A DNA stretch of 46,245 nucleotides from Parafilimonas sp. (lineage in GTDB: Bacteria > Bacteroidota > Bacteroidia > Chitinophagales > Chitinophagaceae): assembly GCA_019247895.1 (NCBI GenBank), contig JAFBAF010000299.1, positions 1 through 46,245 of the forward strand, read 5' to 3'. The notes under the pieces were generated by a model. That model did not search any database and was not told the origin of the DNA. It saw nothing but the letters and a program-made list of their open reading frames with translations. The position numbers and the translations under genes were made by a program. Shown one piece after another: positions 1-46,245 of the stretch (positions within the stretch are counted from its first letter, which is position 1; each line of letters starts with the position of its first letter).

Positions 1-1
1 T

Positions 2-922
2 CGTGTACGCTTTTCAAGCGGTGCATTTACATACAATGGAAAAGTTTTTGGCAGAGGTACACTCATTGTTTTAAAAGGAAATAATAAAACCAATTGGTTA
101 GACACTGTAAATAAGTATTGCAGTTTGTATAATGTGCAACCTTATGCAGTGCAAACAGGCTTTATGGATGCAGGCGCAGACTTTGGTTCTTCTGATGTGC
201 ATTTAATTAAAGCGCCAAAAGTGGCTTTGCTTACAAGCAATCAAGTTTCACATACTGCGGCAGGAGAAGTGTGGTGCTTTTTTGATAATGAATTGAATTA
301 TTCAATATCTCAATTAACAACAGAGCATCTTGAAGATATCAACCTTCAGAATTACAATGTATTAATTATGCCGGATGGAAATTACAATGTGCTGGACGAT
401 AAAGATGTTGCATCAAAACTTGAAGCATTTGTACAAGGCGGAGGAAAAATTATTGCAACAGAAGGTGGCGCTGTAAAACTTTCAACATTCGACTGGAGCG
501 GAATAAAATTAGTTAAAGACACAACGCAATCATCCGACAGCATCATACAAAAAAATTATGGGAATGCGGAGCGTGAAAATCTTACTTCATTTATTCCCGG
601 CGCTATCTATAAAATACAGTTAGATAACACGCATCCTGTTGCTTATGGTTATCCAAATTATTATTACACATTAAAACAAGATGCAAAAGTTTATTCAACT
701 ATTAAAGGCGGATGGAATATAGGCATATTGCCCGCAAACGCTTATACATCAGGCTTTGTAGGTAGTAAATTGAAACCACAATTAAAGCATGGCGTTTTAA
801 TTGGAGAAAAGCATTATGGCAATGGTGATATAATTATTTTTAATGATGATGTATTGTTCCGTTTGTTTTGGCAAAACGGCAAAATGATGTTTGCGAACGC
901 GGTTTTCCTTGCGGGAAATTAA
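2..922 (+). CDS. M14 family zinc carboxypeptidase, C-terminal part (5' end outside window)
   Basis: The frame is open from the left edge and ends at TAA; 306 residues are visible. The residues match the C-terminal portion of the large (800+ aa) secreted M14 carboxypeptidases of Bacteroidota: a stretch with QTGFMDAGADFGS, then LIKAPKVALLT, then a segment like a class I glutamine-amidotransferase fold (EVWCFFDNELNY, YNVLIMPDGNY, FVQGGGKIIATEGGAV). The catalytic zinc-binding HxxE region lies upstream of the window, so activity cannot be judged. A TTG at 125 can be read as a start but is internal to this longer frame. The product is probably periplasmic or secreted. The family call rests on remembered C-terminal motifs only. 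Confidence 0.8.
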   Translation, partial: RVRFSSGAFTYNGKVFGRGTLIVLKGNNKTNWLDTVNKYCSLYNVQPYAVQTGFMDAGADFGSSDVHLIKAPKVALLTSNQVSHTAAGEVWCFFDNELNYSISQLTTEHLEDINLQNYNVLIMPDGNYNVLDDKDVASKLEAFVQGGGKIIATEGGAVKLSTFDWSGIKLVKDTTQSSDSIIQKNYGNAERENLTSFIPGAIYKIQLDNTHPVAYGYPNYYYTLKQDAKVYSTIKGGWNIGILPANAYTSGFVGSKLKPQLKHGVLIGEKHYGNGDIIIFNDDVLFRLFWQNGKMMFANAVFLAGN

Positions 923-982
923 TTGGACGAAGAACTATTTTCAATAAACTTTGCCGCGATTAAATGTTTTTGAACTTAGCGC

Positions 983-2221
983 ATGAGTAAAGCCAATAAA
1001 AAAGCTGCACTGGGATTTGTTTTTGTTACTGTTTTAATTGATGTTATTGGCCTTGGAATTATTATTCCTGTTGTTCCCGATCTTATAAAACAACTTACAG
1101 GCAAAGGGTTAAGCCGTGCAGCAGAATGGAACGGCTGGCTCACTTTTGCATATGCACTTACACAATTTGCATGTGCATCTGTAGTTGGTAATTTAAGTGA
1201 CAGATACGGCCGCAGGCCTGTATTATTATTTTCATTATTAGGCTTTGGAATAGACTATTTATTCCAGGGGTTTGCGCCAACATTGGGTTGGCTATTTGTG
1301 GGAAGGATTTTAGCAGGTGCAACAGGTGCAAGTTTTACAACTGCCACTGCATATATAGCAGATGTAAGCGATCCTGAAAAACGTGCACAAAATTTTGGGT
1401 TGATTGGAGCTGCATTTGGATTAGGATTCATTATTGGCCCTGCAATCGGCGGGCAGCTTTCAGTGTTTGGAACACGCACACCATTTTTTGCGGCAGCCGC
1501 TTTAAGTTTATTAAATTGTTTATACGGTTACTTTATTTTACCTGAATCATTGCCTTCACAACGAAGAAGAAAGTTTGAATGGAAACGTGCAAATCCAATA
1601 GGTTCATTCAAACAGTTTAAAAAATATCCATCAGTTTCAGGATTAATAGTTTCTGTTATTCTTATTTACATTTCAGCACATGCTATACAAAGCACATGGT
1701 TGTTTTATAACATGGAAAAATTTCATTGGGATGCAAAATGGGGCGGTTATTCTCTAAGCTTTATTGGCTTAATGATCGCTTTGGTGCAAGGATTACTTAT
1801 CCGCATCATTATTCCGAAATTAGGGCAGGAGCGTGGAGTGTATGTTGGATTAATGTTATATAGTATTGGATTTTTATTGTTCGCTTTTGCAACGCAGGGC
1901 TGGGAAATGTTTTTGTTTATGGTGCCTTATGCGCTAGGAGGAATTGCAGGTCCTTCAATGCAAGGCTTGATTTCAAATCAAATACCTATAAATGAACAAG
2001 GTGAATTGCAGGGTGGATTAACCAGTTTGATGAGTGCATGTGCCATTGTTGGTCCGCCAATAATGACAAGCCTGTTTGCTTATTTTACAGGAAAAGATGC
2101 GCCATTCATCTTTCCGGGTGCACCATTTTTATTAGGCGCTATTTTAACCCTGTTGAGTACAGCTTTAGCCTACAAAAATTACCGGAGAAATAAAGCTTTG
2201 ATCAAAAAGAATATTCAATAG
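983..2221 (+). CDS. TetA-like MFS transporter (TCR/Tet family)
   Basis: A 412-residue integral membrane protein with about 12 hydrophobic segments, the usual MFS length. TM1 carries [16 protein letters not shown], typical of the TCR/Tet drug:H+ antiporter group, and loop 2-3 holds the MFS motif A as [12 protein letters not shown]. An [10 protein letters not shown] segment in TM4 and [10 protein letters not shown] in TM5 (motif C-like) support an exporter. Substrate cannot be told from sequence; relatives are annotated as tetracycline or multidrug exporters, but many are not resistance genes. The gene is monocistronic, converges on the helicase at 2286 with a 64-base gap, and has no resistance regulator beside it. 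Confidence 0.88.
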
Positions 2222-2285
2222 TCAACATTTAATAATCGAGTTTGTAATCAGTATTAAACCTTGAATGTTGTTATTGAATGTTTAA

Positions 2286-3947
2286 TTACCTGCTGTTTGC
2301 GTCATTCATTCGTATTCTTCTGCCTTTATAATTTTTTCCATCAAGTGAACGGATCATTTGCTTGGCTGCTTTGCTGTCAACCTCGATCCAGCTGTTCATT
2401 TCTTTCATGTCTATCTTTCCCAATACATCTTTACGTAAATCACTCATGTCTAAAATGAATTGCAAAAAACTCGCTTTATAAAAACCATCCTTGGTTCCAA
2501 GGTTTACAAATAATCTTGTGTAATTACCACTGCCGTTATATTCTTGTTGACGGCTTCGGCCCCTGCCGTTTTCATCCCGTTCATTTCCCCTTGTAGTTTT
2601 TCTTTCACGGCTTTGTTCCCTGATATTCAGATCTTCTGCATTCTCATAATATTTTAAAAAACGGTCAAACTCTAATGCAGCCACGCGTTTTAAAACTTCT
2701 TCTTTACTTATCGATGAAAATTTCTCTGACAGCATCGGTACATAAGTTTCATAATCGCCATGAGAAATATCAGCCTGCAATAATTTATCCATGAAAAAGA
2801 AAAATTGTTTCCTGCAAACATCTTTACCACTTGGAATTTCCAGGCGATGAAACGGTTGCTGAACAATTCTTTCAATTTGTTTTAAACGATACATTTCACG
2901 TGCATGCACAATGCTTAAACTTATGCCTGTGTTGCCTGCGCGGCCTGTTCTGCCACTGCGATGCGTGTACACTTCAACATCATCCGGCAATTCGTAATTG
3001 ATCACATGCGTAATGCCTTGAACATCTATACCTCTCGCCGCAACATCAGTCGCTATTAATAATTGCAGGCTTTTATCGCGAAACTGTCCCATCACCTTAT
3101 CACGCTGCTGTTGTGTAAGATCGCCATGCAATGCATCAATATCATAACCTTCCCGTGTAAGTTTTCCGGCTATTTCCTGTGCGTCAGCTTTAGTGCGTGT
3201 AAATATCAAGCCATAAATGCCAGGATTAAAATCGATTAATCGCTTTAACGTTTCATAACGCTGATGTGCTGATGTAACATAATATTGATGATCTACATTT
3301 TTAGTTCCCGCATTTGCTTTACCAACGGTGATTTCAAAAGGTTCATTCATGTAGCGACGGCTCACCTTTCTGATTTCGGGTGGCATAGTTGCACTGAACA
3401 ACCATGTTGCATCGCGTTTTGGCGTGTTCTGCAGAATAAATTCAATATCATCCTGGAAACCCATGTTCAGCATTTCGTCTGCTTCATCCAATACAACATA
3501 TTTTATTTGTTCAAGGTTGATCGCTTTGCGTTCAATCAAATCAATTAATCTTCCTGGTGTTGCCACAATAACCTGGACGCCTTTTTTTATATCTCTTATT
3601 TGGGCACCAATGCTTGCGCCGCCGTAAACGGCAACCACACTCATTCCACGAATATTCTTTTTAAATAATTCTATTTCGTTTACTATCTGTATGCACAATT
3701 CTCTTGTTGGGCAAACAATTAATGCCTGCGGAAATTTATCTGCTGCCTGGATCAATTGCAATAAAGGCAAACTAAAAGCCGCAGTTTTGCCGGTGCCTGT
3801 TTGAGCAAGGCCAATAAAATCTTTTGTGCCGCTTAATAAAACAGGTATTGCTTTTTCCTGAATAGCCGTAGGCGTTTCAAAACCTAACTGGGTTACAGAT
3901 GCTAACAACTGCTCGTTCAGCCCCAGTTCTTCAAAATTCTTCATCAT
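2286..3947 (-). CDS. DEAD-box ATP-dependent RNA helicase with DbpA-type RNA-binding domain
   Basis: 553 residues with the full DEAD-box set: Q motif around 22-31 (GFETPTAIQ), Walker A AQTGTGKT at 48-55, PTREL at 80-84, TPGR at 130-133, DEAD at 154-157, SAT at 185-187, and HRSGRTGRAG from 329. After the RecA-like core comes a helical stretch, a charged Arg/Gly-rich linker (about 445-470) and a C-terminal DbpA/CsdA-like RNA-binding domain (about 475-550, RLFVNLGTKDGFY). It fits the DeaD/CsdA group that remodels rRNA or mRNA structure, often in the cold. Two ATGs (3947, 3944) can start it; the difference is one residue. The gene is monocistronic on the minus strand. Confidence 0.93.
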   Translation of the reverse strand: MMKNFEELGLNEQLLASVTQLGFETPTAIQEKAIPVLLSGTKDFIGLAQTGTGKTAAFSLPLLQLIQAADKFPQALIVCPTRELCIQIVNEIELFKKNIRGMSVVAVYGGASIGAQIRDIKKGVQVIVATPGRLIDLIERKAINLEQIKYVVLDEADEMLNMGFQDDIEFILQNTPKRDATWLFSATMPPEIRKVSRRYMNEPFEITVGKANAGTKNVDHQYYVTSAHQRYETLKRLIDFNPGIYGLIFTRTKADAQEIAGKLTREGYDIDALHGDLTQQQRDKVMGQFRDKSLQLLIATDVAARGIDVQGITHVINYELPDDVEVYTHRSGRTGRAGNTGISLSIVHAREMYRLKQIERIVQQPFHRLEIPSGKDVCRKQFFFFMDKLLQADISHGDYETYVPMLSEKFSSISKEEVLKRVAALEFDRFLKYYENAEDLNIREQSRERKTTRGNERDENGRGRSRQQEYNGSGNYTRLFVNLGTKDGFYKASFLQFILDMSDLRKDVLGKIDMKEMNSWIEVDSKAAKQMIRSLDGKNYKGRRIRMNDANSR

Positions 3948-4070
3948 TAAAATTTCGGCAAATGTAACTTTTGTAAATGGTAATGATAATAACGTTGTTG
4001 TACGCAGCGTTTATTTATTCATCATATTTAAGAACAATATTTAAATTGCATTGCCAACAAACTGCTCACG

Positions 4071-5303
4071 ATGAAAAAGTTTCCTGCTTTTATAGTTTTA
4101 TGCTTTGTGCTTTTTTCATGTAAAAAAGATGAATTTTCAGTCACCCGCAATAGTAGTGTTGATAACAATACCGAAGTAAATAATGGTTTTGTATATATAG
4201 CGGAGGATATGTACCCGCCAACCATTTATGCATTAGATGCCAATTCTGGAAGCATCAGGTGGCAATATAAAAACGATACGGATTATGAACGTTTTTCACC
4301 AATTCCATGTGTTGCCAACAATACTGTGTTTACTGAAATATATTCGTTGGGCTTTCCGGAGTTTTCAGATGGCAAATTATTATTTGCTGCCTTTAATGCT
4401 CATACAGGTAAGCAGCGCTGGGTAACAGTTTTAAACCCATCAGCCAGCATTGTGCCGTTAAGCAATCCAACATTTTACAACAACACAATTTATGTTACTG
4501 CACAAAAAAAATTATATGCTATTAATGCTGATAACGGTAAAGTAAAATGGAAATTGATTTGTGACTCTGGCACCAGTAATAATCCCATTTGTTCACCTAC
4601 AGTTGTAAACGGAATTATTTATACCGGTAACCGGCAACATTTATTTGCATTGAATGCGAATAATGGTTCAATAATATGGCAACGCAATGCTGACCTTTCT
4701 AATTCTACACCCACTGTTCTAAACGGAGTTATAAGCTTTACCGACCGCACCGATGGCACTGTAACTGCATTTGATACTGCTGGTAATTTAAAATGGAAAT
4801 TTAATAAGGCCGGTTATCTCACAGGTTCTACCACCACTAATAATTCATTCATATACCAGGGCATCGGTTACCCGATGAATGAATTTACCGCCTTTGCTTT
4901 GCGTAATACGGATGGTGCAGTAAAATGGAACTACACTCAGCCTGTTACACCAACAGTAAATAATGGTTTATGCGGCGATCCATCTTATTATGGCAATACA
5001 ATTTATTATGCATTAACCGATAGTTTGCTTGCCATAAGCACGACCGGGGCACATAATAAAAAATGGAGTTATTTTACAGGCATCCCTGCAGACAGCACTT
5101 TTTTTTCAACATCTTCACCTGTAGCAGGAAGAAATATTGTTTATGTCATGACGAAAGGAATGATCGTGTATGCATTGAATGAAAGAAACGGTGAATTGAT
5201 ATGGCAGTTCGATACGCATGGCGAAAATCCTGTTTATTCGCCAGTTATATTGTATAACGACGGGACGGCTATTCATCCTGCAGGCAGCGGAATGACGCAG
5301 TGA
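4071..5303 (+). CDS. PQQ-binding-like beta-propeller repeat lipoprotein
   Basis: 410 residues. The N-terminus is a lipoprotein signal with lipobox LFSC (Cys17), so it is likely anchored in the periplasm or outer membrane. The rest is a series of PQQ/quinoprotein-type propeller blades of the pattern (Y/L)ALDANSGSIRWQY, YAINADNGKVKWKL, FALNANNGSIIWQR, FALRNTDGAVKWNY, YALNERNGELIWQF, at least five to seven blades. No catalytic haem or PQQ-ligand residues are recognised, so it is more likely a binding or scaffold protein (BamB-like fold) than an enzyme. It converges on murI with no intergenic bases: the two stop codons abut in TGATCA at 5301-5306. Confidence 0.85.
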   Translation: MKKFPAFIVLCFVLFSCKKDEFSVTRNSSVDNNTEVNNGFVYIAEDMYPPTIYALDANSGSIRWQYKNDTDYERFSPIPCVANNTVFTEIYSLGFPEFSDGKLLFAAFNAHTGKQRWVTVLNPSASIVPLSNPTFYNNTIYVTAQKKLYAINADNGKVKWKLICDSGTSNNPICSPTVVNGIIYTGNRQHLFALNANNGSIIWQRNADLSNSTPTVLNGVISFTDRTDGTVTAFDTAGNLKWKFNKAGYLTGSTTTNNSFIYQGIGYPMNEFTAFALRNTDGAVKWNYTQPVTPTVNNGLCGDPSYYGNTIYYALTDSLLAISTTGAHNKKWSYFTGIPADSTFFSTSSPVAGRNIVYVMTKGMIVYALNERNGELIWQFDTHGENPVYSPVILYNDGTAIHPAGSGMTQ

Positions 5304-6125
5304 TCAGCCTACTTCTAAATGTTGGGATCGCACTTTTTCTCCGTAAAATATTGTTGCGTGATCATTGAAATCTTCAGCTGAATCTGTTGTATAAAATTGG
5401 ATAGTTTTATTTTTTGAAAGTTGCTCTTCAATTTCTGCATGCCGGTTTAAATAATCTTTCAAACTTGCTGCAACAATTTCACCTTGTGCAATCACGCTTA
5501 TATTAGCAGGTAAAAATTTTTCAATTCTTTTTTTAATTAATGGATAATGTGTGCAGGCAAGTAATATGGTGTCTATTTTTTCATCTTGCTGCAATAATTC
5601 ATCTAAATATTTTTTGATGAAATAATCTGCGGCTTCATTTTCAAATTCATTATTCTCAATTAAAGGAACAAGCATTGGGCAGGCTTGCTGAACCACTTTT
5701 GTATCAGGAAAAAATTTTTCAATTTCTATTAAGTAAGATTGTGATTGAACAGTGCCGCTCGTTGCCATTATACCAACATGATGTGTTTTCGAAAAATTGC
5801 CGATGATCTCTGTTGTAGGCCGGATAACACCCAATACTTTTTTTTCAGGATAATATTTTCTAAGATCATTTTGCTGAATGCTGCGCAACCCTTTTGCAGA
5901 AGCTGTGTTACAAGCCACAATTACCAACGGGCAGCCTTGTTTAAATAACCATTGCACGCATTGCCATGTATAATGATAAACTGTTTCGAATGAACGGTTA
6001 CCATAAGGTGTTCTTGCATTATCGCCGAGATAGATGTAATCATATTGCGGCAAATGTTTGGTAATCTCTTTCAGAACTGTTAAACCACCATAACCTGAAT
6101 CAAAAACGCCGATTGGTGTTTGCAT
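5304..6125 (-). CDS. murI: Glutamate racemase
   Basis: 273 residues, full length for MurI, a cytoplasmic enzyme interconverting L- and D-glutamate for peptidoglycan. The signature GVFDSGYGGLTVLKE (Asp9-Ser10 region) is present, with the two catalytic cysteines in VACNTASA (Cys72) and LLACTHYPLI (Cys191). LGDNARTPYG at 34-42 is also diagnostic. The gene lies 18 bases downstream of the DinB gene on the same strand, so the two are probably co-transcribed. The stop codon abuts that of the convergent PQQ-repeat gene, and no terminator is visible between them. Confidence 0.97.
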   Translation of the reverse strand: MQTPIGVFDSGYGGLTVLKEITKHLPQYDYIYLGDNARTPYGNRSFETVYHYTWQCVQWLFKQGCPLVIVACNTASAKGLRSIQQNDLRKYYPEKKVLGVIRPTTEIIGNFSKTHHVGIMATSGTVQSQSYLIEIEKFFPDTKVVQQACPMLVPLIENNEFENEAADYFIKKYLDELLQQDEKIDTILLACTHYPLIKKRIEKFLPANISVIAQGEIVAASLKDYLNRHAEIEEQLSKNKTIQFYTTDSAEDFNDHATIFYGEKVRSQHLEVG

Positions 6126-6143
6126 GTTTTCAAAAATAGTGGT

Positions 6144-6644
6144 TTAAAAACCAGCTTTTAAAATTGTAACTGTTACAAGCATTTGTCCTGTGTGCCGCAT
6201 TGTATGTTCTGCTGAATGAAATAACAATCCCAAAACAGTTGAAGGTAATTTTTTACGGCCAACTTCTCTTTTATCCGTTAAGGTATTTGGATCAGTTTCC
6301 TTTAATTGTTCGATTGATTTTTCCGTTTGCCTGTTTACATTTTCTAACAACGCTGTTAAAGTTATTGTTTCATTTTCCTTGCCTTCATTTTGCAGGTAAA
6401 TGAGTTGTTCATCATTCAACATCTTTTCTTTTGCATAAGTAAGCAAACGATCTTGTACACCAGCAATATGTTGCAAATGAAAAGCCACCGAGGCAACACT
6501 TGCAGGTCGCCTCCACAATAATGATTCCTCAAAATTTTTCATCATTTCATTTATTTCTTCTTTTGCCTGCAATAAAGCATGCGCAACAGGTTGCAATAAA
6601 TCAGGCACATAATGTATCGGACCTTTTAACCATAGTTCACTCAT
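6144..6644 (-). CDS. DinB family (four-helix bundle) protein
   Basis: 166 residues, the length and predicted all-helical nature of the DinB/YfiT-like superfamily. The metal-binding triad of that fold is visible: His59 in FHLQHIAGVQDR on helix 2, and His147/His151 in SAEHTMRHTGQM on helix 4. Family members are metal-dependent enzymes (thiol-S-transferases in low-GC Gram-positives) or of unknown function; substrate is unknown here. It is the first gene of a probable two-gene unit with murI (18-base gap), divergent from the glycoside hydrolase at 6740. Confidence 0.85.
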   Translation of the reverse strand: MSELWLKGPIHYVPDLLQPVAHALLQAKEEINEMMKNFEESLLWRRPASVASVAFHLQHIAGVQDRLLTYAKEKMLNDEQLIYLQNEGKENETITLTALLENVNRQTEKSIEQLKETDPNTLTDKREVGRKKLPSTVLGLLFHSAEHTMRHTGQMLVTVTILKAGF

Positions 6645-6727
6645 ATAGGTTTTCTTTTACCTCAAAAATAATTTTATAATTCATTTCTAAAATTAAGCAC
6701 ATCATTAAACACTAAGCCTTCAAACAA

Positions 6728-6735
6728 TATCTTCG
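6728..6735 (+). promoter_or_regulatory. Candidate -7 element of the GHL10 hydrolase gene
   Basis: TATCTTCG sits five bases before the ATG at 6740 and resembles the Bacteroidota -7 element TAnnTTTG with one mismatch. If it is used, transcription would begin at or next to the start codon, giving a leaderless or nearly leaderless mRNA. No good -33 TTTG is seen 19 bases upstream (TTAA there). This is pattern matching only. Confidence 0.3.
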
Positions 6736-6739
6736 TTTA

Positions 6740-8305
6740 ATGATGAAATTGTTTTGTTGTTTACCGGTTTTATTGTTCTGTCAACTGTTAACTGTCAACT
6801 GTCAAACTTCAACTCAACCCAAGTATGAGTTTCGAGCAGTATGGATTGCTACCGTAAACAATATTGACTGGCCACACAGTAAATATTTATCTGTTGATCA
6901 GCAAAAGCAACAGTTCATCAACATTATTACACAGCAAAGAAAGATTGGAATGAATGCAGTGATCGTACAAATACGCCCTGCTGCAGATGCATTTTATCAA
7001 TCAAAATATGAACCGTGGAGTGAATTTTTAACCGGAAGGCAAGGCACTGCGCCATCACCGTTTTATGATCCTTTACAATTCATGATAGATGAAACACATA
7101 AACGCGGCATGGAATTTCATGCATGGATAAATCCATACCGTGCTGTATTCAGCGTTGCATCTTCCATCGCTTCAAACCACATCACCAAAACACATCCTGA
7201 ATGGTTTGTAAAATATGGTGATAAAAAATATTTTAATCCCGGCTTGCCGGATGTGATGCATTATCTCACCAATGTTGTTATTGACATTATAACGCATTAT
7301 GATATTGATGGCATTCACATGGATGATTATTTTTATCCTTATAGAATTGCAGGCAAAGAATTTCCGGATTACCGGGCTTACGCTTTATATGGAAAAGGTT
7401 TGAGCAAAGATGCATGGCGCCGCAGCAATTGCGATAGTGTTGTAAAGATGATCCACGATGCGATTATCACTTATAAACCGTTGATAAAATTTGGTATCAG
7501 CCCGTTTGGTGTTTGGCGAAATAGTTCTGTTGATGCAAACGGTAGTGATACAAAAGCTGGCCAAACTTGTTACGATGATTTGTATGCAGACGTTTTATTG
7601 TGGCTAAAAAAAGACTGGATTGATTATGTAACGCCACAATTATATTGGGAGATTGGACACAAACTCTGCGATTATACAACATTGCTTGATTGGTGGAGCA
7701 ACAATACTTACGGCAAACAGTTATACATCGGCCACGGAATTTACCGCGCTATAGAAAAACCAACGGCCGCATGGCGTAATCCAAATGAAATTCCAAATGA
7801 AATAAAATTATTGCGCAATAATGAAAATGTGCAGGGCAGCGTATTTTACAGTTGCACCAATCTTTTATCAAATCCAAATGGATGGGCAGATAGTTTGCAG
7901 TTTGATTATTACAGAACGCCTGCATTAGTTCCACCTATGAACTGGATTGATACAACAGCTCCGGAAGCACCACATATAACAAAAGCTTTTTTCGATGAAG
8001 ACAAAGGCGTGCAGCAACTGACAATTTCCGGCGATGGTATCAACAAGAATGAAACAGAAACAATTAAAAATTTTGTGGTGTATCTATCGCAATCGCTGGT
8101 TGGTTTAACCGATCATCCTGTAATAATTATTCCCGCAGATGCCTCTTTAAAATATCAATTTTTATTACAATCAACATCAATACCTGTAAACTGGAAAAAT
8201 TGTTATGTTGCTGTTACAAGTGTAGATCGCGACAATAATGAAAGTGACATCTCCAATATTTTTGTGCTTGAAAAAAATGGCAGCGACTGGGAAGTAAAAA
8301 AATAA
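6740..8305 (+). CDS. Family 10-like glycoside hydrolase (GHL10/DUF187)
   Basis: 521 residues. After an N-terminal export signal (about 1-23) comes the GHL10 barrel: EFRAVWIATVNNIDWP at about 30-45, NAVIVQIRPAADAFY, a KRGMEFHAWINPYRA strand, DGIHMDDYFYPY and YVTPQLYWE. These are the conserved barrel strands of the DUF187/GHL10 group, related to YngK and to peptidoglycan-cleaving enzymes such as DigH. The C-terminal about 130 residues look like a fibronectin-III-type beta domain. A cell-wall or exported polysaccharide substrate is likely. The signal peptide is encoded partly by four heptanucleotide repeats (6778-6805). The gene heads a rightward run with the Dabb and alpha/beta-hydrolase genes. 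Confidence 0.87.
   Translation: MMKLFCCLPVLLFCQLLTVNCQTSTQPKYEFRAVWIATVNNIDWPHSKYLSVDQQKQQFINIITQQRKIGMNAVIVQIRPAADAFYQSKYEPWSEFLTGRQGTAPSPFYDPLQFMIDETHKRGMEFHAWINPYRAVFSVASSIASNHITKTHPEWFVKYGDKKYFNPGLPDVMHYLTNVVIDIITHYDIDGIHMDDYFYPYRIAGKEFPDYRAYALYGKGLSKDAWRRSNCDSVVKMIHDAIITYKPLIKFGISPFGVWRNSSVDANGSDTKAGQTCYDDLYADVLLWLKKDWIDYVTPQLYWEIGHKLCDYTTLLDWWSNNTYGKQLYIGHGIYRAIEKPTAAWRNPNEIPNEIKLLRNNENVQGSVFYSCTNLLSNPNGWADSLQFDYYRTPALVPPMNWIDTTAPEAPHITKAFFDEDKGVQQLTISGDGINKNETETIKNFVVYLSQSLVGLTDHPVIIIPADASLKYQFLLQSTSIPVNWKNCYVAVTSVDRDNNESDISNIFVLEKNGSDWEVKK
6778..6805 (+). repeat. Heptanucleotide tandem repeat CTGTCAA x4 inside a signal-peptide coding region
   Basis: Four consecutive 7-mers read CTGTCAA, CTGTTAA, CTGTCAA, CTGTCAA. 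They lie within codons 13-22 of the hydrolase gene and encode part of its export signal. Because 7 is not a multiple of 3, gain or loss of one unit would shift the frame. The same words, with the near-palindrome around GTTAAC, resemble intergenic repeats I recall from Bacteroidota genomes. Confidence 0.85.
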
Positions 8306-8419
8306 ATTTTTATACAGCTATCCTGCTATTTATTGTTAGAATGTATCTTCCTATAAATTTTTTTTGAGTTCGTGTAATACCTTAAAAAATTTATGTTGGT
8401 TTGCAAAAAATAAACAAGC

Positions 8420-8734
8420 ATGCAACTGCAAAACACTTTTATTCATCACGTATTTTTTTGGTTAAAAGAAAATAATGAATCAAACAGAAAAGAATTAATT
8501 GAAGGCTTGCAAAAATTATCTGCTGCAAAAACTATAAAAGAATTTCACATTGGGGTTCCTGCAAATACAAATCGTGATGTGATTGAAAACACATACAGCG
8601 TTTCATGGACACTCTTTTTTGATAATGATAAGGACCAGGAAAGTTACCAGGTTGATCTTATACACCTGGATTTCGTAAAAGAATGTTCGCATTTATGGAA
8701 GAAAGTAACAGTTTTTGATACTGTGAATGCATAA
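8420..8734 (+). CDS. Dabb (stress-responsive alpha/beta barrel) family protein
   Basis: 104 residues, single-domain length for Dabb proteins. The start FIHHVFFWLKE matches the conserved first strand (hHxVxFxxK) of the family, followed by a helix, an IKEFHIGVPANT segment, a WTLFFDN strand and a C-terminal segment with HLDFVKE. These proteins form dimeric ferredoxin-like barrels; some are cyclases or stress proteins, and the role here is unknown. It is 8 bases upstream of the alpha/beta hydrolase and probably co-transcribed with it. Confidence 0.85.
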   Translation: MQLQNTFIHHVFFWLKENNESNRKELIEGLQKLSAAKTIKEFHIGVPANTNRDVIENTYSVSWTLFFDNDKDQESYQVDLIHLDFVKECSHLWKKVTVFDTVNA

Positions 8735-8742
8735 TAAGTTTT

Positions 8743-9666
8743 ATGATAAAGCTCATTTCCATTTTACCCATTTTAATTTTTTGTATGCAGATTTCAGACG
8801 CGCAAACAACCATCAATTTATATGATGGTAATGTGCCCAACAGCAAACCATACACAACACACGAATGGTGGGAACCGCAGGATAATGGCGATACTATTGT
8901 TTCGTTTACTTCCGAACCAACACTTAGCATTTTTTTGCCTGATAAAAAAAATGCAAACGGAACCGCTGTTGTTATTTGCCCCGGCGGCGGTTATTGGGTT
9001 ACATCAATTGTAAAGGAAGGTTTTGCCGTGGCGAGAGAGTTTAATAAATGGGGAATTGCAGCATTCGTTTTAAAATATCGCATCCCGAATGATTCTGCAA
9101 TGATCGATAAAGAAATTGGTCCATTGCAGGACGCACAACGTGCAATTCAATTAGTACGCATGCATGCAAAAGAATGGAATGTTGATGTAAGCAAAGTTGG
9201 CATTATGGGTTTTTCTGCAGGCGGCCATTTAGCTTCAACTGCATCTACGCATTTCAATCACAGTTATATTGCTAATCCAAACAATATTAATCTTCGTCCT
9301 GATTTTTCTGTTTTTATTTATCCTGTTATCAGTTTCCAGGATAGTATTGGCCATATTGGTTCACGTGATCAATTGATTGGAAAAAATCCTGCGCCGCCTG
9401 TTCGTGATTCTTTTTCAAATGAACTACAGGTAACAGCAGAAACACCACCAACATTTTTAGTGCATGCTACTGATGATGATGTGGTACCAGTAATGAATAG
9501 CGTGGTGTATTATGAAGCTTTAATTCATAATAAAGTACCTGCCGAAGTGCATATTTATAAAGCCGGGGGTCATGGATATGGAATGATTAATCCAACAACA
9601 AAAGACGCCTGGATGGAACGATGTAAAAATTGGATGCAAAGTATGGGGTGGCTAAATAAAAAATAG
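8743..9666 (+). CDS. Secreted alpha/beta hydrolase (acetyl/feruloyl-esterase-like, BD-FAE type)
   Basis: 307 residues. A cleavable signal peptide ends near residue 21 (ISDAQ). The hydrolase fold shows the oxyanion strand VVICPGGGYW at 77-85, the nucleophile elbow GFSAGG with Ser158, the acid in HATDDDVVPV, and the final His in AGGHGYGM. This architecture matches the exported endo-xylanase-like esterases of Bacteroidota (COG0657/BD-FAE). Together with the GHL10 hydrolase just upstream it suggests processing of an acylated polysaccharide in the periplasm (inference). Confidence 0.87.
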   Translation: MIKLISILPILIFCMQISDAQTTINLYDGNVPNSKPYTTHEWWEPQDNGDTIVSFTSEPTLSIFLPDKKNANGTAVVICPGGGYWVTSIVKEGFAVAREFNKWGIAAFVLKYRIPNDSAMIDKEIGPLQDAQRAIQLVRMHAKEWNVDVSKVGIMGFSAGGHLASTASTHFNHSYIANPNNINLRPDFSVFIYPVISFQDSIGHIGSRDQLIGKNPAPPVRDSFSNELQVTAETPPTFLVHATDDDVVPVMNSVVYYEALIHNKVPAEVHIYKAGGHGYGMINPTTKDAWMERCKNWMQSMGWLNKK

Positions 9667-9735
9667 CAGTTATTAACAACCTTAATGCAAAAATTTATGC
9701 TGGAATAGGTTTTGCAAGAGAAGTTTTATAAAATA

Positions 9736-10035
9736 ATGATAATGGGATTATTTAATAACGAAAACAAAGGGGAAGGTAAAGGCGGCGGCTTAAGGCAGGC
9801 ATTTGAAACCGCAAAACCTGAATTAAATTTATCCGCAGATCAGGAGCAGCGCATAAAAGAAATTTTTAAGGGTTTTCGTGAAGAACGGCAAGATCTTAAA
9901 GCTGCAGGAAATGATAGTATGCGTAATGATCTCCAGGCTGCAAGACAAGAAAGAAGGCAAAAAGTAATGGCGGTTTTAAATGAGGAACAGAAAAAAATTC
10001 TGCAGGCTGCTCTTCAAAAATTGAGAGCAGCGTAA
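9736..10035 (+). CDS. Small charged helical protein, CpxP/Spy-like motif, no signal peptide
   Basis: 99 residues from ATG 9736; a second ATG at 9742 (MGLFNNENKG) is equally possible, whereas the frame also extends to a TTG at 9712 that is unlikely. A Gly-rich start is followed by two helices each opening with an L-S/N-x-x-Q motif: LNLSADQEQRIKEIF and VLNEEQKKILQAAL. The pattern resembles the LTxxQ repeats of CpxP/Spy-type chaperones, but those are periplasmic and this protein has no export signal. Function unknown. It is the last gene before a bidirectional terminator at 10059. Confidence 0.65.
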   Translation: MIMGLFNNENKGEGKGGGLRQAFETAKPELNLSADQEQRIKEIFKGFREERQDLKAAGNDSMRNDLQAARQERRQKVMAVLNEEQKKILQAALQKLRAA

Positions 10036-10058
10036 ACAATATTTGCATTGCTAAACTA

Positions 10059-10085
10059 AAAATGCCGGCGATGAACCGGCATTTT
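10059..10085. terminator. Bidirectional rho-independent terminator
   Basis: Perfect 10-bp stem AAAATGCCGG / CCGGCATTTT with a 7-base loop. Flanking A and T tracts make it work on either strand. It sits between the convergent genes ending at 10035 and 10102. Confidence 0.88.
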
Positions 10086-10101
10086 ATTTGTGTAACTATT
10101 T

Positions 10102-13100
10102 CTATTTAGTTACAATTAATGAAGTTGATTCATGATAATTATTTCCGTTTACAGATAACATATAAGTTCCGCTCTTCAGCATGCTTAAATCAAGACTGAT
10201 ATAATTTAAGTAATCGCCTTGCAAAGACTTTTGAATTAGTTGTTTTCCATTCATATCTGTAATCGATATTATCAAATTACCACTAAGCGATTTTGCAAGT
10301 TTAACAGTAGTTGATGCATGCGCAGGATTTGGATACAAAACAAAAGCGTTCTGTGTTCTCAATTTGTTTGCAGCTGCATTGTCAGCAATTACGTTGTTAT
10401 CATTTGTATTTGTGAGTGAATTATTGCCGGGTAATTTATATACTGCAAAGCCGCCTCTTGATTTTCCTTCGTTCACATAAAAAGAACCGCCAATCAACAA
10501 CACTTTATCAGCAATGTAACCAGTTCTTACTACCGCATTAGGTGATGGATCAAATGAAAGTAATGATGTACCTGCACTGCCTCTAACTGCTCCCATGTGG
10601 GCACGATCTGTACTATTTATCTGAGTGAAATTGCCGCCAATGTAAACAGTGTCTGATGAAGCTGCTATGCTATACACACTATTATTTGCACCTGGATTCC
10701 AGCTGTTAAGTGATCCTGAACCTGTATTAAATGAAGCCACATAATTACGGCTTGTTGAATTTGCTGTAGTAAATGGTCCGCCTGCATACAATGTATTTCC
10801 TGTAACCCATAAAGTATAAACATAACTGTTCATACCAGGGTTGAATGATGTTACATTTCCGTTAGTATTGTTTACTGCTGCAAGATAATTTCTTGTTACG
10901 TTTCCGTTAAGTGTTGTAAACTGTCCGCCAACAAAAATGGTTGAACCATTTACTGCTAAAGCATTAATTAGAGAATTGGCATTTGGATTCCACGATTGTA
11001 AAGCTGCGCTGGTGCTTAAAGCCGCAAGATTATTTCTTGTGGTTGATTTTACTGTATTAAACTGCCCTCCAACATACAAAATATCTGAAGCATCAAAACC
11101 CAACGTATATACAACACCTTGCGAACCGTTATTTTGTACAACGGGATCAAAATTTGATGATATACCTGTATTTACATTTACAGCGCCAAGACTTGTTCTT
11201 GTTACACCTGCAAGCTGGTTGTAATATCCGCCTATATAAACATTATTACCGTTTTGTGTTATTGCATATACTGCACCATTGCAACCCGGATTCCATGTCG
11301 TAACCAATCCTGTTGCTGAATCAATTTGTGCGATATTGCTCCTTGCAGCGCCTTTGCAAAAGCTAAAATCGCCACCAAATAAAACGGAAGAATTATTCTT
11401 TGTAATACATCTTACAATGTTATTTGCAGAAGGATTCCATGATTGTAAAGAAGCATTAGCGGCACTTACAGCAGCAACATTATTTCTTGGTGTGCCTTGT
11501 GCCATATCAAAGCTTCCGGCGAGATAAACATTGTTTGAATCAGCAGCAACAGCATTCAAATCAGCAGATGAAGGCGTCCCATTTTTTGAAAGCTGAGGAT
11601 TCCATGTAAGCAGAGCGCCGGAACCTAAATTAAAGGCAGCGGCACCATCATGCTGAATGCCGGCAACATTATCAAACGGGCCTGCAATAAAAATTTTATT
11701 ATAGTTGAGTGCGATACCATACACATAGGAATCGGGTGAAGGATTCCATGTGTTTGCATAACCTGTTGTTAAACTAAAAGCTGTAAGAAAATTGCGCGCA
11801 TTGTATTTTTCATACTGAAAATTTCCACCCATTACCATATTATTATTGTTTAATGCAATAACACTTGGATATGTATTTAACTGCGGGTTCCATGGTTGCA
11901 GCGCTGCATTACTTTCTTTAAATTTAGCTACATAATTTCTTACGGTGCTGCCGGATTTATCAAAGTTACCACCAACATACACCATTGAATCATTTGCCGC
12001 CACTGCATAACAATCTGCGGAAGAAGATACATTATTCAAACTTAAATTAGCTGACCATGAGTTAAGCGCTCCATTGCTCAATTTAAATGAACAAGCTCCT
12101 GCTTTGCCAATACTATTCACATTATCGAAGCTGCCAACCACAAAAAGATTATTAGTGCTTTTTGCCATGTCATATACATAGGAATCAAATGTTGGATTAA
12201 GAGGCGTTGCAAGACCTGATGAATTTGTGAATAAAGCAAAGTAATTGCGATTAGCAAAATTGCTGTAATTGAAAGCACCGCCGTATAAGATGTTGGATCC
12301 GCTTATGTAAATAGAATACACAAAATAATCCGGAGATGGATTGGTATTGGTGATTGTGTTATTAGATGTTTTAAGTGCTGCAAAATCGTAACGTGCTTTT
12401 GATCCTGCCTTATCAAAATCGCCGCCAACATAAATAGTTGAAGAATTCGCGGCAATGCTTCTAACAGTTACGCTGCTTGCCGAACCATTTTTTGTAAGTT
12501 GAAAATCTGTATTATCAAGAACGCCTGTTTTACTGTTATATGATGCAAAGCCTGAACGGTTTTGCGCATCTGCAATATAAAATGAGCCGCCTATATAAAT
12601 TGAAGTGCCGATACTTAAAATATCATACACATACGAATTTAAATTGGGCGCCCATGCTGCATAACTGCCTGTAGAATATTTTACAATGGATGCATAGTTG
12701 CGAACAGCTTCCTGGAGTGCCGTAAAATATCCGCCTATGAATATATTCGAGCCGTCGATGCTTATTGAAAAAACATAACTGTTTGCAGACGGATTCCAAT
12801 TTTGTAAAGTGTTATTTGAAACATTTGTGGCAGCGATGTAGTTGCGGGCAACTCCGCCAACGGTTGTAAAACTGCCGCCATAGTATAAGATATTCCCACT
12901 TTTATTTAACGAATAAACAGTACTGTTAAGATTTGCATCGAACGATGTAACAGCGCCTGAAGAAATAGTAACTGCACCAACATAGTTACGTGTGGTGCCG
13001 CCAAGCACTGTAAAACTGCCACCTGCATAACAAGTACTTCCATCAACATATAATTTATAAACAGTGTTGTTGGCTGTAGCCCAGTTTACTGCCGCACCAT

Positions 13101-15621
13101 TTGAATTATTTAGTTTAGCAAGATAATTTCTGCTTATGCCGCCAATAGTTGTAAAGCTTCCTCCTGCAAGAATATTATTGCCTGAAATGTCTACGGTTTC
13201 AACGTTGCTGTTTGCATCCGGATTCCAGGTTGCATCAAGATTTCCGTTTGCATCAAACTTTGCCAAACGGTCTCTTGTTATTGAACCATTTACCTGTGTA
13301 AAATAGCCGCCCGCATAAATACTTGTTCCATCAAATGCCAGTGAGGTTACATAATTATTTAAAGAGCTATTCCATGTTTTATTACTGCCAGGATTAGCAG
13401 TGCCGATAGCGGAAATATATTGCCTTGAAGCACCATTGCATGTAGTAAATAATCCGCCAATATATAAGGTATTGCCTGACAGAATGATTGAACGGACTTC
13501 GCCGTTTAATGCGGGTGCCCATGCAGTAACAACCTGGTAAGATGAATTAAGATGTGCAAGATAAGGTTGGCTTACACCTCCGATTTGGGTGAATGCGCCA
13601 CCAACATAATATCCTCCGCTGCCATCAGATACTACGCTTCTTATCATTCCATTTGTAACTGGAAAGTTTATATCAGGTATAACTGATGAAGTTGAAACTT
13701 TAGCCGAATTGGTTGTATAGTAAGCAGAATGCGTATAAGCACCGCCGGCAAGAATAGAATCGCCTTTTAAGTTCAATTTATATACTGTATTATCAAAACC
13801 AACAAAGCCGCCTAAGATTTTTGCTGAACTTTTTGAAATGACACCAAAGCGATAAGCCGTTTTACCTCCAATATTTGTAAAGCTGCCTGCGGCCACAACC
13901 ACAGTATCCTTTACAACTAATGAATTTACTATATTATTTGCGTTTGGATCCCACGAAGCTAATACACCAGTTGATGAATTTACAGCAGCAAGATAATTCC
14001 TGGTAGTACTATTGATAGAGGTAAAGTAGCCGCCTATGTAAAGCTTGCTTCCGTCTTTAACTATTGTTGAAATGATACTATTACTTGCAACATTAAATGT
14101 TGCATCAACTGATTTATCAGATAAAATATGCGCTATATAAGATTTACTTACGCCACCAATTTGAGTAAAACTTCCTGATACAAACCATCCTGAGCCTCCA
14201 TCAGAAATAATACAACGAATATCACCATTTGCATTTGGCATATTTTGGTCCGGAATATCCGAATTAACAGGTATGCTTGCCAAATAATCTGTACGAAAAC
14301 CAAGTTTACTGAACTGACCACCTGCAAAAACAGAATCTCCGTTGGTAAGTAATTTATAAACCGCATTATTCGCATTTACTGCTCCGTCTAACAAATTTCC
14401 ATTAGTTGCGTTTACACGGGCAAGATAAGTGCGAAGTTTTCCCCCGTTTACGGTGGTAAACTGACCTGCAAGATAGATAGCTGTATCACCAACCGAAGCC
14501 AGTGAATATACCGTTGAATTCAAATCCGGGTTCCATGTTTGTATTGCGCCCGTATTAGCATTCACTGCAGCCGCATAATTTTTGCTTGATCCGTTTACAG
14601 TTGTAAAGCTGCCTCCTATATAAAGTTTGTTGCCAATTTTGATAATCGTTCTTACACCTCCGTTACAATCCGCAGTAAAGGATGCATCTACTGTTTTGGA
14701 TGAAGTAATATGTGCCATATACGATTTGTTTACACCGCCTATTTGTGTAAAATCGCCGCCCACAAACCAGCCATTATTTCCATCGGGTATTACAGTGCGA
14801 ACAATACCATTTGCAGCAGGGAAATCTGTATCCGGGTTATCGTTGGTTTGTGTTAAAGAAGAAATGTAACTTGTTTGAAAACCTGTTTGTGAAAATGAAC
14901 CACCTAACAAAACGGTGTCGCCCTTTGCCTGGATAGCGTAAACTGCATTATTTACAGTGGCATAACCATTCTTTGCATTACCGTTGTTTTTATCAAGTAC
15001 GGCAAAATATGGCTTGCTTTTGCCACCAATTGTTGTAAAACTTCCACCTGCATATACATTAGTGTTATCAGCATATATTGCGTACACCTGGTTATTGGCC
15101 GAAGGATTAAAAGATAATACAGCACCCGATGTTGCATCTACTGCGGCTATATAGTTTCTTGGCGTACTGTTCACCGTTGAAAAGTAACCACCGAAATAAA
15201 GTGTTGTTCCCTTTTTAAAGATAGTATAAACATATCCGCCTCCCAGGTTCGCAGTAAAGGCAGGATCTATTTTTTTGTTAGATAAAATATGTACCAATGA
15301 GTTAACGGCATTTCCATCATAAGTATTGAAAGTGCCGCCAACATACCAGCCACCACTTCCATCAGCAACAACACATCGCACCGAACCATTGAATACGGGA
15401 AAATCCATATCAGGAAAATCTTTAGATGTAGTGGTGAGTGCTGCTGAACCAGTCATTAATCCAACATAGCTGAATTGCCCGCCCACATAATATTTTCCTG
15501 CATTTTTATAAACAGAGTAGACCGTACCATCCGTAGAGCTCATGTTTTTGACTAATGTTTGTGCATTAGCACAGGTGAATGTCATAAACAGTGTAAGACA
15601 AAAGAGTAATTTTTGTTTCAT
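10102..15621 (-). CDS. Giant (1839 aa) beta-propeller-like repeat protein with T9SS type A sorting domain
   Basis: Signal peptide 1-21 (ends ANAQ), then about 35 repeats of roughly 48 residues built on Y-(I/V/A)-GG-x-F-T-x-(I/V), followed by a linker and a T9SS type A C-terminal sorting domain (about 1755-1839, FVLYPNPAHAS ... LKSGTYMLSV). The blades resemble delta-60-type and fungal Rax2-type repeats and probably form propellers. Higher-order periods are visible. The GW(F/Y)V(G/S)GxF unit with FPxxNGxxR before it recurs at residues 92, 285, 479 and 671 (about 193 residues, 4 units). The SSAD...VYVGGxFDK unit recurs at 1064, 1215, 1366 and 1516 (about 151 residues, 3 units). Predicted to be exported and attached to the cell surface or released; ligand unknown. 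Monocistronic. Confidence 0.93.
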   Translation of the reverse strand: MKQKLLFCLTLFMTFTCANAQTLVKNMSSTDGTVYSVYKNAGKYYVGGQFSYVGLMTGSAALTTTSKDFPDMDFPVFNGSVRCVVADGSGGWYVGGTFNTYDGNAVNSLVHILSNKKIDPAFTANLGGGYVYTIFKKGTTLYFGGYFSTVNSTPRNYIAAVDATSGAVLSFNPSANNQVYAIYADNTNVYAGGSFTTIGGKSKPYFAVLDKNNGNAKNGYATVNNAVYAIQAKGDTVLLGGSFSQTGFQTSYISSLTQTNDNPDTDFPAANGIVRTVIPDGNNGWFVGGDFTQIGGVNKSYMAHITSSKTVDASFTADCNGGVRTIIKIGNKLYIGGSFTTVNGSSKNYAAAVNANTGAIQTWNPDLNSTVYSLASVGDTAIYLAGQFTTVNGGKLRTYLARVNATNGNLLDGAVNANNAVYKLLTNGDSVFAGGQFSKLGFRTDYLASIPVNSDIPDQNMPNANGDIRCIISDGGSGWFVSGSFTQIGGVSKSYIAHILSDKSVDATFNVASNSIISTIVKDGSKLYIGGYFTSINSTTRNYLAAVNSSTGVLASWDPNANNIVNSLVVKDTVVVAAGSFTNIGGKTAYRFGVISKSSAKILGGFVGFDNTVYKLNLKGDSILAGGAYTHSAYYTTNSAKVSTSSVIPDINFPVTNGMIRSVVSDGSGGYYVGGAFTQIGGVSQPYLAHLNSSYQVVTAWAPALNGEVRSIILSGNTLYIGGLFTTCNGASRQYISAIGTANPGSNKTWNSSLNNYVTSLAFDGTSIYAGGYFTQVNGSITRDRLAKFDANGNLDATWNPDANSNVETVDISGNNILAGGSFTTIGGISRNYLAKLNNSNGAAVNWATANNTVYKLYVDGSTCYAGGSFTVLGGTTRNYVGAVTISSGAVTSFDANLNSTVYSLNKSGNILYYGGSFTTVGGVARNYIAATNVSNNTLQNWNPSANSYVFSISIDGSNIFIGGYFTALQEAVRNYASIVKYSTGSYAAWAPNLNSYVYDILSIGTSIYIGGSFYIADAQNRSGFASYNSKTGVLDNTDFQLTKNGSASSVTVRSIAANSSTIYVGGDFDKAGSKARYDFAALKTSNNTITNTNPSPDYFVYSIYISGSNILYGGAFNYSNFANRNYFALFTNSSGLATPLNPTFDSYVYDMAKSTNNLFVVGSFDNVNSIGKAGACSFKLSNGALNSWSANLSLNNVSSSADCYAVAANDSMVYVGGNFDKSGSTVRNYVAKFKESNAALQPWNPQLNTYPSVIALNNNNMVMGGNFQYEKYNARNFLTAFSLTTGYANTWNPSPDSYVYGIALNYNKIFIAGPFDNVAGIQHDGAAAFNLGSGALLTWNPQLSKNGTPSSADLNAVAADSNNVYLAGSFDMAQGTPRNNVAAVSAANASLQSWNPSANNIVRCITKNNSSVLFGGDFSFCKGAARSNIAQIDSATGLVTTWNPGCNGAVYAITQNGNNVYIGGYYNQLAGVTRTSLGAVNVNTGISSNFDPVVQNNGSQGVVYTLGFDASDILYVGGQFNTVKSTTRNNLAALSTSAALQSWNPNANSLINALAVNGSTIFVGGQFTTLNGNVTRNYLAAVNNTNGNVTSFNPGMNSYVYTLWVTGNTLYAGGPFTTANSTSRNYVASFNTGSGSLNSWNPGANNSVYSIAASSDTVYIGGNFTQINSTDRAHMGAVRGSAGTSLLSFDPSPNAVVRTGYIADKVLLIGGSFYVNEGKSRGGFAVYKLPGNNSLTNTNDNNVIADNAAANKLRTQNAFVLYPNPAHASTTVKLAKSLSGNLIISITDMNGKQLIQKSLQGDYLNYISLDLSMLKSGTYMLSVNGNNYHESTSLIVTK

Positions 15622-15671
15622 ATATTAAGCGGTTTTATTTTGATTTTTTGATGAATAGCAGTTACATAATG

Positions 15672-15702
15672 CAAAAATATTTGTGAGTGCATCCGCCATA
15701 AA
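15672..15702 (-). promoter_or_regulatory. Candidate promoter of the giant T9SS repeat gene
   Basis: Minus strand: TTTA (15702-15699), 19-base spacer, TATTTTTG (15679-15672). This matches the Bacteroidota consensus TTTG-N19-TAnnTTTG except for one -33 base. The start codon is at 15621, leaving a leader of about 45 bases. Confidence 0.5.
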
Positions 15703-15837
15703 AAAGAATTAGCAAGCGGTGCATATAGATTATTAAACGTAATTTATATAGCCAGGCAAATAATTACCTGGATGTTTTTTGGGAGAATACTTAAAAGTGG
15801 TTAGTGAGTTTCCAGTTTAATGCATTGAATTTATGCA

Positions 15838-16908
15838 TTATTGATCAATATTGGTTAAAGTTTTTACTTTTCTTACTTTGACCGGTTTTTTGTCTTTTGC
15901 AAATAATACGCCTGTAACAATAACTGTATCGCCTTCTGCAACACCTTTGGTAATTTCAACATCACTTTGCAGGCGAACTCCTGTAGTTACATCTGTAAAT
16001 TGGGCTTTCCCATCTTTTACAAGGATTAGTTGCTTATTAATATCACTTGGAATTATGCAGTTAGTAGGAACGAGTATGCCTTGTTTTGTTCCTTGCGAAA
16101 TCATCACTTTAACAAAAGCTCCCGGGTTAGCCTTTGCATTATCTTCAAGTAAAGCACGGGCTTTTAAATTTCGTGTGGCCGTATTTGCTTGCGGCTCTAC
16201 TGCAACAATATCAGCAGTATGTTTCAGCGTATCAGCGCTTGCATCCGGTATAATCTGTACAGTTAAACCTGTTTTTACAAAATCACCATAACCTTCAGGA
16301 ACTGTGAAATCAATTTTTAAATTATTTACCTGCTGCATTGTGGCAATTACGTCTGTATTGCTTACATAAGCGCCAATGCTTACCTGGCGCAAGCCAACAA
16401 CACCATCAAAAGGAGCACGGATGACAGTTTTATCAATTAATGCCTGGGTATAATTTATATCGGCCTGTGTGCTGATTACCGTGTTTACGGCAGCATCATA
16501 ATCTGCCTGGTTTACGCCCTGCACAGCCAGTAAAGGTTTTAAACGATCAACATAACTTTGAGCTAATTTTAATGCGGCTTTACTTTTATTTAAATTCGCA
16601 ACAAGGTCTTCATCATTTATACGTGCGATAACAGTTCCCTTTTTTACAAACTTCCCTTCGGGTACGCTTAGGTATGTTATTCTTCCTGACGCTTCAGGAT
16701 GTAATTCAACATACTCATTGGCAACCACAGTTCCGTTTGCTTCAATTGTATTCGAAATTGTTTGCGGTTGAGCAACGATCACATCAACAATAGGTGGTGG
16801 TGAATTTTGTGGTTCCTTATTTTTTTCCTTTGAATGACAGGAAAAAAGCAATAACAATAAAAATGTATAGCTGTGTTTTATGTTGATGCATTTTTGAACT
16901 GTTTTCAT
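15838..16908 (-). CDS. RND-type efflux periplasmic adaptor lipoprotein (HlyD/AcrA family)
   Basis: 356 residues from ATG 16908; the frame extends to a TTG at 16920 but the ATG gives a clean lipoprotein signal with LFSC (Cys24). Barrel-sandwich halves are recognisable: VELHPEASGRITYLSVPEGKFV on one side and DKTVIRAPFDGVVGLRQVSIGAYV on the other, separated by a helical hairpin with the usual AQSYVDRLKPLL region. The end (VEITKGVAEGDTVIVTGV) matches the membrane-proximal domain. The normal partners, an RND pump and a TolC-like channel, are not next to it, so it is an orphan adaptor in this window. An 8-bp hairpin at 15818-15840 overlaps its stop codon but lacks a U-tract. Confidence 0.9.
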   Translation of the reverse strand: MKTVQKCINIKHSYTFLLLLLFSCHSKEKNKEPQNSPPPIVDVIVAQPQTISNTIEANGTVVANEYVELHPEASGRITYLSVPEGKFVKKGTVIARINDEDLVANLNKSKAALKLAQSYVDRLKPLLAVQGVNQADYDAAVNTVISTQADINYTQALIDKTVIRAPFDGVVGLRQVSIGAYVSNTDVIATMQQVNNLKIDFTVPEGYGDFVKTGLTVQIIPDASADTLKHTADIVAVEPQANTATRNLKARALLEDNAKANPGAFVKVMISQGTKQGILVPTNCIIPSDINKQLILVKDGKAQFTDVTTGVRLQSDVEITKGVAEGDTVIVTGVLFAKDKKPVKVRKVKTLTNIDQ

Positions 16909-16932
16909 ACAAAGGGGCAAAGATATAAATAC

Positions 16933-16974
16933 AAAAACGCTAAGTCTTGCTTCGTGCTAAAACTTAGCGTTTTT
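16933..16974 (-). terminator. Rho-independent terminator of the nfu gene
   Basis: Perfect 12-bp inverted repeat AAAAACGCTAAG (16933-16944) / CTTAGCGTTTTT (16963-16974) with an 18-base loop. On the minus strand the stem ends in a T-run, just after the nfu stop at 16995. It also lies immediately upstream of the adaptor gene, and CAAAGATA at 16918-16925 (minus strand TATCTTTG, a -7-like word) follows it. Confidence 0.88.
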
Positions 16975-16994
16975 CTTTGTAATAAAATGAAAGT

Positions 16995-17594
16995 TTATTC
17001 TGCTTCAGCTACTACTTCTTTCACTTCTGGTATCATACGCTTCATCATGCCTTCAATTCCTGCCTTTAATGTAACCATTGATGAAGGGCACCCGCTGCAA
17101 CTTCCCTGCAACATTAAATTAACAGTGCCTTCATCATAACTTTTAAATTGTATAGCACCGCCATCCATTTCAACTGCAGGACGAACATAATTATCCAATA
17201 ATTCTTTAATTCGCTTTACAACATCAGTATCATCACTTAAAATTATATTACCCGTTTCCTGTTTTACCTTGGCCACTTCATCTTCATTAATGATCGGTCC
17301 GCCATTCTCAAGATAATCCTTCAAAAATTGTTTTACTGATGGAATTACATCCTGCCAATCTTCCGTATCGGGCGTTTTGGTAAGCGTAACAAAATTGCTG
17401 GCAATAAAAACGCTTTTTATAAAAGGAAAGCTAAACAATTCCTTAGCCAAAGGGCTTGGTGCTGCCTGGCTTTCATCTTGAAAATCTATGCTTTTGCCGG
17501 GGTATAATAATTTATTTGCAACAAACTTCATTGTCTCAGGGTTTGGTGTCATTTCAGTATAAATACTTATAATAGGATTACCTGTTTTTATCAT
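16995..17594 (-). CDS. Nfu-type iron-sulfur cluster carrier (NifU C-terminal domain)
   Basis: 199 residues in two domains. The N-terminal Nfu_N domain (about 10-95) begins YTEMTPNPETMKFVANK; the C-terminal NifU-like domain (about 122-195) has VRPAVEMDGGAIQF and the cluster-binding LQGSCSGCPSS with CxxC at Cys166/Cys169. This is the organisation of NFU1 rather than of enterobacterial NfuA, whose N-terminal domain is a degenerate A-type scaffold. It should pass 4Fe-4S clusters to apo-proteins in the cytoplasm. It has its own strong terminator and no SUF genes nearby. Confidence 0.92.
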   Translation of the reverse strand: MIKTGNPIISIYTEMTPNPETMKFVANKLLYPGKSIDFQDESQAAPSPLAKELFSFPFIKSVFIASNFVTLTKTPDTEDWQDVIPSVKQFLKDYLENGGPIINEDEVAKVKQETGNIILSDDTDVVKRIKELLDNYVRPAVEMDGGAIQFKSYDEGTVNLMLQGSCSGCPSSMVTLKAGIEGMMKRMIPEVKEVVAEAE

Positions 17595-17680
17595 ATCGTC
17601 AACATTTAAAAGGCGAAATTACAAAAGATTGAAAGTAGTACCATAGAATTTGCAAAACGAGTGAGATTTAAGATTTATAT

Positions 17681-17706
17681 AAAAAAATTCCCCGCTTTGG
17701 AGGAAT
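17681..17706 (-). terminator. Rho-independent terminator of the small membrane protein gene
   Basis: On the minus strand, ATTCCTC (17706-17700) pairs with GGGGAAT (17693-17687, one G-T wobble) around a 6-base loop, followed by a run of T (17686-17681). It lies 35 bases past the stop codon of the gene at 17741. Confidence 0.7.
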
Positions 17707-17740
17707 ATTTTTAGGCTATAAGCTTTATAAGTTTCTTTAT

Positions 17741-18229
17741 TTAGCTTGCCGCAGCAAGGTTGGAATCTTTCATTTCAGGTTGCCAGTCATCAACCAATTG
17801 ATTAATCATTGATTCCTGCCAATCTCCAAGTGCAAATTGTTTTAACACAAATCCCTTTTGTTCATCTTTTAAAGTAATATACTGTTCTCTGTCGGCTTTC
17901 ATTTTGTACCAAACGGAACTGCGTTGAAGCCTGAATGACTTTTTATCACCAATGTATTCTTTCACTTCATTTTTATCCAAATAAGTAATTTTCAATTTTT
18001 CATCAGGCAATTCTTCGATATCAGTAATATATATCCGCCCCCAATATAGTCTTTCCACAAAATAAAGTGAGAACAAAAGCAAGCCTGCAACCAATGTCCA
18101 GGGAGATTCTGTTCCAAGGTAACCAATAGCAATAACAAACGTGGCAAATATTACGGGGCCAACAAGTGTAGGCTTGATGCGTTGCATGTATGTTTTCCCG
18201 TTTACATGAACGAGAATTTCGTTGCGCAT
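17741..18229 (-). CDS. Small membrane protein with C-terminal cytosolic domain, unknown function
   Basis: 162 residues. Two adjacent hydrophobic segments (about 23-40 and 44-60: VGPVIFATFVIAIGYL, TLVAGLLLFSLYFV) are followed by a hydrophilic alpha/beta domain with IYITDIEELPDEKLKITYLDKNEV and FRLQRSSVWYKM. The layout, two membrane helices followed by a domain that could be pleckstrin-like, resembles bacterial PH-domain or YcxB-like proteins, but no family motif is certain. It is preceded divergently by tRNA-His and ends in its own terminator, so it is monocistronic. Function not assigned. Confidence 0.75.
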   Translation of the reverse strand: MRNEILVHVNGKTYMQRIKPTLVGPVIFATFVIAIGYLGTESPWTLVAGLLLFSLYFVERLYWGRIYITDIEELPDEKLKITYLDKNEVKEYIGDKKSFRLQRSSVWYKMKADREQYITLKDEQKGFVLKQFALGDWQESMINQLVDDWQPEMKDSNLAAAS

Positions 18230-18399
18230 AGAAGTGATTTTTGTTAATTAATAAGAATTGTACAATTGCTCAATTTCTACATATCCGTACGATGTATAGG
18301 TTAAAAAGTTTACCGTAATAAATTTTTGATAAACTCTTTTTGTTATACGAGTGCTTTTTGCCGGTGAAAGTTACATATTATCTGCAGAATAAAAAAGTG

Positions 18400-18474
18400 G
18401 GAGAATGATGGGTCTCGAACCCACGGCCTTCAGTGCCACAAACTGACGCTCTAACCAACTGAGCTACACTCTCC
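18400..18474 (-). tRNA. tRNA-His (anticodon GTG)
   Basis: Cloverleaf read on the minus strand. Acceptor GAGAGTG pairs with CATTCTC; the encoded extra 5' G (G-1, 18474) faces C73 (18400), the hallmark of tRNA-His. D stem GCTC/GAGC, anticodon stem TCAGT/ACTGA with loop TTGTGGC (anticodon GTG at 18439-18437), T stem GTGGG/CCCAT with TTCGAGA loop. CCA is not encoded. A run of six T follows shortly after the 3' end on that strand. The 390-base gap from 18230 to 18619 holds only this gene and its promoter; nothing else was seen in it. Confidence 0.97.
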
Positions 18475-18491
18475 ATGAAATATTGCGCATG

Positions 18492-18522
18492 CAAAAATAA
18501 TCGAATTCGCCTTTCATACAAA
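18492..18522 (-). promoter_or_regulatory. Promoter of tRNA-His, full Bacteroidota consensus
   Basis: Minus strand: TTTG (18522-18519), exactly 19 bases, then TATTTTTG (18499-18492). This is a perfect match to the TTTG-N19-TAnnTTTG primary sigma-factor promoter of Bacteroidota and lies 18 bases upstream of the mature tRNA 5' end. Confidence 0.8.
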
Positions 18523-18619
18523 GCTTTTAAGCTGTTTCCCTTAATAATTGTTCAGGTCTTGTTAATTCATATAATAAAAAAAATGGCATCTTTTTTTTAA
18601 TTTATTTTTGAAAGCGCTT

Positions 18620-20746
18620 ATGCAAATAAAAATTTCTAAAATTATGTTGAGAAGAACTGTGTTACCGGCTGTGCTGGTTATTTTGTTGGGCATTACACTT
18701 TGGGCTTTTAAAAGAAACGATAAAAATGGTGACTCAAAAGAGCAAATGTTGCTGAGCGCCATCGGCTCTATTTTAGAACAAAAACATTATGCTCCTAAAA
18801 CGATTGATGATAATTTTTCAAAGCAGGTATTTAAAAAATATCTTGAGGAGCTCAATCCCGATAAAGATATTATGCTGCAAAGCGATATTAATTATCTTAA
18901 AAAATATGAGCTAACACTTGATGATGAAATACATGGATCCCCTTTAACTTATTATAGTGATGCAGGTTCTATTTATTTAAAAAGAGTTGACGAGGTAATG
19001 CAGTTGTATAAAGATATTCTTTCAAAACCTTTCGACTTTACCGTTAATGAGGAAATAAATCTTGACGATGATAAAGCTGATTTTCCTGCAGATGAAGCGG
19101 CACGCAAAGAAAGATGGCGTAAACGTTTAAAATACCTTACACTCGATCAATACAGTGATCTTTTACAACAGCGCAGTAATCAAACAAAAGACACTGCAAT
19201 TTCTAACAAAACAGATGCTCAACTGGAGCAAATGGCAAGAACAAAAGTGCAGACAATTTTAGACAGGAGTTTCAATCGCCAAAAGCTAATATTCAATAAC
19301 CAGGAACAGTTTAACACCTATGTAAATGTAGTTACTGACCTCATGGATCCTCATACAGAATATTTTCCGCCTGTTGAAAGCCGTTCTTTTGAAGAAGACC
19401 TGAGCGGTCGTTTTTATGGTATTGGTGCACAATTAAAAGATGACGATGGTGCCATTAAGATAGCCAGTTTGATTACCGGGAGCCCTGCGTGGAAAAGCCA
19501 AAAAATACAGGTAAATGATGAAATTATTAAAGTAGCACAAGGCAGCACAGAACCGGTTGATGTGAGAGGTTATGCTGTAACAGATGTTGTAAAATTAATT
19601 CGTGGTAATAAAGGCACTGAAGTACGTATTACATTCAAGAAAGCAGACGGTTCTACCGAAGTTGTACCTATAATAAGAGATGAAATTGTACAGGATGAGC
19701 AGTTTGCAAGAAGCGCTGTGATCAATCAGCCAAACGGCAAGATTGGTTATATTTATCTTCCTGAATTTTATGCTGATTTTGAAAGACAGGACGGTAATCG
19801 CTGCTCACAGGATGTTGCCAGCGAAATCATCAAACTTAAAAAAGAAAATGTACAAGGAATAATTCTTGACCTGCGCAATAATGGTGGTGGTTCTTTACCT
19901 GAGGTTGTAAATATGGTGGGGCTATTTATTAAGTCTGGGCCGGTGGTGCAGGTAAGAGATCGCAATGGCAAGCCTGCTATTTTAAGCGATAATGATACTT
20001 CTGTTTTATATAATGGCCCGCTTGCAGTTATGGTAAATGAATTTAGTGCATCTGCATCAGAAATTTTTGCCGCGGCAATTCAAGATTATAAGCGCGGAAT
20101 AATTGTAGGTTCAGATACATACGGAAAAGGAACTGTTCAACGCACATTACCTCTTGGTAAAACATTGGATATTTTTAGTGGACAAACTGAATATGGTACA
20201 TTGAAACTTACATTTGAAAAGTTCTATCGCATTAACGGAGGTTCAACACAACTAAAAGGTGTAACTCCTGATGTTGCTCTGCCTGATCCATATGATTATT
20301 TAAAATTGCGGGAAAAAGATCAGCCTTCGGCATTGCCGTGGGATCAGTTGCAAAAAGCAAACTATGCTGAATTTAATTCCGGTATAAACTGGAACACTGT
20401 TGAAACAGAAGCAAAAGGCCGCATTCAATCCAATTTCTCTTTTAATGCACTTATTAAAAATGAAGAATGGCTTAAAGACAATGCTGATAAGAAATACAGC
20501 CTTAACCTGCAGGAATATCAAAAAGAACAGGCGCAGCTTAGAAAAACCGTTAAGCAGGATGATAGTTTATCCCGTTTAACAACTCCGATGGACATTCAGC
20601 CTGTTACAGAAGATCGTTCAAAATATTATGGTAATGCAGATAGTGCAAAGGGGCTTCGTTATCAAAAATGGCTTAGCGATATTCAGAAAGATATTTATAT
20701 AAATGAAACAGTAAACGTAGTACAGGATATAAATAAAGCGCATTAA
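18620..20746 (+). CDS. prc: Carboxy-terminal processing (tail-specific) protease, S41A family
   Basis: 708 residues from ATG 18620 (a TTG at 18608 and an ATG at 18644 are alternatives). One N-terminal membrane or signal segment (VLPAVLVILLGITLWAF) precedes an N-terminal helical domain, a PDZ domain (about 255-345, with IGAQLKDDDGAIKIASLI and GYAVTDVVKLIRG) and the S41 core. Catalytic residues are the Ser in NEFSASASEIFAAA (about Ser478) and the Lys in DTYGKGTVQ (about Lys503). The length and the LDPHTEYF-like LMDPHTEYF box match the large Prc/Tsp branch. It should degrade or trim periplasmic proteins. Followed by its own terminator. Confidence 0.94.
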   Translation: MQIKISKIMLRRTVLPAVLVILLGITLWAFKRNDKNGDSKEQMLLSAIGSILEQKHYAPKTIDDNFSKQVFKKYLEELNPDKDIMLQSDINYLKKYELTLDDEIHGSPLTYYSDAGSIYLKRVDEVMQLYKDILSKPFDFTVNEEINLDDDKADFPADEAARKERWRKRLKYLTLDQYSDLLQQRSNQTKDTAISNKTDAQLEQMARTKVQTILDRSFNRQKLIFNNQEQFNTYVNVVTDLMDPHTEYFPPVESRSFEEDLSGRFYGIGAQLKDDDGAIKIASLITGSPAWKSQKIQVNDEIIKVAQGSTEPVDVRGYAVTDVVKLIRGNKGTEVRITFKKADGSTEVVPIIRDEIVQDEQFARSAVINQPNGKIGYIYLPEFYADFERQDGNRCSQDVASEIIKLKKENVQGIILDLRNNGGGSLPEVVNMVGLFIKSGPVVQVRDRNGKPAILSDNDTSVLYNGPLAVMVNEFSASASEIFAAAIQDYKRGIIVGSDTYGKGTVQRTLPLGKTLDIFSGQTEYGTLKLTFEKFYRINGGSTQLKGVTPDVALPDPYDYLKLREKDQPSALPWDQLQKANYAEFNSGINWNTVETEAKGRIQSNFSFNALIKNEEWLKDNADKKYSLNLQEYQKEQAQLRKTVKQDDSLSRLTTPMDIQPVTEDRSKYYGNADSAKGLRYQKWLSDIQKDIYINETVNVVQDINKAH

Positions 20747-20761
20747 TTTTTGCTTTGCAAC

Positions 20762-20794
20762 AAAGGGCTTCCTGAATAAGGTTGCCCTTTTTAT
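20762..20794 (+). terminator. Rho-independent terminator after prc
   Basis: AAAGGGC (20762-20768) pairs with GCCCTTT (20784-20790); inside, CCT/AGG pair across a symmetric TT/TT internal loop. The stem runs into TTTTTATTT. It lies 15 bases after the prc stop. Confidence 0.85.
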
Positions 20795-20847
20795 TTGTAT
20801 TAATTTGAAGAACAGTTTTTAAAATTGCATTAGAAAGTTTTGTTGTG

Positions 20848-21369
20848 ATGGAAGAAAAAAGAGAAAAAAAATGGTTTGCGATTTACACTAAACCACGATG
20901 GGAAAAAAAAGTAAATGCGAAACTTATAGAAAAAGGAATTGAAAGCTGGTGCCCTGTTCAAAAAAAAGAAAGCCAGTGGAGTGACCGGCGCAAAATAATT
21001 GATGACCCGCTTTTTAAATCTTATGTATTTGTGCATATAGCAAACGAAGATGAAAGATTAAAAGTGCTGCGAACAGATGGCGTGATTCAATTTATACACT
21101 ATCTAAAAAAACCGGCGGTGATACGGGATGAAGAAATTGAATTGATACGCTCTTATCTTCTTGAAAAAAATGTAAATATCACGGTAGAAAATTTGCGCCA
21201 GTTTAGTGAGAATAATAAAGTGGTGATACGCAAAGGTGTGTTTATGGATGCTGAAGGTACTGTAATTAAAGGCGGTAATAAAAAAGTGTACGTACGGCTT
21301 GAAAGTTTAGAACAGCTAATGATTGTTGAATTTCCTGCCGAACATCTTAGTCATAAAACCGTTAATTAA
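20848..21369 (+). CDS. UpxY/RfaH-like NusG-family transcription antiterminator
   Basis: 173 residues from ATG 20848 (GTG 20845 also possible). The NGN domain is evident: KKWFAIYTKPRWEKKVNAKL at the start, GIESWCPVQKK, and DPLFKSYVFVHI. A KOW-like C-terminal domain has KVVIRKGVFMDAEGTVIKGG. The length and the RWEKKV pattern fit the specialised NusG paralogues (UpxY, LoaP, RfaH) that promote read-through of long surface-polysaccharide operons, rather than housekeeping NusG. It is followed after 29 bases by a CpsB-type phosphatase, which supports a polysaccharide role, but no glycosyltransferase cluster is in the window. Confidence 0.9.
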   Translation: MEEKREKKWFAIYTKPRWEKKVNAKLIEKGIESWCPVQKKESQWSDRRKIIDDPLFKSYVFVHIANEDERLKVLRTDGVIQFIHYLKKPAVIRDEEIELIRSYLLEKNVNITVENLRQFSENNKVVIRKGVFMDAEGTVIKGGNKKVYVRLESLEQLMIVEFPAEHLSHKTVN

Positions 21370-21398
21370 TTTATTACTCAAGTCCTTATTTTTACCAC

Positions 21399-22139
21399 AT
21401 GTTTTCATTCTTTGGTTCAAAAAAAGCTACACCTGATCTTTCTTTCATCGCAGCAGATATGCATTCGCATTTATTACCTGCATTGGATGATGGTTTGCAA
21501 AGTATTGATGATGCAATAAACTTTATAAAAGAGTTAAAGGAATTAGGTTATCAAAAATTAATTTGCACGCCGCATATATTGTCCGATGTATATCCAAATT
21601 CACCTGAAACAATTTTGCCAAAGCTTGAGTTGGTGCGAAATGCTTTAAAGGAAAACAATATTGATATGCAGGTTGAAGCTGCTGCAGAATATATGGTTGA
21701 CCTTGATTTTGAAAATTACATGAATGAAGGCAAGCAGTTGCTTACGTTTGGCAAAAACTTAATTCTTATTGAGATGTCATATGCTGCAGCTTCCAACAAT
21801 ATTGAAAATGTAATTTTTCAATTAAAATTGAAAGGTTTGCAACCTGTATTAGCGCATCCCGAGCGATACAATTATTATTTTGGTAATCTCCAGGTGTTTC
21901 AGCGTTTTATTGATCTTGGATGTTACCTGCAAATTAATATTTTATCGTTGCTGGGTTATTACGGTGATGCTGCAAAAAACACTGCGCAAAATCTGCTTAA
22001 AAAAAATATGGTTACATTGGTTGGAACAGATATGCATCACGAAAATCATTTGAACGGATTGATTGACCTTGCTTCAAAAAAAAGTTTTTATAAGCTGTTT
22101 GAAAATGTGCAGATAAGAAATCAAGAGTTGCTGTTGTAA
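21399..22139 (+). CDS. CpsB/YwqE-type PHP-domain tyrosine phosphatase
   Basis: 246 residues. PHP-fold metal-binding motifs are present: DMHSHLLPALDDG (His22, His24), ICTPHIL, VLAHPERY and VGTDMHHENH. This is the manganese-dependent protein-tyrosine phosphatase family that controls Wzc-type tyrosine kinases in capsule and exopolysaccharide synthesis. It follows the UpxY gene closely and is probably in one transcript with it. The cognate kinase is not in this window. Confidence 0.92.
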   Translation: MFSFFGSKKATPDLSFIAADMHSHLLPALDDGLQSIDDAINFIKELKELGYQKLICTPHILSDVYPNSPETILPKLELVRNALKENNIDMQVEAAAEYMVDLDFENYMNEGKQLLTFGKNLILIEMSYAAASNNIENVIFQLKLKGLQPVLAHPERYNYYFGNLQVFQRFIDLGCYLQINILSLLGYYGDAAKNTAQNLLKKNMVTLVGTDMHHENHLNGLIDLASKKSFYKLFENVQIRNQELLL

Positions 22140-22175
22140 CGAACGAATTTTAATTATTAAATTTCTTCATTCTCT

Positions 22176-23180
22176 TTAGGGTGCGGGCATAAGCTTTGCA
22201 ATTCTTCCATCTTTACCAGCCAAAAAAACGGTATTTCCTTTTTTTGCTTTTGCGCACACATTAAAACTTTCATCAGAAATCAGTTTCCAGTTCAGGCCAC
22301 TGTCATTTGAAATATCAACTCCTGTTAAACCGCAACAAATAAGCGAACCTTCAGTAATAAAAGCAACACAGCTTCTGTAACCATGCGGATATGTTTGCGG
22401 TAATAAAAAATTAATTTGCCTTCCATTGTAAGTAAACAGAACACAATTTTTCTCTGTTGATGAATCATGTAAAAAGTCTCCGCCCACAATCACGCCTTTT
22501 TGTTTTGAATTTATGTCAATCGAATTTGCGCCGGTTGTTTCTTTCCCCTGAACGATATTCAAATTATATAAACTATCATCAAAAAATAATCTTGATTTTG
22601 TTCCACCGGTCACAAAAAACAAACTGGCGAGATTATATTTTTTATTCAATGCAACTTTAAGATTAGTTCCACTTGCTGCAAAGCAGGCTTCGCCATTTTC
22701 AACAGCTAAATTTTTAATTGATTCTTTCTTCCAACTTTCACCATTGAAGCTTGACGATGCCAAAAACATTTTGCTATTAATCGGATCTCCAATCACAAAA
22801 CCATTATCCATCGCGTCTAAAAACATTCCCGGCGTATCATCATAAAAAACCTTGCTCCATGTTTCACCGCCATCTTTTGTTTTTAAAATAACTGCCGGCG
22901 TATCAACCGCCATAATCAAAGCAGTATTTGCATCAAATGCTTCAATATCGCGGAAGTCTCTTTGTTCATAACCCTTCACTGTTATCCATTCAAAATCTTT
23001 TCCGCCATTTATGCTTCTTGCAACTTGCCCGTCGCTTCCGCTTGCCCAAATAATATTATCATTCATAACACTTAAACCACGCAGTGAAATTTTGTTGTGA
23101 GAAGTAAGAATTTTTATTTGCTGCGCATTTGTTAGCAAGTGAAGTAAGATGTATGAAATAAGAAGTAAGATTCGTTTCAT
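22176..23180 (-). CDS. Secreted BNR/Ycf48-like beta-propeller protein
   Basis: 334 residues with a cleavable signal peptide (about 1-19, ending TNAQ). Asp-box (BNR) motifs are spread along it: SINGGKDFEW near 66, TKDGGETWSK near 105 and SNDSGLNWKL near 296, each with SxDxGxxW character. The pattern fits the seven-bladed photosystem-assembly-like Ycf48/oxidoreductase-type proteins common in Bacteroidota, with no sialidase catalytic residues recognised. Likely periplasmic or outer-membrane; function unknown. Convergent with the CpsB gene and divergent from parE. Confidence 0.8.
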   Translation of the reverse strand: MKRILLLISYILLHLLTNAQQIKILTSHNKISLRGLSVMNDNIIWASGSDGQVARSINGGKDFEWITVKGYEQRDFRDIEAFDANTALIMAVDTPAVILKTKDGGETWSKVFYDDTPGMFLDAMDNGFVIGDPINSKMFLASSSFNGESWKKESIKNLAVENGEACFAASGTNLKVALNKKYNLASLFFVTGGTKSRLFFDDSLYNLNIVQGKETTGANSIDINSKQKGVIVGGDFLHDSSTEKNCVLFTYNGRQINFLLPQTYPHGYRSCVAFITEGSLICCGLTGVDISNDSGLNWKLISDESFNVCAKAKKGNTVFLAGKDGRIAKLMPAP

Positions 23181-23207
23181 ATTTAAGTTATAAACAGAAC
23201 GTGAAAT

Positions 23208-23290
23208 AAAAAGTCAAAATTAAAAATTCAAAAAAGATATTTTGCACACCAACGTTTATATTTTGAATTTTGACTTTTAATTTTTGAATT
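23208..23290. repeat. AT-rich inverted repeat upstream of parE
   Basis: AAAAGTCAAAATT (23209-23221) is perfectly complementary to AATTTTGACTTTT (23266-23278), 44 bases apart. Extra copies of the word AATTCAAAA and its complement lie inside and just outside the arms. It occupies almost the whole gap between the BNR protein and parE. The modules resemble dispersed intergenic repeats I recall from Bacteroidota genomes. Confidence 0.7.
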
Positions 23291-23295
23291 GATTT

Positions 23296-25173
23296 ATGCC
23301 TGAATTCAATTTTGATTACACAGAAGAAAGTATTCGCAGCCTGGATTGGCGTGAGCATATTCGTTTGCGACCCGGAATGTACATTGGAAAACTGGGTGAC
23401 GGTTCATCGCCGGATGATGGTATTTATGTGCTGCTGAAAGAAGTGATTGATAACTGCATTGATGAGCACACAATGGGTTATGGAAAGCATGTTGATATTA
23501 CGATTGAAGGCAAAACGGTAACTGTGCGTGATTATGGCCGCGGCATTCCGCTGGGAAAAGTGGTTGATGTTGTAAGTAAAATAAATACCGGTGCGAAGTA
23601 CGACAGCAAAGCATTTCAAAAAAGTGTTGGTTTGAATGGTGTGGGTACAAAAGCGGTGAATGCGTTAAGCAATTATTTTAAGGTTGATAGTTTTCGCGAA
23701 GGCAAAGTGAAGACTGCTGAATTTGAAAAAGGTGTTTTAATTAAAGAATATAAAGAAGCCAAAAGCAATGAAGAAAACGGAACGCTGATAACATTTATTC
23801 CTGATGATGGTGTATTTAAAAACTTTCATTTCATACATGAATATTTAGATAATCAACTTTGGAATTATTGCTATTTGAATGCAGGCCTTGTTCTTAATTT
23901 AAATGGCAAACGTTATGTAAGTAAGAATGGTTTGTTGGATCTGCTTACACGCAAAACCAATCCTGATGAATTGCGTTATCCCGTTATTCATTTGCAGGGA
24001 GAAGATATTGAAGTTGCATTGTCGCACAACAATGATTATGGTGAAGATATTTTTTCGTTTGTGAACGGCCAGTACACAACACAAGGCGGAACGCACCAGC
24101 AGGCTTTTCGCGAAGCGTATGTAAAAACCATCCGTGATTTTTTTAAGAAGGACTATGAAGCGGCAGATATAAGGCAAAGTATTGTTGCTGCTATTTCTGT
24201 GCGTGTGCAGGAACCTGTTTTTGAAAGCCAGACAAAAACGAAACTGGGTTCGCAAACAGTATTTGAAGGCGGGCCGAGCATGAAGATTTTTGTGCAGGAT
24301 TTTTTATCAAAAGAATTAGATAATTACCTGCATAGAAATCCGCAAACGGCAGATGCAATTAAAAAACGTATTGAACAAAGTGAACGTGAGCGAAAAGAAT
24401 TGGCAGGTATTAAGAAGTTGGCGAATGAACGTGCTAAAAAAGCAAACCTTCACAATAAAAAATTACGCGATTGTCATGTGCATTTGAATGATGAACCACC
24501 TGCAAAAAATAAAGAGGCATTCATCGCGCAGCAAAATAATTCAACCATATTTATAACAGAAGGTGATAGCGCAAGCGGCTCAATAACCAAAGCACGCAAT
24601 GTTGAGATACAGGCTGTGTTTAGCTTACGTGGAAAGCCTTTGAATTGTTATGGTTTAACAAAGAAGATTGTGTATGAGAATGAAGAGTTCAATTTGTTAC
24701 AACATGCATTGAATATCGAGGAAGGATTGGAAGGTTTGCGTTACAACAATATTGTTATTGCAACTGATGCTGATGTTGACGGTATGCATATTCGTTTGCT
24801 CATCATGACTTTCTTTTTACAATTTTTTCCTGATCTTGTTAAACGTGGTCATGTGCATATTTTAGAAACGCCGTTGTTTCGTGTTCGCGACAAAAAAGAA
24901 ACAATTTATTGTTATGATGAAACAGAGAAACAGGCAGCCATAAAAAAGCTTGGAAACAAACCGGAGATTACCCGCTTTAAAGGATTGGGCGAAATATCGC
25001 CTCAAGAATTTGAAAGATTTATTGCAGAAGATATGCGCCTGCAACCTGTAATTCTTGAGCAAGGCGAACACATTCAGCAATTACTTGAATATTATATGGG
25101 CAAAAACACGCAACAGCGCCAGGAATTTATTATTGATAATTTAAGAGTAGAGTTGGATTTAGTGGAAGAGTAA
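23296..25173 (+). CDS. parE: DNA topoisomerase IV subunit B (type IIA, GyrB/ParE family)
   Basis: 625 residues. The GHKL ATPase has [11 protein letters not shown] (Glu49, Asn53), [11 protein letters not shown] and [14 protein letters not shown] (111-126). The transducer domain has the QTKTKL loop at 312-317. The Toprim part shows TEGDSASGS (421-429) and [10 protein letters not shown] (491-500), with GLGE near the end of Toprim. The pairing with the ParC-like gene 5.2 kb downstream argues for topoisomerase IV rather than gyrase B. It decatenates and relaxes chromosomes together with ParC. The stop codon is only 6 bases from that of the convergent T9SS gene. Confidence 0.9.
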
Positions 25174-25179
25174 TTAAAC

Positions 25180-27726
25180 TTACTTATCAATAACAAATTG
25201 AATGTTTACCCGAACTTTAAATTTATTATTGATTACACTGACAGTATATAGGCCTTGCTGCCACAATGAATTAATAGGAATCGTATAAGTTTGAGTGGCG
25301 CCATTGCTTTCTAACTGTTTTGCTAAAACTTTTTGGCCTGCTTCATTGTAAATATAAATATCATAAACGCCATTAGGTGTGTTATGAAATTGTAGTTGGA
25401 TTTCATTTCCGGCTACAGGATTAGGATAAATACTTATGCTGCCATTATCATTAATATTTTTATTTGCGGTATAATTTGACAATAGATTTTTTGCCACCGA
25501 TGGAGTAAACACAATCATAAATCGATTGCGATAACTATTAGTGTCGGTGTTAGATGTAAAGTCATAAAACAACGTGTCGTTAAACTTTAGTTTTGTTTCG
25601 GTATTAAGGTATTTATCAACCAGCCATGCATTCTTCATGCTTTGCGGTAATTTTTGCGAATAGATCTGCAATCTATAAGCAGTGTTTTGAAAAAGGTATA
25701 AGCGATAAAAAAGCGTATCATTATTTTGGGGAACAGGGCGGAATTCTATAGCCAGCGCTTTCTCGTCTCTTATCAAAGACATATTTTCTTCAGGATTGTA
25801 CAGTTTTTCCGCATCAAACTCGTCAACCAATGGTGAATAGTTTGAATTAAACTGAACTGTTGTTGCATCTTCTAATATCAGGCTGTCTTGAGACGGCCGG
25901 AATAAATTTACATGCATTTCAGATTTTGGATCAGTTTTTCCAAACACATTAAACTGCTCTGCAACTTTATCTGTTTCATGAAAAGTAACTTTTGCCGAAG
26001 GCCTGGAAATTTGTATTAAAAAAGCTCCACCGCTTTGCAAAATTTTTGCCTCACTACTGTTTGCATAGCTGTCTGCATCTGTAATGCTTCCATTATCATA
26101 CACTACGTACCCACCATTTGAACTTATTTTAGGATCCCATAGCCAGAATTTATATCCCCCCGAAATATTAGTTGCGCTATCAAGGGTTTTAGTTAAATCA
26201 ATTGGTGAAACGTAAGGATTTCCCAAGAACACAAAGTCATTTACATTTCCTGACAATCTTTTAGAAATGTCGCCCATATATAATGTACCTGCAACTCTTA
26301 ACCGTGTACTATCCGGTACTGCAGATGTACCTTGCGCTAAGTTTATAGCGCGGCTTCCACGTATAAAAATCAAATAAGCCGGATAATTATTTATTAATGT
26401 AGAAATAGTTGGCGTAGCTGTTGAAGACCATGAAGTATTTGTTTGATCCCATGTCTTTAAAGAAGGATTTGCTGTAATGTTCAAATCAAAGCCTTTTAAG
26501 GTGTCGTTATCGCCGGTAATATGTGTTCCATAACCCGGATGCGGGTTAAGGTTGCTTGCATAGTTTAAAGATGGGTCCGTATTGTTCACGCCTTCCTGCC
26601 ATGCAGTTCGTAAATGCAACGTATCATTTATTACCGGTATCGATAAAAGTCTCCATGCTCTTCTCGCAGGTATAAATCTTTCCACTTGTACTATGCCTTT
26701 TAAGTACCCGCCATTGGCAGCGCCCTGGTTAACTCTTGCAGTTCCGGTTGAATAAGATTTAAAAACAAGCGTATCATTTGTTTTTAAAACACCATTAGCA
26801 GGTGTATAAGTTCCAAGTAGATTCAACTTGTTTGCAACGATAACGGTTTCTGAATTACGGTTAACAGTAATATTATTTAAAACATTGGTTTGCCCGTCTT
26901 TCGATTCATCAAAATACAAAGTGCCGAATGCTCCGCTGCCATTAATAATTAAATTAGAGTTTGCCGATCCTTTTATTAAACCAGCACCTTTAATGCTTCC
27001 TTGTAATTTGAGTGTATGATTGTTTATAGAAAGTATGCTGTTTGAAAAAATTTGCAATGTTCCCGGTATGCCCCGATTACCTTGTAAAACTACTGTGGTT
27101 GAATTTGAGATAATAATATTTTCTGCAACACCAATTCCAGCCGCAACATTGCTTGTTACCCATTCCTCGCCTGTTTTTGTTATCGTTCCTGTATTATAAT
27201 ACAATTTAGATGTGTCGCTATATGCAGGAGGATTATTTATTACAGAACCATTAGCGTTTATTTTCAACTCACCCTCAATTGTGCAAGACTTACCTAAATC
27301 AACATTTCCATTTATAAACACATTATTAAAACTCACAGTACCATTTACGGTACCTTTTCCGGCAAACTTAACTGTGCCTGCCCCCGCATCAAATACGCCA
27401 TTGTTATTAAAGGCGCCGGCATTATCAATAGTAAGAATAACATTGCCGGTCATTTTTAAGCTTGCACCAGCGTTTATTGTTATGGAAGCAGCAAATGCAT
27501 TTGCACCTGAAATAACAGGATAGTTGGTTAATCCCTCTGGAATTATAACCTTACTGTTAGTGCCGGGAATAGTTTTTGGCAACCAGTTATTTGAATTATT
27601 CCAATTTGTGTTAACATTACCTGTCCATGTACTTGTTTGTGCGTTCAATGCCAATGACATGCAAAAAAGAGATGCGAGCAGCAAAGCAGATTTTTTTTGA
27701 TTGCAAATCTTTTTAAGTAAAAACAT
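25180..27726 (-). CDS. T9SS type A sorting domain protein (cell-surface/secreted)
   Basis: 848 residues from ATG 27726, preferred because it gives a normal signal peptide ending LALNAQ; the frame extends to GTG 27759. The mature start has the TWTGNVNTNWNNSNNW module with a following PGTNSKVIIPEG strand, typical of large Bacteroidota adhesin-like or filamentous beta-helix proteins, then a long Asn/Thr/Ser-rich beta region to about 330. A second region (about 360-600) holds RFIPARRAWRLLSIPV, FVFLGNPYVSPI and YKFWLWDPK. The last about 85 residues are a T9SS type A sorting domain (SIYPNPVAGNEI ... QGLYTVSV). Probable surface or exported protein, function unknown. Confidence 0.87.
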   Translation of the reverse strand: MFLLKKICNQKKSALLLASLFCMSLALNAQTSTWTGNVNTNWNNSNNWLPKTIPGTNSKVIIPEGLTNYPVISGANAFAASITINAGASLKMTGNVILTIDNAGAFNNNGVFDAGAGTVKFAGKGTVNGTVSFNNVFINGNVDLGKSCTIEGELKINANGSVINNPPAYSDTSKLYYNTGTITKTGEEWVTSNVAAGIGVAENIIISNSTTVVLQGNRGIPGTLQIFSNSILSINNHTLKLQGSIKGAGLIKGSANSNLIINGSGAFGTLYFDESKDGQTNVLNNITVNRNSETVIVANKLNLLGTYTPANGVLKTNDTLVFKSYSTGTARVNQGAANGGYLKGIVQVERFIPARRAWRLLSIPVINDTLHLRTAWQEGVNNTDPSLNYASNLNPHPGYGTHITGDNDTLKGFDLNITANPSLKTWDQTNTSWSSTATPTISTLINNYPAYLIFIRGSRAINLAQGTSAVPDSTRLRVAGTLYMGDISKRLSGNVNDFVFLGNPYVSPIDLTKTLDSATNISGGYKFWLWDPKISSNGGYVVYDNGSITDADSYANSSEAKILQSGGAFLIQISRPSAKVTFHETDKVAEQFNVFGKTDPKSEMHVNLFRPSQDSLILEDATTVQFNSNYSPLVDEFDAEKLYNPEENMSLIRDEKALAIEFRPVPQNNDTLFYRLYLFQNTAYRLQIYSQKLPQSMKNAWLVDKYLNTETKLKFNDTLFYDFTSNTDTNSYRNRFMIVFTPSVAKNLLSNYTANKNINDNGSISIYPNPVAGNEIQLQFHNTPNGVYDIYIYNEAGQKVLAKQLESNGATQTYTIPINSLWQQGLYTVSVINNKFKVRVNIQFVIDK

Positions 27727-27954
27727 AAAGCATTTTTTAAAAAGAAGCCCCTGTTTCACTAAATAATAATAAAGATTGAATTTAGTTAAATCAGTATAAG
27801 TAAAATTACGGCAGGATTTATCGTTCTTAAAAATTAATTACTGCAATACTTTTAATGTTAGAATGTTTAAAATATTATCATTGCACGAATACAGCAGATA
27901 CATTTTGTTTACATCTACAGGAAATTAATAACTTGAAATTTAAAAATATAACCG

Positions 27955-28800
27955 ATGATACACATCGTTTTTCAGCAATCAGATGTTGATACTTTAAAAG
28001 AAGCAATTGCGTTAGATGCAGCGCTGGAAGGCGAAATCATTGAGATTAAAGATGAGCTTGCTGTTGGGCCAATTGCTGATATTTATGAAACAGAAGGCTA
28101 CCAAACAAGAAAAGATTGGTGGAAAAAAGTTTTGGAAAATTCGCCGTACACTGAGCAGTTGGATATTATTGATGATAAGCTTACTGTTCATCAATTGAAA
28201 CAAAGTCTTGAAGGAAATTTTGATGAACAAGCCTGGATATGGATGGCGCCAAATCAACATGATGTTTGCGGATATTATTGGCTCATCAATCAATTAAAAG
28301 ATTATGAAGGCCGCATCTATATTCTATCATTAAATAATTTGCCATTCATTAATGACAAAGGCAATATTTTTTATCCGCGAGATTTGTTTGAAATTCCGCC
28401 AAAGGAATTCATCAAAGCAAAAAAATTAGCAAGACCTGTAACCATTAGCGAGTTTGAATTAGATGGTGATGAATGGAAAAAATTATGCAGTGAAAATGGT
28501 ATTGTAAGAATTTTAGAAGGTGGAAAAAAAATTAATAGTAAAGACGCATCTTATTATGATGATGATATAATGGCTGCGATAACAAAAGAGCCGCAGAAAC
28601 TTCATAAAATATTCGGCACGTTATTCAGCAAAATGAAATTACATACAGGCGATGTATTTTTAGTGTGGCGCATGAAAGAATTGATCAATGATGGAAAAAT
28701 AGAATTGCAGGGCGATTGGAATAATGGATGGAAAGATATTGTGTTGAAAAAACCGGCCACAACTGAAGAAGAAAAAACTGAATTAGATATAACTGTTTAA
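27955..28800 (+). CDS. DUF1835/DUF3658 domain protein
   Basis: 281 residues without signal or membrane segments. The first about 120 residues match the DUF1835 pattern: MIHIVFQQSDVDTLKEAI, EGEIIEIKDELAVGPIADI and RKDWWKKVL. The C-terminal half (about 165-260, ISEFELDGDEWKKL ... MKLHTGDVFLVWRMKELI) looks like the DUF3658 partner domain often fused to it. Biochemical function is unknown. It is the first of three tightly packed genes; the next begins 2 bases after its stop. Confidence 0.85.
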   Translation: MIHIVFQQSDVDTLKEAIALDAALEGEIIEIKDELAVGPIADIYETEGYQTRKDWWKKVLENSPYTEQLDIIDDKLTVHQLKQSLEGNFDEQAWIWMAPNQHDVCGYYWLINQLKDYEGRIYILSLNNLPFINDKGNIFYPRDLFEIPPKEFIKAKKLARPVTISEFELDGDEWKKLCSENGIVRILEGGKKINSKDASYYDDDIMAAITKEPQKLHKIFGTLFSKMKLHTGDVFLVWRMKELINDGKIELQGDWNNGWKDIVLKKPATTEEEKTELDITV

Positions 28801-28802
28801 AC

Positions 28803-29177
28803 ATGAAACAACTTATTCAACTGGAAGAAGCGGCAATGTTTTTATTTGCTGCTTTTTTGTTTTCCAAATTATCATTTGCATGGTGGTGGTTTCCCGTGCT
28901 TATATTAACGCCTGACATTGGCATGCTGGGTTATGTTGCAGGTAATAAAGTTGGTGCAATAACTTATAATTTATTTCATCACAAAGCAATTGCATTGATT
29001 ATTTATGTCGCTGGATTGTATGTTGGAAATCAAGTGCTGCAATTGATTGGACTTATCTTGTTTGCGCATTCGAGCATGGATAGATTTTTTGGATATGGTT
29101 TGAAATATTTTTCAGGTTTTCAGCATACACATTTAGGGGAAATTGGCAAGGATGCAAAGTATGCAAAAAACGTTTGA
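28803..29177 (+). CDS. DUF4260 family small membrane protein
   Basis: 124 residues with three or four hydrophobic segments and the family hallmarks WWWFPVLILTPDIGMLGY, YNLFHHKA and HSSMDRFFGYGLKY. DUF4260 proteins (YdjM/HdeD-like in size) are uncharacterised inner-membrane proteins; the conserved Asp and His residues in these motifs might bind metal (speculation). Middle gene of the three-gene unit; 9 bases before the next start. Confidence 0.87.
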   Translation: MKQLIQLEEAAMFLFAAFLFSKLSFAWWWFPVLILTPDIGMLGYVAGNKVGAITYNLFHHKAIALIIYVAGLYVGNQVLQLIGLILFAHSSMDRFFGYGLKYFSGFQHTHLGEIGKDAKYAKNV

Positions 29178-29186
29178 TAATTTATC

Positions 29187-29648
29187 ATGTATTTAAAGCA
29201 GGAAACAGCTAAACTGAAACAAGAATTCTGGACAGCTTTTGGGCAGTATATGTCTCCCATTCTTTCTGCTGAAGGTGGACATATAAACTGGATCAATTAT
29301 AAAACAGGAGAAAAAGATATATTCTTTAGAATAAATGCGGATAACAAAATTGCTCTTATTGCTATAGAAATTACACATAAAGATGAAGCATTGCAGGAAT
29401 TATATTTTAATCAATTTGAGCAATTGAAAACCCTGCTTCAATCAACAATGGGCGAAGAATGGAAATGGATTTTGCATACGCATGATAGCAATGGCAAAAC
29501 TATCAGCCGCATTTATGCAAGTATTGAAAACGTAAATATTTTTAATAAAGAAGATTGGCCAAAACTTATTTCGTTTTTTAAACCACGCTTAATTGCACTC
29601 GATGAATTCTGGATTAATGCAAAACAAATTTTTGAAGCATTGAGGTAG
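29187..29648 (+). CDS. DUF4268 family protein
   Basis: 153 residues, soluble. It matches the DUF4268 pattern: QEFWTAFGQYMSPI, GHINWINYKTGEKDIFFRINAD, then ALIAIEITHKDEALQELYF and a C-terminal WPKLISFFKPRLIALDEFW. The domain also occurs at the C-terminus of some predicted nucleases, but here it is stand-alone and no nuclease residues are recognised. Last gene of the DUF1835-DUF4260-DUF4268 unit. Its stop is 3 bases from the stop of the convergent gene. Confidence 0.85.
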   Translation: MYLKQETAKLKQEFWTAFGQYMSPILSAEGGHINWINYKTGEKDIFFRINADNKIALIAIEITHKDEALQELYFNQFEQLKTLLQSTMGEEWKWILHTHDSNGKTISRIYASIENVNIFNKEDWPKLISFFKPRLIALDEFWINAKQIFEALR

Positions 29649-29651
29649 ACT

Positions 29652-30194
29652 TCACGGGCGGGCTGTATTTTTATAAAAAGGGTTTTGTTTTTGTGTGTTT
29701 ACAGAGTTGTACTCATATGCCGGGTAACTGCTTCTTTCAAAGCCAAAACTGCCGGAGATAGAAAAAGTATTGGCATTATTTACATACATCAATCCAATAT
29801 TTGCTGATGTATATGCGCTAAAACTATTTGCTTTATAAAAATTACCTGGTTGATTGAATTTAGAACTATTCGTATTCAAAAAAGTATTATTAAAATTGAC
29901 ATAAGCAGGCGCCGCTGTTATTGATGCAAAAGCGTATAAATTATTATTTAAAGCACGATTTAATTGCAAACTTAACGGTGCAGAAAAGTAACTTGAATGA
30001 CCGCCTTTATAAAACACAAATCCGGTAGATATACCGGCGTAAGTACCAAGGCTCCATTTGCTGATGCTGTCTTTTGAATGAGTAAAACCAAACACAGGAT
30101 GCTGCTCATAATTTATTGTACCAAAAGGTTGGTATACTTGCGCACTTAACGCCTTAGCAATAGTCATTATTAAACAAACAACAAACAAACGCAT
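29652..30194 (-). CDS. Secreted small protein, possibly outer-membrane beta-barrel-like
   Basis: 180 residues with a cleavable signal peptide (1-19, ending ALSAQ). The mature part alternates aromatic and polar residues in strand-like segments (WSLGTYAGISTGFVFYK, SYFSAPLSLQLNR, LYAFASITAAPAYVNF, SFSAYTSANIGLMYV, TFSISGSFGFERS), consistent with a small beta-barrel or a fragment of one. No terminal aromatic strand is obvious; the end is polar. No family is recognised. Divergent from parC. Confidence 0.7.
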   Translation of the reverse strand: MRLFVVCLIMTIAKALSAQVYQPFGTINYEQHPVFGFTHSKDSISKWSLGTYAGISTGFVFYKGGHSSYFSAPLSLQLNRALNNNLYAFASITAAPAYVNFNNTFLNTNSSKFNQPGNFYKANSFSAYTSANIGLMYVNNANTFSISGSFGFERSSYPAYEYNSVNTQKQNPFYKNTARP

Positions 30195-30339
30195 GCTTAA
30201 AATTTATTCAACCGAAGTTAATAACAAATGTTTGAATCATTTTTTTCTTCCTCACTAATACAAAGTGAAATTTGCAAATCGAAAATTGAAATAATATAAT
30301 TTGCCGCCTTTCATACGGCGATTCAAATGATTAATTGAA

Positions 30340-32844
30340 ATGGCTGACAATAAAAATATAACGGTGAACGAATCTGGTGTACAGGGACAGTACAAAAACT
30401 GGTTTTTAGATTATGCATCGTACGTGATCCTGGAACGCGCAGTGCCCGCTGTTGAAGATGGACTGAAACCGGTGCAGCGCCGCATTTTGCATGCAATGAA
30501 GGAAATGGATGACGGGAGATTTAATAAAGTGGCCAACATTATTGGTCAAAGCATGCAATATCATCCGCATGGTGATGCAAGTATTGGTGATGCCTTGGTG
30601 AACATGGGTCAGAAAGATTTGTTGATTGAAACGCAGGGAAATTGGGGTGATGTTAGAACAGGCGATGATGCGGCGGCGCCAAGATATATTGAAGCCCGTT
30701 TAAGCAAGTTTGCATTGGAAGTTGCATTCAATGCAAAAACAACGGAATGGCAATTAAGTTATGACGGCAGAAAGCAAGAGCCGGTTACATTACCGATGAA
30801 GTTTCCTTTATTATTAGTACAGGGCGCAGACGGCATTGCGGTTGGTCTGTCAACAAAAATTCTTCCGCATAATTTTATTGAGATATGTGAAGCAAGTATA
30901 AAATATTTGCGTGGTAAACGTTTTGAATTACTGCCCGATTTTCAAACTGGCGGCTTAATGGATCCAACCAATTACAGCGAAGGAAAACGTGGCGGCAAAA
31001 TTCGTGTCCGCGCTGCTATTGAAGAACGCGATAAGAAAACACTTATAATAAAAAACATTCCTTACGGCATCACTACTTCTTCGCTGATGGATTCGATCGT
31101 AAAAGCAAACGACCAGGGAAAGATTAAAATAAAAAAAGTAACAGATGCAACCGCTAAGAATGTTGAGATCATTATCGAACTTGCTGCGGGTATTTCACCT
31201 GATATAACGATTGATGCGCTTTATGCTTTTACAGATTGCGAATTAAGCATTTCACAAAATGCATGTGTAATTGTTGACCAGAAACCAAAATTTCTCGGCG
31301 TCCAGGAACTGCTTAAATTATCCGTTGATAAAACAAAAGCTTTATTGCAGCGCGAACTTGAAATAAAGCTTTCAGAGCTTGAAGAAAAATGGCACTATAC
31401 TTCACTGGAAAAAATATTCTTTGAAGAAAAAATTTATAAAGAGCTTGAAAAAAAACATGCAACATGGGATAAGGTGATCGAAGCTATTGACAAAGCGTTT
31501 GATCCTTTCAAGAAAAAATTAAAACGCGCAGTTACAAGAGAAGATATTTTAAAGCTTACGGAAAAACCGGTTCGCAGAATTTATAAACTGGATATTGATG
31601 AACTGAATGAACAGATAAAAGGTATTGAAGCAGACATCAAGCAGGTAAAACATGATCTAAATAATCTTATTGATTTTGCCGTTGCTTATTTTGAAAACCT
31701 GTTGAAGAAATATGGCAAAGGCAGAGAACGCAAAACAGAAATAAAACTGTTTGATACAATTCAGGCAAAACAAGTAGCGATTGCCAACACGAAATTGTAC
31801 ATCAACCGCGAAGAAGGTTTTATTGGAACAGGTTTAAAGAAAGATGAATTTTTAGTTGAATGTTCTGAGTTTGATGACATCATTGCTTTTACTAAACGTG
31901 GCATTATGAAAGTGATAAAAGTTGCAGATAAAACTTTTATTGGTAAAGATATTTTGCATGCTGCCGTTTTCTTAAAAAGCGATGATCGCACAACATACAA
32001 TATGATTTACACTGATGGTGCATCTAGTGTTAGTTATGCGAAGCGTTTTAATGTTACCGGCGTAACCCGTGATAAAGAATATGACCTTACAAAAGGCAGC
32101 GATAAAAGCAAGGTGCAATATTTATCGGTAAATCCAAATGGTGAAGCAGAAGTAGTGAAAATTACATTAAGTCCAAATTGTTCAGCACGTATAAAAGAAT
32201 TTGATTTTTATTTTGAAACACTTGACATCAAAGGCCGTGGCAGCATGGGCAACCAGGTTACAAAATATCCTGTGCGAACGGTGAAGTTTAAAGAAAAAGG
32301 AACAGCAACTTTAGCCGGGCGTAAGCTTTGGTTTGATAATGTGTATGGAAGATTGAATGGTGACGAAAAAGGAATTTTATTAGGCAGTTTTGAGGCTGAA
32401 GATAAAATTCTTGTTATGTATAAAGATGGAAGCTATGAATTAACCGATCTTGAATTAATACAACGCTTTGATGCGGAAAAAATAGCGTTGATTGAAAAGT
32501 TTGATCCTGAAAAAATTATTACTGCAGTGTATGCTGACACTGATAAAAAACAATTTTATGTAAAGCGGTTTAAGATTGAGACAACAAGTTTGCACAATAA
32601 ATTTTTCTTTATTAAAGAAGATAAAAATATTGAACTGGAAACTATAACAACTGTTGATGATCCTGTTTTATATTTTGAAAAAGGCCGGGGCGCACAGGTG
32701 CAAAAAATAAAATATAAAATTGGAAAAAATATAGAAGTTACCGGCTGGAAATCTGTAGGAACGCGGTTTGAAGATTACAGCAAATCTGTAAAAATGCATT
32801 GGGTAGAAACGGGAGATAATAAACAGCAAAGTTTGTTTGAGTAA
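30340..32844 (+). CDS. parC: DNA topoisomerase IV subunit A (type IIA, GyrA/ParC family)
   Basis: 834 residues. The breakage-reunion domain shows DGLKPVQRRILHAM (40-53), the quinolone-resistance region YHPHGDASIGDALVNMG (74-90) and the catalytic tyrosine in AAPRYIEARLS (Tyr116). PLLLVQGADGIAVGLST follows. A long coiled-coil tower region (about 330-460) and a C-terminal six-bladed-like DNA-wrapping domain complete it. At the position of E. coli GyrA Ser83/ParC Ser80 there is Ala80; the acidic position is Asp84. It acts with the parE product 5.2 kb upstream; the two genes are separated by five others. The CE2 esterase gene follows after 28 bases. Confidence 0.92.
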   Translation: MADNKNITVNESGVQGQYKNWFLDYASYVILERAVPAVEDGLKPVQRRILHAMKEMDDGRFNKVANIIGQSMQYHPHGDASIGDALVNMGQKDLLIETQGNWGDVRTGDDAAAPRYIEARLSKFALEVAFNAKTTEWQLSYDGRKQEPVTLPMKFPLLLVQGADGIAVGLSTKILPHNFIEICEASIKYLRGKRFELLPDFQTGGLMDPTNYSEGKRGGKIRVRAAIEERDKKTLIIKNIPYGITTSSLMDSIVKANDQGKIKIKKVTDATAKNVEIIIELAAGISPDITIDALYAFTDCELSISQNACVIVDQKPKFLGVQELLKLSVDKTKALLQRELEIKLSELEEKWHYTSLEKIFFEEKIYKELEKKHATWDKVIEAIDKAFDPFKKKLKRAVTREDILKLTEKPVRRIYKLDIDELNEQIKGIEADIKQVKHDLNNLIDFAVAYFENLLKKYGKGRERKTEIKLFDTIQAKQVAIANTKLYINREEGFIGTGLKKDEFLVECSEFDDIIAFTKRGIMKVIKVADKTFIGKDILHAAVFLKSDDRTTYNMIYTDGASSVSYAKRFNVTGVTRDKEYDLTKGSDKSKVQYLSVNPNGEAEVVKITLSPNCSARIKEFDFYFETLDIKGRGSMGNQVTKYPVRTVKFKEKGTATLAGRKLWFDNVYGRLNGDEKGILLGSFEAEDKILVMYKDGSYELTDLELIQRFDAEKIALIEKFDPEKIITAVYADTDKKQFYVKRFKIETTSLHNKFFFIKEDKNIELETITTVDDPVLYFEKGRGAQVQKIKYKIGKNIEVTGWKSVGTRFEDYSKSVKMHWVETGDNKQQSLFE

Positions 32845-32872
32845 TTCGGGGAAGTTATTAAGTTTGAAGTAT

Positions 32873-33979
32873 ATGGTTAAACGATCTTATTTTTTATCAC
32901 TCGTTTGCTCCATTTTGTTTAGCTATTGTTGTTCTGCAAACCATACGAACAGAAAAGATACCTTATATGCTGCCGAATTAAAGCCTTACGGAAGATTTGA
33001 ATTAACTAAACAGAAAGATCTCGAACTGATAACATCTGCTGTGCATTTTGGTTTTAGTTATAGCGGCACATCATGTACGATTTATGCCTATATTAATGAT
33101 GCAAATGGTCATAATTACTTGCAATATGAATTAGACGGCCAGTATCAAAAACGAATTAAAGTAGATGGGGGTTTTGTTCAACCAATCACATTAAACGCAA
33201 GCAAAAACGGGCAACACACGATTGAAATTTATAAGGCAACGGAAGCTACAACAGGGCCGATTTTTATTCAAAAAATAGCAGGGAAAAATATTCATGCAAT
33301 AAAACCTTCTGATGCGCCTTTAATTGAATTTATCGGCAACAGCATTACTTGCGGAGCGCTATCAGATACTTCTGAAGTTAAATGCGGACAAGGTGTTTAC
33401 CTGGATCAGCACAATGCATACTATGCTTATGGGCCAAGAGTGACAAGAGCTCTGCATACAAATTTTATTTTAAGCAGTGTGAGTGGCATTGGCATTTACC
33501 GAACATGGAATATGGATAATCCAGGCATGCCGCAGGTTTATGAAAAGGCAAGATTAACTACAGATGATACAACGCTTTGGAATTTTAAAATGTATTCACC
33601 AAAAATTGTAAGCATTGCTTTGGGTACAAACGATATGAGCCATGGGGACGGTGTGCATGCTCGGCAGCCGTTTGACAGTGCTGTGTTTATAAAAGATTAT
33701 ATTTCATTTGTTCAATTGGTGAAATCAAAATACCCAAAAGCAACTATTGTATTGTTAAGCAGCCCGATGATCAATGGTGATGAAAGAATACTCTTACAAA
33801 GCTGTTTGGCTGCCGTTAAGCAAAATATCGATGCATTATATCCATTATCTAAACCGGTTGCTTTATTCTTTTTCCAGCCAATGAATCCTCACGGCTGCAG
33901 TTATCATCCAAGTGTGGAAGATCATGCAGTACTCGCACAAGAACTCATTCCATTTTTCAAAGGGCTGCTGAATCAATAA
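32873..33979 (+). CDS. CE2-type SGNH/GDSL carbohydrate esterase
   Basis: 368 residues from ATG 32873; the frame extends back to a TTG at 32837 overlapping parC, but the ATG gives a proper export signal (LVCSILFSYCCSA, possibly a lipoprotein). An N-terminal beta-sandwich (about 30-140) precedes the SGNH domain, as in carbohydrate esterase family 2. Block I is EFIGNSITCG with Ser157, the GxND block is LGTNDMSHG, and the catalytic His block is SYHPSVEDH. CE2 enzymes remove acetyl groups from xylan, glucomannan or related glycans. It sits 28 bases after parC and may share its transcript by position only. Confidence 0.86.
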   Translation: MVKRSYFLSLVCSILFSYCCSANHTNRKDTLYAAELKPYGRFELTKQKDLELITSAVHFGFSYSGTSCTIYAYINDANGHNYLQYELDGQYQKRIKVDGGFVQPITLNASKNGQHTIEIYKATEATTGPIFIQKIAGKNIHAIKPSDAPLIEFIGNSITCGALSDTSEVKCGQGVYLDQHNAYYAYGPRVTRALHTNFILSSVSGIGIYRTWNMDNPGMPQVYEKARLTTDDTTLWNFKMYSPKIVSIALGTNDMSHGDGVHARQPFDSAVFIKDYISFVQLVKSKYPKATIVLLSSPMINGDERILLQSCLAAVKQNIDALYPLSKPVALFFFQPMNPHGCSYHPSVEDHAVLAQELIPFFKGLLNQ

Positions 33980-34050
33980 TTGCTTTATTGCTTCGGTCTG
34001 GTTATTCAAAATTTAAAGGAATTATAAAATTTGAATCAGTTCAGATAAAA

Positions 34051-34070
34051 AATTGTTCGTACGAAATATT
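34051..34070. promoter_or_regulatory. Candidate BlaI-type operator within the blaI promoter
   Basis: A perfect 10-bp palindrome TTCGTACGAA (34056-34065) has additional symmetric AAT...ATT flanks; 16 of 20 positions are symmetric. It lies between TTG at 34053 and TATCTTCA at 34074, that is, in the spacer of a plausible promoter, 20 bases before the ATG at 34086. The repressor gene downstream belongs to a family that binds such dyads. Confidence 0.5.
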
Positions 34071-34085
34071 TCCTATCTTCATGTT

Positions 34086-34490
34086 ATGAAAGAAAATAAA
34101 ATTTCATCCGCTGATAAAATTGAACCTACCAAATCCGAATTGGAAATTTTGCAGGTGCTTTGGAAATATGGCCCGTCAAATGTTCGGTTGGTTAATAATA
34201 AACTTAACGAAAGCACAAGAAAGGTTCAATACACGTCCACATTAAAGCTGATGCAGATAATGCATGCAAAAGGAATGTTGAAGCGAGACGATACCAGCAT
34301 GACACATATTTATTCTCCGATTGAACCGGAGAATAAAACAAAAAACTATTTGCTTGAGCGTTTTATTAATTCGATGTATAATGGTTCTGCAAGCAGCCTT
34401 GTTATGCAATTACTGGGCAGTAAAAAAACTTCAAAAAAAGAATTGAAACTGATTAAAGAATTACTAAAAGACATAGGTAACGATTTATAA
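34086..34490 (+). CDS. BlaI/MecI/CopY-family transcriptional repressor
   Basis: 134 residues from ATG 34086; the frame starts upstream at a TTG (34053) that overlaps the palindrome and is unlikely. The winged-helix domain is clear: PTKSELEILQVLWKYGPSNVR, VQYTSTLKLMQIMHAKGML and RDDTSMTHIYSP, in the standard BlaI order, with a C-terminal dimerisation segment. Members repress their own operon until cleaved by the partner BlaR1/M56 protease. That partner follows 17 bases downstream. No beta-lactamase or copper gene is adjacent, so the controlled target is unknown. Confidence 0.92.
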   Translation: MKENKISSADKIEPTKSELEILQVLWKYGPSNVRLVNNKLNESTRKVQYTSTLKLMQIMHAKGMLKRDDTSMTHIYSPIEPENKTKNYLLERFINSMYNGSASSLVMQLLGSKKTSKKELKLIKELLKDIGNDL

Positions 34491-34507
34491 ACTTTTATAA
34501 TAACTGT

Positions 34508-36400
34508 ATGCCGGATCGTTTTATAAATTATCTATTTACCAATAACACAGTGCAAGTATTGTTTTGGACCCTGATGCATTCGTTATGGCAGGGAATTGTG
34601 TTTGCATTTTTTAGTGCTATCATATTAATGTCAACAAAAAGAGCCGCCACTGCATTACGGTATAAGTTGCTAAGCAGTATGCTGTTCTTGTTTATTCTTA
34701 CAAGCGCGGTTACATTTTGTTACGAAGTATATTTAATCAAGTATAATGATACAGCATCTTTCAATAAACCTGTTATTACTTTACCAATTGTTGCCGCTTC
34801 AATAAACACTCAGTCAGTAAGCATTATTGAAAGAATGATCTCGTTTTTGCAAGTTTATGAAAATTTAATAGTGCTGGTATGGTTTACAGTTATTGTAATT
34901 AAATGCCTTGGAATGTTTAAGGGTTTACGTGATGTGTATATTTTAAAACGTCGCCGGGTTTTTAGTGCAGGAAAGTATTGGAATGATCGTTTGCAAATAC
35001 TGGCAGAAAGTTCAGGTATAAAAAAACAAATACGGCTACTAAGATCAACGATTGTAAAAGTGCCAATGGTTGCCGGGTATTTTAAGCCGGTGATTTTATT
35101 TCCCGCAGCTGCGCTCACCGCACTTGCGCCGGAAGAAATTGAGGCTATCTTATTACACGAACTGGCACACATCCGCCGTAAAGATTATCTTATAAATATT
35201 TTTCAGCGGATTGCCGAAATCATATTCTTTTTTAACCCAGCCGTGTCGTGGATATCATCTTTGATGAAAGAAGAAAGAGAAAACTGCTGCGATGATATGG
35301 CCGTTAAACAAACAAAAAATAAAAAGATTTTTATACATGCATTAGTTTCTTTCCAGGAATACAATACTTCTGATTATGCAACTTCATTTTCAGGCGGAAG
35401 AAAGTTTTTACTTAACAGAGTAAAAAGAATTATTACCAATAAAAATAAAACAATAAGCACTATGGAAAAGACTCTTTTAGCAGCAGGAATAATTATTACC
35501 ATATTTGCAGCTTTTGCATTTTCTCATCATAGATTATCTTCTTTTAAGAATATTCCGGTAAAGCAACCAATAGCTATTGCAGCAAACAAAAAAGATACGA
35601 TACCTCAAACGACGGATAAAAAGAATGAATCTATATATACAATCAATACTACGCTGCATGGAAAGCAATACAAACTTGTTGAAGTAAATGGGAAAGTAGC
35701 GGAACTATATATTGATAATGTGAGAATACCTGATAACAACATCCCGGAGTATAGCGATATTATCAGCGAACTGAATAAAAACTTTGAAACAGCAAAAGAA
35801 CAAACTGAATCTGTAAAGGCAGAAAAAGAAGCATTGGAAGTACAGCAGGCATTAATATCAGTAAATAAGTTAGCTATTGATTCAGTGTCTAAAGTGAATA
35901 TTGAAAATATGCAGGCAGAAGCTAAAAAAATGCAGCGAGAGATGACGGGGATTAAGCTAAGCAATGATTCTGATACAGTACAAATTAAATTAGAAGCATT
36001 AAAAGGTGAAACAGAATTGATACAGCAAAAGGTTTTAGCGATGAGTGCCAGCCAGGATAAAATTTCAAAAACACAACTCAAGGCTTTAGAAGCCATAAAA
36101 GCGCAGGCTCAAAATAAATTAATAAAGCAGGTGCAAGCTGAAAAGTTAGCTGCGCTGCAAAATGCGGATAACACATCAAAAATTCAGGAGAAGCTGGCAG
36201 AAATAAAAGCAGAACAGGAAGTGATAGAAGTTCAAAATGAAAAGCAATCGAAAGAAATAAAAGAGAAAACTGAAAAAATCATAAACGAAGAATTGAAACA
36301 ACAAATTCAAGAGCTAAAGCAACAAAACAAAGAACTTGACCTGCAGCTGCATCAAAAGGATTCTCTTCAAATTACACCTGCTTTACCACGGGGCGCATAA
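34508..36400 (+). CDS. BlaR1-like M56 metallopeptidase with C-terminal coiled-coil sensor region
   Basis: 630 residues. Three or four N-terminal membrane segments (to about residue 130) lead to the M56 zinc site LLHELAHIRRKDYL (His217, Glu218, His221) and REN-CCDD (third ligand near Glu258). A further membrane segment at about 322-342 follows. In classical BlaR1 the C-terminus is a penicillin-binding domain; here residues 375-630 are instead a short beta segment and a long Lys/Glu/Gln-rich coiled coil, with no SxxK/SxN/KTG transpeptidase motifs. It should cleave the BlaI-like repressor on an unknown signal. The reading frame is intact. Confidence 0.88.
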   Translation: MPDRFINYLFTNNTVQVLFWTLMHSLWQGIVFAFFSAIILMSTKRAATALRYKLLSSMLFLFILTSAVTFCYEVYLIKYNDTASFNKPVITLPIVAASINTQSVSIIERMISFLQVYENLIVLVWFTVIVIKCLGMFKGLRDVYILKRRRVFSAGKYWNDRLQILAESSGIKKQIRLLRSTIVKVPMVAGYFKPVILFPAAALTALAPEEIEAILLHELAHIRRKDYLINIFQRIAEIIFFFNPAVSWISSLMKEERENCCDDMAVKQTKNKKIFIHALVSFQEYNTSDYATSFSGGRKFLLNRVKRIITNKNKTISTMEKTLLAAGIIITIFAAFAFSHHRLSSFKNIPVKQPIAIAANKKDTIPQTTDKKNESIYTINTTLHGKQYKLVEVNGKVAELYIDNVRIPDNNIPEYSDIISELNKNFETAKEQTESVKAEKEALEVQQALISVNKLAIDSVSKVNIENMQAEAKKMQREMTGIKLSNDSDTVQIKLEALKGETELIQQKVLAMSASQDKISKTQLKALEAIKAQAQNKLIKQVQAEKLAALQNADNTSKIQEKLAEIKAEQEVIEVQNEKQSKEIKEKTEKIINEELKQQIQELKQQNKELDLQLHQKDSLQITPALPRGA

Positions 36401-36493
36401 ACCACGCTTTAAAATACAATGCTGCTTGCGGTACTAATCATATTTGTTTAAAGCAGATAATTTATAGCCGCATTACTTTACTCTCATTTATTT

Positions 36494-37681
36494 ATGTATT
36501 TTCAAGTTCAATTGCCATATATGAAATCCAATCTTGAAAAGAAGAAAACCGAAAACAAATATGTTTTATTGAAAACGTCTCTGTCACAGCAACGATTATA
36601 TTCATTAGATGCCCTGCGCGGTTTTGATATGTTTTGGATAATGGGAGCCGAAGAAATTTTTCATAAATTATCTGATGCAACGGGTTCTCCTTTTTGGAAT
36701 GCAATAGCATTGCAGTTCACGCATCCGGATTGGAATGGTTTTCATTTTTATGACTTGATCTTTCCTTTGTTTTTATTTCTTGCCGGTGTGGCAACACCTT
36801 ATTCTGTTGGCAAAGAATTAGAAAAGGGAAAAAGTAAAAGTGAATTGTTATGGCGTGTGATGAGACGTGGATTGATCTTAATTGTGCTTGGTATTATTTA
36901 TAATAATGGGCTTGCTATTAAACCAATATCGGACATACGTTTCGGAAGCGTACTGGGCAGAATTGGATCGGCGTACATGTTGGCAAACATTATTTATTTA
37001 TATGCAAGCAAGCGTAGCCAGATTATTTGGTTTTGCGGTTTACTGATTGGTTACTGGTTTGCAATGACGGTAGTGGGTCATGCGCCTGGTTATCCTCCGG
37101 GCGATCTTACCATGCAGGGCAACTTAGCTTCATGGGTTGACCGTGAAATAATGCCTGGCAAATTGTATTTAGGCATTCATGATCCTGAAGGATTGTTTTC
37201 AACTATTCCTGCAATTGGTACGGGGCTGCTTGGAATACTCACAGGTGAATTTTTGAGAACATCAACTTTAGCCGGTGTTCAAAAATGCCTGCGTATGGCA
37301 ATTACCGGTGCTGTATTTATTGTACTGGCTCAACTATGGAATTTCAATTTTCCTATAAATAAAAACTTGTGGACAAGCTCATTTGTACTGCAGGTTGGCG
37401 GAATCAGTTTATTACTGCTTTCATTATTTTATTATGTGATTGATGTGAAAGGTTATAAAAGCTGGGCATTCTTTTTTAAAGTGATAGGTATGAACTCCAT
37501 TCTTATTTACATGTCCGGACATTTTATTAACTGGGAATTTGCCAACAACAGTTTGTTTGGCTGGCTCGGCACATTGACCGGCAATCCTTATAATGCAGTA
37601 GTGCTTGCTGTAACTTTCGTTTTTGTAAAATGGTTATTCCTTTATTTTATGTACAGGCAAAAAGTTTTTTTGAGGGTATGA
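36494..37681 (+). CDS. HGSNAT/DUF5009-type membrane acyltransferase
   Basis: 395 residues with about 10 hydrophobic segments. The hallmark YSLDALRGFDMFWIMG (37-50), HPDWNGFHFYDLIFPLFLFLAG and the FxxVIGMNSILIYM-like segment near 325 place it among bacterial homologues of heparan-alpha-glucosaminide N-acetyltransferase (COG4299/DUF5009). These transfer acetyl groups from cytosolic acetyl-CoA to sugars across the membrane. ATG 36494 is used; ATG 36521 is an alternative. Followed by the accessory pocket holding the small RNA. Confidence 0.86.
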   Translation: MYFQVQLPYMKSNLEKKKTENKYVLLKTSLSQQRLYSLDALRGFDMFWIMGAEEIFHKLSDATGSPFWNAIALQFTHPDWNGFHFYDLIFPLFLFLAGVATPYSVGKELEKGKSKSELLWRVMRRGLILIVLGIIYNNGLAIKPISDIRFGSVLGRIGSAYMLANIIYLYASKRSQIIWFCGLLIGYWFAMTVVGHAPGYPPGDLTMQGNLASWVDREIMPGKLYLGIHDPEGLFSTIPAIGTGLLGILTGEFLRTSTLAGVQKCLRMAITGAVFIVLAQLWNFNFPINKNLWTSSFVLQVGGISLLLLSLFYYVIDVKGYKSWAFFFKVIGMNSILIYMSGHFINWEFANNSLFGWLGTLTGNPYNAVVLAVTFVFVKWLFLYFMYRQKVFLRV

Positions 37682-37729
37682 AACAATAGGCAGCTAATTA
37701 TAGTTTGATCAGTATATTTTAATGGGCTA

Positions 37730-37761
37730 TTTATTATTTTCACCAACAAAGTTTACCTTTG
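37730..37761 (+). promoter_or_regulatory. Candidate promoter of the small RNA
   Basis: TACCTTTG (37754-37761) is a perfect -7 element of the Bacteroidota consensus, with TTTA 20 bases upstream (37730-37733). Transcription would start around 37767, about 22 bases before the ATG of the 15-codon ORF. Confidence 0.6.
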
Positions 37762-37788
37762 TAACTCACTAAAGAAAAGGAGGTATTC

Positions 37789-37836
37789 ATGCAATCTACA
37801 GATTCATCATGGAAGCCTTCGGTTGGTATCGCCTAA
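37789..37836 (+). CDS. 15-codon ORF with strong Shine-Dalgarno inside the small RNA
   Basis: ATG 37789 to TAA 37836 encodes MQSTDSSWKPSVGIA. AAAAGGAGGT (37775-37784) is placed 5 bases before the ATG, an unusually strong ribosome-binding site for Bacteroidota, whose genes rarely use one. The ORF's 3' half forms the left side of the long hairpin. A second overlapping frame, ATG 37809 to TAA after 28 codons, has no such site and runs into the terminator. Whether either is translated is unknown. Confidence 0.4.
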   Translation: MQSTDSSWKPSVGIA

Positions 37837-37877
37837 CCGGGCTACTTCATCGAAATATCTGCTCCGAAAGCGGAGAG

Positions 37878-37905
37878 AGCCATTACAAAATGTAATGGCT
37901 TTTTG
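37878..37905 (+). terminator. Terminator of the small RNA
   Basis: Perfect 10-bp stem AGCCATTACA / TGTAATGGCT with an AAA loop, followed directly by TTTTG. Confidence 0.9.
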
Positions 37906-37978
37906 ATTTAATAGTGATCCTATTGCTTATCATAAAATGGCTTAAAAATTGCACGATTAGCACATAACCGGTTTATGA

Positions 37979-38308
37979 ATGCAGTACGTTACATCTCAAA
38001 AAGTATATACCAAATCGATTAGAGTTCCGGATACATTGCGCGGGTTTAAAGTGCATATCTCAAAAAAACATGCGTTGCTTATTTTAAATAACATGACATC
38101 AGCGCATACGCTAATGTTATATGGGGATGATAATGCCTGTTGCTATTTTATTATTTCTAATTCAGACTCTCTTTTATTCTCATTTATGGTTAATACATAT
38201 AATGCTCCCTATGAAATTGTACCTGTCGATGATATTAACTGCCTGTATAGCACTCATAAAGTTTATAGCATGCCCGGCAATAATCAACTTGCCAATGTAT
38301 TATCTTAG
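37979..38308 (+). CDS. Hypothetical small protein (109 aa)
   Basis: ATG 37979, no recognised domain, signal or membrane segment. The product is mixed alpha/beta with hydrophobic strands (KHALLILNNM, CCYFIISNSDSLLFSFMV) and several cysteines. It follows the small-RNA terminator by about 75 bases. Coding status is uncertain: length and lack of overlap with any better frame favour a gene, but no homologue comes to mind. Confidence 0.4.
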   Translation: MQYVTSQKVYTKSIRVPDTLRGFKVHISKKHALLILNNMTSAHTLMLYGDDNACCYFIISNSDSLLFSFMVNTYNAPYEIVPVDDINCLYSTHKVYSMPGNNQLANVLS

Positions 38309-38427
38309 AACAACTTTTGTATGCGTGAGAAATCTTCCTGTATAATACTCAGCTAACTGGTATTTCTTTTGCTTTATTTACATTCTTTTTGCTGCGCAAT
38401 TCTTTAAGATTTATAAGCAACACCAGG

Positions 38428-38709
38428 ATGACCCAACAGTTTACCACGCAACAACAAATTAATGCTCTTGAAAAAAGCATTATGCTGGAAAGATATAAAT
38501 ACACGCTGGCTTTGGAAGACGGCCAACCTAATAGCTGTTTAGAAGCGATCGGGTACAAGATCAATAAACTAATGCTGATATTAAGATTTTTGAATATTGT
38601 ATGCGCAAAAAATACAGCTTCGATTGTGTGGAAACAAATCGAAATTGTGGATAATAATAGTCATAACACTTATCCCGAGAAAGTATTGGAACAACTGTAT
38701 GAATTATAA
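38428..38709 (+). CDS. Hypothetical helical protein (93 aa)
   Basis: ATG 38428 is preferred over an upstream TTG (38389). Predicted largely helical: QQQINALEKSIMLERYKYTLAL and a hydrophobic helix KLMLILRFLNIVC. No family recognised. The 234 bases from its stop to the isoaspartyl peptidase at 38944 show no gene or clear signal. Another 71-codon frame on the opposite strand overlaps it and is less convincing. Confidence 0.4.
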   Translation: MTQQFTTQQQINALEKSIMLERYKYTLALEDGQPNSCLEAIGYKINKLMLILRFLNIVCAKNTASIVWKQIEIVDNNSHNTYPEKVLEQLYEL

Positions 38710-38943
38710 ATTCAAGGTATGATCTTATGTAGCATGGCCAATCAATTCATATCCAAACATCGGACGATTCAATTTCTTATATAACAATAGAATTTTATTT
38801 TGTTGACTTGAAAGCGCGGAATGATTTCTGTTGAATAGTGAGCCCGCCCAAGATATTGTTAGTAAGAATCCTGGTCCAGATGGCTGTAGCAACCTTGCTG
38901 AATCTATTAAGCATCACCAGAAGATCTTGCATCGTTAAAAGTT

Positions 38944-39966
38944 TTATTTATAAATTTCAACTTTACTTTCACCATTAGATTTTATATATCCGCGATACAT
39001 CCCATCTGTATCAAAGCTCATCGTAAAATTTCCCTCTTTATCAACCGCAATTAAGCCTCCATCACCGCCAAGTGCAGGCAGTTTTTTCATGATCATATCA
39101 TCGGCTGCATTCTTTAAGCTTTCATGGGCAAATTCCATTTTATCGCTAATAGTTTTTGCCATTACTAAACGAATAAAAAATTCGCCCCAGCCTGTACAGC
39201 TAATTGCACAAGTATTGTTATCTGCATAAGTGCCGGCACCAATTATCGGCGAATCGCCAATTCTTCCATAACGTTTGTCGGTCATACCGCCTGTACTTGT
39301 TGCTGCGGCGAGATTACCGTATGTATCTAATGCTACCGCGCCAACTGTTCCATATTTATAATCGTGATTACTGGGTTGTTTCAGCAAACCTGTTGTTGAA
39401 TCTTTATGTAAAGCTTTTAGTGAATCTTCTTTCTTTGCGTCAAGAAAATCATTCCATCGTTGAGTAGTAAAAAAATAAGAAGGTTCCACAATGGTACAAC
39501 CGTTGGCTGCTGCAAATAATTCTGCGCCTTTACCTGCCATCAGTACATGTTCACTTTTATCCATTACAGCTCTTGCTGCAGTAATTGGGTTTTTAACATT
39601 GGTAACACCTGCAACGGCACCAGCTTTTAATGTTTTTCCATCCATTATTGATGCATCCAATTCGTTTTTACCTTCATTCGTGAACACAGCACCTTTACCC
39701 GCATTAAATAGAGAATCGTCTTCCAAAATTTTTATTGCGGCTTCAACTGCATCCAATGCAGTGCCGCCATCTTTCAAAATTTTATTACCGGCGTCCAATG
39801 CATTTTGTAAACCTTGTTTATATAACTTTTCCTTTGCTGGCGTCATCTGGCTTTTTAAAATAGTGCCGGCACCGCCGTGAATTACTAAAACATATTTACC
39901 TGTTGTTTGAGCTATTAAACTTGTTGCAAAAGCAAATGCGAAAAGTATAAAAAAGAGTTTTCTCAT
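38944..39966 (-). CDS. Isoaspartyl peptidase / L-asparaginase (Ntn hydrolase, T2 family)
   Basis: 340 residues with a signal peptide (1-20, ending LIAQ). IHGGAGTI (29-36) opens the Ntn fold; the autoprocessing site is YGTVGAVALD with nucleophile Thr207, preceded by the usual variable linker (about 180-203), and GNLAAATSTGG follows it. The GDSPIIGAGTYAD substrate-binding segment is also conserved. The proenzyme should cleave itself at Gly206-Thr207 and hydrolyse beta-aspartyl peptides or asparagine in the periplasm. Monocistronic. Confidence 0.93.
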   Translation of the reverse strand: MRKLFFILFAFAFATSLIAQTTGKYVLVIHGGAGTILKSQMTPAKEKLYKQGLQNALDAGNKILKDGGTALDAVEAAIKILEDDSLFNAGKGAVFTNEGKNELDASIMDGKTLKAGAVAGVTNVKNPITAARAVMDKSEHVLMAGKGAELFAAANGCTIVEPSYFFTTQRWNDFLDAKKEDSLKALHKDSTTGLLKQPSNHDYKYGTVGAVALDTYGNLAAATSTGGMTDKRYGRIGDSPIIGAGTYADNNTCAISCTGWGEFFIRLVMAKTISDKMEFAHESLKNAADDMIMKKLPALGGDGGLIAVDKEGNFTMSFDTDGMYRGYIKSNGESKVEIYK

Positions 39967-40069
39967 ATGGGCAAATTATTGATTAAAATTATTGCAACCA
40001 TAATAAAATTGTTGCGTTGAATTTTTGCCTGCAAAAGAAGTATTAATGTAACCCCGTTAGGTTTATATT

Positions 40070-40100
40070 TTTAAGATAAAAGAGTGCTAAAGTAACTTTG
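40070..40100 (+). promoter_or_regulatory. Surviving promoter of the P-ATPase remnant
   Basis: TTTA (40070-40073), exactly 19 bases, TAACTTTG (40093-40100): one mismatch from the Bacteroidota consensus. It is 29 bases before the ATG at 40130. After the gene decayed this promoter may now feed recQ. Confidence 0.5.
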
Positions 40101-40129
40101 CGTTCCCGGAAGATTTTTGTAACAATAGT

Positions 40130-40540
40130 ATGGAAACAGTGAACTGGAAAGTGGAAGGAATGACTTGCGCTAACTGCGCATTATCAATAAATAAATATCT
40201 AAAAGAACAAGGCCTGCAATACGCAAAAGTAAATTTTATAGCAGGTGATGTGAGCTTTGATACAGATGAATAAACTTCCCGCGACAAATTAAAAAAAGAA
40301 ATTAAGCATTTGGGTTATCATGTTATATCACCTGGTGCTGATACAGATAAACTTCAGCGCAAAAAAATTCTTAAACAACAATTTTCAGCGGTTTATTTTT
40401 TGTTTTGTATTTGCAGCGCCGCTTTTCCTGCACATGTTTGGCTTGCACTTAAGTTTTTTAATGAATGCATACGTGCAATTTGCTTTAATACTTCTTGTTT
40501 TTATTGCAGGCATGTTGTATTTTTCAATTAAGCACGGTTG
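40130..40540 (+). pseudogene. Decayed copper-type P-type ATPase, N-terminal remnant
   Basis: The first 47 codons encode most of a heavy-metal-associated domain with the metal motif MTCANC (11-16), then a TAA at 40271 interrupts it. Reading on in the same frame gives TSRDKLKKEIKHLGYHVISP, the expected second half of the domain, and a linker to about KILKQQF. One extra T in the TTTT run near 40382-40385 then shifts the frame. In the new frame the first transmembrane helices continue (FCFVFAAPLFLHMF, MNAYVQFALILLVFIAGMLYF) to about 40540, after which ATPase similarity stops. The rest, including the phosphorylation domain, is missing. Confidence 0.8.
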
Positions 40541-40574
40541 TGTCACTCTTGTACTGCATATATTTGGGCAGCAA

Positions 40575-42488
40575 ATGCTTTCACCTTTATCCATACTTCA
40601 ACAATATTGGAATCACACATCTTTCCGTCCACAACAGGAAGCAATTATTCAATCTGTATTAAATAAAAAAGATACGATTGCATTATTGCCAACAGGCGGC
40701 GGAAAATCTCTTTGCTATCAAATTCCTGCATTATTAAATGAAGGATTGTGCCTTGTAATTAGTCCGTTGATTGCATTAATGAAAGACCAGGTTGCGAATC
40801 TTGAAAAAAGAAATATCGATGCATTATTACTGCACAGCGGACAAACTTTCTTTGAAGTAAAGCTGACTTTACAAAATGGAATACACGGTAACTATAAGTT
40901 TTTATATGTTTCACCTGAACGTTTGCAAAGCAATCTTTTTAAAGAATATCTGCCTGCTTTAAACATTAATCTGATTGCGATTGATGAAGCGCACTGTATT
41001 TCTCAATGGGGTTATGATTTCCGCCCTTCGTATTTACAAATTGCAGCCCTCAAAGATTTTGTTAATGCAACTTTGCTTGCATTAACTGCTTCTGCAACAC
41101 CGGTTGTTTTGGATGATATTAAGAATAAACTCAAGCTAAAAGATGCTGATGTTTTTCGCCAATCATTTCATCGCTCAAATCTTTCTTATTCTGTTTTTAA
41201 AGTTGACAGTAAAATAAACAAAGCAATTGATGTTTTGAAGAATGTAAATGGAAGTGGAATTATCTATTGCAAGAGCAGGAAACTTGTTAAAAGAGTTTCA
41301 GACTTGTTAAACCTTCAAAATATTGATGCAGATTTTTATCATGCCGGACTGAAATATGATGAACGAAGTACAAAGCAAGAAGCGTGGCTAAACAACGAAA
41401 CAAGAGTAATGGTTTGTACTAATGCTTTTGGAATGGGGATTGATAAACCAGATGTGCGAACTGTGATCCATTATGATGTGCCCGATTGTTTGGAAAGTTA
41501 TTACCAGGAAGCTGGCCGGGCTGGCCGAGACGAAAAGAAATCCTACGCAGTGCTGTTGTATAATTCGGAAGATGAAATTGATTTAAAGAATTTGCCTTCG
41601 ATTCGTTTTCCGGAAATTAAAGAAGTAAAAAAAATTTACCAGTGTTTAGTCGATTACCTGCAAATACCTGTTGGCATTGGCGAAGGCACTTATTATAATT
41701 TCAATTTAAATGAATTCATCAAAAATTTTAGCCTTGATGTGTTTGCTGTGGTTAATACATTAAAAATTTTGGAACAGGAAAATTATATTAGTTTTAATGA
41801 AACCGTTTTTTTGCCTTCTGCTGTTTGCTTTATAACTCCGAAAGAATTATTGTTTGATTTTGAACAATCGCACCCGCAACTTGAACCTGTTATAAAAAGT
41901 TTATTACGTACTTACGAAGGAATTTATGACAACAAAGTCTCCATCAATGAAAAATTAATTGGTCGTTTAACAAAAATGGATGTTAATGATGTAAAACACA
42001 AGTTGCGGGAGTTGCAATCTTTTAATGTTATTGAATACAATGAACAGAAGGATACACCTCAGATTTATTTTATAACCAATCGTGCACCGGCGGAATATCT
42101 TTTAATAAATTATGAAAGATATAAACAAAGAAAAAATGAATTTACGCAACGAGTTGAAACGATGCAGCGTTATTTGACAAGCTCGATTTGCCGAAGTCGC
42201 ATTATCGGTAATTATTTTGGTGATAATGAAATTACAGATTGCGGTGTTTGCGATAATTGCTTAAAGAAAAAATCAACTGCGATTACTGAAGACGAATTCC
42301 TAAAAATCAAAGACCACATTTTGAATTTGCTTGCTGATGAAAACGTTCTTGTTCAGGTTATTTTGCAGAAAAGTAAGAGCATAAAAAAAGACAGGCTTTG
42401 GAAAGTGCTCGACTATTTGCAAAGTGAAAAATTAATTAAGATTGAAAGTGATGGACGAGTATATAAATTGAAGCCATCGCCGCCATAA
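40575..42488 (+). CDS. recQ: ATP-dependent DNA helicase RecQ
   Basis: 637 residues from ATG 40575. The frame is open back to 40320 but that part is the P-ATPase remnant, so a longer start would add foreign residues. Motifs: FRPQQEAII (18-26), Walker A LPTGGGKS (38-45), DEAH at 137-140 with CISQWGYDFRPSY, TASATP, and YQEAGRAGRD at 310-319. The RecQ zinc site follows (Cys539, Cys556, Cys559, Cys562), then a winged-helix region. No separate HRDC domain is evident at the C-terminus. It unwinds DNA in recombination and repair. Convergent with mntH, 69-base gap. Confidence 0.93.
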   Translation: MLSPLSILQQYWNHTSFRPQQEAIIQSVLNKKDTIALLPTGGGKSLCYQIPALLNEGLCLVISPLIALMKDQVANLEKRNIDALLLHSGQTFFEVKLTLQNGIHGNYKFLYVSPERLQSNLFKEYLPALNINLIAIDEAHCISQWGYDFRPSYLQIAALKDFVNATLLALTASATPVVLDDIKNKLKLKDADVFRQSFHRSNLSYSVFKVDSKINKAIDVLKNVNGSGIIYCKSRKLVKRVSDLLNLQNIDADFYHAGLKYDERSTKQEAWLNNETRVMVCTNAFGMGIDKPDVRTVIHYDVPDCLESYYQEAGRAGRDEKKSYAVLLYNSEDEIDLKNLPSIRFPEIKEVKKIYQCLVDYLQIPVGIGEGTYYNFNLNEFIKNFSLDVFAVVNTLKILEQENYISFNETVFLPSAVCFITPKELLFDFEQSHPQLEPVIKSLLRTYEGIYDNKVSINEKLIGRLTKMDVNDVKHKLRELQSFNVIEYNEQKDTPQIYFITNRAPAEYLLINYERYKQRKNEFTQRVETMQRYLTSSICRSRIIGNYFGDNEITDCGVCDNCLKKKSTAITEDEFLKIKDHILNLLADENVLVQVILQKSKSIKKDRLWKVLDYLQSEKLIKIESDGRVYKLKPSPP

Positions 42489-42557
42489 AATTATATTGGA
42501 CAAGTGAGTGACACAACAAAAATACCACGAAGAACTGCTGTTCGTCGCAAAAAGAAA

Positions 42558-44441
42558 TCAACTTACAATTAAAACCGGCACAGATAATTTATGCCGTACC
42601 TGGTTTACCGTTTCGCCGTACACAATATCTTTTATACCTGTATGGCGATGTGCGCCCATCACTAAAATATCTGCATTGAATTTTTTTACAATGCGCACAA
42701 TTTCACTTACCCGATGTTGATAGCCTAACTCTATTTCAACTTTATAATTCAACTGTTTTAATTGAGATGCAAGTGCCTGCAACCGTTCTTCATCTGTTCT
42801 TGTTTCTTCATCATCGGTTGATGTGCCTGAAAATGTTGCAGACACTGTTTCCACAACATGCAGTAATAAAAAGGTTGAATTTTTTGTACCCTGGTGCAAA
42901 GCGTGTGCAATTAATTTTTCATCAAGGTGTTTAAAGTCTAATGCCACTGCAATTTTTTGAAAAGGATTGATGGAAAGGTTTTGCAATTGCGGCATTGCGC
43001 CGTGAATACCTTTTTCGGCAGCTCTTCTTTTTCTTTTAGTGTAAAACGGATAAAAGGTCATCATAATAAATAACCATGCAAACGCAAGAGCTGCGAGTGC
43101 AATTATAATTTTCAAAAAAAGATGGCCTTGTTCATTCAACACATTAATCATTTCATTTACTACCAATCTTACATTTAAAAATATGAGGATGATTGCAACC
43201 AGCCATGAAATAATTTTTATTGGTGTTTTGATGGCAAAATTTCCCATCGTTTTTTTATCGCTTACAAAATGTATTAATGGAATAATGGCAAAACCAAGCT
43301 GCAGACTTAATAAAACCTGGCTGAAGACAAGCATGTTGTCTATTTCTGATTCACCATAAATTAATATAACAACTACTGCAGGAATGATTGCGAGTAAACG
43401 TGTAAGCAATCTCCTTAACCATGGATTAATGCGCAAATGCAAATATCCTTCCATTACAACTTGCCCGGCCAAAGTGCCTGTTACGGTTGAGCTTTGCCCC
43501 GAAGCAATTAATGCAACTGCAAATAACGTTGATGCTAATGGTGTGCCCAAGCCTGCAGGCAATAATTTGTAAGCATCCTGGATTTTCGCAACAGATGTTT
43601 GTCCGCTGTAATAAAAAACCGATGCGGCTAAAATTAAAATGCCGGCATTAACAAAGAAAGCTGCATTCAATGCTATAGCACTGTCAAACACATTATACTT
43701 GATAGCTTTTTTTATGCTATGTTCACTGTTTCTTATTTTTCTTGTTTGCACCAGTGCAGAGTGTAAATACAAATTGTGCGGCATAACCGTAGCACCAATA
43801 ATACCAACAGCTATATATAATGCTTCATTATTTAATGCCGATGGAACAAACCCTTTTACTATTTCACCAACATCAGGCTTAGCGAAAAATATTTCGATTA
43901 AAAAAGAAAGACCAATAATTAGAACAAGCGCAATAATGAATGCTTCCATAGTGCGCATGCCCTTTTTCTGCAAATAAAAAAGTAAAAACGTATCGAGCAC
44001 GGTAACAGAAACGCCCCAAACAAGCGGTAAACCTGTAAGCAGCTGAATGCCTAAAGCCATTCCTAATACTTCAGCCAAATCGCATGCTGCAATAGCGATC
44101 TCTGCTAATACATACAAACAAAAATTTGTAACAGGCGGATACGTTTCGCGGTTAGCTTGTGCTAAATCTTTTCTTCTTACAATACCTAATCTTGCACTTA
44201 AACTTTGCAGCAACAAAGCCATGAGGTTACTCATCAACAAAACCCAAATAAGCATGTAACCAAATTTTGCCCCGCCTTGTAAATCTGTTGCCCAATTGCC
44301 CGGATCCATATAACCAACGCTTACCAAATATGCCGGGCCTAAAAAAGCCAATATTCTTTTCCAGCCTTTGCGTTGCTTTGTCGCGTCGATGCTTTCATGC
44401 ACATTACTCAAAGAATGTTCCGCGTCGTAGTTGATCATCAT
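42558..44441 (-). CDS. mntH: Nramp-family Mn2+/divalent metal transporter fused to a UspA domain
   Basis: 627 residues. The first about 470 are an Nramp transporter: TM1 carries GYMDPGNW with the metal-binding Asp46-Pro-Gly-Asn49, and TM6 carries VMPHNLYLHSALVQ (Met220, His222). About 11 membrane segments follow the family pattern. Residues about 490-627 are a universal stress protein domain (FQKIAVALDFKHLDEKLIAHAL ... ILVMGAHRHTGIKDIVYG ... VPVLIVS) including the GxxxxxG-x9-G(S/T)-like nucleotide loop in variant form. The start ATG overlaps the mntR stop by 4 bases (ATGA), so both are translated from one mRNA under mntR control. Confidence 0.92.
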   Translation of the reverse strand: MMINYDAEHSLSNVHESIDATKQRKGWKRILAFLGPAYLVSVGYMDPGNWATDLQGGAKFGYMLIWVLLMSNLMALLLQSLSARLGIVRRKDLAQANRETYPPVTNFCLYVLAEIAIAACDLAEVLGMALGIQLLTGLPLVWGVSVTVLDTFLLFYLQKKGMRTMEAFIIALVLIIGLSFLIEIFFAKPDVGEIVKGFVPSALNNEALYIAVGIIGATVMPHNLYLHSALVQTRKIRNSEHSIKKAIKYNVFDSAIALNAAFFVNAGILILAASVFYYSGQTSVAKIQDAYKLLPAGLGTPLASTLFAVALIASGQSSTVTGTLAGQVVMEGYLHLRINPWLRRLLTRLLAIIPAVVVILIYGESEIDNMLVFSQVLLSLQLGFAIIPLIHFVSDKKTMGNFAIKTPIKIISWLVAIILIFLNVRLVVNEMINVLNEQGHLFLKIIIALAALAFAWLFIMMTFYPFYTKRKRRAAEKGIHGAMPQLQNLSINPFQKIAVALDFKHLDEKLIAHALHQGTKNSTFLLLHVVETVSATFSGTSTDDEETRTDEERLQALASQLKQLNYKVEIELGYQHRVSEIVRIVKKFNADILVMGAHRHTGIKDIVYGETVNQVRHKLSVPVLIVS

Positions 44442-45103
44442 AATGGATTTACGTGAATAGCATTTGCTATTTGCTCACTGATATTTAGAGATTGCCTGTT
44501 CTTAAATTTTATTTCAACAGAATTATCAAAAGGAAGCTTTCGTTTTACTTCAAGTTTTGTTCCGATAACAATATTGCGGCTGCTTAAAAATGAAAGCAGT
44601 TCGCTTGACTGGTTTTGAACCGATGTTATAACCGCTGGTTGATTCAATGGGAGATCGGAGAGTGGCAATTGTTGAACCACGTTGATTTTCCCGTTCCCAT
44701 CGGGAATCGGATCGCCATGCGGATCCAACTTTGGAAAGCCCAGGAATGCGTCCAGTTTATCAACTAATTTTTTGCTGCGCACATGTTCTAATTCTTCTGC
44801 TACTTCATGCACTTCTTCCCAATTAAACTGCAATTGATCAACTAAAAAATATTCCCATAAACGATGACGCCTGATAATAATTAAGGCCGCTTTATTTCCC
44901 TCGCGGCTTAGCTTAAAGCCTTTGTAAGGATTGTAATTTAACAGGCCTTTTGACTGAAGCTTTTTTAGCATATCGGTGATAGAAGCAGGCTTCGCTTTTA
45001 AATGGTCTGCCAAGGCATTGGTGCTTACAGATTCATTTAACTGTTGCAAATGATAGATTGACTTTATATAATTTTCTTCTGCTGCTGAATAATTAGGCTG
45101 CAC
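44438..45103 (-). CDS. mntR: DtxR/MntR-family metal-dependent repressor
   Basis: 221 residues starting at GTG 45103; no in-frame ATG lies upstream before a stop. The winged helix (about 1-65) has AAEENYIKSIYHL and PASITDMLKKLQSKGLL; the dimerisation and metal domain (66-135) has RRHRLWEYFLV, EEVHEVAEELEHV and FPKLDPHGDPIP; the C-terminal about 75 residues are a FeoA/SH3-like domain. It is translationally coupled to the Nramp gene, which identifies manganese (or possibly iron) as the likely co-repressor. A perfect 9+9 palindrome lies 8 bases upstream of the start. Confidence 0.92.
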   Translation of the reverse strand: MQPNYSAAEENYIKSIYHLQQLNESVSTNALADHLKAKPASITDMLKKLQSKGLLNYNPYKGFKLSREGNKAALIIIRRHRLWEYFLVDQLQFNWEEVHEVAEELEHVRSKKLVDKLDAFLGFPKLDPHGDPIPDGNGKINVVQQLPLSDLPLNQPAVITSVQNQSSELLSFLSSRNIVIGTKLEVKRKLPFDNSVEIKFKNRQSLNISEQIANAIHVNPL

Positions 45104-45110
45104 GTAATAA

Positions 45111-45132
45111 ATTTTTAGGCAAACCTAAAAAT
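45111..45132 (-). promoter_or_regulatory. MntR/DtxR-type operator overlapping the mntR-mntH promoter
   Basis: Perfect inverted repeat: ATTTTTAGG (45111-45119), four bases, CCTAAAAAT (45124-45132). On the minus strand its centre spells TAGGTTTG (45127-45120), which matches the -7 element TAnnTTTG, so a bound repressor would cover the core promoter. Transcription would begin within about 10 bases of the GTG start. No convincing -33 TTTG is seen. Confidence 0.75.
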
Positions 45133-45184
45133 AAGATTTATTTCTTAATCATTTAAAAATTATTTTTAACAAAAGAATTAAAGC

Positions 45185-46138
45185 ATGAGAAGGGTTTTAC
45201 TTCTTCCTTATATAGTTTTGATAATAGCCAGCTGTAAAAATCCCAAGCCTGATTATGCGGGAGTTAACAAAATGAATGCGGATGATTTTTTAAAAGCTTT
45301 TCAGCCTTTAAAACTCCCGGTGACTGTAACTGATACTTCGCTTGATAAATTTTCAGACTCAGTAATAATAAGTAGAGAAGTTTTCGCACAATTTATACCT
45401 GACTCAGTTACCAATGTTTTTATAAATAATGGCAAAACAGAATCAATCATTCATCCCGCAGGAATAATTCACAAAAAAGAAAATGACTTTTTGCTGGTAA
45501 CATTTTCCTCTGCCCAAAAAATGGAATTGAAAGTTTTTGTACTTGACGATAAGCATAAATTTCTTGCATCTTTTCCGTTAATAAGTAATGTTGAGAATGA
45601 TAAATACAATCACAGTATTTCCATAACGGATGAGCCGACATTTATATTAAAACAGGAGAAAATTTCTACGGATAATAAATCTTTATACAGCAGAACCGGA
45701 TTTGCATTTAATGCAGCAACCAATTCTTTTAATGATGTGTTGCATGATTCTAATGAAGACACTTTAAGAAATAACGAGATAGTTAATCCAATCGATACTT
45801 TATTGAAGACAAATAAATTCAGTGGCGACTATAGTGCAGACGCAAAAAATTTTATTTCCGTACGCGATGGCAAGAGCGCAGAAGCTTATGTTTTCTATAT
45901 TCATTTTGAAAAAAATAATGGTGGTTGTGTTGGAGAATTAAAAGGTGAAATGCGCATGACAAATAATAAAGAGGCCGTATTTACTGAAAATGGCGCCCCG
46001 TGTGTGATCAATTTTAAATTTTCAAACAACTCAATAAAAATAAAAGAACAGGGCAATTGTGGAAATCATCGGGGTATCACCTGTCCGTTTGATTTTACAT
46101 TTAAAAAGAAAATTCAGCCAAACAAAAAGCCGAAATAA
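45185..46138 (+). CDS. Hypothetical lipoprotein (317 aa)
   Basis: Lipobox IASC with Cys17 follows a short hydrophobic signal. The mature part is soluble, beta-rich and without a recognised domain; it contains DFLKAFQPLKLPVTV near the start and a C-terminal section with two short Cys pairs (GGCVGELKGEMRM and GNCGNHRGITCPFDF), possibly disulfide-linked. It is divergent from mntR across an 81-base gap that contains the operator, so metal control is possible but not shown. Function unknown. Confidence 0.8.
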   Translation: MRRVLLLPYIVLIIASCKNPKPDYAGVNKMNADDFLKAFQPLKLPVTVTDTSLDKFSDSVIISREVFAQFIPDSVTNVFINNGKTESIIHPAGIIHKKENDFLLVTFSSAQKMELKVFVLDDKHKFLASFPLISNVENDKYNHSISITDEPTFILKQEKISTDNKSLYSRTGFAFNAATNSFNDVLHDSNEDTLRNNEIVNPIDTLLKTNKFSGDYSADAKNFISVRDGKSAEAYVFYIHFEKNNGGCVGELKGEMRMTNNKEAVFTENGAPCVINFKFSNNSIKIKEQGNCGNHRGITCPFDFTFKKKIQPNKKPK

Positions 46139-46216
46139 ATTGTTTCACGAAAAATAATATTACGGTTACTTATTCACCGCTGTGTTTGCAATGTGTAAAA
46201 AATACATTTACTTTTT

Positions 46217-46243
46217 AAGCGTTATATTGCGGCGCTTTTTTAC
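46217..46243 (+). terminator. Possible terminator after the lipoprotein gene
   Basis: AAGCG (46217-46221) pairs with CGCTT (46233-46237), extendable by one T-G pair, followed by a run of T. The stem is short and it lies at the window edge. Confidence 0.35.
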
Positions 46244-46245
46244 AA

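Follow-up and report, generated by a model that had tools for sequence, protein, structure and literature searches.

A candidate free-standing RNA of the Chitinophagaceae with a perfect Shine-Dalgarno sequence and a short reading frame set in alternative hairpins

Layout of the unit

In the window, by which we mean the whole stretch of 46,245 nucleotides analysed here, a first-pass annotation made from the letters alone had placed a structured small RNA between an acyltransferase gene and two orphan ORFs. Neither the ORF called an acyltransferase (36494-37681) nor the downstream ORFs (37979-38308 and 38389-38709) gave a Pfam match at E 0.001. The four elements described for the RNA, a -7 box, a bulged hairpin, a tetraloop hairpin and a terminator, are all seen in the sequence, on the plus strand. 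The -7 promoter element TACCTTTG (37754-37761), recognised from the sequence and from homologue counts, is of the TAnnTTTG type, which is the -7 consensus. It is followed by an A-rich leader, UCACUAAAG (37766-37774), where the invariant or nearly invariant columns of a 30-sequence alignment start and where we place the putative 5′ end of the RNA. The next segment, AAAAGGAGGTATTC (37775-37788), corresponds to an extended Shine-Dalgarno (SD) sequence, AAAAGGAGGUAUUC, which complements the 16S 3′ tail GGAAUACCUCCUUUUU of relatives, as judged from their tails and from duplex energies. An ATG at 37789 then opens a 15-codon ORF, MQSTDSSWKPSVGIA, which ends with a TAA stop at 37834-37836 (37789-37836 in all). 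The perfect SD and the ORF had both been absent from the first-pass annotation.

The long bulged hairpin, called fold B below, spans 37799-37861 and consists of the stems CAGAU/AUCUG, AUGGA/UUCAU, AGCC/GGCU and CGGUUGG/CUAACCG, with the stop codon atop its 3′ strand. It is followed by the CTCCG-AAAG-CGGAG hairpin (37862-37875), found in both sequence and fold; at this place most of the first 30 loci carry, by eye, a differing GC-rich hairpin, and L022 carries none. An intrinsic terminator with an AAA loop and a U-tract closes the unit (37876-37904). A simple terminator scan returned none in 37690-37930, and folding of 37766-37905 does give the terminator hairpin; we think that the scan probably extended the stem into the U-tract. 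The predicted folds of 37730-37915 and 37766-37905 have z values of -4.9 and -4.7, each below all 200 dinucleotide shuffles. As had been claimed, GC content is higher in the hairpins (0.46) than in the 100 flanking bases on each side (0.29 and 0.32).

A sigma-70-type promoter scan of 37690-37930 gave a single minus-strand site, at chance level. Of 99 distinct homologues (defined below), 97 have a TAnnTT[TGC] box at 20-42 nt before GGAGG, a count made without shuffled control. The distance is 25-26 nt in 74 of the 99 (exactly 25 nt, as in the window, in 59) and 30-33 nt in 18, and no clear -33 element was found upstream of the 99. A hairpin with a T-run occurs within 75 nt downstream in 95 of them, also without shuffled control. 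The anatomy of the unit is well supported; on this comparative evidence it is a candidate RNA gene that stands alone, about 140 nt long and presumably transcribed.

Distribution and genomic context

Rfam 15 at gathering threshold, run over the whole window, matched only a tRNA at 18400-18473. Permissive thresholds applied to the RNA region gave chance-level matches only, the best (E 0.92) being a CRISPR repeat model that matched the terminator on the opposite strand. This agrees with the earlier failure to place the RNA in a known family, and no previous description of it was found in a literature search outside most subscription journals.

A DNA search matched 35 of 147 family genomes; two of these (G044 and G146) match the terminator end only and are not counted, which leaves 33 carriers. 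A covariance model built from 30 loci of this search found the RNA in 97 of 394 genomes of the Chitinophagaceae, a family of soil bacteria, belonging to 34 of 101 genera, in 10 of 198 genomes of an order sample, three of them from a second family, and in 2 of 395 genomes of a class sample, both of the window's family and one of them the window's own. These samples are not disjoint, and Infernal was run with its stricter filters in each search. A homology search across Chitinophagaceae, of the kind proposed with the first-pass annotation, yields homologues with abundant compensatory changes, and it is conservation, in 97 of 394 family genomes, that decides that the unit is real.

Two sets of sequences were drawn from the covariance-model matches. 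The ORF set comprises 101 matches from 100 loci, which come to 99 distinct sequences; the second family supplies four (L063, L065, L066 and L067). L116 (G382), a weak match, was left out of the 100 loci, as were L034, L036, L037, L044, L046, L049, L051, L052, L054-L056 and L059-L062 as repeated places. The set used for covariation of fold B comprises 103 matches, including two decayed hairpin copies from L070, and gives 101 distinct rows.

The RNA is present once per genome, except in G213 (two copies, 960 bases apart) and G515 (two). Both copies in G213 (L084, 1501-1603 and 2461-2563, minus strand) are complete, and the ORFs between them include one that is cupin-like by eye. In L070, on the minus strand, a complete copy is followed by two tandem extra copies of the hairpin (1145-1202 and 1325-1382), which have neither SD nor start and look decayed. 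About three quarters of the family genomes lack the RNA, which makes it dispensable. Four of the eight listed genomes of the window's genus carry it and four do not, complete genomes (G007 and G107) being among the latter. Carriers have larger genomes, with a median of 5.5 versus 3.85 Mb (33 versus 114 genomes of the 147-genome sample; sizes rounded, kinship ignored).

An exact pattern gave at least 119 matches in contigs of named genomes. Among the matches listed are genomes of Chitinophaga, Niastella, Puia, Segetibacter, Pinibacter, Cnuella, Flavisolibacter and Ferruginibacter and a Parafilimonas MAG, and 116 of those listed carry an ORF of 14-15 codons. The remaining ones of the listed 119 are L165, a MAG in which a premature stop at codon 6 leaves 5 codons, L203, cut by the end of the locus, and L204, an unrelated protein-coding gene of Clostridium. 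Canonical copies also occur, among the matches listed, in records titled Beijerinckiaceae (L194) and Flavobacterium (L208); the former title is probably wrong and the latter may be. Viral contigs searched with the exact pattern gave no match, nor did phage and plasmid records searched by blastn, so that we see no sign of mobility. A looser pattern, AAAGGAGGTRTT-N0-4-ATG, used for analogues elsewhere in the class, matched 58 of 295 genomes; among the 28 loci read, L365 and L371 are superficially alike. L365 was rejected as an analogue, being found at full length only in itself, with a 28-base match to its terminator end elsewhere (2 of 16 genomes).

Within 1.5 kb of the first 30 loci, neighbours are common only to L015 and L016, of the same genus, with one gene also at L022; an apparent match between neighbours of L005 and L023 is an ORF lying over the RNA itself. 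When 101 loci were compared, 32 had no neighbour common to another locus. Many of the others are linked within genera (for example L011, L072, L075, L076, L080, L082, L085, L090 and L092), and some links between genera run through common or repetitive families or through spurious ORFs over the RNA. The place of the RNA thus appears to be kept within genera and to be mostly different between them. Of the 99 loci scored, 56 have their nearest downstream ORF on the strand of the RNA and 43 on the other strand, and the conserved same-strand downstream gene expected of a cis leader was not found. Because neighbours mostly differ between genera and the downstream ORF can lie on either strand, the RNA is not an ordinary leader, which is what the first reading of the locus had held.

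The short frame and its two folds

A short ORF in frame behind the SD is present in all 99 distinct covariance-model sequences, with start, frame and stop kept. The first in-frame stop gives 13, 14 and 15 codons in 1, 14 and 84 of them, the stop being TAA in 77, TAG in 14 and TGA in 8, and in all 99 it is enclosed by the predicted long hairpin. Where this hairpin has been rebuilt, as in L110, L113 and the L029 group, the stop is still enclosed. Insertions and deletions within the frame either span a multiple of three bases, as do the three-base deletions in L007, L013, L020, L025, L030 and others, or are compensated. In genus g5 a one-base loss is offset by a one-base gain, early in L094 and later in L017, L095, L096 and L098; compensation in L105, of the same genus, is similar to the later-gain route. 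The compensated frameshift in L096 and L098 has altered the N-terminal half to MSLQHIHGKPSVGIA, with the nucleotides kept. The spacing from the stop to the AUCUG motif, taken modulo 3, is spread over 32, 28 and 32 sequences (92 of 99 scored, the motif being unrecognised in 7).

The encoded peptide behaves differently from the frame. In the 79 ORFs of canonical layout, used for both counts that follow, codon positions 1, 2 and 3 have mean entropies of 0.58, 0.64 and 0.59 (kinship ignored), and the distinct single-base variants comprise 38 non-synonymous and 14 synonymous ones, where 98 and 28 would be possible. W8 is invariant in these ORFs and S7, V12 and P10-S11 are common; the conserved residues mostly lie where the nucleotides pair in one of the two folds described below, or in both. 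As all codon positions vary alike, the peptide seems not to be selected; non-synonymous changes show no clear depletion, and the frameshifted g5 members also speak against such selection. Selection therefore acts on the start, the frame, the stop and the nucleotides, with none detectable on the peptide when kinship is ignored. An overlapping frame starting at an internal AUGG was considered and rejected, being closed by GGTTAG or GGTTAA in many homologues (by eye).

Two folds compete for this region. Fold A, the RNAalifold consensus of 30 sequences, is an SD-sequestering hairpin (37779-37820) in which GGAGGUAUUCAUG (37779-37791) pairs with CAUGGAAGCCUUC (37808-37820). In 99 rows, 97.6% of its cells are paired, and changes occur on one side only because the SD strand is nearly invariant. 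In 95 of 99 sequences GGAGG has at least four of its five bases paired, compared to 45% of composition-preserving shuffles; where the partner strand is altered (L021, L027, L028 and L030), most of the SD is still paired in the predicted hairpin. In fold B, 88.1% of cells are paired versus 24-42% in slid controls (101 rows, the alignment being fitted to fold B), and 17 of 21 pairs show changes on both sides. Cells with double changes number 134, compared to 40.7 in shuffles, none of 500 reaching as high (kinship ignored). Five pairs of fold B are unpaired in 22-45 of the 101 rows.

Since both folds use CAUGGAAGCC, they cannot coexist. The difference E(A)-E(B) has a mean of +2.4 kcal/mol and ranges from -7.4 to 8.8; the two lie within 5 kcal/mol in 88 of 99 sequences, B being better in 87 and A in 12, where the energy of fold A is approximate (hairpin plus separately folded remainder). 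The best predicted fold in the window is B. Fold A hides the SD and the start, whereas fold B leaves both outside the main hairpin; the open state is only relative, because weak local pairs often engage part of GGAGG even in sequences whose best fold is B (30 sequences). The first-pass picture of a structured RNA holds for its hairpins and its autonomy, but as a purely structural picture it is incomplete, since a conserved start, frame and stop follow a perfect SD.

A proposed ribosome address and its possible use

The 16S 3′ tail was searched in 12 genomes, eight of which gave GGCTGGAATACCTCCTT: the carriers G004, G055, G085, G213 and G288 and the non-carriers G014, G022 and G119. The tail patterns matched nothing in G000, G009 and G141 and only an unlike site in G106; the window genome's own 16S (G000) was not found with the patterns used, a stricter one included. 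Eight 16S copies from seven relatives all end 3′ in GGCUGGAAUACCUCCUUUUUAGAG. The tail beyond GGCUGG is single-stranded, as follows from the known helix 45, and AAAAGGAGGUAUUC is a perfect SD, complementary to the whole of this free tail in relatives. The SD:tail duplex is predicted at -22.2 kcal/mol in the window; with one common 14-nt tail, RNAduplex gives -17 to -18 kcal/mol in all 99 sequences (median -18.0). All of them are below the -13 kcal/mol that marks an extended SD, with energies from RNAduplex and not from the program of the paper cited below. AAAAGGAGG is found in 99 of 99 sequences and AAAGGAGGTATTCATG in 97. The 5-nt gap between GGAGG and AUG suits initiation.

A ribosome address is thereby suggested for the RNA, on comparative grounds. 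According to PMC9976891, ribosomes of Bacteroidia normally bury the 16S tail in a bS21-bS18-bS6 pocket, bS21-less ribosomes expose it, those of F. johnsoniae favour extended SDs, and the rpsU (bS21) leader of Bacteroidota is autoregulated by bS21-less ribosomes. For Chitinophagales, the sections of that paper covered here report ribosomal protein genes only; annotation would probably miss a frame of 15 codons anyway.

The pattern AAAGGAGGTAT-N1-8-ATG gave 69 matches in 32 genomes versus 16 for the reversed pattern (summed over the genomes). Its sites include the RNA in 25 of 25 carriers, in 10 of which it is the only one; in six genomes (G004, G060, G068, G071, G098 and G104) there are exactly two, the RNA and rpsU. 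Other strong-SD sites exist, G006 reaching the highest count with 7 matches. In the window's genome, AAAGGAGGTGTTTTATG (L236, G000:C5:8921-8937) lies upstream of a 343-aa ORF whose product resembles a type IX secretion protein of the PorP/SprF kind.

The rpsU leaders of 70 genomes show a weaker predicted pairing, with a median of -15.7 kcal/mol versus -18.0 for the RNA. A strong rpsU SD is present in 24 of 32 carriers and in 29 of 38 non-carriers (Fisher p = 1). The carriers here are 32 of the 33 in the 147-genome set (G048 gave no rpsU match); the non-carriers are 38 of 108 with an rpsU match, chosen partly as best family scores and partly by hand. SD strength being alike in the two groups, these counts reveal no tie between the RNA and rpsU control and do not support the idea of the RNA standing in for a missing rpsU SD. 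The rpsU of the window's genome, at G000:C137, has no SD (-5.4 kcal/mol). All three examined genomes of the window's genus have rpsU without a strong SD (L251 in G000, L260 in G107 and L305 in G007), unlike most of the 70 sampled genomes.

We propose a standalone RNA switch that is gated by translation and addressed to ribosomes whose anti-SD is exposed, such as bS21-less ones, a proposal that we regard as evenly poised between right and wrong. The 5′ leader would direct the RNA to ribosomes whose 16S 3′ tail is exposed. When such ribosomes are absent, the RNA would hide SD and AUG in fold A or stay in fold B. An exposed-tail 30S subunit would pair over 13-14 nt and favour the open state, then translate the 13-15 codons up to the stop within the fold-B hairpin, which would melt. 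Because frame and stop are kept and the peptide is not, engagement and transit of the ribosome would themselves be the useful event. A ribosome-read RNA would be the simplest account of the tail match, the hidden or open start, the frame without a selected peptide and the stop inside a hairpin together. Conservation, structure, frame and tail complementarity emerge from comparison of sequences; transcription, translation of the micro-ORF and the bS21 link are inferred.

The likeliest output would be at the RNA level: the data suggest that the RNA may sense or trap a special class of ribosomes, as a sensor or decoy of tail-exposed ones, possibly in competition with rpsU mRNA. In its fuller form, which we put forward tentatively and consider somewhat less than probable, a standalone sensor or decoy of ribosome composition would be switched by exposed-anti-SD 30S subunits and act in trans on ribosome supply or bS21 feedback. 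It would respond to a lack or displacement of bS21, as might arise under stress or through a phage-encoded bS21, and switching would occur through pairing of the whole tail and translation of the micro-ORF irrespective of its peptide.

The main rivals are a micropeptide gene and a pure sponge. Were the unit a small mRNA or dual-function RNA, a functional peptide of 13-15 aa would be made under control of the SD hairpin; the conserved start, frame and stop would be expected, as would the invariant W8 and the common S7, V12 and P10-S11 of the canonical ORFs. These residues fall largely on nucleotides paired in either or both folds, however, and the even variation of codon positions, the 38:14 ratio and the altered N-terminal half in g5 make this unlikely in our view. 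Complementarity that spans the free tail and recurs so constantly is also what a leader sequestering the anti-SD of 30S subunits or their precursors would show, with the ORF incidental. An incidental ORF leaves unexplained the frame-preserving or compensated indels and the stop kept in rebuilt hairpins, and the gap between GGAGG and AUG fits initiation, as is generally known; a sponge of this kind strikes us as improbable.

That the RNA is an ordinary antisense sRNA acting in trans, with a conserved leader that would pair with target mRNAs, is a much fainter prospect: the free-standing unit, its terminator and its conserved 5′ leader would suit it, but the 16S tail already accounts for the SD part of the leader and the conserved frame is left unexplained. 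To an attenuator or riboswitch leader of a downstream gene we give hardly any credence, since its attenuator-like traits, two competing folds and a terminator, are met by downstream ORFs on either strand (56 same, 43 opposite), by neighbours mostly differing between genera, and by a terminator stem outside both alternative folds.

If the switch reading is true, specialised ribosomes would have in the RNA a second client, with a stronger predicted tail match than the rpsU leader and present in many genera of another Bacteroidota family; it would be selected for being translated and not for the product encoded. Like the rpsU leader, it has an extended SD complementary to the 16S 3′ tail, and the rpsU SD of many relatives is AAAGGAGGTAT, the same letters as in the RNA. 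Unlike rpsU mRNA, it encodes no ribosomal protein, bS21 included, and has an ORF of 13-15 codons inside alternative hairpins and its own terminator. We call it a candidate new RNA family, and a new variation on SD-addressed control, because it shares the address of rpsU but is not rpsU, bears no mark of peptide selection and has no consistent gene in cis.

Spot 42, SgrS and RNAIII are dual-function sRNAs that work through a specific peptide, base-pairing targets or both. The RNA resembles them in being small and autonomous, with a short ORF and an SD, and differs in that its peptide bears no sign of selection. As with the leader peptides trpL and ermCL, translation of a short ORF could choose between alternative folds; unlike these attenuators, the RNA has no consistent downstream gene in cis.
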